In this document: in pieces, positions 1 through 64,000 of the stretch
Layout: each line of letters opens with the position of its first letter
Numbering within the stretch: position 1 is the stretch's first letter
Made by a program: the position numbers and the translations under genes
Assembly: GCA_022825885.1 (NCBI GenBank)
Contig: JAJDVY010000048.1
Span: 28,453 to 92,452 of the forward strand
Direction of reading: 5' to 3'
Length of the DNA stretch: 64,000 nucleotides
DNA from: Nitrospirales bacterium
Lineage (GTDB): Bacteria; Nitrospirota; Nitrospiria; Nitrospirales; UBA8639
Notes under the pieces: generated by a model
What the model saw: the letters and a program-made list of their open reading frames with translations, nothing else
Told to the model about the DNA's origin: nothing
Database searches by the model: none

Positions 1-1
1 A

Positions 2-367
2 CGCGAGGCCATTCGGATGTGCAAAGACAAAGGCATTCACGCGGGATTGATCAAGGTGAAGTCGCTTCGTCCGTTCCCCACGCGGGAGTTGCGGCAACTG
101 TGCGCCAAGGCCAAACTGATTGTGGTGCCGGAGTTCAATTACGTCGGGTGGTTGGCCAAAGACGTGGCCACGGCCATTTACGGGTACTCGAACGCCAAAA
201 TCGTGGCTGGCCCGCACGTCTATGGCGGCATGTCCATGCCTGTGGAAATGATTTTCGACGAGATTGAATGCGGGCTGACGGGGAAAAAGTCGGCGACGGT
301 TCCTTCTTCCGCCATCATGGGCGCCGTGGACCAGGAAGCCGTGACGCATTTCATGCAAAATATTTGA
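2..367 (+). CDS. 2-oxoacid:ferredoxin oxidoreductase alpha subunit, C-terminal end (5' truncated)
   Basis: Only the last 121 residues are in the window; the frame is open from base 2 and the true start lies upstream. The segment reads like the C-terminal transketolase-type domain of the alpha (KorA/PorA) subunit of 2-oxoglutarate or pyruvate:ferredoxin oxidoreductase, with an LRPFP motif near residue 23 followed by a segment typical of this domain ending in a GPHVYGG loop. In the reductive TCA cycle this enzyme carboxylates succinyl-CoA or acetyl-CoA using reduced ferredoxin in the cytoplasm. The rTCA genes further along the window support that role. Substrate (2-oxoglutarate or pyruvate) cannot be decided from this fragment. 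A strong terminator follows, so this is the last gene of its operon. Confidence 0.7.
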   Translation, partial: REAIRMCKDKGIHAGLIKVKSLRPFPTRELRQLCAKAKLIVVPEFNYVGWLAKDVATAIYGYSNAKIVAGPHVYGGMSMPVEMIFDEIECGLTGKKSATVPSSAIMGAVDQEAVTHFMQNI

Positions 368-390
368 ACGCGCCGTTGCGTGTTTCCCGA

Positions 391-427
391 AAAAGCCTAC
401 CTCAATTCCGTTGAGGTAGGCTTTTTT
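391..427 (+). terminator. Rho-independent terminator after the oxidoreductase gene
   Basis: A perfect 15-bp stem (AAAAGCCTACCTCAA pairing with TTGAGGTAGGCTTTT) with a 5-nt TTCCG loop ends in a T run. It lies 24 nt after the stop codon and ahead of surE. Confidence 0.93.
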
Positions 428-453
428 GTGGCATCTGCGTATCATGATCCGGC

Positions 454-1224
454 ATGAACATCTTAGTGACCAATGACGACGGCGTTGAATCTTCCGGGAT
501 CCGCACCCTTGCGAAACACCTGAAGAAGCTCGGCAACGTTTGGATCGTGGCCCCCGAACGCCCGCAAAACGCCATGGGCCGGGCCATTACCCTGCATAAG
601 CCCATCCGGTTAAAGCGACTCGGCCGACAGGTCTTTTCGGTGAATGGCACGCCGTCGGATTGCGTCATTGTGGCCGCGGGACGGGTGCTCCGCGACTGCC
701 CGATTCATTTGCTGGTGTCGGGGATCAATAAAGGGTTGAATCTCGGCGACGACGTGACCAATTCCGGAACCGTCGCCGCGGCGCTCGAAGGTGCGATCCG
801 TGGAATTCCCTCTATGGCCGTCTCATTGGAAGGGGTGAAACGCTTTCGATTCACCGTGGCGGCCCGGGTCGCGGTCGAGGTGGCCACCCTGATCCTGCAG
901 GATGGCTTGCCGACCGATACGCTATTGAACGTCAACGTTCCCGACGTTCCGGCCGAGTCCATGACGGGGATCCGGATCACGTCGTTGAGTCGGCGGCAAT
1001 ATCGGAATTCCGTCATTGAAAACGTCGATCCCAGGGGGGGCGCGTATTATTGGATCGCGGGAGAACAGGTGACATGGAATCGAAGCAAAAATTCCGACGC
1101 GGATGCTATTGCCGCCAAAAAGGTTTCCCTGACGCCGCTGCATTTTGACATGACGCAGTACCACGCCATGAAGAAACTAGCGGCCTGGGAATCCGTGCTG
1201 TCAAAGCGAACGCGGTCATCCTGA
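454..1224 (+). CDS. surE: 5'/3'-nucleotidase SurE
   Basis: SurE is a divalent-metal phosphatase that dephosphorylates nucleoside monophosphates and polyphosphate in the cytoplasm, linked to stationary-phase survival. The 256-residue protein opens with the family hallmark MNILVTNDDGV, which supplies the metal-binding Asp pair (residues 7-8), and has the conserved VSGINKGLNLGDDVTNSGTV region near residues 89-108 with further metal and phosphate ligands. Length matches the family (about 250). The ATG at 454 places the N-terminal hallmark exactly at residue 1. A terminator separates it from the previous gene, and the DedA-type gene follows after 19 nt, so the two may be cotranscribed. Confidence 0.95.
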   Translation: MNILVTNDDGVESSGIRTLAKHLKKLGNVWIVAPERPQNAMGRAITLHKPIRLKRLGRQVFSVNGTPSDCVIVAAGRVLRDCPIHLLVSGINKGLNLGDDVTNSGTVAAALEGAIRGIPSMAVSLEGVKRFRFTVAARVAVEVATLILQDGLPTDTLLNVNVPDVPAESMTGIRITSLSRRQYRNSVIENVDPRGGAYYWIAGEQVTWNRSKNSDADAIAAKKVSLTPLHFDMTQYHAMKKLAAWESVLSKRTRSS

Positions 1225-1243
1225 GAGGCGGGAGCCGGACGCC

Positions 1244-1852
1244 ATGTTCCAGGACCTGTATCAGTGGATGGTCTCGTGGTCGGAATCGTCATACGCGGAC
1301 CTCGCGTTGTTTGTGTTGGCGTTTGCGGAGTCCTCCGTTTTTCCCGTTCCCCCTGACGTGTTATTGCTGGCGTTGACCATGGGGAATCCCTCGTGGGGCC
1401 TGTATTACGCCGCGATTACCACGGTTGGCTCGGTGCTGGGAGGCGCGTTCGGCTATCTCATCGGGTGGTGGGGAGGGAAGCCGCTTCTGTTGCGGTTGGT
1501 CGGACAGGATCGCGTCTCCAGGGTCCACGACACGTTTGAACGTTATGAAGGCCGGGCGATTCTAATTGCGGGCTTGACGCCTGTTCCGTATAAAGTGTTT
1601 ACAATCGGAGCCGGCGCGTTTTATGTTAATTTCCGCGTGTTTGTCGTCGCGTCGCTGGTCAGCCGGGGCGCCAGATTTTTTCTGGTCGCCGGGACGTTAC
1701 AGCTATTGGGGCCGTGGGTCAAAGACGTCCTGGAACACTACTTCAATCTGTTCACCGTTGTCTTGGCGGCGTGCGTCGTTCTGGGATATTGGATCGTCAA
1801 ACGGCAAGCGAATAGGGCCTTGGGTCCTTCCGCTTCGCCGACCGCTAAATGA
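1244..1852 (+). CDS. DedA/YqaA-type (VTT domain) membrane protein
   Basis: A 202-residue polytopic inner-membrane protein of the YqaA branch of the DedA/SNARE-associated (VTT) superfamily. Visible marks are the FAESSVFPVPPDVLL segment (residues 26-40), a Gly-rich helix with GGAFGYLIGWWGGKP, and the LTPVPYKVFTIGAGAF re-entrant motif around residues 110-125, with a final hydrophobic helix. DedA proteins act in lipid scrambling or flipping and membrane homeostasis; the substrate of this one is unknown. It lies between surE and cysS, with the predicted cysS start 8 nt beyond its stop codon, suggesting one transcript. Confidence 0.85.
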   Translation: MFQDLYQWMVSWSESSYADLALFVLAFAESSVFPVPPDVLLLALTMGNPSWGLYYAAITTVGSVLGGAFGYLIGWWGGKPLLLRLVGQDRVSRVHDTFERYEGRAILIAGLTPVPYKVFTIGAGAFYVNFRVFVVASLVSRGARFFLVAGTLQLLGPWVKDVLEHYFNLFTVVLAACVVLGYWIVKRQANRALGPSASPTAK

Positions 1853-1859
1853 ACGCTTC

Positions 1860-3320
1860 GTGAAGATTTTCAACACCCTGACGAATCACAAAGAGCCGTT
1901 CGTCCCCCTCGCGCCGCCCCGCGTGGGCATCTACGTTTGCGGGGTCACCGTGTACGATGAATGTCATTTGGGCCATGCTCGCAGTGCGATTGTCTTTGAC
2001 GTGCTCCGGCGGTATCTCGAGTATCGGGGCCATAACGTGACCTACGTGAAAAACTTCACCGACGTGGATGATAAGATCATCAACCGGGCAGCGGAGGACG
2101 GCATCGCGTGGGAAGGAATCGTTGAAAAATACGTGCAGGCGTATAGCCGTGATATGAAACGGTTGGGCGTCGTCACCCCGGACGTTGAACCGCGGGCCAC
2201 GGAACACATGCCGGAGATTCTTGAGATGATACGCACAATCCTGGAGAAGGGATTCGCATACCAGGTCGAGGGCGACGTCTATTATCGAGTAGCGGCTTTT
2301 CCGGAGTACGGCCGGTTAAGCAAACGGCATCTCGACGACATGCAAGCCGGGGCGAGAGTCGAAGTGGATGAACGAAAACAGGATCCCATGGATTTTGCCT
2401 TGTGGAAAGCGGCCAAACCCGGGGAGCCGGCTTGGGAGAGTCCATGGGGACCGGGTCGGCCTGGTTGGCACATCGAGTGTTCGGCCATGTCCGTGCGCCA
2501 TTTGGGCGAAACCTTCGACATTCACGGAGGGGGCAAGGATTTGACCTTTCCCCACCATGAAAATGAAATTGCGCAATCCTGTGCCGCAACGGGGCAGGCA
2601 TTTGCCCGGTATTGGGTGCATAACGGATTCGTCACCATTGATGAAGAAAAAATGTCGAAGTCGCTGGGAAACTTTTTTACCGTAAGGGAGATTTTCGATC
2701 AATCGAATTGTCCTGAACCCGTGACGGCTGAGGCGATACGCTATTTCCTGCTTTCGACCCACTATCGTGGAGACGTGAATTTTTCCAACTTGGCCGTGGT
2801 GGAAGCCAAATCCGCATTGGATAACGTGTATGACCTCTTCAGCCGGCTCGCCGAAAAGTCCGGGTCCGGTTCTCGCTCCGGGAGTGCTTTGGGAGCCGTC
2901 TTGACCCAATTTCGTCAGGCGTTCGAAGAGGCCATGGATGATGATCTGAATACCCCCAAAGCGTTGGCTGCATTCCAGCAGCTTCGGGCTGAGGCCAATC
3001 AAGTCCTTCGAACGGGGTTGTCCGGGAAGGACCGGCAAGAAGTCCTCAGCATGTTTCGGCAATGCGGCGCGTCATTGGGTTTGTTTCAACTCAACGAAAC
3101 CGAGTGGGTGTTTCGCGAGTTGGAGTTCGGCCCGGAGCATTGCCGGATGCGCACTGAGCAGGAGGACACCGATGAATGGATTCAAGACCAGATTCGACAA
3201 AGGACCGAAGCGCGGGCGCGGAAAGACTTCGCCGCCGCCGACCACATTCGAGAAGCCTTGGCGGCCAAAGGGATCCTCCTCGAAGACCGTCCGGACGGGA
3301 GCACCCGGTGGAAGCGATAG
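1860..3320 (+). CDS. cysS: Cysteinyl-tRNA synthetase
   Basis: Class I aminoacyl-tRNA synthetase that charges tRNA-Cys in the cytoplasm. The protein (486 aa from the GTG at 1860) starts with the normal MKIFNTLTNHKE opening, has the zinc/Cys-site YVCGVTVYD, the HIGH-type motif HLGHARS, and KMSKSLGN for ATP binding. The frame is open upstream to an ATG at 1623, but that would add about 79 residues encoded within the DedA gene that do not look like any synthetase, so I use GTG 1860. The 3' end overlaps the next gene by 149 nt (see rlmB). Confidence 0.93.
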   Translation: MKIFNTLTNHKEPFVPLAPPRVGIYVCGVTVYDECHLGHARSAIVFDVLRRYLEYRGHNVTYVKNFTDVDDKIINRAAEDGIAWEGIVEKYVQAYSRDMKRLGVVTPDVEPRATEHMPEILEMIRTILEKGFAYQVEGDVYYRVAAFPEYGRLSKRHLDDMQAGARVEVDERKQDPMDFALWKAAKPGEPAWESPWGPGRPGWHIECSAMSVRHLGETFDIHGGGKDLTFPHHENEIAQSCAATGQAFARYWVHNGFVTIDEEKMSKSLGNFFTVREIFDQSNCPEPVTAEAIRYFLLSTHYRGDVNFSNLAVVEAKSALDNVYDLFSRLAEKSGSGSRSGSALGAVLTQFRQAFEEAMDDDLNTPKALAAFQQLRAEANQVLRTGLSGKDRQEVLSMFRQCGASLGLFQLNETEWVFRELEFGPEHCRMRTEQEDTDEWIQDQIRQRTEARARKDFAAADHIREALAAKGILLEDRPDGSTRWKR

Positions 3321-4053
3321 GACCGGTGATTTCCTGTTCGGGGTTCAGGCGGTCACGGAGGCGCTCCGGTCGGGTTCGCGAACGTTCATAAAGATTTTCC
3401 TGTCACATCGACATCGCCAATTTTCCCAGATCATTCGCTTTGCCAAAATCCAAGGCGTGCCCTTGCAGGTTCAACCGCGTGAACGACTCGACCGGCTGGT
3501 CCCTGCCGCAAATCATCAAGGCGTGGTGGCGCTGGTCGCGGCCAAAGCCTATGCTTCGGAAGACGAGATCCTGAGGTATGCCGCGGAACAAGGGGAGCCA
3601 GGGTTTTTTCTTGCGCTTGACGGGGTGGAAGACCCGCAGAATTTCGGGGCGGTTCTCAGAACGGCTGCCACGGCTGCGATGCATGGAGTCTTTATTCCCG
3701 ACCGCCGGTCCGTTGGGTTGACGGCGAGTGTGGCAAAAGCCTCCGCCGGCGCCGTCGAGCACGTTCGGGTGGCCCGGTGCGCGCATATCGGCAAACTGAT
3801 CGATCGCTTGCAGGACCGTGGCGTGACCACCGTGGCGTTGGATCCTCGCTCTCCCAGACTCTATACCGAATTGGATTTCACGGGACCGACGTTATTGGTA
3901 TTTGGAGGAGAAGGCCGAGGACTCAGGTCGAGGATTGTCGAACACTGTCATGCCCACGCCCGCATTCCCATGCGCGGGGAAGTGCATTCACTCAACGTCT
4001 CGGCAAGTGTTGCCGTGGTCGCGTATGAAGCGGTTCGTCAACGGATGTCGTAG
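3172..4053 (+). CDS. rlmB: 23S rRNA 2'-O-ribose methyltransferase RlmB (SpoU/TrmH family)
   Basis: SPOUT-class methyltransferase, expected to methylate a guanosine ribose in 23S rRNA. The body has a substrate-binding domain beginning at FLFGVQAVTEAL (about residue 54) and the three SPOUT motifs: DPQNFGAVLRTA, FGGEGRGLRS and SLNVSASVAVVAYE. The N-terminal 50 residues are basic, Pro/Ser/Lys-rich and probably disordered. I chose ATG 3172 because no ATG, GTG or TTG lies in frame between it and the core, and because an AGGAGG Shine-Dalgarno (3160-3165) sits 6 nt upstream. This puts the first 149 nt inside the end of cysS in another frame, an unusually long overlap. Confidence 0.85.
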   Translation: MNGFKTRFDKGPKRGRGKTSPPPTTFEKPWRPKGSSSKTVRTGAPGGSDRTGDFLFGVQAVTEALRSGSRTFIKIFLSHRHRQFSQIIRFAKIQGVPLQVQPRERLDRLVPAANHQGVVALVAAKAYASEDEILRYAAEQGEPGFFLALDGVEDPQNFGAVLRTAATAAMHGVFIPDRRSVGLTASVAKASAGAVEHVRVARCAHIGKLIDRLQDRGVTTVALDPRSPRLYTELDFTGPTLLVFGGEGRGLRSRIVEHCHAHARIPMRGEVHSLNVSASVAVVAYEAVRQRMS

Positions 4054-4132
4054 CCGGCTCTTCCTGTAAGCGCGGGCATTCAAACCGTTCGTGACCGGAC
4101 GGAGTTGTCAACGGAAGGAAGGCGTGAACGTC

Positions 4133-4396
4133 TTACCGGATTGCAATCAATCCTTCTTGAATAGCCGCGTTCAGGAGTTGGGCGGCATTCGAGACGCGCA
4201 CTTTCTTCATCATGTTGGCACGATGCGCTTCGACGGTTTTGACGCTGATTGCGAGACGTTCGGCGATTTCTTTATTCTTGAGGCCGGACCAGATCAGTTG
4301 CAGGATTTCCTGTTCCCGTTCGGTGAGCGACTCCGGGCGTTTCCGTCGCATGGGGAGGAGGTCTCTCTTTTTGTTCGTTCTTGCCTGAACGGGCAT
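4133..4396 (-). CDS. Small LuxR/GerE-type DNA-binding regulator
   Basis: An 87-residue protein made almost wholly of a LuxR-type helix-turn-helix: LTEREQEILQLIWSG, then KEIAERLAISVKTVEAH with the recognition helix, then a fourth helix. There is no receiver or ligand-binding domain, so it resembles stand-alone GerE-like regulators. Residues 1-22 are a basic tail. It is transcribed against its neighbours, between rlmB (convergent) and pilD (divergent). Divergence from pilD makes the pilus genes a natural but unproven target. Confidence 0.85.
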   Translation of the reverse strand: MPVQARTNKKRDLLPMRRKRPESLTEREQEILQLIWSGLKNKEIAERLAISVKTVEAHRANMMKKVRVSNAAQLLNAAIQEGLIAIR

Positions 4397-4429
4397 CCTG
4401 CACCGAAATTTCTCTCAAGATGAATTATG

Positions 4430-4441
4430 TAGGTAATACTA
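4430..4441. promoter_or_regulatory. Candidate operator between luxR-type gene and pilD
   Basis: The interrupted palindrome TAGGTAATACTA sits in the 131-nt divergent intergenic region, 33 nt upstream of the small LuxR-type gene and 86 nt upstream of pilD. Its position would suit autoregulation by a LuxR-type protein. Only symmetry and position support it. Confidence 0.25.
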
Positions 4442-4527
4442 GCAGGGTGTTCATTGAAAAGTAAAGTGGAATAGACGTTCCAGGCCCAAAAAACGAGGGT
4501 TTTTGCAGGGTCACGACATATAGAGCA

Positions 4528-5304
4528 ATGGATATTTCAGGCTCCTATATTTTGTTGTTTGTGGTGGGATTGGTCATGGGGAGTTTCCTCAACGTCTGCA
4601 TTCTGCGAATCCCACGCGGCGAATCCGTTATGCGGCCGGGGTCTCGTTGCCCGCAATGCGAGACGTCCATTCGCTGGTTCGACAACGTTCCGCTCTTGAG
4701 TTTTTTCTGGTTGAGAGCGCGGTGCCGATGGTGCGGGGGAAAGATCTCATGGCGCTATCCTTTGGTCGAATGTCTGAACGGAGTAAGCTATCTCGGGATC
4801 GTCTACAAGTTCGGCTGGACCCGTAGCGCCCTCGTGTATGCGCTGTTTCTGTCGTTGCTGTTGGTCGTGACAATGATCGACGTCGATCATTTCGTGATCC
4901 CCGATGTCCTCTCTCTCCCGGGTCTGGCTTTCGGCTTTTTTGCGGCGTCATTCATCTTGCCCGTGGGCTGGACCGGTTCCTTGCTGGGCATTGCATTGGG
5001 AGGAGGGATCCTGTGGATGCTTGCGGCTGCCAGTCCCTACTTGTTTGGAAAGGAGGGGATGGGTGGAGGCGACATCAAATTCCTGGCGATGATCGGCGCG
5101 TTCCTGGGTTGGCAGCACGCATGCATGACCTTGCTTCTCGCGTCATGCGCAGGGGCAACGTTCGGCATCGGCCTGACGGCCTTTCGCTACATGGAGCGTG
5201 GTCAGTACCTCCCTTTTGCCCCGTTTTTGGCGGCGGGAGCGGTGGCATCGCTGTTTTTCTATCGGGAACTGTTCGGTCTGTATGAAACCATGTTTGCGTC
5301 ATGA
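4528..5304 (+). CDS. pilD: Prepilin leader peptidase / N-methyltransferase
   Basis: Inner-membrane aspartyl protease that cleaves type IV prepilin leaders and N-methylates the new N-terminus. The 258-residue protein has the GSFLNVCILRIPRGES N-terminal signature, the two zinc-binding CxxC pairs (CPQC and CRWC) of the cytoplasmic methyltransferase loop, and the two catalytic Asp motifs: DVDHFVIPD and the GxGD-type GGGDIKF. Several hydrophobic helices follow. It heads a pilus cluster with fimT-like, pilV and pilW genes and is probably their processing enzyme. Confidence 0.93.
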   Translation: MDISGSYILLFVVGLVMGSFLNVCILRIPRGESVMRPGSRCPQCETSIRWFDNVPLLSFFWLRARCRWCGGKISWRYPLVECLNGVSYLGIVYKFGWTRSALVYALFLSLLLVVTMIDVDHFVIPDVLSLPGLAFGFFAASFILPVGWTGSLLGIALGGGILWMLAAASPYLFGKEGMGGGDIKFLAMIGAFLGWQHACMTLLLASCAGATFGIGLTAFRYMERGQYLPFAPFLAAGAVASLFFYRELFGLYETMFAS

Positions 5305-5380
5305 AAACCAGGGCCGCGCATTGAACTGCCATGCTTGTGAACACGGGCGTACCCGTTTGAGGCGTTCCTCATCCGGGCCG

Positions 5381-5854
5381 ATGGACACGTGCGCCTGTCC
5401 GGTTCATGGACCACCGGGATATACGTTGACGGAATTGATGGTGGTCCTGGGTATTTTGGGGGTCGTGTTGGGGTTGGGCGGTCTCTGGTTTTCCTCCCAA
5501 TTGCCGTACTATCGTCTGAATGGAGTGGTCCGACAAATACGTGCGGACCTCTTGGCAGCGAGAGCCCAAGCCGTTAAGAAGGGCAATGAAGTTCGTGTCT
5601 TTTTTACGGATGCGCAGCATTATGATATTTTGAACGATGTCAACAATAATGGAAGGGCCGATCCCGGGGAACCCGTCGAACCCCGCTCGATCCTGGAGGA
5701 GTTTCCGGGCGTGGCAATCGAGTCCAACAATAATCCGATTTTTTATCCAAGAGGCACGGCCTCCAGTCTTGCCACAATCAGGGTTTCCAACGTTTCCGGA
5801 GAGAAGGCGATCACGATCGGCATTACGGGCCGCGTGAAAGTGGCTGCACCTTAG
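5381..5854 (+). CDS. GspH/FimT-type minor pseudopilin
   Basis: A 157-residue minor pseudopilin. The start at ATG 5381 gives a short leader ending in Gly, followed by the prepilin peptidase site G/YTLTELM with the conserved Glu at +5 and a hydrophobic helix of about 20 residues. The C-terminal globular part matches GspH/FimT in length. An upstream extension in the same frame (to 5198) overlaps pilD and lacks leader character. It would be processed by the adjacent PilD and join the initiating tip complex of a type IV pilus or type II secretion pseudopilus. Confidence 0.87.
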   Translation: MDTCACPVHGPPGYTLTELMVVLGILGVVLGLGGLWFSSQLPYYRLNGVVRQIRADLLAARAQAVKKGNEVRVFFTDAQHYDILNDVNNNGRADPGEPVEPRSILEEFPGVAIESNNNPIFYPRGTASSLATIRVSNVSGEKAITIGITGRVKVAAP

Positions 5855-5872
5855 TATGCCCATTGTTTCCAT

Positions 5873-6250
5873 ATGAGCCACGTGACAAACCATAGAGGCC
5901 TGACCCTCCTGGAAGCCGTCATTGCCATGGCGCTTTTTTTTATCGCCGTCTTGGCCTTCTCGGGAGTGGCGGTCACGGCGAGTAAGGGCGCAGCAGCGAG
6001 CAAACATCTGACCACGGCCACCACCTTGGCCCAGAGTAAACTGGAGCAGGTAAGGAGTGCCGGCTACGACCCGGCGGCTGCCCGTGAAACGACTGAAGCC
6101 TATGGCACCATACCCGGTTCTGACCTCTATCAACGTGTCGTCAGGATGGAAACCGGCCGTCCCGTTCCCGGCTTGCAAACGGCGACGGTCACGGTATGGT
6201 GGGCGGACGACCGGCACTCCGTGACCGTCTCCACGATTCTTGCCCCGTAG
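5873..6250 (+). CDS. pilV: PilV-type minor pilin
   Basis: A 125-residue prepilin-like protein. The leader ends in RG, followed by the cleavage site and LTLLEAVIAMALFF, with Glu at +5 and a single N-terminal helix. The mid-region TLAQSKLEQVRSAGYD is typical of the PilV/GspI class. It lies 18 nt after the fimT-like gene and 20 nt before pilW, consistent with an operon. Role: minor pilin of the initiation complex in the inner membrane. Confidence 0.85.
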   Translation: MSHVTNHRGLTLLEAVIAMALFFIAVLAFSGVAVTASKGAAASKHLTTATTLAQSKLEQVRSAGYDPAAARETTEAYGTIPGSDLYQRVVRMETGRPVPGLQTATVTVWWADDRHSVTVSTILAP

Positions 6251-6270
6251 CAACCAATGAGGCTCAACCC

Positions 6271-6864
6271 GTGACTGACCAAAGAGGAGTCACCTTGACG
6301 GAACTGCTGATCGCCTTGGCCTTGGGGCTGTTCACCGTTGGCGCGGTCTATGGCGTGCATCTGAATCAGGTCAAAAAACAGATCGTTCAGGAGGACGTCT
6401 TGGCTATGCAACAAACCGCTCGTGCCGCATTGGACATGATGGCCAGGGAGATTCGCATGGCCGGTTATGATCCCATGGGGGTCAATCGCGACGCCGTTTC
6501 ATCGAATGATTTTTATGGGCTCAGTTATCATCCCACGGAATTGCACGTTCGAGCCGATTTGAACGGAAACGGCGTGCTCACGGACTCGAAAGAATCCATT
6601 GTCTATTTGTATGACGACTCGACTTCCACGTTGCGACGCAAAGTGGGAATGGGTGGACGACAACCCATGGCGGAACATATCGAGTCCTTGACCGTTTCCT
6701 ATCGCGATGCCCTGGGGCATCCGACGACGCACTCGCCGAGTATCCGGGCCGTTGACGTGCAGGTCACCGCTCGAGCCGCCCACGCCGATAGCCAATATCC
6801 CGAGAACGAAGGCTATCGGACGTTGACTCTTCGATCCCGCATCGTCCCGAGAAACCTGCCGTGA
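6271..6864 (+). CDS. pilW: PilW-type minor pilin
   Basis: A 197-residue protein with the leader MTDQRG, prepilin site G/VTLTELLIALALG and Glu at +5. The region ARAALDMMAREIRMAGYDP is the usual PilW signature after the first helix. I chose GTG 6271, preceded by GAGG, because a longer frame to 6196 would overlap pilV and place the leader at an odd distance. In most type IV pilus clusters the next gene is pilX; here it is found only at 30110. Confidence 0.85.
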   Translation: MTDQRGVTLTELLIALALGLFTVGAVYGVHLNQVKKQIVQEDVLAMQQTARAALDMMAREIRMAGYDPMGVNRDAVSSNDFYGLSYHPTELHVRADLNGNGVLTDSKESIVYLYDDSTSTLRRKVGMGGRQPMAEHIESLTVSYRDALGHPTTHSPSIRAVDVQVTARAAHADSQYPENEGYRTLTLRSRIVPRNLP

Positions 6865-6994
6865 AGCGTGTCACGTCCGTTCGTCCGGCTTCCTTGACGC
6901 TTCGACGGCGCTCTACTAATATCCGCTCCCAATGCGATTCGGTCGATCACGTCTTTCACGTTCACAGTTCGCCTACGGCTGGAGGAGCCCGAAG

Positions 6995-8137
6995 ATGAGA
7001 ACAACGTTGACCCTGGTTTGTGTCATCCTGAGCCTGTGCTATGGCGGGATGGCGGTGTCCCAGGACCTGCCCGATGATATTCTGGCGGATCAGTATCTGT
7101 TGGAAGCGAAGAAAGCCCTGGAAAGCGGCGAGCCGCAAACCGCGAGGAGGGCGTTTGAGAAAATCGAAGCGCTGGATACGGAACCCCCGTTGGAGTTTTT
7201 CTTTTTCTTCGGGAAACTGTTGGTTGAGCATGGCACGACGGTTGATGACGTCCGCCAGGGACAAGCGTCGCTCAAGCAATACGTCGTCAATATCGAAAAG
7301 AATTCCGAATACTATAAACCGACCCTGGAGTTGCTTTCCATCGCAGGAAAAACAATCGAAAAAGCCGAACAACGGCAAACGGAAGAAGCACAACGGCAGG
7401 CAGCGGCGAAGGAGCGCGCCGTCACGCTCAAGGACTTGATGCCGTCGTTATTGGAAAACCTCAAGCGGGAGATGGTTGCCGTCCGGGGTGGCACGTTCAC
7501 GATGGGGTGTACGGAGGAGCAGAGCAGTTGCGACGATGACGAAACGCCGGTCCGTCAGGTACAGGTGAAGAGTTTCAGGATCAGCAAGTATGAGGTGACC
7601 CAGGATCTGTGGGAGGCGGTGATGGGCAAGAATCCGAGCAAGTTCCGGAACTGCCCGCGATGTCCCGTCGAGAACGTGGGCTGGGATGCCACCAAGTTGT
7701 TTCTCAAGAAATTGAGTGCCCTGACGGGAGAATCCTATCGGTTGCCGACTGATGCGGAGTGGGAGTATGCCGCCAGGGGCGGGCAAAAGAGTCAAGCGCA
7801 CCTCTACGTCGGGAGCGACGACCTGGATTCGGTGGCCTGGTATGACAAAAATAGCGGGAACAGGGTCCATCGGACCGGGCAGAAGCAACCCAACGGATTG
7901 GGCCTCTATGACATGAGCGGGAACGTCTGGGAGTGGGTGGAGGATTGCTGGAACAAGAAATTTCCGGGTCCCCCGGCCGATGGGAGCGCGTGGAAGAGCA
8001 GGAATTGTGCGCGACACATGTTGCGTGGCGGTGCCTGGACCAGCTACCCGAGATACCTGCGTTCCTCGAATCGCTACTGGAATTTGTCCGCCTTCCTGCG
8101 CGACGACGTCGGATTTCGACTGGTCGCGACGCCGTAA
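6995..8137 (+). CDS. Exported formylglycine-generating-enzyme-fold (SUMF1-like) protein
   Basis: A 380-residue protein with an N-terminal signal peptide (residues about 1-23, ending near AVSQD), a helical region of about 130 residues, and a C-terminal FGE-sulfatase fold from about residue 160: MVAVRGGTFTMG, KYEVTQDLWEAVMG, YRLPTDAEWEYAARGG, GLYDMSGNVWEWVED and the terminal GFRLV. The active-site Cys pair of true formylglycine-generating enzymes is absent: the RGGSxxC region reads RGGAWTSYPRY. It is therefore probably a C-type-lectin-like binding or other FGE-fold protein, not a sulfatase activator. ATG 6995 is preceded by GGAGGAG and gives a good signal peptide; the open frame upstream to 6932 would spoil it. 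Confidence 0.82.
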   Translation: MRTTLTLVCVILSLCYGGMAVSQDLPDDILADQYLLEAKKALESGEPQTARRAFEKIEALDTEPPLEFFFFFGKLLVEHGTTVDDVRQGQASLKQYVVNIEKNSEYYKPTLELLSIAGKTIEKAEQRQTEEAQRQAAAKERAVTLKDLMPSLLENLKREMVAVRGGTFTMGCTEEQSSCDDDETPVRQVQVKSFRISKYEVTQDLWEAVMGKNPSKFRNCPRCPVENVGWDATKLFLKKLSALTGESYRLPTDAEWEYAARGGQKSQAHLYVGSDDLDSVAWYDKNSGNRVHRTGQKQPNGLGLYDMSGNVWEWVEDCWNKKFPGPPADGSAWKSRNCARHMLRGGAWTSYPRYLRSSNRYWNLSAFLRDDVGFRLVATP

Positions 8138-8163
8138 GTCGTGATAAGGAAAGGAGAAACCAT

Positions 8164-8532
8164 ATGAGTAGCCCAGACCATCCCCATGCGATTACCATTG
8201 AGCAAAACCCCAATCGCGTCAAAGTCGCGTTTAACGGAACCGTCATCGCCGATACCACCCGTGCCTTGATTTTGAAGGAAGGACCGCTCCCGCCGGCGCA
8301 TTACATCCCGCGGAGTGACGTGCAGATGTCCTACCTGCAGCGGACGGATCATTCGACCAACTGTCCGTTCAAAGGCAATGCGTCATATTTCTCCGTCCAC
8401 GTGGGTGACCAAATAGCCGACAACGCCGTCTGGGCCTATGAAACCCCCATCGACGCCGTAGCGCAGATCAAAGATTGCCTGAGTTTTTACGTGGAGAAAC
8501 TGGACGTGAGTGAAGAATCGCCAAGCGAATGA
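8164..8532 (+). CDS. DUF427 family protein
   Basis: A 122-residue cytoplasmic protein of the DUF427 beta-barrel-like family: VAFNGTVIADTTRALIL at residues 20-36, YIPRSDVQMSYLQRTDHST, CPFKGNASYFSV and VWAYETP are the usual conserved blocks. Function is unknown for the family. ATG 8164 is preceded by AAAGGAGA. It follows the FGE-fold gene after 26 nt and precedes the RND exporter, so it may share their transcript. Confidence 0.87.
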   Translation: MSSPDHPHAITIEQNPNRVKVAFNGTVIADTTRALILKEGPLPPAHYIPRSDVQMSYLQRTDHSTNCPFKGNASYFSVHVGDQIADNAVWAYETPIDAVAQIKDCLSFYVEKLDVSEESPSE

Positions 8533-8618
8533 TGGAGAAGCTGAATGTCTCCGCTCTGCCACTGGAAGTGATATGGCGATGATTGGGGTGCGCTTCCGAC
8601 AGACAACCACCGACGGAA

Positions 8619-8640
8619 CCGGCGGGTTGTAAGCCGCCGG
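8619..8640 (+). other. GC-rich hairpin just before the RND exporter start
   Basis: CCGGCGG and CCGCCGG form a 7-bp stem with an 8-nt loop ending 11 nt before the ATG of the exporter. There is no T run, so it is not a classic terminator; it could affect ribosome access or be part of a repeat. Confidence 0.35.
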
Positions 8641-8651
8641 GCAGCCAAGCC

Positions 8652-10940
8652 ATGAGTGCTGTATTTCTGGAACGCTACACGACATTCATATTACGCTACC
8701 GATGGCTGGTCCTGACGCTGGCCGTAGCGGTGATGGTGGGTCTGGCAGCCGGACTCCAATTCATCATCGTCTCCAACGACTGGCGCGACAACTTCGACAA
8801 AGACAATCCTCATCGCGTGGCATTCGAAGCCTTGGAGGATACCTATACCGCGACCAACGTGGCATTGATCGCGGTGGCGCCCAAGGGGGGGGAGGTCTTC
8901 ACCCGCGAGGCGCTGAGCGCCGTGGAAGAGTTGACCGAAGCCGCGTGGCGCGTGCCTTGGTCCACCAGGGTCGATTCCCTGACCAATTACAACCACACCG
9001 AAGCGGTCGGGGACGACTTGAAGGTTGAGCGGCTCGTGGAGGATGCCGGATCGCTCAATGATGACGACCTCGCCCGGATCAAGGGGATTGCGTTAGGCGA
9101 GATCAGTGTCGCGGGCCGGCTCGTCTCCCATGACGGGCGCGTTGCCGGACTGGTTATCAGTTTCGCCTTTCCCGAGGACCCTGAGGCTGCCCTGACCGAG
9201 GTGATCGACCACGTCCGCGGCCTTCTGGACAAGGCCAGGGCGGACCATCCGGATATCACCTATCACATGACCGGCGACGTCTTCGTGAACCGCATCATGA
9301 CAGACGCGGTTGACGCCGATATGCAGATCCTCGCGCCGGTTGCATTGCTCGTCATCGTGTCCGTCGCCGCCTTCCTTCTGCGCTCTCTGCTGGGTACGCT
9401 GTCCCTTGTCGCCATGCTCATCTTCGTCATCGCCTCGACCATGGGCGTCGTCGGCTGGACCGGCACGCTGCTTAACGCCGCCAACTCCGGCATTCCGATT
9501 ATCATCATGACGCTCGCCATCGCAGATTCGGTCCATATTATCGCGACGACGATGTCCGGCATGAGGCAAGGCCTGGAGAGGGACGCGGCGATTGCCGAAG
9601 CCCTGCGCGAGAATGCCTGGCCGGTGTTCCTCACAACGGTCACGACTATGATCGGATTCCTCAGTCTCAACGCCTCGGACTCTCCGCCTTTTCGGGTCCT
9701 CGGCAATTTCGTGGCGTTTGGCGTGTTCTGCGCCTTCATGTATTCCATGACGCTTCTGCCGGCACTGTTGTTGGTGTTGCCGTTGCGCGCAAATCCCGGA
9801 CGCGCCGGGCGTTCCGCTTTCTTTGATCGCTTGGGGGCCTTCGTCGTCGCGCGCCAAACGCTCCTGCTCTGGTCCATGACCACCGTGGCCATTGTTCTGG
9901 CGGCGGGTATTCCCCGTATCGAGTTGACGGACAACTGGCTGCAGTATCTGGATGAGCGTTATGAATTTCGGCGCGATACGGACTTTGTCATTGACAATCT
10001 GACCGGCATGGAAAACTTGGAATACTCCCTGAATGCCGGGCGCGATGGTGGCATCACCGATCTCGGCTATCTGCGCAAGATCGACGCTTTCGCCGAATGG
10101 TACCGCGCCCAGCCGGAAGTCGCGCACGTCCAGGCCTTTCCGGACATCATGAAGCGCCTCAACAAAAACATGCACGGTGATGACCCGGCCTTCTACCGGA
10201 TGCCCGAAGACTCCGAGCTTGCCGCGCAGTATCTGCTGCTCTACGAGCTTTCGGTGCCCTTCGGCAGCGACCTCAATAACCGCATCGACGTCGGCCGATC
10301 GGCCACGCGCATGACTGTCACCATGAGCAGATTGAATGCTGAGCAGCAGCGCAAGCTCGACGTGCGCGGGCAGGAGTGGCTCCGCGCGAACGGGCCGGAA
10401 CTCGCCACCGGGGGATCGGGGTACAGCCTCGCCTTCGCCCACTTGACCATTAGCAACAACAAAAACATGTTGCAGGGCACGGTCATGGCCATGGCTCTCA
10501 TTTCGCTGATCCTGATCGGGATTTTCCGAAGCCTGCGTCTCGGCCTCATCAGTCTCGTGCCGAACTTCATCCCCGCAGCCATGGCCTTCGGCGTCTGGGG
10601 CTATCTCTACGTCGAAGTGGGGAACGCCGGATCTCTCGTGACCGCGATCGCCTTCGGCACCGTCGTCGACGACACGATTCACTTCATGACCCAGTATCTG
10701 AAGGCGCGTCGCGAGGGCCGTTCCGCACCAGAGGCGGTGCAAACCGCCTTTCGTTCAGTGGGGCATCCGCTGTTTATCACAACCATGATCCTGGTACTGG
10801 GTTTCCTGGTGTTCGCGTCGTCGGGGTTTGCGATCAGTTTGATGCTCGGCCTCCTGGTTGCGCTCACGATCGGCTTCGCGCTGATCTGCGATTTCCTGCT
10901 CCTCCCGCCCCTGCTGATCGCCATCGACCGAAAGGCGTAA
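8652..10940 (+). CDS. RND-superfamily (MMPL type) exporter, candidate sterol/lipid transporter
   Basis: A 762-residue inner-membrane protein with the RND two-fold repeat: one TM helix at about residues 18-38, a periplasmic loop, a cluster of five or six helices (about 235-400), a second single helix, a second large loop and a last helix cluster (about 610-760). Conserved marks are the intramembrane segments IADSVHIIATTM and VDDTIHFMTQYL. It belongs to the COG1033/HpnN-like group that moves lipids such as hopanoids and sterols. The TPR protein after it overlaps by 1 nt. Methylococcus capsulatus BstA, an RND sterol transporter with a TPR partner, is the closest known precedent by architecture. 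ATG 8652 is chosen over a TTG at 8583, which adds a non-membrane tail. Transport of sterols is inferred from context only. Confidence 0.8.
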   Translation: MSAVFLERYTTFILRYRWLVLTLAVAVMVGLAAGLQFIIVSNDWRDNFDKDNPHRVAFEALEDTYTATNVALIAVAPKGGEVFTREALSAVEELTEAAWRVPWSTRVDSLTNYNHTEAVGDDLKVERLVEDAGSLNDDDLARIKGIALGEISVAGRLVSHDGRVAGLVISFAFPEDPEAALTEVIDHVRGLLDKARADHPDITYHMTGDVFVNRIMTDAVDADMQILAPVALLVIVSVAAFLLRSLLGTLSLVAMLIFVIASTMGVVGWTGTLLNAANSGIPIIIMTLAIADSVHIIATTMSGMRQGLERDAAIAEALRENAWPVFLTTVTTMIGFLSLNASDSPPFRVLGNFVAFGVFCAFMYSMTLLPALLLVLPLRANPGRAGRSAFFDRLGAFVVARQTLLLWSMTTVAIVLAAGIPRIELTDNWLQYLDERYEFRRDTDFVIDNLTGMENLEYSLNAGRDGGITDLGYLRKIDAFAEWYRAQPEVAHVQAFPDIMKRLNKNMHGDDPAFYRMPEDSELAAQYLLLYELSVPFGSDLNNRIDVGRSATRMTVTMSRLNAEQQRKLDVRGQEWLRANGPELATGGSGYSLAFAHLTISNNKNMLQGTVMAMALISLILIGIFRSLRLGLISLVPNFIPAAMAFGVWGYLYVEVGNAGSLVTAIAFGTVVDDTIHFMTQYLKARREGRSAPEAVQTAFRSVGHPLFITTMILVLGFLVFASSGFAISLMLGLLVALTIGFALICDFLLLPPLLIAIDRKA

Positions 10941-11722
10941 TGATGCCTGCCTGTCTTACCCGATCAGCATCAATGAACAAGTCCATATCTCTTACCTTTT
11001 TGACGATGGTGTGCGTGTTTGTGCCGGTGGGAACCATCGGCGCACAGTCGATGGAAGAGGCCCGCACTCTCTATGCCGAGGGCCGCTTCATGGAGGCCGC
11101 CGATCTTGCCCGGGTTCTGGACACATCCGAAGGCTATGCATTCGCGGCCAAGTCACTGGCGATTTACGGCTACTACATTGTCCCGGACGGCGAAAAGGAA
11201 GATTCGTTCCTGCAGGCCGAAGAACTTGCACGAAAGGCAATCCGCCTCGACACCTCCAACCCGGAAGCCTATCTCCAATTGAGCCATGCCATCGGGCGCC
11301 TTGCGCAAGTGACCGGCATATGGGAGGGGTTGGACGAAGGGTACGTGGGTCAAGTGCGTGATGCCATTCAAGAGGCGCTTCGGCTGGCTCCGGATATGCC
11401 AGCCGCCCATTTGAGTCTCGCCGCCTGGCATGCGGGAGTCGTCAGCGTCGCCGGATTCATGGGCGGCATACTCTATGGGGCCAACGAAGAGGACGCCCTG
11501 GCCCATTTCGAGCGGGCGCTCGAATTGGCACCTCAAGAGAAAATCATCCTTATCGAGTATGCGCTCGGCCTTCTGAGCCTGAATGAAGAGGAATACGGCG
11601 GGAAGGCGCGCAACCTCCTCAAGCGCGCGATCAGTCTGCCGCAGAAAGACGCCTACGACCGGATAATACACCGAAAGGCGGTTGAGCAACTGGCAATTTT
11701 CGACGACGGACAGCCCGGCTGA
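10940..11722 (+). CDS. Secreted TPR-repeat protein, partner of the RND exporter
   Basis: A 260-residue protein with a signal peptide (hydrophobic stretch about residues 15-33, ending GAQS) and a series of TPR-like helical pairs, for example residues 38-52 and the repeats ending AIRLDTSNPEAYLQLSHA, ALRLAPDMPAAHLSLAAWHA and ALELAPQEKIILIEYALG. The start codon overlaps the exporter stop (TAATG), indicating translational coupling; an internal ATG at 10973 gives a shorter, cleaner signal peptide and is an equally plausible start. It is probably periplasmic and scaffolds or feeds the exporter. The pairing resembles the RND + TPR part of the BstABC sterol-transport set; no BstB-like binding protein is seen here. 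Confidence 0.75.
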   Translation: MMPACLTRSASMNKSISLTFLTMVCVFVPVGTIGAQSMEEARTLYAEGRFMEAADLARVLDTSEGYAFAAKSLAIYGYYIVPDGEKEDSFLQAEELARKAIRLDTSNPEAYLQLSHAIGRLAQVTGIWEGLDEGYVGQVRDAIQEALRLAPDMPAAHLSLAAWHAGVVSVAGFMGGILYGANEEDALAHFERALELAPQEKIILIEYALGLLSLNEEEYGGKARNLLKRAISLPQKDAYDRIIHRKAVEQLAIFDDGQPG

Positions 11723-11923
11723 AAGTGAGTGCCCTCACCGGGACCATCATCTCACGCACAACCGGCAAAACCCTGGATGTCGCCCTTGATCGGAGTCGAG
11801 GCATGCTCTCGCAGAAATGATGGAGGGAACCTGCCCGCCTTTCCTGCCAGACCCATTCCGTTCTGGTCCTGGAGCCTGCCCCCGCAGTCTTGAGTGGGGG
11901 TCCAATGTTCACGACGACTGGGG

Positions 11924-11963
11924 CTTTCGATTGATTGCGTCGAATGCCGGTTCGCTCTAAGAT
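11924..11963 (+). promoter_or_regulatory. Candidate promoter of icd with box shared with the aclB promoter
   Basis: A -35 TTGCGT (11935-11940), 17-bp spacer and -10 TAAGAT (11958-11963) lie about 60 nt upstream of icd. The 16 bases CTTTCGATTGATTGCG (11924-11939), spanning the -35, recur exactly at 31527-31542 before aclB with the same 17-bp spacing. The remaining bases of the 11723-12024 intergenic stretch show no gene. Confidence 0.6.
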
Positions 11964-12006
11964 TATCTGTTCAGATTCCGCATATGGTGCCTTTACACAA
12001 CTTTGA

Positions 12007-14259
<2,253 letters not shown>

Positions 14260-14272
14260 CCTGATCCGACTC

Positions 14273-14304
14273 TTGCAGGGCATAACGCTCGTTGTGCCCT
14301 GCAA
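14273..14304 (+). terminator. Hairpin after icd, probable terminator
   Basis: A 10-bp perfect stem, TTGCAGGGCA pairing with TGCCCTGCAA, 14 nt after the icd stop codon. It lacks a T run, so it may be a Rho-assisted or mRNA-protecting structure. Confidence 0.5.
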
Positions 14305-14349
14305 GGCACAGGGCTTCCTCCCTGACCCCAAAAAATTCCGGCTGTCCAT

Positions 14350-14514
14350 CTACGTAAAATCCTTCTCAATCGCCATGTTCGTAGCGGCAACATTCCCGCA
14401 ATATTGCTTGGGAGTGCAATAAATGGCCTTACCCTGTTTCTGACAAATAGAAATGTCCGGTTCTGTAGCACATGTAGCCATTCGGTTCGTCTCATCAGAT
14501 GTCGCCTTCAGCAT
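14350..14514 (-). CDS. Small Cys-containing hypothetical protein (doubtful)
   Basis: A 54-codon frame on the minus strand, starting MLKATSDETNRMATC and ending IEKDFT, with four cysteines spaced roughly C-x8-C-x8-C-x5-C. An internal ATG (12th codon) is an alternative start. It occupies a gene-free stretch between icd and the sterol operon. I do not recognise it and see no clear Shine-Dalgarno; the even Cys spacing is the only sign that it might be real. It could equally be chance or a gene remnant. Confidence 0.28.
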   Translation of the reverse strand: MLKATSDETNRMATCATEPDISICQKQGKAIYCTPKQYCGNVAATNMAIEKDFT

Positions 14515-14539
14515 CCGATGGAAAACCAGACAGATTATG

Positions 14540-14606
14540 CAGTATAAGACTTTTCAGTATAAATTAATAGTATTATGAATAGCATTATCATTGAAATAAT
14601 ATGCTA
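14540..14606 (+). promoter_or_regulatory. AT-rich putative control region of the sterol operon
   Basis: The last 100 nt before the sterol operon are very AT-rich compared with the GC-rich genes around them. Two copies of CAGTATAA (14540-14547 and 14555-14562) are 15 bp apart, and AGCATTAT pairs imperfectly with ATAATATGCT downstream (14582-14606). -10-like TATTAT elements are present, but no unique -35/-10 pair can be chosen. The layout fits a regulated promoter; the regulator is unknown. Confidence 0.4.
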
Positions 14607-14625
14607 ATTATGGAAAAATCATTGA

Positions 14626-15798
14626 ATGAGCACGATGTCCATTAAAGGGTCGAACGCACCCACCGGTTCATCGCCGCCGCCCGTTTTCGTGACCGGTGCG
14701 GCCGGACACGTAGGCGCCAATCTCGTGCGCCGGCTGCTGGACGACGGCATTCGGGTCCGGGTGCTGCTCAGACACGAGGACAACAATGAAGGCCTGGAAG
14801 GTCTTGACGTTGAACGCCGGTTTGGTGATATCCGGGATTTGGATGCAACCCGGCGTGAGCTTGAAGGTTGTCAAGGCGTCTACCACGTCGCGGCCAAGAT
14901 CTCAACCATCGAAGGCAATCGCGCTCATCGCCGGGAAGTGTTCGACTGCAACGTCGTCGGCACCCGCAACGTGCTGCAAGCGGCGCGGGAGGTTGAAGCC
15001 GGTCGGGTAGTGGTGACGGGCTCTTTTAGTGCGGTCGGGTATGATTTGGATAATCCGTCCGCGCCCGCCAATGAGACGATGCAATTCTATCCCATGGAGC
15101 GCACGATGCCGTACGAGCGCAGCAAGTCGCTCGTCGAGCATGAGTGCTGGCGCGCCGCGGCCAAAGGACAGGATGTCGTAGTGGCAACGTGCTGCGCCGT
15201 GGTCGGGCCAGCCGATTTTTTCCCTTCGCGGTTGGGAAGAGCCTTGTGTGACTATAGCAATCGTAAGCTTCATGCTTACGTTGATGGCGGGTTCGAGTTC
15301 GTCGCGGCGCGGGATATTGTCGAAGGTCATCTGTTGTGTATGCGCCAAGGACGCTCGGGCGAAAAATACATTTTCAGCAGCGAGTACAAAACGATCTCCG
15401 AAATCCTGGACCTGTTCGAGGAAGTCTCAGGCGTTCCGCGACCGTGTCGGCGTATTCCGGCCAACGTGATGCTCGCGTTTTCGGAAATGACGAGCTTCTA
15501 TCTGAGCCGGTTTCACCCGAGCTTCCCTCAGCGTTTCACCCCCGGCGCCATTCGCCTGTTACGCAAACGCTTACACGCCGACGTCGGCAAAGCGACACGA
15601 GAACTCGGTTATCAGCCAACCGGTATCCGCGCGGCGGTTCATGAGGCTTATGCATTTCACTACCACCGCAACGCGATCACGAATCCACTTGCGAAACGCC
15701 CGCGCGTGAACGTCACGGGGCAAAACGCTATAAGACAAGAGGAAAGTCTGATGCTGAACCAAAGCATAGAGATCACTCCCGACGGAGGCTCGGTATGA
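14626..15798 (+). CDS. 3-beta-hydroxysteroid dehydrogenase-like protein (SdmB-like, sterol C-4 demethylation)
   Basis: A 390-residue extended short-chain dehydrogenase: Rossmann motif TGAAGHVG at 23-30 and catalytic Y-x3-K (YERSK) at 163-167, in the NSDHL/3-beta-HSD branch. Residues from about 350 form an extra tail. In Methylococcus the homologous SdmB works with the Rieske oxygenase SdmA, oxidising the C-3 alcohol and decarboxylating C-4 during sterol C-4 demethylation. The next gene here is an SdmA-like oxygenase whose start overlaps this stop (4 nt), which fits the same two-enzyme system. A second ATG nine bases later is an alternative start. Confidence 0.82.
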   Translation: MSTMSIKGSNAPTGSSPPPVFVTGAAGHVGANLVRRLLDDGIRVRVLLRHEDNNEGLEGLDVERRFGDIRDLDATRRELEGCQGVYHVAAKISTIEGNRAHRREVFDCNVVGTRNVLQAAREVEAGRVVVTGSFSAVGYDLDNPSAPANETMQFYPMERTMPYERSKSLVEHECWRAAAKGQDVVVATCCAVVGPADFFPSRLGRALCDYSNRKLHAYVDGGFEFVAARDIVEGHLLCMRQGRSGEKYIFSSEYKTISEILDLFEEVSGVPRPCRRIPANVMLAFSEMTSFYLSRFHPSFPQRFTPGAIRLLRKRLHADVGKATRELGYQPTGIRAAVHEAYAFHYHRNAITNPLAKRPRVNVTGQNAIRQEESLMLNQSIEITPDGGSV

Positions 15799-16895
15799 GC
15801 CCGGTACCGGGTACCCCACCCGGATTCAAGGAAGCCCGCAACCTGCGTCAGCAAGCGCGTGCTTCAGGTATGGACCCGAATTATTGGTACGTGGTTGAAG
15901 AAGTGCATCGAGTCAAACCGGGGACCGTGGTCGAGGTCATATTCTGGAAACGCTCCATCGCGCTGTTCCGGGGATCGGACGGCGCGTTTCATGCGATTGA
16001 GAATCGCTGCGCGCATCGTCAACTCAAGCTCTCCATGGGCGAGGTGCAAGGCTGCCGGCTCGTGTGTGCCTATCATGGCTGGCAGTACGATGAAGACGGT
16101 CGCTGTGTCGCGATCCCCCACGACTGCTACGGACGAGGTCTCCCGAAACTTCCGCTCAGAACCTATCCCGTGAAGGTCCGTTACGGTCTGATCTGGTTGT
16201 TCCCCGGGAACCCAGAGCAAGCTGAGTTGCGCCGGGTCCCGGACATCCCCGAACTCGAAGGCTCTGAACGGTGGGCTTGTGAGCCGCTGGTCTTTACCTG
16301 GGCGGCCCACCACTCGATGGTGATCGACAACGTGAGCGACTTCACCCACGCCCATCTGCACCGTCGATACCGTCCATTCGAAGAAGGCGCCATCCTCACC
16401 CGTTGCGAGACCGTCGGCGACGACGTGCACGTCGCCTATGATACGCACGTCGGACGCGGACGTATTTCCGGACTGTTCGTTGATCACAACCGGCTCAACA
16501 CCAATTACATGGAGCTTTGCTACCAATACCCCTACCAGTGGTCGAACACCGATGACGCGATCAAGCACTGGCTTTTTGTCCTGCCGATCGATGAACGGAC
16601 CACCCGGGCGTTTTTCCTGTTCTACTTCAAGTCGTTGAAATTGCCTATGCTGCCGGTGCGTATTCCCCGTTTCGCCATGAACGCGGTGTTGAAGATCTCG
16701 AACCGTGTGCTTATCGGTCCGTTACTTGCCCAGGACGGCGTTGCGGTCGAAGCGGAGCAAGAGGGGTACGAGCGACATTGGGACGCCCCGCCCATCGAGT
16801 ACAATCCTGTGGTACGGGCTTTTCAAAACGTGACCGTGCGCAAGTGGCGGGAATACGTGGCGCGTGGGATGGAGAGCGTCAATGCCGGGACCTGA
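15795..16895 (+). CDS. Rieske non-heme iron oxygenase (SdmA-like, sterol C-4 demethylase)
   Basis: A 366-residue oxygenase. The Rieske [2Fe-2S] ligands are C72-x-H74 and C91-x2-H94, and the mononuclear iron site has D182, H185 and H189 after N179. It would oxidise a C-4 methyl of a lanosterol-type sterol stepwise to the carboxylate, as bacterial SdmA does, drawing electrons from an unlinked reductase. It is translationally coupled to the SdmB-like gene before it and overlaps the sterol reductase after it. Rieske oxygenases are diverse, so substrate assignment rests mainly on the operon. O2 is required. Confidence 0.82.
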   Translation: MSPVPGTPPGFKEARNLRQQARASGMDPNYWYVVEEVHRVKPGTVVEVIFWKRSIALFRGSDGAFHAIENRCAHRQLKLSMGEVQGCRLVCAYHGWQYDEDGRCVAIPHDCYGRGLPKLPLRTYPVKVRYGLIWLFPGNPEQAELRRVPDIPELEGSERWACEPLVFTWAAHHSMVIDNVSDFTHAHLHRRYRPFEEGAILTRCETVGDDVHVAYDTHVGRGRISGLFVDHNRLNTNYMELCYQYPYQWSNTDDAIKHWLFVLPIDERTTRAFFLFYFKSLKLPMLPVRIPRFAMNAVLKISNRVLIGPLLAQDGVAVEAEQEGYERHWDAPPIEYNPVVRAFQNVTVRKWREYVARGMESVNAGT

Positions 16896-17982
16896 GCGGA
16901 ATTTCCTGTTATCCGCACTGTCGGGCGGCACCCTGCTTGAGGCGGCGGTCATGGTATTGGGGTTTGTCGGCGCGTTGTTTCTGGGTTCAATGCTCCTGCC
17001 CGGACGGCGGGTGACGGGACCGGACGTCGAAGGCCCCTCACCTACCTACACGCTCAACGGCCTCGCCCTGTTCCTGATGACCATGATTGTCGCCGGTCTT
17101 GCCCAAGTCTCCGGCTGGGCTTCTCTTTCAGTGCTGTATACGCACTTTGCCGCTTTATTCGTGGCGGCCAACGGGTTCGCATTCGCGCTGTCCGGCTGGT
17201 TGTATTGGCAGGGAGCCAAGGCCCGGGATGCGCCACCGGGACCGTGGCGGGGGTTTTTCTTTGGAGTGGAGTTCAATCCATCCTGGTTCGGGGTGGATTT
17301 GAAGCTCTTCAGTTACCGTCCTTCCCTCATTGGCCTGGCGTTGCTCAACGCCTCGTTTGCCGTCGTGCAGTATGAAACCTACGGCGGGCTGACTTTGTCG
17401 ATGGCGCTCTATCAGATCTTCACCTTCCTGTACGTGTTCAATTACTTCCAGTTCGAACATGGAATGATCCACACCTGGGATCTGGTCAGTGAGCGATTCG
17501 GATGGATGTTGATTTGGGGAGACTACGTGCTGGTGCCGTTTTTCTACTGCATCGCCGGCTGGTGGCTGATTCACTCATCGGAACCGCTGTCTCCTATCGC
17601 CGTAGCCGCGGTCGTCCTGTTGTTCGTCCTCGGTTTTTGGCTTTTCCGCGGTGCCAACGAGCAGAAGCACCGGTTTAAGCGTGATCCGGGCATCAGGATT
17701 TGGGGGCAACCCGCCCGGTCCTTGGATGGTCGCCTGCTGGTCTCCGGATTCTGGGGTATTGGACGACATCTCAACTATACCGGGGAGATTTGCGTCTACC
17801 TTGCGTTTACCCTGACCACGGGATTCGCATCCTGGGTGCCCTACCTGCTACCCCTGTGGCTGACGGGTTTGTTGTGGCATCGCTCGAGACGTGATGAGCG
17901 TCGTTGCCACGCCAAGTATGGGAAGCTGTGGGGCCGGTATACACAACAGGTGCGTTTTTCGATGCTGCCGTTTGTCTATTGA
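16882..17982 (+). CDS. ERG4/ERG24-family sterol reductase
   Basis: A 366-residue integral membrane reductase with about nine hydrophobic segments. The C-terminal family signature is clear: LLVSGFWGIGRHLNYTGE, then a loop with RRDERRCHAKYGKLW and a final short tail. Members reduce sterol double bonds (C-14, C-7 or C-24) with NADPH. Because CYP51 is the next gene and leaves a delta-14 bond, C-14 reduction is the likeliest role, but the sequence does not settle the bond. ATG 16882 overlaps the oxygenase stop by 14 nt and has GGAG upstream; an in-frame ATG at 16864 is possible. Confidence 0.85.
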   Translation: MPGPERNFLLSALSGGTLLEAAVMVLGFVGALFLGSMLLPGRRVTGPDVEGPSPTYTLNGLALFLMTMIVAGLAQVSGWASLSVLYTHFAALFVAANGFAFALSGWLYWQGAKARDAPPGPWRGFFFGVEFNPSWFGVDLKLFSYRPSLIGLALLNASFAVVQYETYGGLTLSMALYQIFTFLYVFNYFQFEHGMIHTWDLVSERFGWMLIWGDYVLVPFFYCIAGWWLIHSSEPLSPIAVAAVVLLFVLGFWLFRGANEQKHRFKRDPGIRIWGQPARSLDGRLLVSGFWGIGRHLNYTGEICVYLAFTLTTGFASWVPYLLPLWLTGLLWHRSRRDERRCHAKYGKLWGRYTQQVRFSMLPFVY

Positions 17983-17993
17983 GGAGGGCAAGG

Positions 17994-19403
17994 GTGGAAG
18001 ATCGGTCTCACGGTGTGGCAATCTTGCGTTCGGCACAGCCGTCGCCGGCGGCGGCAAAAGCCGTTCCCGAACTTGCGGGCGGGTGGCCGTTGATCGGTCA
18101 TCTGTTGGCTTTTCTCAAGAATCCGATCTCGATGTTGAGCCGCGGCTGGCGCGAGCAGGGTGAACTCGTCCGGTTCCGGCTCGGTCCCCGCGAGTTTGTT
18201 CTCTTCACCGGACCCGAAGCTCACGACTGTTACTTCAGAGCGCCGGAAGATCAGCTAAGCGCCAAAGCCGTGTATCAGTTCACGGTCCCCATCTTCGGTC
18301 GTGGCGTGGCTTACGACGCCTCCCCCGAGATCATGGACGAGCAGCTTGGGTTTTTGTTTCCGGCCCTGCGCGAAGCCGCGATGCGCAGATATGCCCGTGT
18401 CATGTTCGAGGAGACGATGCAGTTGGTTGACGAACTCGGCGAGGAGGGGGTCATCGATCTCTCGCACGCACTGAACGAGCTTACCGTCAAAATCGCCAGT
18501 CGTTGTCTCATTGGAGAGGAAGTTCGGGAGCAAGTGGACTCGGGTTTCGCCGAGGCGTATCACGATCTGCAGAACGGCATCAACGTCCTGGGATTTTTTC
18601 TCCCCAGGCTGCCTATTCCGGCGCATCGGAGTCGAGACCGGGCCCGGCGCAAAGTCGCCGAGATCTTTGGCCGGATCATGGCGGCACGCCGGCTTTCCGG
18701 GGTTGCGCCCGATGATTTCTTGCAGGCGCTCATGCAGGCCCGCTACAAGGACGGCCGCGCTTTGAGTGACGACGAGATAACCGGGATCCTGCTGACGGCG
18801 TTATTCGCGGGGCAACATACCAGTGCGGTGCTCGCAACATGGACCGGTCTGGAGTTGCTGAGGGCGCCCTCCTACTTGGCGCAGATAAGAGACGAGATGC
18901 AGGACGTCTACCGCGAGACGGGAACCGTGAGCCTCGAAGGTCTCAAGAGCCAAGTGGCGCTGGAAAACGCCGTACGTGAGAACGAGCGGCTGCACCCGCC
19001 GTTGATCATCCTGATCCGCAAGGTACTCAAACCCTTGCGCTACAGAGACCATGTCGTGCCCGCCGGCACCCTGGCCGTGGTGTCGCCGGCGGTCGCTCAC
19101 CGGTTGTCTCACGTGTTCGCCGACCCTGAGCGGTTTGCCCCGGAACGTTTTGCCTCCCCCGCATGCGAGCACAAACAACACCACTACGCCTTGATCGGTT
19201 TTGGCGGCGGCAAACACCGATGCATGGGGGAACATTTCGCGTACCTGCAAATCAAGGCGATCTGGACCGTGCTGCTTGACCGCTTCGACTTTCATCTCGA
19301 CTCCGCGTTCCCTGCCCCGAATTACAGTAGCTGGGTGACGGGTCCCAAGACCCCATGCCGGCTCCGTTATCGCCGCCGCTCACAGCCGAGCGTATTCCGG
19401 TGA
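17994..19403 (+). CDS. cyp51: Sterol 14-alpha-demethylase cytochrome P450 (CYP51)
   Basis: A 469-residue P450 that removes the C-14 methyl of lanosterol-type sterols. CYP51 marks are the SRS1 region with PIFGRGVAYDAS, the I-helix AGQHTS (about residues 272-277, with His in place of the usual acidic residue, a CYP51 hallmark), ExxR in ENER (329-332), and the heme loop FGGGKHRCMG with Cys about 410. There is no clear N-terminal membrane anchor. GTG 17994 has GAGGAGGG upstream and starts 11 nt after the sterol reductase; the frame is open further up to 17904 but inside that gene. The stop overlaps the next start (GTGA). Confidence 0.92.
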   Translation: MEDRSHGVAILRSAQPSPAAAKAVPELAGGWPLIGHLLAFLKNPISMLSRGWREQGELVRFRLGPREFVLFTGPEAHDCYFRAPEDQLSAKAVYQFTVPIFGRGVAYDASPEIMDEQLGFLFPALREAAMRRYARVMFEETMQLVDELGEEGVIDLSHALNELTVKIASRCLIGEEVREQVDSGFAEAYHDLQNGINVLGFFLPRLPIPAHRSRDRARRKVAEIFGRIMAARRLSGVAPDDFLQALMQARYKDGRALSDDEITGILLTALFAGQHTSAVLATWTGLELLRAPSYLAQIRDEMQDVYRETGTVSLEGLKSQVALENAVRENERLHPPLIILIRKVLKPLRYRDHVVPAGTLAVVSPAVAHRLSHVFADPERFAPERFASPACEHKQHHYALIGFGGGKHRCMGEHFAYLQIKAIWTVLLDRFDFHLDSAFPAPNYSSWVTGPKTPCRLRYRRRSQPSVFR

Positions 19404-22400
19404 GCGACGCGACTTTCGGTCATTACGACGTCGTCATCGTCGGTGCGGGTCCGACAGGTAGCTTGTGTGCGCTCGCTCACGCACGGAAAGGCGTCCGGGT
19501 CGCTCTGCTCGAAGCCAATCCCAACGCTTCCAAACGAATGGCGGGCGAATGGTTGCATCCGCCTGCCGTCCGAATGTTGCACGACGTCGGGATCAGGCTC
19601 GACACACAGGCCCGCAGCACCACCGGCAAGGGATTCGTGGTGTTCCCGGAAGACCGCTCGGAGCCGATTGTCCTTCCTTATCGTGATGGGTTTCACGGTT
19701 TGGCGTGCGAGCATGCGACGATCGTTTCGAAGCTGCGTGAAGCGATCGCGCGCAATCCGAACGTCGACTATATTCCCTACGCGCGGGTACGTTCGGTCGA
19801 AGACGAGATGGTCACCTTTAGCCGTAACGGCACAGCGGAAACCGTCAGTGCCGTGCGGATTGTGGGTGCCGACGGACGGGCCTCGGTCGTGCGTCGTTCG
19901 TTGGGTTTGTCGATAAAACCGAGGACCTGCTCGCGGATGGTGGGGGTCACGATAAGTGGGGTGGACTTGCCGCTGGAAGGTTATGGGCACGTGCTGTGTG
20001 GCGGGCCGGGTCCCATTCTCATGTATCGGCTGGGAGAGCAATGCGTCCGGGTCATTGTCGATGTCCCATCGGACGGCTGGACACCCGGAGACCGGATTGG
20101 CTTCCTGTCGGACTCGTATGCCGGTTTGTTGCCGGAAACACTCAGATCTGCATTTGTGGAAGCGCTGCAGACCGGGCAATTTCACTCCGCGGCCAATGAA
20201 CTGAGCCCTCGCGTCACGTACGGAAGCCCGCGTCGAGTGCTGATCGGCGATGCGGCTGGGCACTACCATCCCATGACGGCCGTGGGCATGACGCTCGGTT
20301 TCGGCGATGCGCTGACGCTGGCTGAGAGCAAGGACTTTCACGACTTCGTCTCGAAGCGTTTCCAGGCAACCCACACACCGGAGCTTCTCGCCATGGAGCT
20401 CTACGAGGTCTTTGCCGATCACCGGCCCGAGGCAGTGGCGATCAGACGTGCCATCTACCGGCATTGGAGGACAAGTGCCGCGTTCCGCAACCGAACCATG
20501 AGTTTGCTCGCCTGTGAAGACATATCGGTAATCCGTATGAGTTTCGCGGGTGGCGCGATGGTGTTCCGGGCGTTTGCCGGGATGATTCCGCGATCCTGCA
20601 ACCAGTTCGCTTGGCGCCGGGCCCGCGACGTCGTTCATGCACTCACCGTTCGTCTCCTGTGGCTGCTGCGCGGCGTCATGCATCTACACAAGGCGAAAGG
20701 CGAGGGCGGAGAAAAAGGCGATCAAACGCGGGATATCTTGGCTCGCGCGCTTCTGGTCTCCATACCATCGGGCGTGGGTGACTCCCAGCACGTCCGCCCA
20801 AAGGAGGTGACTTCACCGGATGCCGGTCCGGCGTTGAGGAGCGCAAGTGCCCGCCTGTTGAAGCTCCAGGGTGAGGATGGCGCCTGGGAAGGCGAGATGG
20901 TTTGGTGTCCCATGCTCACCGCGCAATACGTGTTGTTGCATCACATTATGGGGCGGCGGCTCGACCCCGACCGGCGACGTCGTGTGCTGCGCTCCTTTGA
21001 GCACACACGTCTCGAAGGAGGCCTATGGAGTCTGCACGAGCACCCGCCACCCAACCTGTTTGTCACCACCCTGGTTTACGTCGCGGCAAGATTACTCGGT
21101 ATTGAACGGGATGATCCGTTAATCGAGCCGGCCGGCCGATTCCTGCAGGCAGAAGAGGTTCTCGGTATCCCGAGTTGGGGGAAATTCTGGCTGGCACTCC
21201 TCAATCTCTACGACTGGCGCGGGGTCAACGCCATTCTCCCGGAACTGTGGGGCTTGCCGCGCCGGATACCGTTACATCCCTCAAATTGGTACTGCCATAC
21301 CAGGCTCATCTACATGGCGATGGCGGCGATTTACCCGCACCGGTTTCAAACGCCCGTCACGTCCGTGATCGCATCGTTGCGAGAGGAACTGTTCCCCCAG
21401 GGGTTTGCCAACGTCGATTTTTCCGCGTCCCGCAATCGCTTGCGGGATGCGGACCTCTACGCGCGTCCCGGTACGTGGCTCCGAGCCGGATATGGATTGG
21501 CGCGGTTGTTTGAACGGTCCCACTCCACGCGCCTGCGCGCCCGGTGCCTGGACGCAATCATCAAGCAGATTAAATGGGAGTTGCAAACCACCAACCATAC
21601 GAGCATCTCGCCGGTCAGCGGGTTTCTCAACATCCTGGCCTTATGGCTGCGTGATCCAAACGATGCCGACTGCCGTCAGGCGCTTGAGCAGTTGGATGGC
21701 TGGATTTGGGAGGACGAGGAGCGTGGCGCGCGAGTCACCGGCGCGAGAAGCAGTTCGTGGGATACCGGCTTCTCCCTGCAAGCCCTGGCAACGGTGCCCG
21801 AATTCGACGGGGCTCAATATGCTCTCCGACAAGGAGCCGGCTTCCTGTGCCGGGAACAGATCGGCACCAGCTTCGAAGGGTTCCGCGAGGCGTATCGGGC
21901 CGATCCTAAAGGCGGCTGGTGTTTCCCCGGGGGCTGGCACGGCTGGCCGGTGAGTGACTGCACCGCGGAAGCGGTGCTGGGGGTCCTTGCCGTCGACCCC
22001 AAGGCCATCAGCGAGACAGCGATTAGCGATGCGATTCAATTCATGCTGCGTAGCCAGAACCGCGATGGCGGTTTTGGCAGCTATGAGGTGCAACGCTCCG
22101 CGGTCGGCCTCGAGTGGTTGAATCCGGCCGAGATGTTTGGCGGCTCGATGACCGAGCATTCCTATGTCGAGTGCACCACGTCTTGCCTCGCGGCGCTCGC
22201 CGCTTGCCGGATGCACTTCCCGCACGTCACGAATCAGGCGGTGCCGGATGCGATCTTGAGGGCTGAAGCCTGGCTTCGACGGACCCAATCCAGCGATGGG
22301 TCGTGGCGCGGCGTCTGGGGCGTTCAGTTCATCTATGGCACCTTCTTTGGCGTCAGGGGGCTGGTTGCCGCCGGGGCCCGTCCCGTCGATCCGGCGTTGC

Positions 22401-22786
22401 GTTTGGCTTGCCGATGGCTGCTGGATCGTCAGCAGAAAGACGGGGGATGGGGCGAACACCACAGCGGGTGTTTGACCGGCCGATACGTTGCGCATGATGA
22501 AAGTCAGGTCATCCAAACCGCGTGGGCGTTGATTGCGCTCCTCGAAGCGGGCGATCCGAATTGGGCCGCGATTTCGCAGGGCGCCCGGTTCTTGCTCAAC
22601 ACGCAGGACGCGGATGGAACATGGCCCAAGCAGGACATGGCCGGGGTCTTTTTTCGCACGGCGTTGTTGGATTACGTCCTGTATCGAAAGTATTTCCCCT
22701 TGCACGCGCTCGGTCTCTACGAGCAGCGTCGCCGGGCCAGGCTGAACCTGTCGGGTCAAACAAAAACGGATAGGCTCCAGGGATGA
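19400..22786 (+). CDS. Squalene epoxidase-oxidosqualene cyclase fusion protein
   Basis: One uninterrupted 1128-residue frame joins two successive enzymes. Residues about 1-430 are a flavin monooxygenase of the squalene epoxidase type: VVIVGAGPTGS near 12-22 and IGDAAGHYHPMTAVGMTLG near 282-300, which corresponds to the GDAxNxxHP SQE motif. After a charged linker (about 430-480) comes a terpene cyclase from about 485 to the end with QW-type repeats and the catalytic VSDCTAE (Asp 853). DCTAE rather than DxDD marks oxidosqualene cyclases against squalene-hopene cyclases. Val before SD is the lanosterol-type state (cycloartenol synthases have Ile). Expected chain: squalene to 2,3-oxidosqualene to a lanosterol-like sterol, at the membrane. 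An ATG at 19355 is an alternative start; GTG 19400 gives the GTGA overlap with cyp51. Confidence 0.93.
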   Translation: MSDATFGHYDVVIVGAGPTGSLCALAHARKGVRVALLEANPNASKRMAGEWLHPPAVRMLHDVGIRLDTQARSTTGKGFVVFPEDRSEPIVLPYRDGFHGLACEHATIVSKLREAIARNPNVDYIPYARVRSVEDEMVTFSRNGTAETVSAVRIVGADGRASVVRRSLGLSIKPRTCSRMVGVTISGVDLPLEGYGHVLCGGPGPILMYRLGEQCVRVIVDVPSDGWTPGDRIGFLSDSYAGLLPETLRSAFVEALQTGQFHSAANELSPRVTYGSPRRVLIGDAAGHYHPMTAVGMTLGFGDALTLAESKDFHDFVSKRFQATHTPELLAMELYEVFADHRPEAVAIRRAIYRHWRTSAAFRNRTMSLLACEDISVIRMSFAGGAMVFRAFAGMIPRSCNQFAWRRARDVVHALTVRLLWLLRGVMHLHKAKGEGGEKGDQTRDILARALLVSIPSGVGDSQHVRPKEVTSPDAGPALRSASARLLKLQGEDGAWEGEMVWCPMLTAQYVLLHHIMGRRLDPDRRRRVLRSFEHTRLEGGLWSLHEHPPPNLFVTTLVYVAARLLGIERDDPLIEPAGRFLQAEEVLGIPSWGKFWLALLNLYDWRGVNAILPELWGLPRRIPLHPSNWYCHTRLIYMAMAAIYPHRFQTPVTSVIASLREELFPQGFANVDFSASRNRLRDADLYARPGTWLRAGYGLARLFERSHSTRLRARCLDAIIKQIKWELQTTNHTSISPVSGFLNILALWLRDPNDADCRQALEQLDGWIWEDEERGARVTGARSSSWDTGFSLQALATVPEFDGAQYALRQGAGFLCREQIGTSFEGFREAYRADPKGGWCFPGGWHGWPVSDCTAEAVLGVLAVDPKAISETAISDAIQFMLRSQNRDGGFGSYEVQRSAVGLEWLNPAEMFGGSMTEHSYVECTTSCLAALAACRMHFPHVTNQAVPDAILRAEAWLRRTQSSDGSWRGVWGVQFIYGTFFGVRGLVAAGARPVDPALRLACRWLLDRQQKDGGWGEHHSGCLTGRYVAHDESQVIQTAWALIALLEAGDPNWAAISQGARFLLNTQDADGTWPKQDMAGVFFRTALLDYVLYRKYFPLHALGLYEQRRRARLNLSGQTKTDRLQG

Positions 22787-22851
22787 TCGCCGCGTTCCGA
22801 CTGGCTACAACATGGAAGCCGGTCTTGGGGAGCACCATGCCGGCAGGGGCG

Positions 22852-23586
22852 TCAATATCCCAGAATGCTGTAGTTGCCGTCCACAATCAGGTGGATCGAG
22901 ACATACAAGCCCAGCAGCGCGCACAGCACCCAAAAAGAATTGATCGCAAGGATGTAGAGGTACAACTCGCGCCGGCTGATCCGGGTTTGCCGTTTGGCTA
23001 CGAAGAAGCTGACCCAGTAGACCGACGTCACATAGGTCCATTGCCAGAACATCATGATCCCGAGAATGCCTGCAAAAAGAGCGGGCAGGAAATCGACCGT
23101 ATACGCCGCGTACAGGATCAGTGATGGAACCGGAGTCACAAAGCCGTTGGCAATATCCGCATTGTAGCCGAACGTCCGGCGATCCGCATAGGAGTCGTCG
23201 TATTGGGAGTAGGTCGCCCAGACGTCGGCCCAGAGCGTTGGCGACAATACACGTGTAAAAGGGGCCTTTGAGACAAAGAACTCGAAGGCCGGAGTCCGGC
23301 CCGATTGACGCAATCGCTCACGCCAATATTCGGCGCGCGTCTCGATATGGTTCCGTCGAATGAACAAACACACTTCCCAATAACAAATCAGGAGGTTGAT
23401 CGAGAAGAACAGGCTCAAAAGAGCATGGATGACGTTCAGGTCCCCGTGAACGTAGTAGCGTGTGCCGATACCGGACAATGCAAGGGCCGCGACGATCAGT
23501 GCCAGGAACAGTCCCACTGGTATCGTTAGGCGGGCTTGGTCCGCGTCATGTTCGTGAATCGCTCGATCAGCGCGGGATTCGGGCAT
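22852..23586 (-). CDS. Five-helix membrane protein, possible EBP-like sterol isomerase
   Basis: A 244-residue protein with about five hydrophobic segments (roughly residues 20-41, 52-76, 150-172, 175-197, 208-235). I do not recognise it with certainty. Its length, five-helix order, a W-rich loop followed by a conserved-looking acidic stretch, and N-x2-W in the last helix (INSFW) recall emopamil-binding protein, the sterol delta-8/delta-7 isomerase, whose last helix has FMNALW. The catalytic Glu of EBP helix 3 is not evident. Such an isomerase would fit the sterol operon, with which this gene is convergent (65 nt apart). It ends a minus-strand run that begins with the GPP34-P450 gene. Confidence 0.6.
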   Translation of the reverse strand: MPESRADRAIHEHDADQARLTIPVGLFLALIVAALALSGIGTRYYVHGDLNVIHALLSLFFSINLLICYWEVCLFIRRNHIETRAEYWRERLRQSGRTPAFEFFVSKAPFTRVLSPTLWADVWATYSQYDDSYADRRTFGYNADIANGFVTPVPSLILYAAYTVDFLPALFAGILGIMMFWQWTYVTSVYWVSFFVAKRQTRISRRELYLYILAINSFWVLCALLGLYVSIHLIVDGNYSILGY

Positions 23587-23716
23587 GTCTCTTGATCCTC
23601 ACGGACGGCTCAGCCTCGTGGCTCTCCCATTGGACGTTCTGTCATTTCTGAAAACCTCATCCGTTTGGCTGGAGTAGCTGGCTGGTGAAGTCGAGAAGTG
23701 CAAAAACGTGGTCGGT

Positions 23717-25081
23717 TTATCCTTTCGCTTTTCTGAATCTCCAACCATGCAAAATACTCCCGTAATAGTTGAAGGCCCGCCTTGCCACGGGGTCGTCGAA
23801 GGGATAGTCCGCGCCGATCTGCGTTGCCGCGGCGAGTCCGCTGACAAAACAGGTTTCCTGGCTGTTGATCAGCGTGTGGGCGCCGCAGTGCCACGTCTGT
23901 TTCTTGCCTTGAATGAAGCGGAATAAAGGAACGAGCAAGGCCACTTGGCGCACGTCATGGACGATGTGCTGAAACCACCATCGTTCGATGATCTTTTTTT
24001 CATCAATTTGGCTGATCGGATTGTAGGTCACCAGACAGGGCTTGTCGGAGCGATGAGCCCACGGCTGCTGGTTGTGCATGATGTACGTGATTTCGTAATT
24101 GTCCGGCCTGGCACCATATTGTTCGATATGATTGCTTCGCGTTGCCAGGGGCTTCACGTCGTTATCCGGAAGGACAGAGGAGTCGGAGTGGACGATTGTA
24201 TGGTTGTGGAGTTCGCTCTCGTACCGTATCGACGAAAGGATATAGCGCTCCAGCATCGTGGGTTGATCGAGCATCATCAGGGTCTGGTTTGCATTGCAGG
24301 CAAAAATCACCTCGTCGAACGCCTCCTTGACGCCGTCCTCGTCCTCGACTTCAACGTGCGACGACCGGCGGTGTACTTTCCTGACGGGCCGGTTGAGGTA
24401 TATCTTGTCCCGGAAATTGGCGGACAGGTTCTCGTAGATGCGGCGTGTTCCCTGATCCCACGTCTGCATGGGCGTGGAAGTTTCGATATCAAAAAATTCC
24501 AGGTATCTCGTAAAGAGGGCCGCAGGCATATCGAACACGTTTGTCGCCATCAGAAAATTGACGAACATGGGCTTCAGGACCTTGTACCTGAAGTCCCCGG
24601 AATAGCCACCCAGATTCAGAACCGTCCGCATGCTGATGTAATTGAACGGATTGAGGGCGTTTAGAAATTTCGATTGGCAACGGCTCAACCAGCCGAACCA
24701 ATGGAGCCGTTTCAGGAGTCGTTGAAACTTGACGATCTCGGGTTGTAGCTGCCCCCTGATGTCGGAATCGAAATCGTGGGCATAGACGTGGCCACGGTAC
24801 TTCACGCTGTAGCTGAACCGGGTTTCAATCAACTCAATGCCGAACCTCTTCAGCAGCAACAGAATGTGTCGATAGACCGACGGAATGCAAGCGGTGACGG
24901 AGATGTCGAAGGGAATGGTGCCGCCGTCATCCTGCGGCATATCGGCAGTAATCGCATTTCCGCCGATCCGGTCCCGGGCTTCGAACAGCCGAAAGTCAAA
25001 TCGCTCCGGGTGGTGATGCAGCCCCCATGCAGCCCCCAGCCCGGATATGCCTCCACCGACAATGGCTATGCGTCGCGGCAT
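23717..25081 (-). CDS. FAD-dependent oxidoreductase of the amine-oxidase superfamily (COG2907-like)
   Basis: A 454-residue flavoprotein opening with the dinucleotide-binding motif RRIAIVGGGISGLGAAW and ending with the flavin-binding IN..TCFVSGLAAA region. The middle (ISMRTVLN, PMFVNFLMATNVFDM) resembles the predicted NAD/FAD-binding proteins of COG2907, often encoded with lipid-modifying enzymes. The substrate is unknown. ATG 25081 leaves the Rossmann motif at residue 4; a GTG five codons upstream is also possible. It lies between the P450 and the membrane protein on the same strand, so the three may form an operon. Confidence 0.8.
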   Translation of the reverse strand: MPRRIAIVGGGISGLGAAWGLHHHPERFDFRLFEARDRIGGNAITADMPQDDGGTIPFDISVTACIPSVYRHILLLLKRFGIELIETRFSYSVKYRGHVYAHDFDSDIRGQLQPEIVKFQRLLKRLHWFGWLSRCQSKFLNALNPFNYISMRTVLNLGGYSGDFRYKVLKPMFVNFLMATNVFDMPAALFTRYLEFFDIETSTPMQTWDQGTRRIYENLSANFRDKIYLNRPVRKVHRRSSHVEVEDEDGVKEAFDEVIFACNANQTLMMLDQPTMLERYILSSIRYESELHNHTIVHSDSSVLPDNDVKPLATRSNHIEQYGARPDNYEITYIMHNQQPWAHRSDKPCLVTYNPISQIDEKKIIERWWFQHIVHDVRQVALLVPLFRFIQGKKQTWHCGAHTLINSQETCFVSGLAAATQIGADYPFDDPVARRAFNYYGSILHGWRFRKAKG

Positions 25082-25209
25082 GGTCCCTGTCCCCACCGGT
25101 TGCTGTTGGCTGTTGGCCGGTTCATGCGACGTTCCTCACGAAGGCTGACGTTTGGGGGACGTTGATAGTCTCTCCCCCGTGTCCCGGTCTCATAGGCCAT
25201 CATGGTACG

Positions 25210-27246
25210 TCAGGCGGGCAGTTTGCGTCTTTGCTCGGCGATTCGGAACTTCATCCTCTTGCTCGGGGACATCGACGGAAACGGGTTGAACCGGAGCTTG
25301 TAGTTCGCAGGCGACACCTCAAGCGTAAAGTAATGCGCGACCATGAGCAGGTTGACGGCCAGTTGCAGTTCCACCCACCGGAAGCCGAGGCACGTATGTG
25401 TGCCCAGTCCGTATGGCGCGTATCCGGGGCTGAGGTGCTCGTTACGCGAAGGCAGATAGCGATCGATATCGAATGAGAAAGGGTTCGGGAAGACGTCTTC
25501 CATGTAATGCGGGGCCGTCTGAGCAATGAAGACGCGTGTCCCGACCGGCAGTTCGTAGTCTTCGATTACGCACGAATTCATCACGTTGCGAAGAGACATG
25601 GGCACGATGGGATACAGACGCATGCACTCCATGATGAAGCGGTTCGTGACGTCGATCTCTGACTTGGCGAAGCCTTTCTTGTCCGGATCGGGGCCGTCGA
25701 ACAGGGCGTCAGCCTCGCTTCGGATCCGGCTATAGAGTTCAGGGTGCGACGCCATGGCGTAAAGCGCGAAGGCCAAAGCATCGCCGAGGTACATGCTGGC
25801 AAGCATGGGTGCCGAAAGAGAGAATCCCATGTTCGACTCGGGGAGGAATTGCGGGTCGCTGGTGTAGAGGCTGAGCAGGTCATCCGTAAGGGTGCGCGGG
25901 CAACCGGCCCGCTGGGCTGGCGTGTGGACGCTCTGGACCCTTTGCACCGCCACGTCGATAGCCTTGGCAGGGCGTTTCATATCCGGGGTATGCAGCAGGA
26001 ACTTGGGCAGTATTTTCGCGACGTGGGTGGTGAGCGCCCGCTCCTTGAATTTTATCAGGTCTTCCACAATGTCCTGCGAATCTATGTTGAGAACGAGGGG
26101 GGATATTTGTGCGTTGATCATGCGCCGGCACAGGCGGACCGCATGCACGGAGGAGCCCACTTTCCAATCCCCCATAAATGCGCGGATATGTCCGTAGAGA
26201 GGATTCAACGAGCCTTCCAGCCTTTCGCGGGAGTAGCCCGGTTGCATGGCCTTGCGTAGACGGAAGTGTTCGGCGCCGTCGAGGGCGGGTATCAGCCCTG
26301 AGGCGCCGTAGACCTTCTCGATATCGGTGAAATAGTCCCTGGATCTCAGGTACATGCGTCCGTTCCGGTGGACCCACCGGTTGACCTTGGCCCCGGAGAG
26401 GAAGGTCATGGGTTGCTGGAACGGCGGGCGGATCTGAAATACCGGCCCGTATTTTTTCGTCAGATCTGCAAAGAGCGCGGGAATGTTGCCCTTGCGTACA
26501 TGCGGATTGATCAGGAGCTTTGGCAGAGAGACGCTCGGAATCTCCTTCCTGACCAGGGAGGAATGTCGAAACAAGGGGCCGATGAGGGTCTGGGTGACTG
26601 CATTGGCGATGGACCGGCCGATCAAATCTGTCTTGCAGATCGTCTGGATCCATTTTTCTGACTCGTCATCGAGCTGGAAGATGAAGCGAAAGACGTCACA
26701 CGTATTAACGAGGCAAATTACGATGATATCTCTCGGATCGGGAATTTCCTTCGTGAAGATAGCTCTGCTGATACGCGCTTTGATGAATTCGCTGGCAGTG
26801 CCTTTTTGGATGGTGCCGTGCAATTCTGTCTGCCACCCCGTACGAGGCAGCGTCCAGAAATCGCCGTCGTGGTGTTCCAGGATCTTCAAGTCAACCAAGC
26901 GGTCCAGAGTCAAATCAATGATTGACTCCGCGCGTGCGGCGAACCGTTCAATCCAGAACCGGGTGTTCCGTTGAGTTGGTTCGCTGGCAATCTCTTTCAG
27001 GATGGGGTCCAGGGTGGGATTGCCCGTTTCGGTCCGGTCCACAAGAAACAGGGATTCCATGTCCGTGTCGATGCGCGACAGGAGGGAGAGTTCCGCGAGC
27101 ACTGCGCCGCCGACGGCACAGTTCAAGTTCCAGCCGGGCACTTGATGAAAGTAGCCGGTCTCCTGATTAAGGAGCATCAGGATCAACTCTTCGGGCAAAC
27201 TAAGCGTTGGGGGTGTCAGGCTTTCTTTAGCTTCAGCAATCGCCAT
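25210..27246 (-). CDS. GPP34 (GOLPH3-like) domain-cytochrome P450 fusion
   Basis: A 678-residue protein. Residues about 15-230 match GPP34/GOLPH3: LSLPEELILMLL, GGAVLAELSLLSRID, LVDRTETGNPTLD and the later DPRDIIVICLVNTCDVF. From about 250 to the end it is a P450 with ExxR (ECMR, 540-543) and heme loop YGLGTHTCLG with Cys 619 (Tyr replaces the usual Phe). The I-helix (about 482-496, SMYLGDALAFALY) lacks the usual (A/G)Gx(D/E)T pair, so oxygen activation may be unusual or the chemistry an isomerase/dehydratase type. Eukaryotic GPP34 proteins bind phosphatidylinositol 4-phosphate; the bacterial domain may dock the P450 at the membrane. It is first in a minus-strand run and divergent from the next FAD gene. 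Confidence 0.85.
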   Translation of the reverse strand: MAIAEAKESLTPPTLSLPEELILMLLNQETGYFHQVPGWNLNCAVGGAVLAELSLLSRIDTDMESLFLVDRTETGNPTLDPILKEIASEPTQRNTRFWIERFAARAESIIDLTLDRLVDLKILEHHDGDFWTLPRTGWQTELHGTIQKGTASEFIKARISRAIFTKEIPDPRDIIVICLVNTCDVFRFIFQLDDESEKWIQTICKTDLIGRSIANAVTQTLIGPLFRHSSLVRKEIPSVSLPKLLINPHVRKGNIPALFADLTKKYGPVFQIRPPFQQPMTFLSGAKVNRWVHRNGRMYLRSRDYFTDIEKVYGASGLIPALDGAEHFRLRKAMQPGYSRERLEGSLNPLYGHIRAFMGDWKVGSSVHAVRLCRRMINAQISPLVLNIDSQDIVEDLIKFKERALTTHVAKILPKFLLHTPDMKRPAKAIDVAVQRVQSVHTPAQRAGCPRTLTDDLLSLYTSDPQFLPESNMGFSLSAPMLASMYLGDALAFALYAMASHPELYSRIRSEADALFDGPDPDKKGFAKSEIDVTNRFIMECMRLYPIVPMSLRNVMNSCVIEDYELPVGTRVFIAQTAPHYMEDVFPNPFSFDIDRYLPSRNEHLSPGYAPYGLGTHTCLGFRWVELQLAVNLLMVAHYFTLEVSPANYKLRFNPFPSMSPSKRMKFRIAEQRRKLPA

Positions 27247-27334
27247 CAGCTTTGCCCTTCCTGTATTCCTGCGATATCATAAAAAAGATACCCTCTACTG
27301 AAGGGATGATAAGTGTACCCCTATGGCTTGGGCG

Positions 27335-27357
27335 AGGCAAGGCAAGGCAAGGCAAGG
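27335..27357. repeat. AGGCA pentanucleotide tandem repeat in a divergent promoter region
   Basis: Four full copies of AGGCA plus a partial fifth, between the divergent GPP34-P450 and FAD-reductase genes, 65 nt upstream of the latter's predicted start. Length changes here would shift promoter spacing. Confidence 0.8.
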
Positions 27358-27422
27358 TCTTGACGGGGACATTGGTGTTGCTAAAATGCTATAAGTCTTC
27401 GGAAAGGAATAATTTGATATTC

Positions 27423-28508
27423 ATGGATTCACGACGTGAACATGACGTGTTGATTGTAGGTGGTGGACCCGCAGGGTCTACGTGCGCCCGATTCGCAAGA
27501 AAGCACGGTCTGAATGTGGCCTTGATTGAGCGAACTGGCAAATGCCACGTGAAGAGGACCAGCGCGGGAATCTTTGATCATACCTGGCCCGCACTCGAAC
27601 TGTCGCCCCACGAATACCCATACCCAATGCGCTCACCCAATGCTTCCGTATTCAGAACCCTCAATAACGACAAAGAATTGACGACGATATTTAAGATTAT
27701 TGTGGACAAACTGAATCGGTACGTCTATTTGCCCAATCGAGATGAATTTGACAATTGGTTGTTGTCATTAGCCAATCAGGATGGTTGTATCATCATTCGA
27801 GATCATACTGTGCGACCCGAAGATATTGAGTTCAACAACAAGTCATATGCAGTTCGCGTCGGGAACGAGATCCATACCGCGCCGTTTCTTGTCGGCGCTG
27901 CGGGCACCTTCTGTCCTGTCTATCGACGATTTTTTAATAACACGAGTTCATGGCCCGGTCAAATGACGCTTCTTACGGAAGCAGAAGTACCTGAGCGGGA
28001 ATACAGCGGCCCATCTTACGTCAGCTATTTTAACTTCATGGGGGGGGGGGTATTCGGATGGACGTACATCATAGGTGACGGGAGGCTTCACATAGGCACG
28101 GCTCGACTTTCGAGACCACCAAAACTTAAAAAGAAAGATATACTGTTCGATGAGTTTGTGGACTTTATACGTTCGAAAGGGTACTTGGCACGGAACTTTG
28201 ACCCCAAGCAATACCATGTGAGCAGTGGGATTATTCGAGCGTTCGCTAATCGTCCGATGACGACACCTGATGGAAGCTGCCACGTTATAGGGGATGCGGC
28301 GGGGCTGCTTCAGAATGATTGCTATACTGGCATAACGAATGCCATCTTCTCTGGCCGCTATTGTGCCGATGCGATAGCACAGGCTGAAACAAGCCCGCAT
28401 ATCCGAAAGAATCTCAATCGATATTTCTTCCAGGACGTTCTGCAAGACATGATTGGCAACGTTGTACCTGCCTTCAAATATCGCCGGTCGTTTTTGCCTG
28501 TCAAGTAA
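27423..28508 (+). CDS. FAD-dependent oxidoreductase, geranylgeranyl reductase family
   Basis: A 361-residue flavoprotein: DVLIVGGGPAGSTCARFA at residues 8-25, the FLVGAAGTF strand, and CHVIGDAAGLLQNDCYTGI near 295-313 (GD motif for FAD). The family reduces isoprenoid double bonds or acts on similar lipids. Base composition is clearly more AT-rich than the sterol genes, as in the desaturase that follows, suggesting separate acquisition. The codons for FMGGGVFGW contain a run of 11 G (28039-28049), prone to slippage; one base more or less would truncate the protein near residue 210. ATG 27423 is chosen since the upstream open frame runs through the tandem repeat. Confidence 0.82.
   Translation: MDSRREHDVLIVGGGPAGSTCARFARKHGLNVALIERTGKCHVKRTSAGIFDHTWPALELSPHEYPYPMRSPNASVFRTLNNDKELTTIFKIIVDKLNRYVYLPNRDEFDNWLLSLANQDGCIIIRDHTVRPEDIEFNNKSYAVRVGNEIHTAPFLVGAAGTFCPVYRRFFNNTSSWPGQMTLLTEAEVPEREYSGPSYVSYFNFMGGGVFGWTYIIGDGRLHIGTARLSRPPKLKKKDILFDEFVDFIRSKGYLARNFDPKQYHVSSGIIRAFANRPMTTPDGSCHVIGDAAGLLQNDCYTGITNAIFSGRYCADAIAQAETSPHIRKNLNRYFFQDVLQDMIGNVVPAFKYRRSFLPVK
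28039..28049 (+). repeat. Homopolymer G11 inside the FAD reductase gene
   Basis: Eleven consecutive G residues, read as part of ATG GGG GGG GGG GTA. Such a run is a typical slippage site and also a common place for sequencing error. Confidence 0.9.
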
Positions 28509-28594
28509 GTAGAGAAACGAAAAACCATGCTCTCCACAAGTTAGAAATCTGCCCAACTGAGGTTTTTTAGAGGATACGTATCCGGTTACTCACT

Positions 28595-30025
28595 ATGGCG
28601 ATTTCGGGAAATATCCATCTCGGTGGTTCTTCGGCGGATACTCTTTCGTTGAGTCAAAAACACAAACATATCGTCATCGCAGCACGAAAGACACTTGGTT
28701 TTTTATTGACCATTAACTTTCTGGTCTTTTGGGCTGTGCCGATTTTTCTTCAGGGGTGGGTTTATAAATCTTTTTTACGTCGGTTTATCCACCCGATTTA
28801 TAATCTGGTTGACAAGTCTGCACGGCTCCGTAAATTTGCGTTTCGATATGTATATCGTGAGCAGTTTCTTGTTGATTATTTTGCCACTGCAGTATTCTTT
28901 TTGGCGGGTTTTCTCATTTCGTTAACAGTTGTGTTCTCCTGGCAGATTTCCTTCGGCTCGCTACCCTGGTGGCTTATAGCCATGTATTTTTTCTGGTGGG
29001 TAGGTTTTGGTGGTCGGAGCATGGGTGCCGCATATACGTTCGCACACCGTGAGGGACACGCAGCCGGAGGCTGTCTGTATCGACACTGGATTCGCAAATA
29101 CATAGGAAACTTTTTCGAGAATTGGATCGGTTCTTTTTACGGAAACGTACCTTATAACTTTTCGACTGCACATGTTCTGTTACATCACAGACTGAACGGC
29201 GGCAAAGGTGATCCCATCTACATGTGGGACGTCGACCGAACCAAGTTCGGCGACGTTATGCTCTATCAATGGCGTATTTTCATCTATATGACAGGTTGGG
29301 GAGGTCTTCACGAATTTGGAAAACAGAGATATATCCCGGTGATGGACAAGGCCTATCGTCAACTCCGCAAGGGTATGATCATTTACTGGCTGATACTTCC
29401 TTCTACGATAGGCATTTGGCTATGGGCGACAGGCAGTAATCCGGCATCTATCGGTTTATTCCTGTTTTTTGTTTATTTCCAGAGCCTCTTTGCAATGTCT
29501 TTTTTTATGGTCGTCATCAACATAGGTTTTCATGGCTTTATCGAGTGTGATGCTGACGGGAAATTCATCCCTTGCATTTGCTCAAGCACGATCATTGGTG
29601 GCGATGACGACTCATTTGGTGAAAATGATCATATGGCGCATCACAATTTCGGATACGTCTCACATGATCGTCTATCAGCTCACCAGGCTACGCAGCATTC
29701 GTTGTGGGCTCGGCATCAAGCCTCTGTTTTTCAAGGGCTCTCGACTATTGAATTCGGAATGAATATCTATTTTGGAAGATTCAAGAAACTGGCTGAACAG
29801 CACTATCTGGATTTAACCGGCAACTTGAATGTTGACGAGATTGCGGAATTGCTTAAGACACGGGCAACACGAAAAGAAATGGACTACGAGGACTACGAAT
29901 TTGGGTATCTTTTCAACTTGGAATCCACCGTCAGTCAATTAGTTCGAAATAACATTTGCCCGAATGAACAAAAAGCCTACGTTTATCAAGCGTCCCGACA
30001 CCACTGTCAACTTCCTGGATTATAA
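28595..30025 (+). CDS. Membrane di-iron fatty acid desaturase/hydroxylase family protein
   Basis: A 476-residue integral membrane protein with three histidine boxes: HREGH (about 151-155), HVLLHH (about 193-198) and DHMAHH (about 347-352). These bind the di-iron centre of the FA_desaturase superfamily. Hydrophobic pairs occur at about 35-55, 95-135 and 260-310. Expected reaction: O2-dependent desaturation or hydroxylation of a lipid chain; the substrate could be a fatty acid, carotenoid or sterol side chain. It follows the FAD reductase after 86 nt and shares its low GC content. Confidence 0.85.
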   Translation: MAISGNIHLGGSSADTLSLSQKHKHIVIAARKTLGFLLTINFLVFWAVPIFLQGWVYKSFLRRFIHPIYNLVDKSARLRKFAFRYVYREQFLVDYFATAVFFLAGFLISLTVVFSWQISFGSLPWWLIAMYFFWWVGFGGRSMGAAYTFAHREGHAAGGCLYRHWIRKYIGNFFENWIGSFYGNVPYNFSTAHVLLHHRLNGGKGDPIYMWDVDRTKFGDVMLYQWRIFIYMTGWGGLHEFGKQRYIPVMDKAYRQLRKGMIIYWLILPSTIGIWLWATGSNPASIGLFLFFVYFQSLFAMSFFMVVINIGFHGFIECDADGKFIPCICSSTIIGGDDDSFGENDHMAHHNFGYVSHDRLSAHQATQHSLWARHQASVFQGLSTIEFGMNIYFGRFKKLAEQHYLDLTGNLNVDEIAELLKTRATRKEMDYEDYEFGYLFNLESTVSQLVRNNICPNEQKAYVYQASRHHCQLPGL

Positions 30026-30072
30026 AACAACCAGGTCATGTTTTTCTGCTCTTTGTTCAGTTGAGTAACCAC

Positions 30073-30099
30073 CAGCCACGATTACATATGCCGTGGCTG
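30073..30099 (+). other. Inverted repeat between desaturase and pilX-like gene
   Basis: CAGCCACG and CGTGGCTG form a perfect 8-bp stem with an 11-nt loop, ending 10 nt before the ATG of the pilX-like gene. It marks the right end of the 23-kb stretch separating pilW from pilX. No T run follows. Confidence 0.4.
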
Positions 30100-30109
30100 A
30101 AATCGCACG

Positions 30110-31408
30110 ATGATCGAAGGTTCGAACGGCAACGTTGCCGGTGGCTTTGCGCTGGTGGCGGTCCTGTTGCTGATGGCCGTTGTGGGTGTCGTCACGGCGA
30201 CGGTATTGCAGACGACCTCGACCGAAATCCGGATCAGCGCGAATCATAAGCGGGCGGTGCAGGACTTGTACGCCGCCGAGGCCGGACTGGCGGAAGCCCG
30301 TTCGCGTTTACGGAAGACGAGTGGAACCGAGACCTTTTTTATTGCGGACACGGCGGCAACGCCTGATCCGTTGTGGACGGCCTACATTGTGGAATCCGCA
30401 GATTGGTCGTTGTCCGTCGATCCGGAATATGCTTCGCATGAGACCAACCTGATCCCTGTTCCGGGCAATCCAACCAATACGACGGTCCAGCCGAACAGTT
30501 TGCAGACGGGCCTGCCGTACTGGGCGAAGATCCGTCACAAAACCGAATACGATGCCGAGCGGGCCGGGCATAAGACGGCCACGCCTCATTACGTTGATCT
30601 CGACGGCAGCGCCTCCCGGCACGGCAAAAACAACCGGGGCAACGTCGTCTATTTCGGATACCCTTCGCTGACCGACACCATTCCGGTCTCCTTCACGACA
30701 AATACCCCCACACCATGGTTGCCCATTGAGAAGATCGCCGCTCATGGGTCCACGACGGGCGGCACCGTGGTTCTGGAGGAAGAAGTGGTTCACCCGCCCG
30801 GGCCGAACCAACTTGGAGCGCTTCATGCCTCGGGGTCCGTCAGCCTGGCGGGCGTACCGGGTGCGATCAATGGCCATGATGCCTGTGGCGCGGTTGGCAG
30901 CCTGCCGCCGGTCGTGTATGGAGGTACCGTCGCGAACGCCCCGACGATTCACTTTGACGGAATTCCTGCGAGTCCACAGCATAGTGCCCACGTGCCTGAT
31001 CCTGCCTCCGCGCTCGCCGCTTTGAGTGCGGACCCGGTCGTATTGAACGGAAATCAAATCAATCAACACTTGGGTACCATGGAAGTGCCCATGACGTTTT
31101 TTGCGGGAGGAGGGTTATTTCCCCAATCGCAGGGAATCCGCATTCGACAGACCAGCGGATTCGGTATTCTCCTGGTGGACGGGAACGCCACCCTGGAAGG
31201 CGAGGTCCGGTGGGACGGTATGATCCTGGTGACGGGGACGTTGTTTCTCAACGGTTTTGGAAACGGCATCGTGATTCGCGGTGCGGTCTGGGCCGGTGAG
31301 ATCGACCAGTCAACGGGCCCCTTGACCGTCCAATATGATAGTTGCCGCCTGCAAGCCGCGCTGCTCGCTGTCCCGGCCCGGGTCAGGACGTGGCGGGAAG
31401 CGTTCTGA
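30110..31408 (+). CDS. pilX: PilX-type type IV pilus assembly protein
   Basis: A 432-residue protein with a short leader, a hydrophobic helix (FALVAVLLLMAVVGVVT, about 13-30), then ISANHKRAVQDLYAAEAGLAEAR, the signature following the helix in PilX N-terminal domains. The usual Glu at +5 is missing, as is common in PilX. The long C-terminal part ends in a beta-rich segment (GFGILLVDGNATLEG, GMILVTGTLFLNG) of the kind seen in PilX-like proteins with added domains. It should belong with pilV-pilW at 5.9-6.9 kb; its isolation here suggests that the 23 kb between was inserted or rearranged. Confidence 0.82.
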   Translation: MIEGSNGNVAGGFALVAVLLLMAVVGVVTATVLQTTSTEIRISANHKRAVQDLYAAEAGLAEARSRLRKTSGTETFFIADTAATPDPLWTAYIVESADWSLSVDPEYASHETNLIPVPGNPTNTTVQPNSLQTGLPYWAKIRHKTEYDAERAGHKTATPHYVDLDGSASRHGKNNRGNVVYFGYPSLTDTIPVSFTTNTPTPWLPIEKIAAHGSTTGGTVVLEEEVVHPPGPNQLGALHASGSVSLAGVPGAINGHDACGAVGSLPPVVYGGTVANAPTIHFDGIPASPQHSAHVPDPASALAALSADPVVLNGNQINQHLGTMEVPMTFFAGGGLFPQSQGIRIRQTSGFGILLVDGNATLEGEVRWDGMILVTGTLFLNGFGNGIVIRGAVWAGEIDQSTGPLTVQYDSCRLQAALLAVPARVRTWREAF

Positions 31409-31526
31409 TGGTGTGGTCAGGGCCGGGCCGCACCGCCGTTTGAAATCCGGAATGGCATCCTTCGACAAGCTCAGGACAGGCTCGGGACGTTTTCTACTGG
31501 GTCTTTCGTGACTCCCCGGCATGGGC

Positions 31527-31566
31527 CTTTCGATTGATTGCGACCGGCCCGCATTCTCTTTACAAT
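31527..31566 (+). promoter_or_regulatory. Candidate promoter of aclBA with box shared with icd
   Basis: -35 TTGCGA (31538-31543), 17-bp spacer, -10 TACAAT (31561-31566), about 57 nt before aclB. The 16-mer CTTTCGATTGATTGCG (31527-31542) is identical to that before icd. The rest of 31409-31622 holds a CTTCGACAAGCTCAGGAC-type scattered repeat near 31462 and no gene. Confidence 0.65.
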
Positions 31567-31622
31567 GCCCCGTTTGATGTCCGGATCTCCGCTTATCATT
31601 CAAGACTAACAAAGGTTGCGTT

Positions 31623-32819
31623 ATGGCAAAGGTACTTGAAGGCCCTGGCATGGGCTTGCTGAGAAAATGGGGGTTGCAAACCCCGAATTATGCCGTGGTC
31701 GGTTCTTCTGAAGAACTGGAACAGTTGGCGCAGGCCAATGATTGGTTGAACAAGAGTTCGTTGGTCGTCAAGGCCCATGAGGCCTTGGGGTCGCGCTTTA
31801 AACTCGGTCTCGTGAAGGTGGGCCTGGATCTCAAGGGCGCCAAGGCCGCGGCGAATGAAATGCTCGGACGGACCGTCGGCACGTTGACCATTCGGGAAGT
31901 GATCGTGTCCGAGGCGGTGGACCATAGCGAGGAATACTATGTCGCCGTGAAGTCGACCCGTGACGGGGCGGACGTGATGGTCGCCAAGTGCGGCGGGGTT
32001 GAAGTGGAATCGAATTGGGATCGCGTGAAGCGTTGCTCCGTCGTGGTGGGGCATGCTCCTTCCGATGCGGCGTTGGAAGCCCTGGCAAAAGAAGCCGGGT
32101 TCTCCGGTGAACTGACCGCCAAAGTGGCCGACTTCGCCAGGAAGCTGTTTCTGTGCTTCGACAATGAAGATGGGCAGTATCTGGAAATTAATCCGGTGGT
32201 GCTCAACGCCGCCGGCGAGTTGGTTGCGCTCGACGCCGTGACCCTGTTGGACGGCGACGCCAAGTTCCGCCATCCGGACTGGACGTTTCCGTTTGCCGCG
32301 GAATTCGGCCGGGCTTACACCGAGAATGAAGAAGAGGTCATGGCCGTGGATTCGAAGGTAAAAGGTTCCGTGAAGCTGATCGAAATTCCGGGCGGCGACA
32401 CGGCGATGCTGCCGGCGGGCGGCGGGGCAAGTGTGTATTACTCGGACGCGGTGGTGGCCCGTGGCGGCAAGTTGGCCAATTACGCCGAGTATTCCGGCGA
32501 TCCTCCGGACTGGGCCGTTGAAGTGCTGACCGACAAGGTCTGTTCCCTTCCCGGCATCAAGAACATCATCGTCGGCGGGGCCATCGCCAATTTCACCGAC
32601 GTCAAGAAAACCTTCGGCGGGATCATCAATGCATTCCGTAAAGCCAAGGCGGAAGGGAAGCTGGACGGTGTGCGCATTTGGGTACGACGAGGCGGGCCCA
32701 ACGAAAAACAAGGGCTGGCGGCGATGAACGCGTTGAAGGACGAAGGCTTTGAGATCGAAGTGTTTGATCGCCGGACTCCGTTGACGGACATCGTGGACAT
32801 GGCCCTGGCCAAGAAGTGA
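31623..32819 (+). CDS. aclB: ATP-citrate lyase beta (small) subunit AclB
   Basis: A 398-residue SucC-like subunit with an N-terminal ATP-grasp region and a C-terminal citrate/CoA-binding region (PAGGGASVYYSDAVV, NIIVGGAIANFTDVKKTF). ATP-citrate lyase splits citrate into acetyl-CoA and oxaloacetate with ATP and CoA, the defining step of the reductive TCA cycle. Length equals that of Chlorobium-type AclB. It is the first gene of the rTCA cluster, with its own predicted promoter, and pairs with aclA 375 nt further on, the gap filled by repeats. Confidence 0.95.
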   Translation: MAKVLEGPGMGLLRKWGLQTPNYAVVGSSEELEQLAQANDWLNKSSLVVKAHEALGSRFKLGLVKVGLDLKGAKAAANEMLGRTVGTLTIREVIVSEAVDHSEEYYVAVKSTRDGADVMVAKCGGVEVESNWDRVKRCSVVVGHAPSDAALEALAKEAGFSGELTAKVADFARKLFLCFDNEDGQYLEINPVVLNAAGELVALDAVTLLDGDAKFRHPDWTFPFAAEFGRAYTENEEEVMAVDSKVKGSVKLIEIPGGDTAMLPAGGGASVYYSDAVVARGGKLANYAEYSGDPPDWAVEVLTDKVCSLPGIKNIIVGGAIANFTDVKKTFGGIINAFRKAKAEGKLDGVRIWVRRGGPNEKQGLAAMNALKDEGFEIEVFDRRTPLTDIVDMALAKK

Positions 32820-32881
32820 TGACGTTACTAAGGAAGCGTTCGCATGAGTTGACGGAATGGAGGAACTGACTACACCGCCAA

Positions 32882-32996
32882 AGACGCTGGATCCCCGATC
32901 AGGTCGGGGATGACGGAAGGAGAACGGAGGAGAAAGCAAAGACACTGGATTCCCGATTAAAAATGTCGGGAATGACAGCAGGGGGTGTCGGGGATG
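32882..32996. repeat. Interspersed hairpin repeats (TCCCCGAT/GTCGGGGATGACA type)
   Basis: Two full copies and one partial copy of the window's scattered repeat family, of the form GACACTGGATTCCCGATTA followed by TGTCGGGAATGACA, each able to fold through TCCCGA/TCGGGA. Further copies lie near 45999, 47957, 49058-49240, 55840-55980, 56390-56480 and 60560-60870. Confidence 0.8.
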
Positions 32997-33028
32997 ACAG
33001 AAGGCAAGAGATTTTTTTGCAAACATAA

Positions 33029-33170
33029 GGAACCCCTGATTTCTTGTGATAGCGGGATGCAGGGCAAGGCGTCCCGGAGCGAAACCCGAGGCTTATCACA
33101 GAGATAGGTGAGGGTTGAGCGAGGACACAACGCAGCCATGCGCCCGATAGTGCAATAAATCAGAGGTTCC
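33029..33170. mobile_element. MITE-like element between aclB and aclA
   Basis: A 142-bp segment with terminal inverted repeats GGAACCCCTGATTT and AAATCAGAGGTTCC (13 of 14 match) flanked on both sides by ATAA, a possible 4-bp target duplication. It holds no gene. Being inside the acl transcription unit, it lies directly before the aclA leader. Confidence 0.65.
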
Positions 33171-33194
33171 ATAATTGAGACGCAGGAGAGTTCG

Positions 33195-35021
33195 ATGAGT
33201 ATTCTGGCAACGAAAGAGACACATGTTGTGATCCAGGGCGGGGTGGCCGGAGTGAACGCGGCCCGGCGAATGGGCGAATTTCGCCACATGATTCAACAGC
33301 CCCTCAACGTTTCGGCGTTCGTGTATCCACCCGATGCCGGGAAAACCAATGAAGTCGTGTGTGGAAACCGGCTGCTCACGATACCGGTGTACAAAACCGT
33401 AGCAGAAGCCACGGCCAATCATCCGGAAATCAACACCAGCCTGGTCTATATCGGTGCGGACCGCGCCTATGCCGGCGCCAAGGAAGCCTTGGACAATGCC
33501 GGCATTCACGTGGTGTCCATGATCACGGAAGGCTTGCCTGAAAAAGATTCCAAATTGCTCGGGGCGCATGCGCGGAAACTCGGGAAAACGTTCAATGGCC
33601 CTTCATCCATCGGCGTCATGTCGGCCGGCGAATGCCGCTTGGGGGTGATCGGCGGGGCGTTCGACAACCTGGTGGCCTGCAAACTCTATCGCCCGGGGTC
33701 ATTCGGGGTGATCACGAAATCGGGCGGCCTCTCGAATGAAATCATTTGGATTTGTTCGCAGTTCGCCGACGGCATCACGACCGCCATCGGGATCGGCGGG
33801 GACGCCTATCCGGGAACGGATTACGTGACGTACCTCGAGATGTTCGAAAACGATCCGCAAACCAAGGCCGTGGTGATCGTCGGCGAGATGGGCGGCGACC
33901 TGGAGGAACGGGCAGCGGAATGGTACGGCGCGAAGAAACGCCGGGTTAAGCTCCTGTCAGTGGTATCCGGTTTTTGCCAGGAAAGCCTGCCCAAGGGCAT
34001 GAAATTCGGGCACGCCGGCGCCAAGGAAGGTCTCCAGGGAGAAGGGTCGGCCCGGGCCAAAGCGGAAGCCTTGAAGAAGTCCGGGGCCATCGTGCCCGAG
34101 ACCTTCGGCGCCTTGGGGCCGGCGATCAAGCAAACGTATGAAGAGCTGGTCAAGTCCGGTGAAGTCAAGCCGATCCCCGAACTCAGTGAAGCGGAAAAGC
34201 CCAAGCTGCCCAGGACCGTGGAACAGGGTATGAAAGACGGCGATATCCTGGTCGCTCCCCTGATCAAGTCCACGATCAGCGATGACCGGGGCGACGAGCC
34301 CTTGTACGAAGGATATCCGGCGTCCGAACTCATTAACAAAGGCTATGACATTCCTCATATCATCGGGCTCCTATGGGACAAGCGGCTGATCTCAAAGCAG
34401 GAGGCCGAAATCATCAGGCGAATCATCATCCTGTCGGCCGATCACGGCCCCTGCGTCAGCGGAGCGTTGACCACGATCATCGGAGCCTGTGCCGGTATCG
34501 GGTTGTCGCAAGCCGTGGCGGCCGGGTTGATTATGATCGGACCGCGATTCGGCGGAGCCGTGACCGATGCGGGCCGGTACTTCAGTTATGCCATCGCCAA
34601 CAACATGTCCGTGGACGAGTTTCTGGCCCATATGAAGAAAAACGTGGGGCCGGTGCCGGGGATCGGGCATCGCGTGAAGAGCCTGCGGAATCCGGATAAG
34701 CGCGTGAAGGAACTGGTGGGATACGTGAAGAGTCTGGACTTGGCCACGCCGCATCTGGACTTTGCCCTGGAAGTTGAAAAGATCACGGCGGCGAAGAAGG
34801 ACAACCTGATCCTGAACGTCGATGGAACCATGGCGGCTGTCCTCGTCGATCTCGGGTTCCCGGTTGACAGTCTGAACGGGTTCTTCGTCCTGGCCAGGAC
34901 CATCGGATTGATCGGTCACTGGGCCGATCAAAAACGTCAGGGCAGCCGGTTGATCCGGCTGTTCAACTATCTGGTGAACTACGCGGCGCCCGCGCGTCGG
35001 GAAGTGCCGCCACTTCAATAA
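33195..35021 (+). CDS. aclA: ATP-citrate lyase alpha (large) subunit AclA
   Basis: A 608-residue subunit with an N-terminal SucD-like CoA-binding domain and a C-terminal citrate synthase-like domain. The phosphohistidine loop is at KFGHAGAKEG (about 274-283), and the citrate-synthase-type region runs through SADHGPCVSGALTTI, IGPRFGGAVTDAGRYF and VPGIGHRVKS. Together with AclB it cleaves citrate in the reductive TCA cycle. A GCAGGAGAG Shine-Dalgarno precedes the ATG. Length agrees with Chlorobium/Nitrospira-type AclA. Confidence 0.95.
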   Translation: MSILATKETHVVIQGGVAGVNAARRMGEFRHMIQQPLNVSAFVYPPDAGKTNEVVCGNRLLTIPVYKTVAEATANHPEINTSLVYIGADRAYAGAKEALDNAGIHVVSMITEGLPEKDSKLLGAHARKLGKTFNGPSSIGVMSAGECRLGVIGGAFDNLVACKLYRPGSFGVITKSGGLSNEIIWICSQFADGITTAIGIGGDAYPGTDYVTYLEMFENDPQTKAVVIVGEMGGDLEERAAEWYGAKKRRVKLLSVVSGFCQESLPKGMKFGHAGAKEGLQGEGSARAKAEALKKSGAIVPETFGALGPAIKQTYEELVKSGEVKPIPELSEAEKPKLPRTVEQGMKDGDILVAPLIKSTISDDRGDEPLYEGYPASELINKGYDIPHIIGLLWDKRLISKQEAEIIRRIIILSADHGPCVSGALTTIIGACAGIGLSQAVAAGLIMIGPRFGGAVTDAGRYFSYAIANNMSVDEFLAHMKKNVGPVPGIGHRVKSLRNPDKRVKELVGYVKSLDLATPHLDFALEVEKITAAKKDNLILNVDGTMAAVLVDLGFPVDSLNGFFVLARTIGLIGHWADQKRQGSRLIRLFNYLVNYAAPARREVPPLQ

Positions 35022-35093
35022 CAACATTGACGGTTTCCTTTGTCCCGGTTCGCAGATCGGAGCGGGACGCGGAAACCATGCGGAGAACGTCCT

Positions 35094-37343
35094 ATGTCGA
35101 TAGAGCTTGTCAAAACGTTGTATGCCAAAATGCCCGGGGCCGTGGATGCGGCGAGAAAGCAGTTCGGTCGCGGGTTGACCCTTGCCGAAAAAATTCTGGT
35201 GTCTCATGCGGATAATCTCGAGACCCAGGCCTGGGACCGGGGGAAAGCCATGTTGGCGCTTCGTCCCGACCGCGTGGCCATGCAGGATGCCACGGCCCAA
35301 ATGGCCATGTTGCAGTTTATCCAGGCTGGCAAGAAAAAAGCCGCGGTGCCCAGCACCATTCATTGCGACCATTTGATTCGCGCGGAAATGGGGTCGTCCA
35401 AGGATTTACTGCGCGCCTGCGATGAAAATCGTGAGGTGTACAATTTCCTGGAATCGGCCGCCAAGAAATACGGCATCGGGTTCTGGAAACCGGGCGCGGG
35501 GATTATTCACCAGGTGGTGTTGGAGAATTACGCCTTCCCGGGCGGGTTGATCATCGGGACCGATTCCCATACGCCGAACGGCGGCGGGCTGGGCATGTTG
35601 GCGATCGGCGTCGGCGGCGCCGACGCGGGAGAAGTCATGGCCGGGTTGCCGTGGGAAGTGCTGCACCCCAAATTGATCGGGGTCAAGCTCACCGGCAAAT
35701 TGAACGGCTGGACTTCGCCCAAGGACGTGATCCTGTATATTTGCGGCAAGCTGACGGTCAAAGGCGGCACGAACAAGATCGTCGAATACTTCGGTCCCGG
35801 CGCGGAAACGATCAGCGCCACGGGTAAGGGCACGATCACCAACATGGGCGCGGAACTCGGGGCGACCACGTCGATCTTTCCCTTTGACCGGAAAATGGTG
35901 GACTATCTCAACATCACGGAGCGCAAGGAGATCGCCGACTTGGCGGAAGCGAACCAATCGATGTTGGTGGCTGACCCGGAAGTCTATGAGGCGCCGGAGA
36001 AGTATTTTGACGAGATCCTGGAAATCGATCTCTCGACCCTGGAACCGCACGTCGTGGGACCGCATTCCCCGGACCTGGCCCGCCCCATCTCCGCATTGGA
36101 GGCCGAGGCCAAGGAGAAGGGGTATCCCGTGGAGTTGAAAGCGACCTTGCTGGGCAGTTGCACGAACTCCTCGTATGAGGATATCAGCCGGGCCGCCCAT
36201 ATTGCCCAACAAGGGTTGAAAGCCGGATTGAAAGCCAAGACTGCGTTCTTGGTGTCGCCGGGCTCGGAACGGATCTTTCATACCATGAAACGGGACGGCT
36301 TTTTGGAGACGTTCGAGGAACTGGGCGCGACCGTGTTGGCGAACGCCTGCGGCCCGTGTATCGGGCAGTGGAAACGGGCCGACGGCGTCAAGGGCAAATC
36401 CGATTCGATCGTGAGTACCTTTAACCGGAACTTCCCCGGTCGCAACGACGGGATTCCCGACACGTTGTCCTTTCTGGCCAGTCCGGAATTGGTGGCTGCC
36501 TATGCCCTGACGGGCGACTTGGGATTCAATCCCATACAGGACACCATTTCCACTCCGGACGGCCAACAAATCAAACTCGATCCGCCGCAAGGGGATGAGT
36601 TGCCGTCCCAGGGGTTTGCCAAGGGTGAAGAAGGATTCATTCCCCCTGCTGGGAACGGCGACGGGTTGGCCGTGGACCTGCCTCCGAACAGCGAGCGGCT
36701 GCAACTGTTGCAGCCTTTCCCCAAGTGGGACGGCAAGGATTTTGACAAGTTGCCGTTGCTGATCAAGACCAAGGGAAAAACCACGACGGATCACATTTCA
36801 CCAGCCGGTCCCTGGCTCAAGTTTCGTGGACATTTGGACAAGATCAGTGACAATATGTTCTTGGGTGCAAACAACGCGTTTTCGAGTGAAGCGGGAAAAG
36901 GCAACAACGTATTGACCGGCGAATCCGGTCTCACCCTGGCGCAGGTCGCCCGCGACTATAAAGGCAAGGGCGTCGGGTCGTTCGTGGTCGGGGACGAGAA
37001 TTACGGCGAAGGGAGCAGCCGGGAACACGCGGCCATGTCTCCGCGTTTCCTGGGCGTGAAAGCCGTGCTCACCAAGAGTTTTGCCCGCATCCATGAAACG
37101 AATTTGAAGAAGCAGGGCATCCTGCCCATGACGTTTGCAGACCCCGCGAATTATGAGCAGATCGACCAGGAGGACCGCGTCAGTGTCACGGGCCTCGACG
37201 GGTTGGCGCCGGGCAAGCCGGTGTCCGTGGTCATTCACAAGAAGGATGGCAAAGAGGTCAGGATTCAAGCCAAGCACAGCATGACCGAACAGCAGATCAA
37301 GTGGTTCCGGGCGGGTTCGGCGCTGAATGCGTTGAATGAATAG
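35094..37343 (+). CDS. acn: Aconitate hydratase
   Basis: A 749-residue [4Fe-4S] enzyme interconverting citrate and isocitrate. Cluster ligands are in LGSCTNSS and in NACGPCIGQW. Other conserved blocks are GTDSHTPNGGGLGM, TTTDHISPAGPWL and GDENYGEGSSREHAA with the catalytic Ser. Size and motif style fit the mitochondrial-like aconitase group. ATG 35094 has GGAG upstream; the open frame to 35040 adds 18 residues that do not fit the family. It follows aclA after 72 nt and is probably cotranscribed. Confidence 0.95.
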   Translation: MSIELVKTLYAKMPGAVDAARKQFGRGLTLAEKILVSHADNLETQAWDRGKAMLALRPDRVAMQDATAQMAMLQFIQAGKKKAAVPSTIHCDHLIRAEMGSSKDLLRACDENREVYNFLESAAKKYGIGFWKPGAGIIHQVVLENYAFPGGLIIGTDSHTPNGGGLGMLAIGVGGADAGEVMAGLPWEVLHPKLIGVKLTGKLNGWTSPKDVILYICGKLTVKGGTNKIVEYFGPGAETISATGKGTITNMGAELGATTSIFPFDRKMVDYLNITERKEIADLAEANQSMLVADPEVYEAPEKYFDEILEIDLSTLEPHVVGPHSPDLARPISALEAEAKEKGYPVELKATLLGSCTNSSYEDISRAAHIAQQGLKAGLKAKTAFLVSPGSERIFHTMKRDGFLETFEELGATVLANACGPCIGQWKRADGVKGKSDSIVSTFNRNFPGRNDGIPDTLSFLASPELVAAYALTGDLGFNPIQDTISTPDGQQIKLDPPQGDELPSQGFAKGEEGFIPPAGNGDGLAVDLPPNSERLQLLQPFPKWDGKDFDKLPLLIKTKGKTTTDHISPAGPWLKFRGHLDKISDNMFLGANNAFSSEAGKGNNVLTGESGLTLAQVARDYKGKGVGSFVVGDENYGEGSSREHAAMSPRFLGVKAVLTKSFARIHETNLKKQGILPMTFADPANYEQIDQEDRVSVTGLDGLAPGKPVSVVIHKKDGKEVRIQAKHSMTEQQIKWFRAGSALNALNE

Positions 37344-37349
37344 TTTTTC

Positions 37350-37515
37350 GCCCTCACCCCAACCCTCTCCCGTCCAGGGAGAGAGAGTAAGGGTGAGATG
37401 GGTCAGCGTTTTCCTCCCCTTTGTAAGGGGAGGATAGGTGGGGTAGAGCCAAGCGTTCATGGAGTAGAAGGCGAGTTTCTACCTCCCCTCGCCCCTCCTT
37501 ACAAAGGAGGGGAAT
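37350..37515. repeat. Intergenic inverted repeats before the fumarate reductase genes
   Basis: Three adjacent hairpins: CCCTCACCC..GGGTGAG near 37351-37396, CTCCCCTTTGTAAGGGGAG near 37416-37434, and CCCCTCCTTACAAAGGAGGGG near 37492-37512. The same kinds of hairpin recur near 40012-40058, 55531-55565 and 60434-60462. No gene lies here. Confidence 0.75.
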
Positions 37516-37536
37516 AGACGAGTACGGTAAGCGGAT

Positions 37537-38256
37537 ATGACGGGTTCATTCGATACGGAAAAAGCCGTAAGCCGGGAAGAGGCACTCCAGCCTCAGATGG
37601 TCACGGTGGAGATCGCGGGGAAGTCCTTCCGGGTTCCGGCGGGGATTACCCTGATGAAGGCCCTTTGGTATACCGGCCATGAAGTCACGCGGGGGGCGGG
37701 GTGCCTGGGCGGGTTCTGCGGAGCCTGCGCAACCTATTATCGCACCAGGGACGATCCGAAAGTGAAAACCTGCCTGGGATGTTCGCACGCGGTGGAAGAC
37801 GGCATGTCGTTTTCGTTTGCCCCGGCGTTCCCCGCGCGCAAGGCCACGTACGATCTGAATGAACTCGAAAATCCCAAACAGGACCTGTTCACGTTGTATC
37901 CCGAAGCGCCCTTGTGCAGGAACTGTAACGCGTGTACCGAAGCCTGTCCCCAACAAATTGACGTGCGGGAAGGCGTGTGGAAAGCCGTGTTCGGGGACTT
38001 CAAGGCGGTGTCGGAGACGTTCATGGACTGTGTGATGTGTGGCATGTGCGTCCCCGTGTGCATTGCCGATATTGCGCCGAACCTGGTGGGGGTCTATGCC
38101 AGTCGAGCTTACGGCGTGCGGGAAATGGAAAAGCCTCCCGGCCTCTTCGATCGAATCCAAGCCATTGCCGATGGGCGGTACAACGACGACTGGGAACGAA
38201 TCCTGAAGATGAGCGATGACGAATTACAGCAAACCTCGGCCACGATCACGTCGTAG
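37537..38256 (+). CDS. frdB: Succinate dehydrogenase/fumarate reductase iron-sulfur subunit
   Basis: A 239-residue protein. The N-terminal [2Fe-2S] ferredoxin domain has CLGGFCGAC and a fourth Cys in CLGC; the C-terminal half carries the cluster motifs CRNCNACTEACP and CVMCGMCVPVC. It would pass electrons to the flavoprotein encoded 17 nt downstream, reducing fumarate to succinate in the reductive TCA cycle. No membrane anchor gene is next to the pair, so the complex may be soluble or use an anchor encoded elsewhere. Confidence 0.87.
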   Translation: MTGSFDTEKAVSREEALQPQMVTVEIAGKSFRVPAGITLMKALWYTGHEVTRGAGCLGGFCGACATYYRTRDDPKVKTCLGCSHAVEDGMSFSFAPAFPARKATYDLNELENPKQDLFTLYPEAPLCRNCNACTEACPQQIDVREGVWKAVFGDFKAVSETFMDCVMCGMCVPVCIADIAPNLVGVYASRAYGVREMEKPPGLFDRIQAIADGRYNDDWERILKMSDDELQQTSATITS

Positions 38257-38273
38257 GGGAGTGCGGCTGACAC

Positions 38274-39854
38274 GTGGATATTCAAGCCCTGCACGACGTC
38301 GTTCATCGCTCTCGTGACGCCCGCCGGCAACAGACCCTTCCCAAACTCTCTCCGGCCGAACGCGACACCCTGATCAAAAAATTTCATCCCGATCATCGGG
38401 AAGCCGCCTACCGTCCCGTGTCCTTCGGCCCTAATGAAGGCGACTTGACGGTACGGGAACTCGCCTCCGTCCTGGAAGGCGATAGCGTGGTTCCGGATGA
38501 TCTCTCCCTGACGCCTCATTACGAGGCCGATGTCCTCGTCGTGGGGGGCGGCGGCGCGGGCTGTGCCGCGGCGCTTCATGCGCATGGTCAGGGCGCGAAG
38601 GTGTTGCTGGCGACGAAGTTGCGCTTGGGGGATTCCAATTCGGTGATGGCGCAGGGGGGCATGCAGATTGCCGTGGCGCCCAATGATTCCCCGGTCCAGC
38701 ATTTCCTGGATACGCTCAAGGGCGGTCACATGAAGAACGACCATGAATTGCTCAAAACGATGGTCGAGGAAGGGCCGTCCATTGCAAAGTGGTTGTTGGA
38801 ACTGGGAGTGCTCTTCGACCGGGACGACGACGGCAACCTCCACGTAAAAAAGGGCGGCGGCAGCACCAAGGCGCGGCTGCTCACCTGCTCGGACTACACC
38901 GGTCTCGAAATCATGCGGGTACTCAAGGACGAGGTCCTCAACCAGAAGATCCAACTCCTGGAATTCGCCGCGGCCGTGGAACTGTTGAGTGACGAGCACG
39001 GCGCGTGCACCGGAGCCGTGTTCCAGGACTTGGATAACAAACGGTTTCTGGTGGCGGCTGCCAAGACCGTGATCCTGGCAACCGGCGGGATCGGACGGTT
39101 GCATATCCAGGGGTTTCCCACGAGCAATCATTACGGCGCCACGGGCGACGGGCTCGCCTTGGCCTATCGCATCGGGGCCCCGCTCGTCCAGATCGATACG
39201 TTTCAATATCATCCGTCGGGCGGTGTCTACCCGGAACAACTCGTCGGCCAGTTGGTCACCGAAGGCATACGGTCCGAAGGCGGGCACCTGGTCAACGGGA
39301 GAGGCGAACGGTTCGTGAACGAATTGGATACCCGGGACGTGGTTTCATCTTCCATCATTCGTGAATGTGAGGAAGGCCGAGGCGTCCGTATGCCGACCGG
39401 TCGCGTGGGTGTGTGGTTGGATACCCCGTTGCTCGAGGCGGAGCACGGTGAAGGGACGCTGGACAAGCATTTCCCCGCCATGGTTCGCCAATATGCCCGG
39501 TACGGAGTCGATATCCGCAAAGACCCGGTCTTGATTTATCCGACGCTGCATTACCAGAACGGGGGCGTGAAGATCGACGTCAACGGTGAAACGTCCGTGA
39601 AGAACCTCTTTGTGGCCGGAGAAACCTCCGGGGGGTTGCACGGACGCAATCGTTTAATGGGCAATTCGTTGTTGGACCTGATGGTCTTCGGCAAACGATC
39701 GGGGCTGACGGTGGCCGGGCGCGTGGGAACCATGTCTCACGGCCGGTTGACGTTGAACCACCTGCAGCGCTTCCGGATCGAAGCCAAAAAGCGCCGGGTC
39801 ACGAACCAGGTCACGTCGCCGGTGGTGCTGCCCGCCTACACCGAACAACCGTAG
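38274..39854 (+). CDS. frdA: Fumarate reductase/succinate dehydrogenase-type flavoprotein
   Basis: A 526-residue FAD protein: VLVVGGGGAGCAAALHA at about 88-104, the dicarboxylate-site region (FQYHPSGGVYP) and the C-terminal GRNRLMGNSLLD. The segment that carries the covalent-flavin His in classic SdhA/FrdA (SHTxxAQGG) reads SNSVMAQGG, with Asn instead of His, so FAD is probably non-covalent, as in soluble fumarate reductases. An N-terminal extension of about 80 residues precedes the FAD domain. The start is a GTG. Pairing with the Fe-S subunit and the rTCA setting argue against L-aspartate oxidase. Confidence 0.85.
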   Translation: MDIQALHDVVHRSRDARRQQTLPKLSPAERDTLIKKFHPDHREAAYRPVSFGPNEGDLTVRELASVLEGDSVVPDDLSLTPHYEADVLVVGGGGAGCAAALHAHGQGAKVLLATKLRLGDSNSVMAQGGMQIAVAPNDSPVQHFLDTLKGGHMKNDHELLKTMVEEGPSIAKWLLELGVLFDRDDDGNLHVKKGGGSTKARLLTCSDYTGLEIMRVLKDEVLNQKIQLLEFAAAVELLSDEHGACTGAVFQDLDNKRFLVAAAKTVILATGGIGRLHIQGFPTSNHYGATGDGLALAYRIGAPLVQIDTFQYHPSGGVYPEQLVGQLVTEGIRSEGGHLVNGRGERFVNELDTRDVVSSSIIRECEEGRGVRMPTGRVGVWLDTPLLEAEHGEGTLDKHFPAMVRQYARYGVDIRKDPVLIYPTLHYQNGGVKIDVNGETSVKNLFVAGETSGGLHGRNRLMGNSLLDLMVFGKRSGLTVAGRVGTMSHGRLTLNHLQRFRIEAKKRRVTNQVTSPVVLPAYTEQP

Positions 39855-39977
39855 CAGGATGTTGAAAAAACTCACCAGCTTTGTTCTCGCGGCGCTCGAA
39901 GGCTCAACGTACTCGCAACGTACGCCTTGCCTCCTCGCTTGCTGCGGCCGCGCCGGACGGCTTTTTTCAACATCCTG
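39855..39977. mobile_element. 123-bp palindromic repeat element after frdA
   Basis: Perfect 16-bp terminal inverted repeats, CAGGATGTTGAAAAAA and TTTTTTCAACATCCTG, enclose a GC-rich core with smaller internal symmetries (AACGTAC twice). It starts immediately after the frdA stop codon and could act as its terminator. The structure is that of a REP/MITE-type dispersed element; I believe very similar elements occur in Nitrospira genomes, from memory only. Confidence 0.75.
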
Positions 39978-40081
39978 CCCTGAACTGGGTTTTTGAGAGC
40001 TTGGCGTGTCCCATAACTCCCTCTCCTTGACGAGGGAGAGGTCTGGGGTGAGGGGGGAGTTTTTTCTTAAAGAGGAGAATC

Positions 40082-41269
40082 ATGAATATCCATGAATTTC
40101 AAGCGAAACACTTGTTTGCTCAATTCGGAGTGCCGGTGCCTCGCGGTAAAGAAATCAAGACGCCGAGGGCCGCTGAAAAGTGGGCTGCGGCCCTGGCCGC
40201 GCCGGTCTACGTGGTCAAGGCGCAAATTCACGCCGGAGGACGGGGCAAAGCCGGTGGCGTGAAAATCACGAAACAGCGCGAGGAAGTTCCGGGCCTGACG
40301 CGGGAACTCATCGGGAAAACCCTGGTGACGCATCAAACCGGACCCAAGGGTAGAAAAGTCCGACGCTTGTTGATTGAGGAAGGGGCGGGAATCGACAAGG
40401 AATTGTACCTGAGCCTGTTGGTGGACCGGGACAGCGGGTGTCCCACGTTCCTTGCGAGTACCGAAGGGGGCATGGAAATCGAAGAGGTAGCAGAGAAGAC
40501 CCCGGAAAAACTGTTCAGGGAAACGATCGATCCGGCCGTCGGATTTCATCCCTACAATGGCCGGAACCTGGCCTTTGCCCTGGGCTTGCCCTCCCTGGAA
40601 AAAGCCGTGGTGTCGCCCTTCATCAAAATGCTCGGGAACCTGTATCGCCTGTTCATGGAAAAAAATGCGTCATTGGTCGAAATCAACCCGCTGGTGATCA
40701 CCACGGACAAGCAACTCATCGCGCTCGACGGAAAGGTCACTTTTGATGACAACGCGCTGTTCAAGCATCAGGACGTACAGGCGTTTCGTGACCTGCACGA
40801 GGAAGAACCGCTGGAAATCGAAGCGGGCGCCAATAACCTCAATTACGTGAAGCTGGACGGGGACATCGGGTGCATGGTGAACGGGGCCGGGTTGGCCATG
40901 GCCACGATGGACGTGATCAAGTTGGCCGGCGCCGAACCCGCCAACTTCCTGGACGTTGGCGGGGGTGCCACCAAGGAAACCGTCGCGGCCGGGTTCCGGA
41001 TTCTCCTCAAAGACAGGAAAGTCAAAGGCATTTTCATCAATATTTTCGGCGGCATCGTCCGGTGTGAACGGATTGCCAATGGCGTGATCGAGGCTTCGAA
41101 AGAGGTCGGCATCACGTTGCCCGTGGTGGTTCGTCTCCAGGGAACCAACGCGGAAGAAGGACGAAAAATTCTCCTGGAATCGGGATTGAAAGTGGACGTG
41201 GCAACGGATCTTTGGGAAGCCGCGCAAAAAATCGTGGCCATGAAACGCAAAAAGAGGAAGAAGGGCTGA
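40082..41269 (+). CDS. sucC: Succinyl-CoA synthetase beta subunit
   Basis: A 395-residue ATP-grasp subunit starting [18 protein letters not shown], with [15 protein letters not shown] for nucleotide binding, VEINPLV metal ligands and [10 protein letters not shown] in the CoA-ligase part. It makes succinyl-CoA from succinate in the rTCA direction. AAAGAGGAG precedes the ATG. The 105 nt before it carry another scattered hairpin (CTCCCTCTCC/GAGGGAGAG). SucD follows after 69 nt. Confidence 0.95.
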
Positions 41270-41338
41270 CCGTGCCAGAATTGTGACCTATTGTTGGGGT
41301 CTGACCACGTTGGAATGCAGTGAGGAAAGGAACGGCGC

Positions 41339-42211
41339 ATGAGTATTTTGGTGAATAAGTCAACGAAGGTGGTTGTACAGGGCATTACGGGGAAGGAAGG
41401 GTCGTTTCACGCGACCCAGTGTCAGGCATACGGCACCCAGGTCGTCGCAGGGGTCACGCCCGGTAAAGCCGGACAGGAAGTGGAAGGCATTCCGGTTTTT
41501 GACACGGTCCGCGACGCCGTGAAAGCAACCGAAGCCACGACGTCCCTGATTTTTGTGCCACCTCCGTTTGCCGCGGATGCGATTCTCGAAGCAGCCAATG
41601 CGGGGATCTGGCTGGTGGTCTGCATTACGGAAGGGATTCCCGTGAACGATATGGTCCGGGTAAAACGCGCCCTGGCCAGCACCCAGACCCGGCTCATCGG
41701 CCCCAATTGTCCGGGGATCATCACGGCGGACGAGTGCAAGATTGGCATCATGCCCGGGTTCATTCACAAGAAAGGCAGAGTCGGCGTGATTTCCCGTAGC
41801 GGGACCCTGACCTATGAGGCCGTGAACCAGTTGACGAATCTGGGGCTTGGCGAAACGACCTGCGTGGGCATCGGCGGCGACCCCATCATCGGCACCGGGT
41901 ACATCGACCTGTTGCAGATGTTCGAGCACGACGAAGAGACGGAAGCCGTGGTCATGATCGGGGAGATCGGCGGGGACGCCGAGGAAAAAGCCGCCGAGTT
42001 CATCAAACGGGAAATGACGAAGCCCGTCGTCGGTTTTATCGCCGGCATGACGGCGCCCCCCGGCCGGCGCATGGGCCACGCGGGTGCGATCATTACCGGA
42101 GGCAAAGGTACGGCGAAAGAGAAAATTGCCGCGCTCGAAGCCGCCGGCGTGCAAGTCGTTCGCAATCCCGCGGAGATCGGCGAGACGGTCCAGGCCGCGC
42201 TCGGTGGTTGA
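41339..42211 (+). CDS. sucD: Succinyl-CoA synthetase alpha subunit
   Basis: A 290-residue CoA-binding subunit. Marks are [12 protein letters not shown] near the N-terminus, [20 protein letters not shown], and the phosphohistidine loop RRMGHAGAI. It forms the enzyme with SucC, encoded just upstream. It closes the rTCA gene run; nothing gene-like lies in 42212-42324. Confidence 0.95.
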
Positions 42212-42324
42212 CACGCCTGCCCTTCCCCATCACTCCCCCTTGATGGGAAGTCGCCGAAGCCAAGCCGTCAGTCGCCGGCTGAAGCGGTGGGGTGAAAGAG
42301 GCGGGCCGTCCCTGGGAGCGTGCC

Positions 42325-42591
42325 TTATACGGAAGCAACTTTTTCGGACAACCAAACCTTGATCAGTGACTGGTAAGGGACATCCCGCTTATTAGCTTCG
42401 GCCTTGATCCGCTCAAGCAGCGCAACCGGCAATCTCAGGGAAATCGGCTTGGTGGATGGTTTGAGATTGGGGAAACGGACACGCTGGGCCTTGCTCCAGT
42501 CCACGTGGCCACTCGAGTCGTGAGTTTCCCAAAAGACCCGTTCTTCCCCCTCACTTTCAAAAGCGGGAATCGATTTACGTTTCCTGGTCAT
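42325..42591 (-). CDS. brnA: BrnA-type antitoxin (ribbon-helix-helix)
   Basis: An 88-residue protein with a disordered basic N-terminus and a C-terminal CopG-like ribbon-helix-helix (KPISLRLPVALLERIKAEA then a second helix to KVASV). BrnA antitoxins neutralise BrnT by complex formation and repress the operon. The start overlaps the end of brnT by 17 nt, the usual toxin-first order of the brnTA type. The Trp in WSKAQRVRFPN is typical of the toxin-binding part. Confidence 0.85.
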   Translation of the reverse strand: MTRKRKSIPAFESEGEERVFWETHDSSGHVDWSKAQRVRFPNLKPSTKPISLRLPVALLERIKAEANKRDVPYQSLIKVWLSEKVASV

Positions 42592-42883
42592 AGCGGTCTC
42601 GCTCCTTCCGGCTCATGTCTCTGGCGGAAATAACGCGGATTTTGGTATTGCTTTCTCGCAACGTAAAGGTCACATGTAGTCGACGTCCGGTGTTGGTGAC
42701 GCCGAGAGCATGGAACCGCAACTCGGAACGGCTGTGGACGATATCCTCGACGATCAGAAGCGGTTCGTTCAAAAATGTTTCCTCCGTTTCTGACCGGCCG
42801 ACGCCGTGCTTCTTGACGCTTTTCCTGGCGTTACCTTCGTCCCAGTGAAAGCCGTCGATTTGATCAAGATCAACGATCTTCAT
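42575..42883 (-). CDS. brnT: BrnT-type ribonuclease toxin
   Basis: A 102-residue RelE-fold toxin of the BrnT family: the FHWDEGNARKSVKKHGV opening, ETFLNEPLLIVED, and the closing RVISARDMSRKERDRY. BrnT inhibits translation by RNA cleavage. It is the first gene of a two-gene minus-strand unit with brnA, next to an AT-rich promoter and a GC-poor NERD gene, suggesting a small transferred segment. Confidence 0.88.
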   Translation of the reverse strand: MKIVDLDQIDGFHWDEGNARKSVKKHGVGRSETEETFLNEPLLIVEDIVHSRSELRFHALGVTNTGRRLHVTFTLRESNTKIRVISARDMSRKERDRYDQET

Positions 42884-42925
42884 ATATGTTCATAATATAC
42901 ACAGTATGTCAAGGAAATCCACTGT
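42884..42925 (-). promoter_or_regulatory. Putative brnTA promoter/operator
   Basis: Read on the minus strand, a perfect -35 TTGACA lies in CCTTGACATACTGTG and is followed by an AT-rich stretch with TATATTATGAACATA immediately before the brnT ATG. The -10 is ambiguous. BrnA would be the expected autorepressor. Confidence 0.45.
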
Positions 42926-43010
42926 GATCCGCGTTTTCAACCTCATGGCTGGTTGGGCCAGAAGCAAAGACCAACGCTACACCATACAAAAGAATAGTTG
43001 AACCGCTACG

Positions 43011-44078
43011 ATGGCTACTATTTACAGGCAAATAGGTGCTCTGACTCAGTTGCTTGATGAACTCAATAGAGAGGGAATAGATGTCTTCAGAACGCTGGAT
43101 GACGTTCGGTCATTTCAGAATGATTACAATAATTCTCTTGACCGCATCAGGGCAAGATACGGAGAAATTCTGAGGCAGGAAGTTGTTGAGCTTGAGGCAA
43201 AGTGTACACGAATATCATCGGAACTGGATCGGAGAATTTCCGCAAGAGAAACTTTGCTAAGAGATGAATTGGAGGACCTTAGAGAGACTCTTGTTGCGAA
43301 TGAAAACCGCAGCATATTGCTGCGGTGGTTTTTCTTTTTTCGGAAAAGGAGATTGACGAAGAGAAAGACAACTTTGGAAAACTCTTTTGAGAACGAAGTG
43401 GAAAGACCGCTCAGGAGAGGATTTGTAAGGATTGATAGTCTGAGGGCTGAAATCGAGGATAGAAGCAATAACGCCGATAATTGGGTGGAACGCTATTCAG
43501 CCGGTGAAATAGAAGAACAGCAAAGAATCCTTTCGGTTTTAGAGAGACACAATTCCCTGTTTTATGGAGCTATAGGAGAGGAAAGAGTGGCACGGGAATT
43601 ATCAAGACTTCCTGATACGTACACCGTCATCAATGATTGCCGGTTGGAATTTTCTCCACCCATATATGATAGAAACAATAACGACAGAATATATTCAATC
43701 CAGATAGATCACGTTGTTGTCGGACCCACCGGTCTTTTTTTGGTGGAAACAAAGAATTGGAGTAGGGAGTCAGTGGAAAACACGGATTTATTTTCTCCAA
43801 TAAGGCAATTGAAAAGAAGCAATTATGCGATTTTTATGTCACTGAATCAGGCCGTCAGTGGCGAGAGTCTTGCTAATTTTTCCCACCACTGGGGAGACAG
43901 GAAAATATCGCCGAAATCAATCCTCTGCCTAATAAATCACAGGCCAAACCAGGAATTTCAATATGTGACAACGCTGTCCGAGAATCAGATCGCCAATCAC
44001 GTCATGAATCAAAGACAGACGTTCAGTCAAATAGAAGTGAATTCTCTTGTTGAGAACTTACTCTCCCGGATTGCCTGA
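43011..44078 (+). CDS. NERD-domain protein with coiled-coil N-terminus
   Basis: A 355-residue protein. Residues about 1-175 are long charged helices, probably coiled coil, with a short aromatic stretch (LLRWFFFFRKRR) that might touch the membrane. From about 185 comes a nuclease-related NERD domain: GAIGEERVARELSRL, then IDHVVVGPTGLFLVETKNW, which contains the D...ExK-type catalytic triad of restriction-like nucleases. Function is unknown; NERD proteins are often linked to DNA processing or defence. GC content is much lower than in the neighbours, and it lies beside brnTA, suggesting horizontal gain. Confidence 0.82.
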   Translation: MATIYRQIGALTQLLDELNREGIDVFRTLDDVRSFQNDYNNSLDRIRARYGEILRQEVVELEAKCTRISSELDRRISARETLLRDELEDLRETLVANENRSILLRWFFFFRKRRLTKRKTTLENSFENEVERPLRRGFVRIDSLRAEIEDRSNNADNWVERYSAGEIEEQQRILSVLERHNSLFYGAIGEERVARELSRLPDTYTVINDCRLEFSPPIYDRNNNDRIYSIQIDHVVVGPTGLFLVETKNWSRESVENTDLFSPIRQLKRSNYAIFMSLNQAVSGESLANFSHHWGDRKISPKSILCLINHRPNQEFQYVTTLSENQIANHVMNQRQTFSQIEVNSLVENLLSRIA

Positions 44079-44178
44079 ATTCGCATTCGCGTTCTTTGCC
44101 GGAGCCCTCCCTTTTTTGCCAGAAACATGCCGACGTGATATTTTGAGAAATCGATCGATCTGAAGAAAGGTTGCTCCA

Positions 44179-45963
44179 TTGACGGCAGAACGGATACACG
44201 CGTTTCGCGCGGAAATGACGAGGAGAGGGTTGTCCGGGTTCATCGTTCCCCATGCCGATGAGTATCAGAACGAGTACGTGCCGGCTTGTGCCGAGCGGTT
44301 GGCGTGGCTGACGGGATTTACGGGTTCGGCGGGGACCGCGGTGGTCCTTGTTGCGCAGGCCGCCATCTTCGTGGATGGACGATACACCCTGCAAGTCCGT
44401 TCGCAAGTCGATTTGCAGGTATGGACCCCACGGCATCTCATGGATGAGCCGGTGCATTCGTGGTTGTCGTCCGTGCTCCGGCCCGGCGACACATTGGGCT
44501 ATGATCCGTGGCTGCATACGCCGCAAGAGGTCAAACAATTAAAGGAGGCCTGTGCCAGAGCCGGCGCCTCGTTGAGGCCATGCGAATCGAATCCCGTCGA
44601 TGCGGTATGGCATGATCGTCCCGCGCCTCCCGCGGCCAAGGTCGTGCCGCATGATCTCGCCTATGCGGGCAAGTCCTCGGAAGACAAGCGACAGGAGCTT
44701 TCCATGACGTTGAAGAATGATGATGCCGGGGTGGCCGTGCTGACGGCGCCGGATTCCATCGCCTGGCTCTTGAACGTGCGTGGTCATGACGTGGAGCACA
44801 CCCCGTTACCCCTTGGCTTTGCCCTGGTGCATCGGGATGCCACGGCGTCGTTGTTTCTGGATACGAGCAAGGTCTCCGATGGACTGGTTTCGCACTTGGG
44901 ACCGGCCGTACGGATTCGTCCCGTCTCCGAATTTCAGAAGGCCCTGGAAGAATTGGGAAAGAGGGGCAAACGGGTGTTGTGCGACCCGACGCGTACGGCG
45001 AGTTGGATTCCCGAACGCCTGACTCGGTCGGGGGCGAAGGTCATCGAAGGCGAAGACCCGTGTCTCTTGCCCAAGGCTTGCAAAAACGCGGTGGAGGTTA
45101 ACGGCGCGCGGGAGGCGCAGAAGAGGGATGGGGCCGCGGTGTGCGAATTCCTCGCCTGGTTGAGCCGTGAAGCGCAGACGGGGCGACTCTCCGAACTCGA
45201 CGCGCAGGCGTACCTGGATGCCTGTCGCCGCCGGCAACCGCTCTGGCAGGATATGAGTTTCCCCACGATTTCGGCGGCCGGCCCCAATGGAGCCGTCGTA
45301 CACTACCGGGCCACCGACGGGCAATGTCGCAGGCTTGAGCCTGGCACGTTGTATCTGGTGGATTCAGGAGGGCAGTATCTGGACGGCACGACTGATATTA
45401 CCAGAACGATCGCCATCGGCTCTCCGATACCGGAATGCCGGGATCGTTATACCCGGGTCCTCAAAGGACATATCGCCCTCGCAAGGGCCATGTTTCCGAA
45501 GGGGACGACCGGCGCGCAACTTGATGCGCTGGCCCGGCGGCCGCTTTGGGAGGCGGGGTTGGATTACGAGCATGGGACCGGGCATGGAGTCGGGAGTTAC
45601 CTGGGCGTTCATGAAGGTCCGCAACGTATTGCGAAAGGCGGCCATACGGTCGCGTTGCAGCCCGGAATGATCCTGTCGAACGAACCCGGGTATTACAAGG
45701 ACGGAGAATACGGGATTCGGCTGGAAAACCTGGTGGTTGTGGTTCCTGCGACAACGGATAACGGTGACGGACGTGAATGGTTCGCGTTCGAGACGATCAC
45801 GCTCGTACCGTTTGATGCCTCGCTCATCGACAAATCTTTGTTGAATACCACGGAACGGGAGTGGCTCAATGCCTACCATGCCCGCGTGCGAGAGGTCATC
45901 GGACCCCTGGTTGATTCGTCCACGGCTGCTTGGTTGAAGCAGGCGACGAAAGGAATTTTCTAA
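44179..45963 (+). CDS. Xaa-Pro aminopeptidase (M24B family)
   Basis: A 594-residue metallopeptidase that removes N-terminal residues before proline. Two creatinase-like N-terminal domains precede a catalytic domain with the metal ligands in LVDSGGQYLDGTTDITR (two Asp), GTGHGVGSYLGVHEGP (His), SNEPGYY (Glu) and RLENLV (Glu). The three-domain size matches the eukaryotic-like cytosolic APP1 form. The start is TTG 44179 with AAAGG upstream; no ATG fits the N-terminus better. It follows the NERD gene but has normal GC content, so it belongs to the core genome. Confidence 0.92.
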   Translation: MTAERIHAFRAEMTRRGLSGFIVPHADEYQNEYVPACAERLAWLTGFTGSAGTAVVLVAQAAIFVDGRYTLQVRSQVDLQVWTPRHLMDEPVHSWLSSVLRPGDTLGYDPWLHTPQEVKQLKEACARAGASLRPCESNPVDAVWHDRPAPPAAKVVPHDLAYAGKSSEDKRQELSMTLKNDDAGVAVLTAPDSIAWLLNVRGHDVEHTPLPLGFALVHRDATASLFLDTSKVSDGLVSHLGPAVRIRPVSEFQKALEELGKRGKRVLCDPTRTASWIPERLTRSGAKVIEGEDPCLLPKACKNAVEVNGAREAQKRDGAAVCEFLAWLSREAQTGRLSELDAQAYLDACRRRQPLWQDMSFPTISAAGPNGAVVHYRATDGQCRRLEPGTLYLVDSGGQYLDGTTDITRTIAIGSPIPECRDRYTRVLKGHIALARAMFPKGTTGAQLDALARRPLWEAGLDYEHGTGHGVGSYLGVHEGPQRIAKGGHTVALQPGMILSNEPGYYKDGEYGIRLENLVVVVPATTDNGDGREWFAFETITLVPFDASLIDKSLLNTTEREWLNAYHARVREVIGPLVDSSTAAWLKQATKGIF

Positions 45964-45998
45964 GTTTCCCGGGTTCTTGCTTTTCGTTTTGTTTTTTC

Positions 45999-46036
45999 TG
46001 TCATCCCCGACTTGATCGGGGATCCAGTGTCTTTGC
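45999..46036. repeat. Interspersed hairpin repeat copy
   Basis: TGTCATCCCCGACTTGATCG continuing to GATCCAGTGTCTTTGC: one copy of the scattered repeat family, inverted relative to the copies at 32882. A degenerate remainder extends to about 46110. Confidence 0.8.
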
Positions 46037-46146
46037 TTTTCCTTTGTTCGGGATTCGAAAGACACCGGCTCTCTGCTTCCGCAGGAATGACAGATAAAAG
46101 CAGGCATGACAGCCCGGGGTCCGGGTGAAAGGGATATGGTCAAGTT

Positions 46147-46458
46147 ATGAGTGAAGCCATGACGGATGAACAGGTTGTTGAGCGCATACGTGCGCAATTG
46201 GGACAGAGCGGGGCCGTGGAAGACGTGTTAGTCAAGGGAGACCTGCTGCAACTGCACGTGACCGAGGAGTTTTACCGGCGGCTGGCGGTTGACCGGGAGC
46301 GCGGCAGAAAGATTGTCCTGACGTTGATGCAACAGATGAAGTCGTTAACAGGACTCCAGGACGTCACCGTGAGAGTGTACAGTCAAAACGAAAAGATGAT
46401 CGAAGGCAAAGTCAAGGAGTTCGGAGGAGATAATGTCACGTACATGTTGGATTTGTGA
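46147..46458 (+). CDS. Hypothetical protein, 103 aa
   Basis: I do not recognise this protein. It is soluble, mixed alpha/beta, with an acidic helix at the start (TDEQVVERIRAQLGQ), a beta pair (VLVKGDLLQLHVTEEFY) and a KIVLTLMQQMKSLTGLQ helix followed by strands. The next gene starts within its stop codon (GTGA), so it is translated together with the TraB-family gene. The predicted ATG at 46147 has no strong Shine-Dalgarno; an ATG at 46159 is also possible. Confidence 0.7.
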   Translation: MSEAMTDEQVVERIRAQLGQSGAVEDVLVKGDLLQLHVTEEFYRRLAVDRERGRKIVLTLMQQMKSLTGLQDVTVRVYSQNEKMIEGKVKEFGGDNVTYMLDL

Positions 46459-47708
46459 GGCTCTACGCCGCTTGCGGGGTCACCGTGGAAGGCGGTAATG
46501 GGCAGGAATCCACGCCGCCGCAGGCTGTTCCCGGCGCGGCCCGCTCGTCTCCGGAAGTCCACGTACTCACCGTTGAGGACAAGACGATTATTCTGGTCGG
46601 GACGGTCCACGTGTCCAGGGAATCCGCGGATCTGGTTCGCGCCGTCATCGAAGAGGAGCGGCCGGATGCGGTTTGCGTGGAATTGGATTCCCGCCGATAC
46701 GAAGCCTTGTCCCAGCAGCAGAAATGGGAGGCGTTTGACCTCAAAGAGGTCATCCGCAAGAAACAGCTCAGCACGATGTTGGCCAATGTCCTGTTGGCCT
46801 CTTATCAAAAGCGATTGGGGGATCAGTTGGGTGTGCTCCCCGGCACCGAGATGCTGGAAGCGATCAACGTAGCCAAAAAGTTCGACATCCCCATTGCCCT
46901 CTGCGACCGCGACGTGCGCGTGACCATGCGACGTGCCTGGCGGTCCACTCCCTTCTTCAAGAAAAGCATGTTGATTTCGTCGCTGATCGTGGGCGTGTTC
47001 GACACCAAGCCCGTGAGCGAAGAGTCCTTGCAGGAGTTGAGAAAACAGGACGTGCTGTCGGAGATGATGCAGGAATTGGGCAGGGAGGTCCCCACGCTGA
47101 AAACGGTGTTGATCGACGAGCGGGACCGCTATTTGGCGGAGAAGACCCTACGGGCCGAAGGCAGGACGATCGTCTCGGTGGTCGGCGCCGGTCACGTGGA
47201 GGGGATTAAAACCATTCTGCAGGGCGAGCGGCAAACCAACCTGGATAGCCTGGAGGTGATCCCGCCCACGTCGCCGGCGTGGAAGTGGGCCGGGTGGGCG
47301 ATCCCGGCCATTATTGTCGGGTCCATTGCCTTGATCGGTTACCAAAAGGGAGCCGCGGCCGCCGGAGACAACGCGCTCTTTTGGATCGTGGCCAATGGCA
47401 TACCCAGCGGCTTGGGGGCCTTGTTGGCCTGGGCGCACCCGTTCACGATTATCGTGGCCGTAGCCGGGGCGCCGTTTACGAGCCTGACCCCGGTGATCGG
47501 CGTCGGGTACGTAACGGCGTTTGTCCAAGCCTATATGCAACCACCGATCGTGCGCGAATTCCAGACCGTGGCCGAGGACGTGACCGTTCCTCGTCGGTGG
47601 TGGCAAAGCCGGCTGCTGCGGGTGTTCCTGGCCTTTTTGTTTCCCACCATCGGCAGCGTCATCGGTACGTGGGTCGGTGGCACGCGCATCGTGTCGAATT
47701 TGTTCTAG
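46455..47708 (+). CDS. TraB/PrgY-family membrane protein
   Basis: A 417-residue protein. The N-terminal domain (about 35-265) has the TraB/GumN pattern: IILVGTVHVSRESADLV, VCVELDSRRYEAL, later ERDRYLAEKTL and VVGAGHVEGI, resembling Tiki/EreA-type hydrolase folds. The C-terminal part (about 275-417) has several membrane helices. Founding members shut down peptide pheromone in Enterococcus; the role in other bacteria is unclear. The start is a GTG overlapping the previous stop by 4 nt. Confidence 0.85.
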   Translation: MRLYAACGVTVEGGNGQESTPPQAVPGAARSSPEVHVLTVEDKTIILVGTVHVSRESADLVRAVIEEERPDAVCVELDSRRYEALSQQQKWEAFDLKEVIRKKQLSTMLANVLLASYQKRLGDQLGVLPGTEMLEAINVAKKFDIPIALCDRDVRVTMRRAWRSTPFFKKSMLISSLIVGVFDTKPVSEESLQELRKQDVLSEMMQELGREVPTLKTVLIDERDRYLAEKTLRAEGRTIVSVVGAGHVEGIKTILQGERQTNLDSLEVIPPTSPAWKWAGWAIPAIIVGSIALIGYQKGAAAAGDNALFWIVANGIPSGLGALLAWAHPFTIIVAVAGAPFTSLTPVIGVGYVTAFVQAYMQPPIVREFQTVAEDVTVPRRWWQSRLLRVFLAFLFPTIGSVIGTWVGGTRIVSNLF

Positions 47709-47722
47709 GGACTCGCTGATTG

Positions 47723-47899
47723 TCAGGTGCCAGGGCGTTTTCCGGTATGTTGAAAGAGGCAGGATGGGCAGGTGTAGTGAATGAAACGCCCCTCGGCCAC
47801 CAGGCGTTTCGTCATCGTCACTTGGCACCACCTGCATTGGCGGTCGGGAAGATCGGTCTCCGACGGCAAATCGGATGACGTTGGCAACGGAGTATCCAT
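47723..47899 (-). CDS. Small double-CxxC (zinc-ribbon-like) protein
   Basis: A 58-residue minus-strand frame too short for usual gene finding. It starts MDTPLPTSSDLPSETD and has two CxxC pairs, CRWC and CPSC, about 20 residues apart, as in a rubredoxin/zinc-ribbon knuckle, ending HTGKRPGT. It fills most of a 360-nt gap and converges on the TraB-family gene. The paired CxxC motifs argue that it is real; the function is unknown. The rest of the gap to 48068 holds one scattered hairpin repeat. Confidence 0.55.
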   Translation of the reverse strand: MDTPLPTSSDLPSETDLPDRQCRWCQVTMTKRLVAEGRFIHYTCPSCLFQHTGKRPGT

Positions 47900-47956
47900 T
47901 CAGGCATTCTCATAAAGCCCGGTCGTGGTTGTCAACGGAAAAGCAAGAAGAAGAAA

Positions 47957-47999
47957 GCAAAGACACTGGATTCCCGATTAAAGATGTCGGGAATGACAA
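47957..47999. repeat. Interspersed hairpin repeat copy
   Basis: GCAAAGACACTGGATTCCCG followed by ATTAAAGATGTCGGGAATGACA, closely matching the copy at 32939. It is followed by ATCCAAAATTTCTTAATCC-type AT repeats up to the CobW start. Confidence 0.8.
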
Positions 48000-48068
48000 T
48001 TCTTGTTGGCATTGGTTATTTTCGTATCAATAAATTACGCCAATCCAAAATTTCTTAATCCACAATTT

Positions 48069-49019
48069 ATGCCGCCCCAAGACAAATTACCGTCATCGTC
48101 TGACATCAAGAACCCGGTGGATGATTTGCCGGCTACTGAGAATACCGTGCCGGCGCTGGTCGTGTCCGGGTTCCTGGGTGCGGGGAAAACCACGCTCGTG
48201 CGGCATCTGCTTGAAGAGGCGCAGGCGCAGGGAGTACGGATCGCGGTCGTATCGAATGAGTTCGGGGAATTGGGAATCGATCAAACCCTGTTGGGAGCCC
48301 AGGCCGGCCAAAGTTACGTCGAACTGGAAGGCGGGTGCGTCTGCTGCAAGCTGTCCGATGAATTGGTGACGACGTTGCAACGGATCCGGGAGGAGGTGCA
48401 TCCTGACCGGGTCGTCGTCGAAACGTCCGGGGTGGCCTTGCCCTTTGACACGCTCCTGAATTTCTGGCGCGAGCCGGTGTCCGAGTGGGTCGGCGAATGT
48501 TTCTCGGCGGTGGTGGTGAATGCCGAACAGGTCGCTGATGACCGTGACTTGGAAGGGACCTTTGAACAGCAGGTATCATCGGCCGACCTGTTGATCCTGA
48601 ATAAACTGGACCTCGTGCCTTCGGAACAACGTGACCGGGTCCGGGAACGGGTGCAGGGCTTGGCTCCGGGGACGCCGGTCGTTCCGGCCGTTCAGGCTCG
48701 CGTCGGTACGCCGGTGTTGTTTCCTCCTGATCCGGTGAGTCTTCCCAGACGAACCGCCAAGTCGTCGGCACATGAGCCCCATACCCATGAGGCGTTCGAG
48801 GCGGAAGAATGCGTCATCGAATCGGGCATCGCCCCCGAGACGCTGGTTCGCAGGATTCAATCACGCCACCCCCTGCGAGCCAAAGGGTTCGTGCAGACTT
48901 CCGAAGGTTTTCGACTCGTGCAGGGTGTCGGTCCGCGCGTCGATCTGGTCGAACCCCCCGTGAATCCTCCCCATCATCTCCTGGGCCGGCTGGTGCTCAT
49001 CCGAAGAAGCGATTCCTAG
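48069..49019 (+). CDS. CobW/COG0523-family metal GTPase
   Basis: A 316-residue G3E GTPase. Walker A is GFLGAGKTT (about 33-41), followed by NEFGELGID, the metal-binding GGCVCC motif (about 88-93), the Walker B-like VVVETSGVA and NKLDLV for guanine. A His-rich stretch (HEPHTHE) lies before the C-terminal CobW domain. Such proteins act as zinc, cobalt or iron chaperones/insertases. ATG 48069 is used; the open frame upstream runs through AT-rich repeat sequence. Confidence 0.9.
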   Translation: MPPQDKLPSSSDIKNPVDDLPATENTVPALVVSGFLGAGKTTLVRHLLEEAQAQGVRIAVVSNEFGELGIDQTLLGAQAGQSYVELEGGCVCCKLSDELVTTLQRIREEVHPDRVVVETSGVALPFDTLLNFWREPVSEWVGECFSAVVVNAEQVADDRDLEGTFEQQVSSADLLILNKLDLVPSEQRDRVRERVQGLAPGTPVVPAVQARVGTPVLFPPDPVSLPRRTAKSSAHEPHTHEAFEAEECVIESGIAPETLVRRIQSRHPLRAKGFVQTSEGFRLVQGVGPRVDLVEPPVNPPHHLLGRLVLIRRSDS

Positions 49020-49057
49020 CAGTAGACCCTGCTGTCATCTCCGACTCCTCCTCTTCT

Positions 49058-49240
49058 GTCATGCCCGGCTTGATCGGGTATCCAGCGTCTTTCTCCGTCA
49101 CAAGCGGAGGAAAAGCAAAGACACTGGATCCCCGATTACTAATAGCCTGTCCTTGACGTTCTTAATCGAGGATCGAGGATGACAAACAGAGACCAAGAAA
49201 AACCTCTGGATTCCCGATTACTAACGTCAGGAATGACATA
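49058..49240. repeat. Cluster of interspersed hairpin repeats
   Basis: At least three diverged copies in both orientations (TGTCATGCCCGGCTTGATCG.., GACACTGGATCCCCGATTAC.., CTGGATTCCCGATTACTAAC..), filling the space between the CobW gene and the pentapeptide-repeat gene. No gene is present. Confidence 0.8.
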
Positions 49241-49265
49241 AAAGGTTTTTGTGGCGGGCAGCGCC

Positions 49266-49919
49266 TTACGGTTGCGTCAGCAGGTGCGGGTAGTTCTTCT
49301 CAATGTCTTCGTGAAGCGGAGGGTCGAGGCTGGCTTGAAAAAGCGTCCTGGCTTTGCCGAGGTACTCCAGGGAGACGTTTTTGGCGCCTTGCAGGTTGGC
49401 GCGTTGAAACACGGCCCCGGTCAGGGAGGCGTCTTGCAGGTTGGCTTCGGATAAATCGGATCCGGTCAGGTCGGCTTCCCGCAGGTCGGCCATTTTCAGG
49501 TTGGTTTGCACCAACCGGCATCCCTGCAAGTTTCCCCATGGCAGTGAAGCGCGAGTCAGGTTGGCCTTGGAGAGATCCGCGCCTGCGAGGTTCGCACGGA
49601 TCAGGCCGGTCCCACTCAGGTCCACCATCACGAGCGTCGCGTTTGTCAGGGTGGCCTTGAGCAGGTTGGCTTCGATGACGTCTGCCTCCGTAAGATTGGC
49701 TCCGGTCAAATCGGCTTCTTCCAGGTTGGCCCGGAGTAAGTAGGCATCGGATAAATCCGTGCCGGTCAGGTCGCACCTGGAAAAATCCATTCTCGTGAAA
49801 TCATACCCGGACAGGTCGGCATTCCGGAGATCAGGCCTGACGGTTGGCTGAGTTCGTCGAAATTTGTTCCAGACTTCCAGGCCCTGCAGTAACAGATCAA
49901 GGTGGTCTTGATTGGACAT
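49266..49919 (-). CDS. Pentapeptide-repeat protein
   Basis: A 217-residue protein. After a helical start (MSNQDHLDLLLQGLEVWNKF), residues about 28-185 consist of A(D/N)Lxx pentapeptides, for example NADLSGYDFTRMDFSRCDL and later LREADLTGSDLSEANLQDA, which form a right-handed quadrilateral beta helix. The C-terminal 30 residues are a capping helix. The role is unknown; some members mimic DNA and protect gyrase, others are structural. It is on the same strand as hflKC but downstream, separated by 90 nt of AT-rich repeats (49926-50004). Confidence 0.9.
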   Translation of the reverse strand: MSNQDHLDLLLQGLEVWNKFRRTQPTVRPDLRNADLSGYDFTRMDFSRCDLTGTDLSDAYLLRANLEEADLTGANLTEADVIEANLLKATLTNATLVMVDLSGTGLIRANLAGADLSKANLTRASLPWGNLQGCRLVQTNLKMADLREADLTGSDLSEANLQDASLTGAVFQRANLQGAKNVSLEYLGKARTLFQASLDPPLHEDIEKNYPHLLTQP

Positions 49920-50009
49920 AACAAGAATTACGAATTGCGGATTTTGGATTAAAAGGAATTGTAGATTGTGGATTTAAAAAATCAGCAATCAGCAATCCAC
50001 AATGTTCGT

Positions 50010-50867
50010 TCAGCGTCTCTTGAGGAAGTGCAGAAATTCGGAGTCGGGGCTGAGCACCATGGTTGTGTCCTTGGAGAACGTTTTGCGGTAGGCTTCCATG
50101 GATCGAACGAATTCGAAGAATTTCGGGTCCTGGCGATACGCATCGGCGTAGATTTTGTAGGCTTTGGCGTCGCCTTCACCGCGGATTTCCTGGGCGGTTT
50201 TGTAGGCGTTGGCGATAAGAATCTCCCGGTCTTTTTCGGCTTCCGACCGGATCTTCTGCGCTTCTTCCGCGCCTTCGGCTTTGTATTGTTTGGCGATCCG
50301 CTCCCGCTCGGCCTGCATCCGGTCAAACACGGCTTTGGCGTTTTGCTCGGGCAGGTCCGCGCGTTTGATGCGGACGTCCAAAACTTCCAGGCCGTACTTT
50401 GAGGCTTTTTCATTTGCGCGTTTGGCCACCTCGGACATGATCAGCAACCGGTTCGCGGAGACGATTTCCGACAGCTCGTGCCGGCCCAGTTCCACGCGCA
50501 TTTCGGAATAGATAATGTCGTCCAGCCGTTGCAGCGCGCCCCGCTGCGTCTGGAACGCCTTGTAGACCTCCAGGGGATCGACGATTTTCCACTTGGCGAA
50601 GTTGTCGATCAGGATGGTCTTTTTATCCTGGGTGATGACTTCACGCGCGGGCACGTCGTAGTCCAGGAGTCGTTTGTCAAAGTACCGGACTTCCTGGACA
50701 AAGGGCAGTTTGAACTTGAGCCCGGGTTCGGTCACGGTCCGCTTGGGTTTCCCGAGTTGGACCACGATGGCCGTTTGCGTCAGGTCGAGAATGAAAAAGG
50801 GAGAGGCCCCCAACACGACCAGCAGGACCAGGATGCCGATGATGCCGACGAGCAGGTTCTGTCTCAT
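50010..50867 (-). CDS. hflC: HflC, SPFH-domain protease modulator
   Basis: A 285-residue band-7/SPFH protein with one N-terminal membrane helix (about 5-25), the SPFH domain beginning IVVQLGKPKRTVTEPGLKF, and a long C-terminal helix rich in Ala and Glu. HflC forms a periplasmic/membrane ring with HflK around FtsH protease. Its ATG overlaps the hflK stop by 1 nt (TGATG), so the two are coupled. Confidence 0.93.
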   Translation of the reverse strand: MRQNLLVGIIGILVLLVVLGASPFFILDLTQTAIVVQLGKPKRTVTEPGLKFKLPFVQEVRYFDKRLLDYDVPAREVITQDKKTILIDNFAKWKIVDPLEVYKAFQTQRGALQRLDDIIYSEMRVELGRHELSEIVSANRLLIMSEVAKRANEKASKYGLEVLDVRIKRADLPEQNAKAVFDRMQAERERIAKQYKAEGAEEAQKIRSEAEKDREILIANAYKTAQEIRGEGDAKAYKIYADAYRQDPKFFEFVRSMEAYRKTFSKDTTMVLSPDSEFLHFLKRR

Positions 50868-51904
50868 CAGGGCGCGGCCTCCATTTTCTTGCCGGGCGTT
50901 CTTTGCAGTCGCTCCAACGGGAGGTACGGCAGCACGTTGCCCGCGGCTTTCGAATCCAGGATGATCTTGTCCACCTTCGAAAGCACTTCTTCCATGGTTT
51001 CGATATACAGCCGCTTACCGATCACGCCTTTGGCTTTTTTGTATTCCGCCAGCGTTTGCAGGAAGTGGTTGGCTTCACCTTCGGCCCGCGCGATTCTGGC
51101 TTGGGCGTAACCTTTGGCCTGGTTGATGTCCTGGGCCGCCTGTCCCTTGGCTTTCGGGATGATATCGTTCTGGTATCCATGGGCCTGGTTGATCAATTGC
51201 TCGCGTTCCTCCTTGGCGCTGGCCACGTCCTTGAAGAACTTGGCCACTTTCTGCGGCGGATTGACGTCGAGCAATTGCACGGTGGCGATCTGGACGCCGC
51301 CCTGATACTCATCGACGATGCTTTGCAGGAGTTGCTGTGTGGACTGTTGGATCGCGGCCTTGCCCACGGTTAACGCTTCGTCGATTTTATTCTTGCCGAC
51401 AACTTCCCGCATCGCGGCCTCGGCCGATTTCCGGATGGTCTCTTCGATATTCGCCACGTTGAACAAATAGTCCTTGGCTTGGCTGATTTTGTATTGGACG
51501 ATGAACTCGACGGAGAGGATGTTCATGTCTCCGGTCAGCATCAGGGCTTCCTGCGGAACGATTTGCGCCCGGCCCCGCGCATTGGTGCGAAACCCGACTT
51601 CGATGCGGTGGAGTTTCTGGACCTTGGGCGTGACGACGGTTTCAAGGAACGGGATTTTGAGGTGGGGACCCGGTTCGACGGTTCGCACCACGTCGCCGAA
51701 CCGCTTGACGAGGCCTTCTTCGTCGGGTTCGACCTTGAAGACGGACTGCGACAGGACCAGGATGCCCGCCACGACCAGGACGATGGACTTCATCCCGCGC
51801 GTCGGCTTCATCCGCTGCCATTGTTCCTTGGCTTTGTTGAGGACGTCGTCAAGCGGATCGGCGCCGCCTTGTTGACCCCATGGATCTCTAGGTTCCCATG
51901 CCAT
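50867..51904 (-). CDS. hflK: HflK, SPFH-domain protease modulator
   Basis: A 345-residue SPFH protein with a short Gly/Gln-containing cytoplasmic tail (WEPRDPWGQQGG), one membrane helix (about 38-56), the SPFH domain (VKRFGDVVRTVEPGPHLKIP) and a long helical region with AKGYAQARIARAEGEANHF. It partners HflC in control of FtsH. It is the first gene of the pair; the 188 nt upstream are AT-rich and shared with the divergent ATPase gene. Confidence 0.93.
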   Translation of the reverse strand: MAWEPRDPWGQQGGADPLDDVLNKAKEQWQRMKPTRGMKSIVLVVAGILVLSQSVFKVEPDEEGLVKRFGDVVRTVEPGPHLKIPFLETVVTPKVQKLHRIEVGFRTNARGRAQIVPQEALMLTGDMNILSVEFIVQYKISQAKDYLFNVANIEETIRKSAEAAMREVVGKNKIDEALTVGKAAIQQSTQQLLQSIVDEYQGGVQIATVQLLDVNPPQKVAKFFKDVASAKEEREQLINQAHGYQNDIIPKAKGQAAQDINQAKGYAQARIARAEGEANHFLQTLAEYKKAKGVIGKRLYIETMEEVLSKVDKIILDSKAAGNVLPYLPLERLQRTPGKKMEAAP

Positions 51905-52092
51905 ATGATTGTCTCAGAGGTGAATCAGAACGTGTGAGTAAATGACTTCCCGCCACATTAACAGATGCCCCGCATATACGCAAATGATGGGCGAACCCAT
52001 ACGAGCAGGTTAATTTTCGGTTGACTCTAAAAAAGACATGTATATTATAGTATAGAGTCTAAATTTTACATGAAAATATCTTATGTAAGGCC

Positions 52093-53223
52093 ATGAAGCG
52101 GTATCTGACGAACAGTGTCAAAGCAGATTTGGCGGAGAAAATGGTCTTTTTGGGCGGTCCGAGGCAGGTTGGGAAAACAACGCTTTCTCTCAGCCTGATC
52201 AAGGGCGCCGATGAATCCCATCCGGCATACCTGAATTGGGACTTGCGTGAAGTACGGCAGATGCTCCTGGAGGGGAACCTTCCGGCGGAACAATCGCTGA
52301 TTATTTTCGATGAAATCCATAAATACAAACACTGGCGTAACCTGCTCAAGGGCTTCTACGACAAATATAAATCACGCAGGCATTTCCTGATCACCGGCTC
52401 CGCGCGTCTGGATCATTATCGGAGAGGAGGGGATTCGTTACAGGGACGCTATCATTACCATCGCCTGCACCCTTTGTCATTGTATGAATTGAATGCCAAG
52501 CCGACCAAGTCCGATCTGTCTCTCCTGTTACGCTATGGCGGTTTCCCCGAGCCGTTTCTGAAACAAAATGTGCGACATTGGAAGCGATGGCAGCGGGAAA
52601 GACAGAGCCGCGTCATCCAGGAGGATTTGATCAACCTGGAGCGCGTCAAGGAAGTGTCGCAATTACATCTGCTGGCCGGGACGTTGCCGGAGAAGGTGGC
52701 GTCCGTTCTTTCGATCAACAACCTGAAACAGGATTTGTCCGTGGCCTATGAAACCGTGAACCGGTGGATCACGATCCTGGAAAACCTGTATTACTGTTTC
52801 AGGATTCCGCCTTATGGATTACCGCACCTGCGCGCCATGAAGAAAGAAAGGAAGTTATACCTGTGGGACTGGTCGCTCTGTGGGGATGAAAGTGCGCGTT
52901 TCGAAAACCTGGTGGCGTCTCACCTATTGAAGTACTGCCACTTCAAGGAAGATACGGAAGGCGATGACATGGCGCTACGCTTCGTCAGGGACGCCAATGG
53001 AAGGGAATTGGATTTTGTGGTTGTGAAAAACAACAAGCCGCTGTTTGCCGTCGAATGCAAAACGGGTGAGCGGAGCCTCAGCCGAAACATCGCCTATTTT
53101 TCCCAACGCACGGACATCCCCTGTTTTTACCAGGTCCACACGGGCGACCGGGACTATGAACAAGTCGAATCAAAAGCCCGGGTCATCCCCGTTACTCGTT
53201 TTTGTGAAATGATGAAAGTGTGA
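52093..53223 (+). CDS. AAA-type ATPase with DUF4143 domain
   Basis: A 376-residue P-loop ATPase. The Walker A is GGPRQVGKTT (about 21-30), Walker B LIIFDEIHKY, sensor ITGSARLD, and the C-terminal DUF4143 part ends with a nuclease-like fold (ELDFVVVKNNKPLFAVECK). These ATPases are widespread in bacteria and archaea; their role is unknown, sometimes linked to toxin-antitoxin-like or mobile functions. It stands alone, divergent from hflK. Confidence 0.88.
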   Translation: MKRYLTNSVKADLAEKMVFLGGPRQVGKTTLSLSLIKGADESHPAYLNWDLREVRQMLLEGNLPAEQSLIIFDEIHKYKHWRNLLKGFYDKYKSRRHFLITGSARLDHYRRGGDSLQGRYHYHRLHPLSLYELNAKPTKSDLSLLLRYGGFPEPFLKQNVRHWKRWQRERQSRVIQEDLINLERVKEVSQLHLLAGTLPEKVASVLSINNLKQDLSVAYETVNRWITILENLYYCFRIPPYGLPHLRAMKKERKLYLWDWSLCGDESARFENLVASHLLKYCHFKEDTEGDDMALRFVRDANGRELDFVVVKNNKPLFAVECKTGERSLSRNIAYFSQRTDIPCFYQVHTGDRDYEQVESKARVIPVTRFCEMMKV

Positions 53224-53360
53224 CAACATGAACGGGACGTTGACCGAGAGCCGTTCCCTTGGAACATTCGACCGGACGAGTGATGACGTGACGTTGAGGA
53301 TGGAAGGAATTTCTCCTTGAACATTCAACGAACGGCGGGCTAGAATAGCACGCCTTTCGG

Positions 53361-53424
53361 CAATCCAAAATTCCCAAATCCAAAATTCCCAAATCCAAAA
53401 TCAGCAATCCAAAATCTAAAATTC
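53361..53424. repeat. Degenerate ATCCAAAATTCCC tandem repeats
   Basis: About five imperfect copies of (A)ATCCAAAATTCCC or AATCCAAAATC in the leader of hppA. Similar sequence lies near 48040-48066 and 49926-50004. No gene. Confidence 0.75.
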
Positions 53425-53449
53425 CTTAGTCTGCCAAAGGGGGCGTTTC

Positions 53450-55507
53450 GTGGGTACTGAGAGTTCGGTGATTATCTTTGCGTTAGTGTCCGGCATCGTG
53501 GGCATTGCCTATGGGGTGTATCTGACTTTTTGGGTCCTGCGACAGGACGCCGGTAACGACACCATGCAAACCATTGCGCTGGCGATCCAGGAAGGCGCCG
53601 GCGCGTATTTGAATCGGCAGTATCGAACCGTCGGCATCGTGGCGGGCGTCATGTTCCTGATTTTGTGGCTGGCCGGGGCGTGGTCGGACCATTTCGGGTT
53701 GTTGACGGCGATGGGATTCGTGGTGGGGGCCGCGGCTTCGGCCATCGCCGGGTACGTCGGTATGGTGATTGCCGTGCGGGCGAACGTACGGACGGCGCAG
53801 GCTGCGTCCAATGGGTTGGACCCGGCATTGCAGGTCGCCTTCAAAGGCGGCGCGGTGACCGGCCTGCTGCTCATCGGGTTGGGCCTTGTGGCCCTGGCCG
53901 GGTTTTACGCCATCGGGTCCGCGGTGGCCGGACCGGAAAAAGCCGTCCATGCGCTCATCAGTCTCGGGTTCGGGGGCAGCCTGATCTCGGTCTTTGCCCG
54001 CGTCGGGGGCGGCATTTACACGAAGGCCGCGGACGTGGGCGCCGACCTCGTCGGCAAAGTCGAGGCCGGGATCCCTGAAGACGACCCCCGCAACCCCGCG
54101 GTGATCGCGGACAACGTGGGCGATAACGTGGGTGACTGCGCCGGGATGGCCGCCGACCTGTTTGAAACCTACGTCGTGACCATCGTCGCGGCCATGGTCC
54201 TGGCCATGAGTCTCTTCCCGGGAAACACGGCTCCCGTGTTGTATCCCCTGGTCCTCGGCGGGCTGACCGTTTTCGCCACCATCATCGGGATCTTCTTCGT
54301 GAAGGCGAGTGAAGGCGGGAGCATCATGTCGGCCCTGTACAAAGGCCTGTTCGTGAGCGGCGGGCTGGCCGCGGTTGCGTTCTTTCCCGTAACCACCAAC
54401 ATGATGGACGGTATCGGCGGGGTTTCGGGCGTCAGTTACTTCATCGCGGCGCTCCTGGGACTGGTGGTGACCCTGGCCCTGGTGTTCATCACCGATTACT
54501 TTACGGCCACGGGCTATTCACCGGTACAGGAGGTGGCCAAGGCGAGCGAAACCGGACATGCCACGAACATCATCGCCGGGTTGGCCGTGGGCATGCAGTC
54601 CACCGCCTGGCCTGTGGTGGTCATCATCGTGGCCATCCTGTTGAGTTTCGGGATTTGCGGCGGGGCCGACGGCGGCGGGCTGTACGGAGTCGCGATTGCC
54701 GCGGTCGCCATGTTGTCGATGGCGGGCATCGTGGTGGCGATCGACGCGTTCGGACCGGTGACGGACAACGCGGGCGGTATTGCGGAAATGTCCCACCTGG
54801 GCGAAGACGTGCGGAAAATCACGGACGCGCTCGATGCCGTGGGGAACACCACCAAGGCGGTGACCAAGGGGTATGCCATCGGCTCGGCCGCGCTGGCGGC
54901 CCTGGTATTGTTTGCGGAATATGCCCGGGAAGCCCAGGCCGGGAACCAGAGCCTGACCTTCGACCTGTCCGATCCCAACATCCTCGTGGGGTTATTCCTC
55001 GGCGGGATGCTGCCGTTTATCTTCGGGGCGCTCTGCATGAAAGCCGTGGGCCAGGCCGGTGGTTTGGTGGTGGAAGAAGTCCGGCGGCAATTCCGGGAAA
55101 TCCCCGGGATCATGGAAGGCACGCAGAAACCGGAATACGGCACGTGCGTGGATATCGTGACCCAATCCGCCCTTCAAAAAATGCTGGTGCCCGGCATCAT
55201 CCCCGTGATTTCCCCGATCATCGTCGGCGTGCTGTTGGGGCCGGCGGCCTTGGGCGGCGTCCTGGTCGGCAGTATCGTCACGGGCCTGTTCCTGGCCATT
55301 ACCATGACGAGCGGCGGCGGGGCCTGGGACAACGCCAAAAAATACATCGAGGAGCAGGGCCTCAAAGGCACCGAAACCCACAAGGCGGCGGTCACGGGCG
55401 ATACCGTCGGCGACCCCTTCAAAGACACCGCCGGTCCCGCGATCAACCCGATGATCAAAGTCATCAACATCGTGTCCTTGCTCATCATTTCCTTCCTCGC
55501 GCCGTAA
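53450..55507 (+). CDS. hppA: Membrane-bound proton-translocating pyrophosphatase (K+-independent type)
   Basis: A 685-residue protein with about 16 membrane helices that couples pyrophosphate hydrolysis to H+ export. Substrate-site motifs are [11 protein letters not shown] and [16 protein letters not shown], with a third in [17 protein letters not shown] near the end. The GNTTKA segment carries Lys where K+-dependent enzymes have Ala, placing it in the K+-independent, H+-pumping class. GTG start preceded by AAAGGGGG. It would recover energy from biosynthetic pyrophosphate, useful to a slow-growing autotroph that also makes isoprenoids. Confidence 0.94.
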
Positions 55508-55684
55508 CGGTCCGGCGAAAAACCGTTCTTCCTTCCCCTCCTGCGCAAGGAGGGGCGAGGGGAGGCCGAGCGCGTATCTCGCCTCTTGCCCCGGACCGTC
55601 TGCCGGTTGCTCTCATCGTTGCAAATGCCTGCCCAAGCAGTTGAGTTTTGTAAACTTTTCGCGGTTTTGTACAAAAGTTATTTT

Positions 55685-55747
55685 TTTACAAAACTTTACA
55701 AATTGTACAAAGCGTACAATTTGTACATTTTGTACAATTTGTAACAT
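55685..55747. repeat. Iteron-like array of 9-bp TTGTACAAT-type repeats
   Basis: About seven consecutive 9-mers: two TTTACAAA-like units, then TTGTACAAA, GCGTACAAT, TTGTACATT, TTGTACAAT and TTGTAACAT. Four GTAC cores are spaced exactly 9 bp (55705, 55714, 55723, 55732). The perfect palindrome TTTTGTACAAAA lies just upstream (55665-55676). The tract is very AT-rich in a GC-rich genome. Confidence 0.8.
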
Positions 55748-55943
55748 TTACCTGCGAGCTTCAATTTTTGACCTTTTGATTGAAAAATGCCACGCTTTAC
55801 GACAATCGTCCCAACTCTTTCCCGCACTAATGAAAGTGATAAGGACAAAGACTCCGGCTCCCCGATCCCTCTTTGCGTCATTCCCGACATCTTTAATCGG
55901 GAATCCAGTGTCGTTCATTTTCATGAACGAAGGAAAAACCAAC

Positions 55944-56030
55944 GACCCTGGATCCCCGATCGGGGTCGGGGATGACAGCAAGAGACAACGAATCTTGTCA
56001 ACGAATTAGTGAACACATACAGGGATGACA
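55944..56030 (+). repeat. Left copy of 87-bp inverted repeat
   Basis: Matches the reverse complement of 60514-60600 with about two mismatches. It contains one scattered hairpin unit plus the segment AATCTTGTCAACGAATTAGT and GAACACATACAGG. Confidence 0.85.
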
Positions 56031-56491
56031 AGAACGCCTCCCGGCGCCTGCGGGCGGGGCTGCGCCCCGGTCCCGTCCCTTCCATATGGGGGCGAGGACT
56101 GTCTGAGCGCAGCGAAGGAACTCTCAATCAGCGACCGACTACCTACAAAAAACAGATTCTTCACTGCGTTCAGAATGACAACCTTCGGTTTTTCTTGGGG
56201 GCCCCGCCCGGGTGCCACTGGTTTTGGGTTCTTTTGCCGAAACAAAATGGCTTGTCCTGAGCTTGCCCTGCTTGTCCTGCCTGTCCTGAGCGAAGCCGAA
56301 GGAAGCGAAGCCGAAGGAAACGAAGTGAACGGGCCTTGCGAAGGAACCTCGTCGTGCGGGGGCGAAACCCCGCATGAATAAAAGCAACGACGCTGGATCC
56401 CCGATCGGGGTCGGGGATGACAGAAGGCTAGATGCCCGATCGGGGCTTGTCCTTGACATTATTAATCGAGGATCGGGGATGACAGAAGGAG

Positions 56492-58033
56492 ATGGCGAAC
56501 CGGTATTATCAGGGCTTGAGCGAATTCCATTGCTATGCCACGCGGGTGACGACCGATAGCGTGCGTCTCTGGGTGGGAACCTTGGAGCGGGATATGCAAA
56601 AGCCCAGGAACGCGAGGGTGCGCTTGTGCAACGGCTCGGGCCATGAGGTCGAGTCGAAACGCATCCGGCGTGACGAGTGGGCGCGCCCGTTCCCCGCTGC
56701 GTCACGGGATCGGTTTTACAAGACCCTCACGTTCACGGGATTGCGACCGGCCAGGAACTATCGTGCCTATTTCGAGCGGTGGCGCGCCGACGTCAGGGAC
56801 TGGGAAATCCTCCGTTCCGCGAGTATCCGCACGTTGCCGAAACGGCTGCCCGTGCATCAGTCGCGCGCCAAACCCTTGACCATCGCCCTGGGGAGTTGTT
56901 ACTGGCCCGACCAGGACGGAGGGCGCGTGGGCACGGCCTACCGGGAGTTGTACGAACGTCCCCGGGACCCGCACGACAGCCCGGATCTGACCTTTCTTAC
57001 CGGCGATCAGGTCTACCTGGACGTCGGGTTCGATGTGCGCTCCGGGGTGCCCGGGGAGGTCCGTCGCCGGATCGCCCGGGACTACGCCCGTCACTGGCAG
57101 GGGCTCAGCGACGTGTTGACCCGCGGGGCCACCTACATGCTGCCCGACGACCACGAGTGGTATAACGGCTACCCGGACCCTGATCCCAGGAATCCGTACC
57201 TGTGGGCCTTGCAGGACGCGAAGGTGCGCAAGGCCTGGGAACAGACGGCGCGTCAGGGCATCGAGAACGTGCAACAGTGCCCGGTCGTGGAGATCGTGGA
57301 GTTTCCGGGAGATCTCAGTTTCTGCCTGGCCGACTTGCGTTCGTTCCGCAAGCCGGAGCGAGCCGGCCTGATGAACCCCAAGGACCTGGAGCGCGTGTTG
57401 GCTTGGGCAAACGGGCTCACGACTCCGGGTGTGCTCGTCAGTTCCCAGCCCCTGATCGTCACCGGGAATCCGCGCGAAGCCACCCTGCTCGACTACACCG
57501 GGGATTATTGCCGGTTGCTCGCGGCCCTGGGCCGCACGGGTCACGATATCGTGGTGATGAGCGGCGACGCGCACTACGGTCGCGTGGTGAGCGTGAAGCT
57601 GGGTCTTCAAGGGGCGACGTTGTATGAAGTGATCTCTTCACCGCTCTCGAACCTGACGTATGTAAATGCCTGGTTCGCCGCCAACCGGAACCGCCTGACT
57701 CCGAAACAGTTTCCCGCCTCACGCGCGTTCAGCCACCCGCAGGGCAAGCAGGCCCTGTCGGGTTGGAAGCCCCGGGCCGTCAACCATTACCCGGACAAGA
57801 AGAAGGGTGGTTCCATGTACGCCATCAACTCCAAGACCAGTTGGCGTCAATGGGTGTATCCGGGGACCCGCACCCGCGAGCATTTTCTGACCATCGCCTT
57901 CTCCCGCCACCGCGACGGCTCCGGTATCCGGATGACCGTCAAAGGCTGGCTGGTTCGGGACGCGGACAAGGACCCCCGTCGCAAACGCATCCTGCCTCAA
58001 CGGGCCTTTGAGTTTTCACGGACGTTGACCTGA
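56492..58033 (+). CDS. PhoD-like phosphatase/phosphodiesterase
   Basis: A 513-residue metallophosphatase of the alkaline phosphatase D group. An N-terminal Fn3/PhoD-N-like beta domain (about 1-115) precedes the catalytic domain: ALGSCYWPDQ, TGDQVYLD, LPDDHEWYNG and MSGDAHYGRVV carry the metal ligands. No signal peptide is evident, unlike secreted PhoD, so it may be cytoplasmic or exported by another route. The ATG is preceded by AGAAGGAG, which belongs to the end of a repeat copy. Confidence 0.85.
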   Translation: MANRYYQGLSEFHCYATRVTTDSVRLWVGTLERDMQKPRNARVRLCNGSGHEVESKRIRRDEWARPFPAASRDRFYKTLTFTGLRPARNYRAYFERWRADVRDWEILRSASIRTLPKRLPVHQSRAKPLTIALGSCYWPDQDGGRVGTAYRELYERPRDPHDSPDLTFLTGDQVYLDVGFDVRSGVPGEVRRRIARDYARHWQGLSDVLTRGATYMLPDDHEWYNGYPDPDPRNPYLWALQDAKVRKAWEQTARQGIENVQQCPVVEIVEFPGDLSFCLADLRSFRKPERAGLMNPKDLERVLAWANGLTTPGVLVSSQPLIVTGNPREATLLDYTGDYCRLLAALGRTGHDIVVMSGDAHYGRVVSVKLGLQGATLYEVISSPLSNLTYVNAWFAANRNRLTPKQFPASRAFSHPQGKQALSGWKPRAVNHYPDKKKGGSMYAINSKTSWRQWVYPGTRTREHFLTIAFSRHRDGSGIRMTVKGWLVRDADKDPRRKRILPQRAFEFSRTLT

Positions 58034-58178
58034 GCGCCGGTTCGATTCAACGCGCGCCGTCATTGCGAATCAGGCCGCGTGTCAATGGCCGTGGTCTTTC
58101 AGTCTCTTGACCCCTTCGAGAGGCTGGGCTATTCTATCCGAAAGGTGCAAGTTTCCTTAAGCACCGGGAGGAACAGCC

Positions 58179-58382
58179 ATGGAAAAGCAGGAACGAAAAT
58201 CCGAGGCGCCAAAGAATTCCTCACCTCCGGAAGGTCAGGAGGTCAAGCCGAATCCCCAGGTCATTGAAACCGGCAAGAAACTCCAGGAAGACATTGATCA
58301 GTTGGTCGATGAGATCGATGAGGTCCTGGAAGAAAACGCCGCCGAGTTCGTCAAGAATTACGTCCAGAAAGGGGGCGAGTAG
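58179..58382 (+). CDS. pup: Prokaryotic ubiquitin-like protein Pup
   Basis: A 67-residue protein with a disordered, charged N-terminus and the conserved Pup C-terminal part: DIDQLVDEIDEVLEENAAEF then VKNYVQKGGE. It ends in Gly-Gly-Glu, so it could be ligated to lysines directly by PafA without Dop deamidation. Pup tags proteins for the bacterial proteasome (Mpa/ARC-PrcBA). None of dop, pafA, mpa or prcBA is in this window, so this is an isolated pup or one separated from its partners. GGGAGGA precedes the ATG; a perfect palindrome terminator overlaps its stop. Confidence 0.93.
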   Translation: MEKQERKSEAPKNSSPPEGQEVKPNPQVIETGKKLQEDIDQLVDEIDEVLEENAAEFVKNYVQKGGE

Positions 58383-58423
58383 GGAACAACGATCGTTGTT
58401 CCCTACGGCTCTTTCTTTTTTTT
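58382..58423 (+). terminator. Terminator after pup
   Basis: The 22-bp perfect palindrome GGGAACAACGATCGTTGTTC (to CCC at 58403) is followed by CTTTCTTTTTTTT. It overlaps the last base of the pup stop codon, isolating pup from recJ. Confidence 0.85.
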
Positions 58424-58458
58424 CGCCATCATTTCCGAAGACAGGTAAATCTGCGCGT

Positions 58459-60159
58459 ATGACGATGCCATCCTCGAATTGGCGGGTACGGCCGGTCGAT
58501 CCTCAACGGGTCTCCGCCCTGGCCGGGGTCTTGGGTCTTTCGCCCCTGACGGCGACGGTCTTGTGCGGACGCGGCGTGGCCGAGTCCGAGCAGGCCAAAG
58601 CCTGGCTTTCCTCTTCCGGCGGCTTGACCCATGATCCGTTTGCCCTGCCGGATATGGAACGGGCAATTGACCGGCTTCATCTGGCCATTCAACGCGGGGA
58701 ACGGGTCTGCTTTTACGGGGACTATGACGTTGACGGGATGGCGGCCACGAGCCTGCACCTCCTGTTCTGGCGACGCATGGGCGCCCAGGCCGAAGTCTAT
58801 ATTCCGCATCGGCAGGAGGAAGGATATGGCCTGCACGAAGGGGCCATTCGGAAACTGGCCGGGAAGGGCGTGTCCCTGTTGCTCACCGCTGATTGCGGTA
58901 CCACCTCGTATGAGGAGATTGAAGTGGCCCGGTCTTTGGGCATGGACGTGATCGTCACCGATCACCATCAACTGCAATCCCGTTTGCCGGAACCGGTGGC
59001 GTTCATCAATCCCTATCGTCCGGATTCCGCCTATCCGTTTCACGGGTTATGTTCCGGCGGCTTGGCCTATAAGGTGGCCGATGCGTACGTACGAAAATAC
59101 CGGCCGGCGGGCGTGTCGGTGGAGGCGTACCGCGACCTGGTGGCGTTGTCGTCCATTGCCGACATGGTTCCGCTCACGGATGAGAACCGGACCCTCGTCC
59201 GGGATGGGCTGGCCCAGGTGGCGCAAGGCACACGCTGCGGGATCAGGGCGCTGACCCGGGATCTCGGCCTGAACGGGACGTGTTCGGCCGGGACGATTGG
59301 CTTTCGTGTGGCCCCGCGTCTGAATGCGGCCGGGCGATTGGCCCATGCCGAGTTGGGTGTCCGGTTGCTTACCACGGAGTCCGAACCCGCGGCGCTTCAG
59401 CTTGCCCAGGAATTGGAGAACCTGAACCGCCACCGGCGAGAGATTGAAGAGGAGATGACCCGTGAGGCGATTGCGCAAGTGGACGCCGGGGACCCGCAGC
59501 CCGCGATTGTGGTCAGCGCGACAGGGTGGCATATTGGTGTGATCGGCATCGTCGCGGCGCGGTTGGTGGAACGCTATCACCGGCCGGCGATCGTGGTGAC
59601 GTTCGACGTGCACGGGACCGGCAAGGGATCGGTCCGGGGGATCGCCGGCTTCGACGTGTGCCGGGCCTTGCAGCAATGCGAGCAGGACCTGGTGGCCTTC
59701 GGCGGGCATCCCATGGCCGCGGGTCTCACGGTCAAGGAGGATGCGTTTACCGGTTTCAGGCGCCGGTTTTGGGATGCCGTCGAGGGATTGCTGGAAGGCG
59801 CACAGCCGGTTCCCGCCGTGGACGTGGATGCGGAGGTCGGGCTTGCCGACGTGCAATTTCCCCTTATCCGGGAATTGGAGCGTCTGCAACCGTTCGGCAC
59901 GGGCAATCCCGAGCCGAACTTTGTGAGTCGGGGGATTTCGGTGCTGGAAAAACGCGTAGTCGGAGAGAGTCACCTGAAGCTGGTCCTTCGCCAGCCCGGC
60001 TCCGTTCCCCTGGACGGCATCGGCTTTCGGATGGGAAGCTTGGCACGGGACATCGATGCGGGTAACGGGCGGATCGATGCGGTGTTCACTCCCGAGTTGA
60101 ATGAATGGAAAGGCTCGAGCCGCATTCAACTCCGTCTGCGAGACGTACGGGTGGGGTGA
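58459..60159 (+). CDS. recJ: Single-stranded-DNA exonuclease RecJ
   Basis: A 566-residue DHH-family 5'-3' exonuclease for recombination and repair. Visible are GDYDVDGMAATSL (motif I), TADCGTTS, VTDHHQ (the DHH motif), SSIADMVPL, and the DHHA1 motif GGHPMAAGLTV, followed by the C-terminal OB region (LQPFGTGNPEP). ATG 58459 is chosen; the frame is open upstream across pup, where it cannot be real. ATG 58465 is an equal alternative. The length matches RecJ of other phyla. Confidence 0.94.
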   Translation: MTMPSSNWRVRPVDPQRVSALAGVLGLSPLTATVLCGRGVAESEQAKAWLSSSGGLTHDPFALPDMERAIDRLHLAIQRGERVCFYGDYDVDGMAATSLHLLFWRRMGAQAEVYIPHRQEEGYGLHEGAIRKLAGKGVSLLLTADCGTTSYEEIEVARSLGMDVIVTDHHQLQSRLPEPVAFINPYRPDSAYPFHGLCSGGLAYKVADAYVRKYRPAGVSVEAYRDLVALSSIADMVPLTDENRTLVRDGLAQVAQGTRCGIRALTRDLGLNGTCSAGTIGFRVAPRLNAAGRLAHAELGVRLLTTESEPAALQLAQELENLNRHRREIEEEMTREAIAQVDAGDPQPAIVVSATGWHIGVIGIVAARLVERYHRPAIVVTFDVHGTGKGSVRGIAGFDVCRALQQCEQDLVAFGGHPMAAGLTVKEDAFTGFRRRFWDAVEGLLEGAQPVPAVDVDAEVGLADVQFPLIRELERLQPFGTGNPEPNFVSRGISVLEKRVVGESHLKLVLRQPGSVPLDGIGFRMGSLARDIDAGNGRIDAVFTPELNEWKGSSRIQLRLRDVRVG

Positions 60160-60223
60160 AGAAAAGGCAGATTCAGCGTCATCCAGGCCGTTCATATCCG
60201 GATATGCAAAGATGGAGGAAAAT

Positions 60224-60454
60224 ATGCAAGCCAACGAGTTGATTCAGAGAGCCCAATTTGTCGTGGATCCCACTGGAAAGAAGCAGGCCGTGCAACTGGA
60301 TTACGCGACTTGGGAGGCATTGCTGGGCCTGCTGGAAGACCTTGGGGACTTACAAGAGATAGATCGTGTCCGAGAGTCGGGTGAGGAGTACGTTCCTTGG
60401 GAGCAGGCCAAGGAGGAATTACGAACGAACGGGCTCTTTTCCTCCCCTTTGTAA
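60224..60454 (+). CDS. Orphan antitoxin-like protein with repeat-derived C-terminus
   Basis: A 76-residue acidic protein: MQANELIQRAQFVVDPTGKK, DYATWEALLGLLEDLGDLQE and SGEEYVPWEQAKEELRTNGL are typical of Phd/RelB-like antitoxins that bind a RelE/ParE toxin. No toxin gene follows. The last six residues (LFSSPL) and the stop are encoded by a scattered repeat (TCCTCCCCTTTGTAAGGGGA), so repeat insertion may have cut off the end of the gene and removed the toxin. ATG 60224 has GGAGGA at an ideal distance; ATG 60212 is less likely. Confidence 0.7.
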   Translation: MQANELIQRAQFVVDPTGKKQAVQLDYATWEALLGLLEDLGDLQEIDRVRESGEEYVPWEQAKEELRTNGLFSSPL

Positions 60455-60950
60455 GGGGAGGTAGAAATTGTCAACGAATGACTGAGCACGTATAGAAAGA
60501 CTTTTCCACTGGCTGTCATTCCTGTATGTGTTCACTAATTCGTTGACAAGATTCGTTGTCTCTTTCTGTCATCCCCGACCCCGATCGGGGATCCAGGGTC
60601 TTTGCTTCACGGACGAAGAAAAACCAAAGACACTGGATCCTCGATTACAAATAGCCTGTCCTTGACATTTTTAATCGAGGATCGAGGATGACAGACAAAG
60701 GCGAAAAGCCAAGCCGTGGTTTCGGTTCAGATCAAGCCTGGGATGCTGTCAACGAATGAGTGAACATTTACAATTCCCGACGTTAGTAATCGGGAATCCA
60801 GTGTCTTTCTCTTCACGAACGAGGAAAAGGTAAAGACGCTGGATCCTCGATTAAAGATGTCGAGGATGACAGGAGGGGGGGCAAGGGAGAGAGGGAATAT
60901 GGAGTGGGAATCACCAAGGAATGAGTGAGCACGTTACGGAAAGACTTCAT
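60455..60950. repeat. Repeat-filled leader of the Rel/SpoT gene
   Basis: No gene seen. The stretch holds the end of a CTCCCC/GGGGAG hairpin, copies of a GTCAACGAATGAGTGAACAC-type element (near 60471, 60749 and, diverged, 60915), the right copy of the 87-bp inverted repeat, and several TCCCGA/TCGGGA hairpins. Confidence 0.75.
60514..60600 (-). repeat. Right copy of 87-bp inverted repeat
   Basis: Reverse complement of 55944-56030 with about two mismatches. The pair flanks phoD, pup, recJ and the orphan antitoxin. Confidence 0.85.
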
Positions 60951-63140
60951 ATGTCGGTAACCAGTGTCACAGAGATTGATGATTTGGTCCGGGAGGTGCA
61001 GGGTTGTTATCCGGACGCGGATGAGGCCTTGCTTCGGCGCGCGTATGAGTTCTCCGCGAAGGCGCATGAGGGACAGACTCGCCGGTCCGGCGAGCCGTAT
61101 TTGCACCACCCGCTGGCCGTGGCCAGTATCTTGACGTTCCTCAAGCTGGACGTGACCGCCATCGTGGCCGGGCTCCTCCATGACACGTTGGAAGATACCG
61201 TGGCCACCCAGGAGGAATTGCAGGCGCATTTCGGGGATGAAGTCGCGCATCTCGTGGAAGGCGTGACGAAAATCGGCCAAATCCCGTTTCGCACGTACGA
61301 AGAGAAACAGGCCGAGAATTTCCGGAAGATGCTGTTGTCGATGGCCGACGACATCCGGGTCGTCTTCATCAAGTTGGCCGACCGCTTGCACAACATGCGC
61401 ACGTTGGGCCATTTGCCGGAAGGCAAACAAAAGCAGATCGCCCAGGAAACCCTGGAAATTTATGCGCCGTTGGCCAACCGGCTGGGCATGAGCGGGATCA
61501 AGCAGGAACTTGAAGATTTATGTTTTCAATACCTCAAGCCGGAAGCCTATTCCCTGTTGAAGCTGCGGGTGGCGAAACGGGATGAAGAACGGCAAATCTA
61601 CGTGCAGTCGATCATTCAGGAAACGCTTGACGCCTTGGCCAGGGCCGGGTTGCCCGGTCGCGTCGTCGGACGGCCCAAGCACCTGCATTCCATTCATCAG
61701 AAAATGGAGAGCCAGGGGATTACGTTCGAGGAAGTCCATGACCTGGTGGCGATTCGCGTGATCACCGACACCAAGATCAATTGTTATACGATTCTCGGAG
61801 TCGTGCATGCCGCGTGGCCGCCGGTGCCCGAGCGCTTCAAGGATTACATCGCCACGCCGCGCACCAACCTTTACCAATCGCTGCATACCACGGTGTTGGG
61901 GCCGCAGGGCGATCACGTGGAATTTCAGATACGGACGGAAGAAATGCACCGTCTCGCGGAATATGGCGTGGCGGCGCATTGGCGGTACAAGGAACAGGTG
62001 AAGGTCGACGAGCGCGACGAGAAAGTGTTCAGTTGGCTCCGGCAATTCGTGGAGTGGCACCGGGACTTGTCCGACAATCGCCAGTTCATGGATTCCGTCA
62101 AACTCGATCTGTTTCACCTGGACGTGTTCCACGACGTGGTCTTTGCGTTTACGCCGAAGGGCGAAGTGAAGGAACTGCCGCTTGGCTCCACGCCGGTGGA
62201 TTTTGCCTATGCGATTCATACGCAGGTGGGCGACCGGTGCGTGGGGGCGAAAGTGAACGGCAAGATCGTGCCTCTGCGGCAGGCGCTGGCGAGCGGAGAT
62301 ACCGTGGAAATTCTGACGTCGCCGACCCAGGTCCCGCAGAAGGAATGGTTAAAGTTCGTGCAGACCTCCAGGGCGAGAGCGAAAGTCAAACATTATTTGA
62401 AAGACGAAGAGCAAAAACAGGGGTTGGAATTGGGGCACCGGTTGCTTGAACGCGAGTTTCGCCGGTATCAACTCCCGACCGCGCAGTGGTCCGAATCTGA
62501 CCGGCTGTCCCATGTCGCGGGCAAACGGGGCTATGCATCCGTCGAGGAGATGATCCGGATGGTGGGCTACGGGCGTCTGTCTGCCGTGCAACTGGTCAAT
62601 TGGCTCGTGCCCGGCGGGGACACGGCGAAAGCCGTCACTCCCGTTCATGAGACATCCGGGGCGGCCCCGGCCTGGGGTCCCGTAAAATCGGTGAAGGTCA
62701 TGGGCGCACGGGACGCCTTGATGCAGTTGTCGAAATGTTGCGCGCCGGTGCCGGGTGATTCCATCCTGGGCTACCTCACCCGCGGCCGCGGGCTGACGAT
62801 CCACGCGAAGGGCTGCCCCAATCTTGAGACCATGGACTATGAAAAGGATCGTCTGGTTGAAGTGGAATGGGACGTGGCGGCCGATGACCGGCACTTCGTC
62901 AAGGTCTGCGTGTTGACCTTTGACCGCCCCGGCGTGTTGGCCAACGTGTCATCGGCGATTGCCGCTTCCAAGGCCAACATCAGCCGGGCGGAAATCACGA
63001 CACGGGAGGATCAAAAGGCCGTCCTGGACTTCATGATCGAAATTTCCGATACCCGCCACCTCGAACGCGCGCTCGAAGGCATCGCGCGGGTGGATGGCGT
63101 CATTTCAGCCAAACGCGTCCGGGAATGGGAACATTCGTGA
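60951..63140 (+). CDS. rel: Bifunctional (p)ppGpp synthetase/hydrolase (Rel/SpoT)
   Basis: A 729-residue stringent-response enzyme. In order: HD hydrolase domain with HHPLAVA and GLLHDTLEDT (intact HD pair), synthetase domain with RFKDYIATPRTNLYQSLHT, TGS domain (VFAFTPKGEVKELPLGSTP), helical and zinc-finger region (CCAPVPGD), and a C-terminal ACT domain. The intact HD suggests that it both makes and degrades (p)ppGpp. ATG 60951 with GGAAAG upstream is preferred; an in-frame ATG at 60921 would add ten residues encoded by a dispersed repeat. Confidence 0.95.
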   Translation: MSVTSVTEIDDLVREVQGCYPDADEALLRRAYEFSAKAHEGQTRRSGEPYLHHPLAVASILTFLKLDVTAIVAGLLHDTLEDTVATQEELQAHFGDEVAHLVEGVTKIGQIPFRTYEEKQAENFRKMLLSMADDIRVVFIKLADRLHNMRTLGHLPEGKQKQIAQETLEIYAPLANRLGMSGIKQELEDLCFQYLKPEAYSLLKLRVAKRDEERQIYVQSIIQETLDALARAGLPGRVVGRPKHLHSIHQKMESQGITFEEVHDLVAIRVITDTKINCYTILGVVHAAWPPVPERFKDYIATPRTNLYQSLHTTVLGPQGDHVEFQIRTEEMHRLAEYGVAAHWRYKEQVKVDERDEKVFSWLRQFVEWHRDLSDNRQFMDSVKLDLFHLDVFHDVVFAFTPKGEVKELPLGSTPVDFAYAIHTQVGDRCVGAKVNGKIVPLRQALASGDTVEILTSPTQVPQKEWLKFVQTSRARAKVKHYLKDEEQKQGLELGHRLLEREFRRYQLPTAQWSESDRLSHVAGKRGYASVEEMIRMVGYGRLSAVQLVNWLVPGGDTAKAVTPVHETSGAAPAWGPVKSVKVMGARDALMQLSKCCAPVPGDSILGYLTRGRGLTIHAKGCPNLETMDYEKDRLVEVEWDVAADDRHFVKVCVLTFDRPGVLANVSSAIAASKANISRAEITTREDQKAVLDFMIEISDTRHLERALEGIARVDGVISAKRVREWEHS

Positions 63141-63145
63141 GTGCG

Positions 63146-63688
63146 CTATTGCGGCAACTCGATGGTCAGTTGGGTGCCGACGTTGAGGTTCAGCGTCGCG
63201 GCTTGCCCCGCGCCCAGTTCCAGGACCAGGACCGCAGCGGTTTTCGGCCGGTAACGGGGACAGAGGTTGTCGGTTCTCGTGCAAATCGGGACGTACCGTT
63301 CGACGTGAACAATCGTCCCGTCCTGGTCCAGCCATAGAATATCCAGGGGCATTTTGGTGTTCTTCATCCAAAACGTCCAATAGCCGGGCTCCTGAAATTC
63401 CGGAAAGGTGAACAGCATGCCTCGATCAGGGGCCATGCGCGTTCGGAACATCAAGCCTTGGCTCCGTTTGGCCGGCGTATCGGCGAGTTCACAATAAATC
63501 ATGAACCCGTCTGGTGTCGAAACCGTGGCCAACCCGCCCGACAAACCGTTTGGTCCTGATGGTGGGGGCGGCGGCGCGGAGAACGCCAGCAGGCTTGTGC
63601 CCAGGATAAGGCAGGCCGTCAGGGAGAGGACCCGCAGGATGAATGTTCGTCCGGTCGGCGTCGAAGGTGCTGGTTCCGGTTGCGTCAT
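63146..63688 (-). CDS. DUF192 family exported protein
   Basis: A 180-residue protein with a signal peptide (hydrophobic about 18-37, ending LLAFSA), a Pro-rich linker and a DUF192 domain: CELADTPAKRSQGLMFRT, GMLFTFPEFQEPGYWTFWMK, MPLDILWLDQDGTIV and LELGAGQAATLNLNVG. The function is unknown; it is a small beta-barrel domain. It converges on rel with 5 nt between the stop codons. Confidence 0.88.
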   Translation of the reverse strand: MTQPEPAPSTPTGRTFILRVLSLTACLILGTSLLAFSAPPPPPSGPNGLSGGLATVSTPDGFMIYCELADTPAKRSQGLMFRTRMAPDRGMLFTFPEFQEPGYWTFWMKNTKMPLDILWLDQDGTIVHVERYVPICTRTDNLCPRYRPKTAAVLVLELGAGQAATLNLNVGTQLTIELPQ

Positions 63689-63738
63689 GGCGGCTATGCT
63701 AGGGGCTTTTGAAAAAACCTGTCAACCGGGGAGAACGT

Positions 63739-63999
63739 TTACAATAACCGCAGGAACTTCAGGAGGCCTTTGCGCGTCACGTCGGGCAGGCGGCGGATCT
63801 GGTGGAGGATGGCTTGTTCTTCGCGGGTAAGGGGTAGAGCGCCCACGTTCGGGGGCATTGCGCGTTTATGGCGCACGTCGGGAAAGACCGTGCCGGTGGC
63901 CAGCCATTGCGGGTCCTGTCGCAGCAAACGGGCGAGGGCGAAGAAATGCTCCAGTTTGATGTTTTTGCTGAAGCCCAGTTCCCATTGATTCACCGCGGA
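63739..63999 (-). CDS. XRE-family transcriptional regulator, partial (5' end outside window)
   Basis: The reading frame runs off the right edge. The visible C-terminal part starts SAVNQWELGFSKNIKLEHFF, the end of an XRE helix-turn-helix, followed by RLLRQDPQWLATG and a short C-terminal helical tail (LTREEQAILHQIRRLP). Such proteins resemble phage-repressor-like regulators lacking a peptidase domain. Its targets are unknown. Confidence 0.8.
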   Translation of the reverse strand, partial: SAVNQWELGFSKNIKLEHFFALARLLRQDPQWLATGTVFPDVRHKRAMPPNVGALPLTREEQAILHQIRRLPDVTRKGLLKFLRLL

Positions 64000-64000
64000 C

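What the first reader, a model, noticed from the sequence alone, without database searches (positions are those of the whole stretch)
19400..22786. Squalene epoxidase fused to oxidosqualene cyclase in one bacterial protein
A single frame carries the SQE motifs (GxGxxG, IGDAAGHYHP) and then the OSC motif VSDCTAE with QW repeats. The two enzymes catalyse consecutive steps, and the intermediate 2,3-oxidosqualene is reactive and membrane-bound, so fusion could channel it. In known bacterial sterol clusters these are separate genes; I do not know of a characterised fusion.
Basis: partly seen in the sequence, partly recalled or inferred. Interest (0 to 1): 0.95.

Follow-up and report, generated by a model that had tools for sequence, protein, structure and literature searches.

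The report
Fused sterol-starting enzyme in sponge bacteria
A Nitrospirota bacterium, likely a marine-sponge symbiont, encodes a single protein joining the two enzymes predicted to start sterol synthesis, squalene epoxidase and oxidosqualene cyclase; the same fused gene occurs in genomes assigned to eight phyla, one such protein was already described in 2020, and whether the joining helps hand over the intermediate is untested.

The parts
19400..22786 (+). Fused squalene epoxidase - oxidosqualene cyclase gene, GTG start, 1128 codons plus stop (ORF open from ATG 19355)
19418..20698 (+). SQE half (residues 7-433 of 1128), structurally aligned to human SQLE residues 122-571
20699..20815 (+). Linker (residues 434-472): a conserved short helix 438-450, then a variable low-confidence stretch 459-466; the larger region 446-493 of the 1143-aa form is 48 aa in 60 of 86 fused proteins
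20816..22744 (+). OSC half (residues 473-1115) with CHTR (632), HGWPV (847) and DCTAE (853); aligned to human lanosterol synthase residues 71-727
17904..19403 (+). CYP51-like sterol 14-demethylase (P450), probable GTG start 17994
   Evidence: 6mcw, Cytochrome P450 51, 355 bits
16864..17982 (+). Sterol C14 reductase (ERG4_ERG24), probable ATG start 16882
   Evidence: PF01222 231 bits; 4quv 241 bits
15795..16895 (+). SdmA-like Rieske oxygenase (predicted C4 demethylation); ATGA overlap with the preceding gene
   Evidence: NF052579 404.6 bits, below cut-off 600
14626..15798 (+). SdmB-like NAD-dependent dehydrogenase (predicted C4 demethylation)
   Evidence: NF052578 292.7 bits, below cut-off 600

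Best explanation
The gene encodes one polypeptide made of a squalene epoxidase joined to an oxidosqualene cyclase, which is predicted to turn squalene into 2,3-oxidosqualene and then likely into lanosterol at the membrane. It is the last gene of an operon whose other products are predicted to take that sterol through C14 demethylation (CYP51), C14-15 reduction (ERG24) and C4 demethylation (SdmA/SdmB). The proposed benefit of the joint is proximity: both catalytic domains would sit on the same membrane patch in 1:1 ratio, so that oxidosqualene re-enters the neighbouring cyclase before it diffuses away or meets another cyclase. I favour hand-over through the membrane rather than a closed tunnel. 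Shown: fusion, folds of both halves (by prediction and sequence), catalytic motifs, operon, breadth. Inferred: activity, product, benefit of the tether.
For: Both domain families over their Pfam cut-offs; nearest solved structures are human SQLE and human lanosterol synthase. The whole-protein model has pLDDT 85.1 and pTM 0.87, under 50 only at 1-4, 285-288, 459-466 and 1120-1128; a pTM this high for two domains suggests, but does not prove, one fixed mutual placement. Catalytic D853, C854, E857 and H633 are invariant in the 69-row alignment. The valine two places before the catalytic Asp is in 78 of 78 fused loci (77 with V[ST]DCTAE, plus L039 with VSDCTGE); PMC7074536 uses a key valine to call MsbE a lanosterol cyclase. 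Operon order kept in 51 of 62 loci with at least 5.2 kb upstream. In G000 this is the only strong SQE (the other match is 24 bits), and the only other match to the cyclase family is SHC-type (29% identical). One squalene synthase is present.
Against: I saw no assay. Relatives keep SQE and OSC as separate neighbouring genes within the same family, so the covalent joint is dispensable. The tether sequence is variable. Shielding from SHC is not a general reason: 27 of 58 fused genomes searched also hold a strong SHC-type cyclase, 31 do not. TIGR03463 (2,3-oxidosqualene cyclase) scores 723.6 bits, under its cut-off of 851. The HGWPV context has a His that, from memory, is typical of plant cycloartenol synthases, so parkeol or a mixture is possible. 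The two most divergent fusions outside the main group differ: L114 keeps the whole operon, but L111 has none of the four genes in the 18 kb looked at.
Confidence: 0.62

Rival explanations
1. Bifunctional but without any hand-over: the fusion only fixes 1:1 expression of two enzymes that work independently, and persists because it travels as one transferable block.
For: Split pairs nest inside the fused group and two of three lie behind Sdm-like and CYP51 genes in the same order. Neighbouring genes here overlap by a few bases anyway, so loss or gain of a stop easily interconverts the states. Many standalone SQEs end at the linker, and they intermix with fused ones on the SQE tree (14 label changes; some singles are visibly truncated or frame-broken predictions).
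Against: Linker length is held (48 aa in 60 of 86) while its sequence varies, and pTM 0.87 suggests a defined placement.
Confidence: 0.27
2. Both halves are active, but the product is not lanosterol: parkeol, a mixture or another triterpenol that feeds specialised sterol-like compounds.
For: PMC7074536 proposes the msb cluster for the sterol core of sarasinosides. A Planktothrix plasmid carries a 56.8%-identical standalone OSC beside several P450s. TIGR03463 cut-off not met.
Against: CYP51, ERG24, SdmA and SdmB homologues are in the operon; Val two places before the catalytic Asp in 78 of 78 loci.
Confidence: 0.1
3. Artefact: an assembly join or missed stop between two adjacent genes.
For: Relatives with two separate neighbouring genes exist; two of 80 loci have broken frames.
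Against: Same joint, one frame, in 78 of 80 loci from many assemblies named to eight phyla, including records of 1.6 and 3.1 Mb.
Confidence: 0.01

Closest known systems
MsbE of the msb cluster, gammaproteobacterial symbiont of the sponge Melophlus (PMC7074536; passages read)
   Same: Described as a bifunctional squalene epoxidase/sterol cyclase with the lanosterol-type valine, in a cluster with SdmB/SdmA-like, C14 reductase and C14 demethylase genes.
   Different: Different phylum; no sterol methyltransferase found in the window's genome, while msbF is one. MsbE's letters were not compared directly (P0072, 'uncultured bacterium', 1153 aa, 73% identical, may be it, unverified).
Clusters of steroid genes (CSGs) of Ircinia symbionts (PMC9531527; passages and the CSG section read)
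   Same: ERG24-CYP51-LSS in order, 115 of 537 MAGs, 11 classes of 10 phyla including Nitrospirota, with evidence of horizontal transfer.
   Different: The paper calls the last gene LSS; 'fused' and 'fusion' do not occur in its main text, although its LSS alignment is 3765 positions long, the size of the fusion.
Fused SMO/OSC homologs and Group 1 bacterial OSCs (PMC10070321; passages, outline and one section read)
   Same: Same architecture, named in one Methods phrase; four OSCs from demosponge metagenomes fall in an all-bacterial group.
   Different: The fusion is trimmed away there and 'fused' occurs once in the main text; that paper is about sterol methyltransferases.
Methylococcus-type OSC and SQE pair (G776, locus L130; name inferred, genome unnamed)
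   Same: Adjacent OSC and SQE genes on one strand.
   Different: Opposite order (OSC first), two proteins, 45% and 30% identical.

Membership tests
Squalene epoxidase (PF08491 with FAD_binding_3) | Pfam SE and FAD domains over the gathering score; nearest to SQE among solved flavin monooxygenases | tested here: met
Squalene epoxidase (PF08491 with FAD_binding_3) | Epoxidises squalene with FAD, O2 and a reductase | not testable with these tools
   needs enzyme assay
Squalene/oxidosqualene cyclases (TIGR01787, PF13243, PF13249) | Family cut-offs; DCTAE catalytic motif; grouping with OSC rather than SHC | tested here: met
   (497.3 bits, cut-off 322.7), (3 SHC rows apart at 100; D853 invariant)
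NCBIfam TIGR03463 2,3-oxidosqualene cyclase | Curated cut-off 851 bits | tested here: not met
   723.6 bits; so not filed under this model
Lanosterol synthase | Val at the product-controlling position before the catalytic Asp | tested here: met
   V in 78 of 78 fused loci and in the window
Lanosterol synthase | Lanosterol as product | not testable with these tools
   needs expression and GC-MS
MsbE-type bifunctional epoxidase/cyclase | N-terminal SQE and C-terminal cyclase in one chain, in a cluster with SdmB/SdmA-like, C14-reductase and CYP51 genes | tested here: met
   with the description
MsbE-type bifunctional epoxidase/cyclase | Direct sequence similarity to MsbE (MT026193.1) | not tested
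   I did not look the record up; no call compared its letters

The most novel reading that the evidence does not exclude
A natural channelling enzyme for the gateway of sterol synthesis: both domains dock with membrane faces side by side so that oxidosqualene passes directly from epoxidase to cyclase, and this module has spread with its operon through at least eight phyla of sponge symbionts, repeatedly splitting and recombining its halves at the linker.
Probability: 0.2. Interest if true: 0.8.

Novelty: new member of a known kind. Interest (0 to 1): 0.5.

Why it matters
SQE and OSC are the two committed steps of sterol synthesis, and direct transfer of oxidosqualene between them is an old question. 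A ready-made natural fusion, with natural split relatives as controls, makes that question testable in one expression experiment. The gene family also matters for reading sterane fossils attributed to sponges, because it marks likely sponge-dwelling bacteria with the genes to make sterols from squalene; 47 of 53 fusion-bearing genomes searched also encode a sterol methyltransferase match, although the window's own genome shows none.

Tried and rejected
Shielding of oxidosqualene from a co-resident SHC as the general reason for fusion: rejected as general, because 31 of 58 fused genomes have no strong SHC-type match (27 have one, 290 bits or more; my count; most completeness values are not given); all 3 split genomes there have one.

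Half-swapping inside the window's genus: a first careful tree rejected one OSC clade for six Nitrospirota rows (AU p 9e-19), while their SQE halves lay on one side of a branch (70/74). In one search (quick method, another choice of outside rows, six more same-genus rows of which three are identical to rows already there) 10 of 12 OSC halves came together with P0036, only the identical pair L072/L091 stayed apart, and the rejection weakened to p 0.002. The group was named. So exchange is only suggested.

One origin of fusion: the AU test against all fused rows as one clade gave p 1e-5 (quick tree), with long branches at the base; one fusion with several fissions, or several fusions, both remain open.

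Viral contigs: no relative. Plasmids: one place of 113 covers 80% of the query, and it is separate genes, OSC first, then squalene synthase, then SQE (Streptomyces).

Sponge origin rests on a few record titles (Spongia_Bin9, lac_sponge), the three sponge papers, and bin-name prefixes recalled by me. A paper search on five names from the titles (listing only) was mixed: an Arctic sponge paper for one family, hydrothermal-plume and dinoflagellate papers for others. Habitats of G genomes are unknown.

Selection: 80 of 171 relatives were returned. SQE tree: 44 of 86 fused halves, 46 of the 96 SQE-length singles, two shorter ones (P0124, P0125) and 4 reference SQEs; some singles (such as P0132) are frame-broken predictions. 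OSC tree: 40 fused, 9 single, 3 SHC. The structure alignment used 69 rows that I chose; L043 was left out by choice, and L070, L035, L031 and L027 because the first start-motif search gave wrong starts.

Full report
What is there. One search shows a single + strand frame from 19355 to 22786. The likely start is GTG 19400, overlapping the stop of the P450 gene as GTGA; the product is then 1128 aa, as in the 99%-identical database protein P0001. Pfam and NCBIfam find SQE (SE, FAD_binding_3) followed by the two squalene/oxidosqualene cyclase domains. TIGR01787 is met (497.3 bits, cut-off 322.7); TIGR03463 is not (723.6, cut-off 851). The best solved relatives are human SQLE for the first half (2e-25, next match 2e-9) and human lanosterol synthase for the second (416 bits).

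Whose gene. The window's genome G000 has 2.38 Mb in 50 contigs, completeness 95.5. Its same-genus genomes G197, G276 and G065 carry fusion proteins whose two halves are identical to those of loci L003, L005 and L072, whose records are titled Nitrospira or Nitrospirales; hence Nitrospirota.

Operon. Upstream on the same strand lie SdmB-like, SdmA-like, C14-reductase (ERG24) and CYP51-like genes. The two Sdm models are matched below their NCBI cut-offs, so I call them Sdm-like. Across the related loci, 51 of 62 with at least 5.2 kb upstream keep exactly this order and strand; 7 of 62 show none of the four upstream of the fusion and 4 show some.

Breadth. The 120 listed of 1749 hits are 1107-1179 aa. 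In genome contigs, 80 of 171 relatives were returned; 78 of these 80 have one frame of at least 1050 codons. NCBI ranks of their titles: Pseudomonadota 49, Chloroflexota 8, Nitrospirota 6, Actinomycetota 5, Gemmatimonadota 3, Binatota 2, Acidobacteriota 2, Bacteroidota 1, unranked 4. Nearly all are MAGs, so single assignments may be binning errors. Whole-genome surveys: Nitrospirota 7 fused of 295, all in the window's genus, where 3 of 10 members lack it; Acidobacteriota 3 of 297; Gammaproteobacteria 3 fused and 3 with unfused matches of 369; Alphaproteobacteria 6 full-length matches and one cut-off match of 385; Dehalococcoidia 17 matches of 245, of which 13 are near full length and 4 partial. 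Five of these full-length matches are reported with one in-frame TGA (G276, G1371, G1612, G322, G1584); in G276 the frame over the protein itself is open (L089, 1143 codons), the others were not checked one by one. The centres of the last four surveys were chosen because they carry the gene, so these are not unbiased rates. The family is thus patchy within phyla and similar across them (47-85% identity to the window among the rows), as expected for horizontal spread, which PMC9531527 reported for Ircinia clusters.

Fused and split forms. Many standalone SQEs of about 440-490 aa end at the linker and intermix with fused SQE halves (14 label changes). In two genomes of the order of G512 (from the Acidobacteriota survey), three gene copies have SQE and OSC as consecutive genes in the same order with the stop inside the linker region and OSC in another frame; two of them (L158, L159) lie behind Sdm-like and CYP51 genes, without an ERG24 match. 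In the combined tree these three sit inside the fused group (starred set of 15 rows), which fits secondary fission. At the base lie two fused rows (L111, L114) and two unfused ones: a Planktothrix plasmid, and gammaproteobacterium G814, whose SQE ends the usual operon at a contig end while its OSC stands alone on another contig, so that its unfused state is inferred. L114 keeps the whole operon; around L111 only the fusion was found. Whether fusion arose once or more often is open.

Function. Catalytic Asp, Cys, Glu and the His equivalent to human His232 (numbering recalled) are invariant in 69 rows, and valine stands two places before the catalytic Asp in 78 of 78 fused loci. One search shows that Mohanty et al. 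used a key valine to call MsbE a lanosterol cyclase. In its own genome this is the only strong SQE; the other cyclase is SHC-type; one squalene synthase is present. No sterol methyltransferase was found there, although 47 of 53 fusion genomes have a match, so the window's organism would make side chains without added methyl groups, unless the gene lies in the missing few percent.

Prior work. Mohanty 2020 (PMC7074536, passages) describes MsbE as a bifunctional squalene epoxidase/sterol cyclase. Brown 2023 (PMC10070321, passages, outline and one section) mentions fused SMO/OSC homologs in Methods. Kelly 2022 (PMC9531527, passages and one section) describes the clusters without the words fused or fusion. 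Paper searches (listings, of which I opened the papers named here) showed no characterised fusion; only open-licence PMC papers are held, and Hoshino and Gaucher 2021 was not available.

Verdict. This is a Nitrospirota member of an MsbE-type fused SQE-OSC family, likely a bifunctional lanosterol-type synthase, with channelling an open and now well-posed question.

Noticed in passing
25210-27246 (-): A single frame joins an N-terminal GPP34 (Golgi phosphoprotein 3-like) domain to a cytochrome P450, another unusual fusion beside the sterol genes; matches over 30% identity lie near the fusion in about 15 of 80 related loci, perhaps by the P450 part alone.
   Followed up: no
27252-28508 (+): Geranylgeranyl-reductase family protein (TIGR02032 99.7 bits, below its cut-off of 158.8); the bacterial sterol C-24 reductase Bsr belongs to this family (PMC12004948, passages), so it may reduce the sterol side chain here, where no sterol methyltransferase was found.
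   Followed up: partly
   Followed up: partly
L126 (Planktothrix agardhii plasmid p2): Standalone OSC 56.8% identical to the window's, with a separate SQE-like monooxygenase, squalene synthase and several P450s, and transposases at one side: a cyanobacterial triterpenoid or sterol cluster.
   Followed up: partly
G340 (locus L076 genome): Besides the fusion there is a second OSC-like cyclase in a 653-codon frame.
   Followed up: no
8583-10940 (+): MMPL/RND transporter with a sterol-sensing-domain match, also near the fusion in five of the six Nitrospirota-ranked loci L003, L004, L005, L040, L072, L021; candidate lipid exporter.
   Followed up: no
28595-30025 (+): 476-codon protein that looks like a membrane desaturase by eye, without a Pfam or NCBIfam match, in a stretch of lower G+C (0.45).
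   Followed up: no
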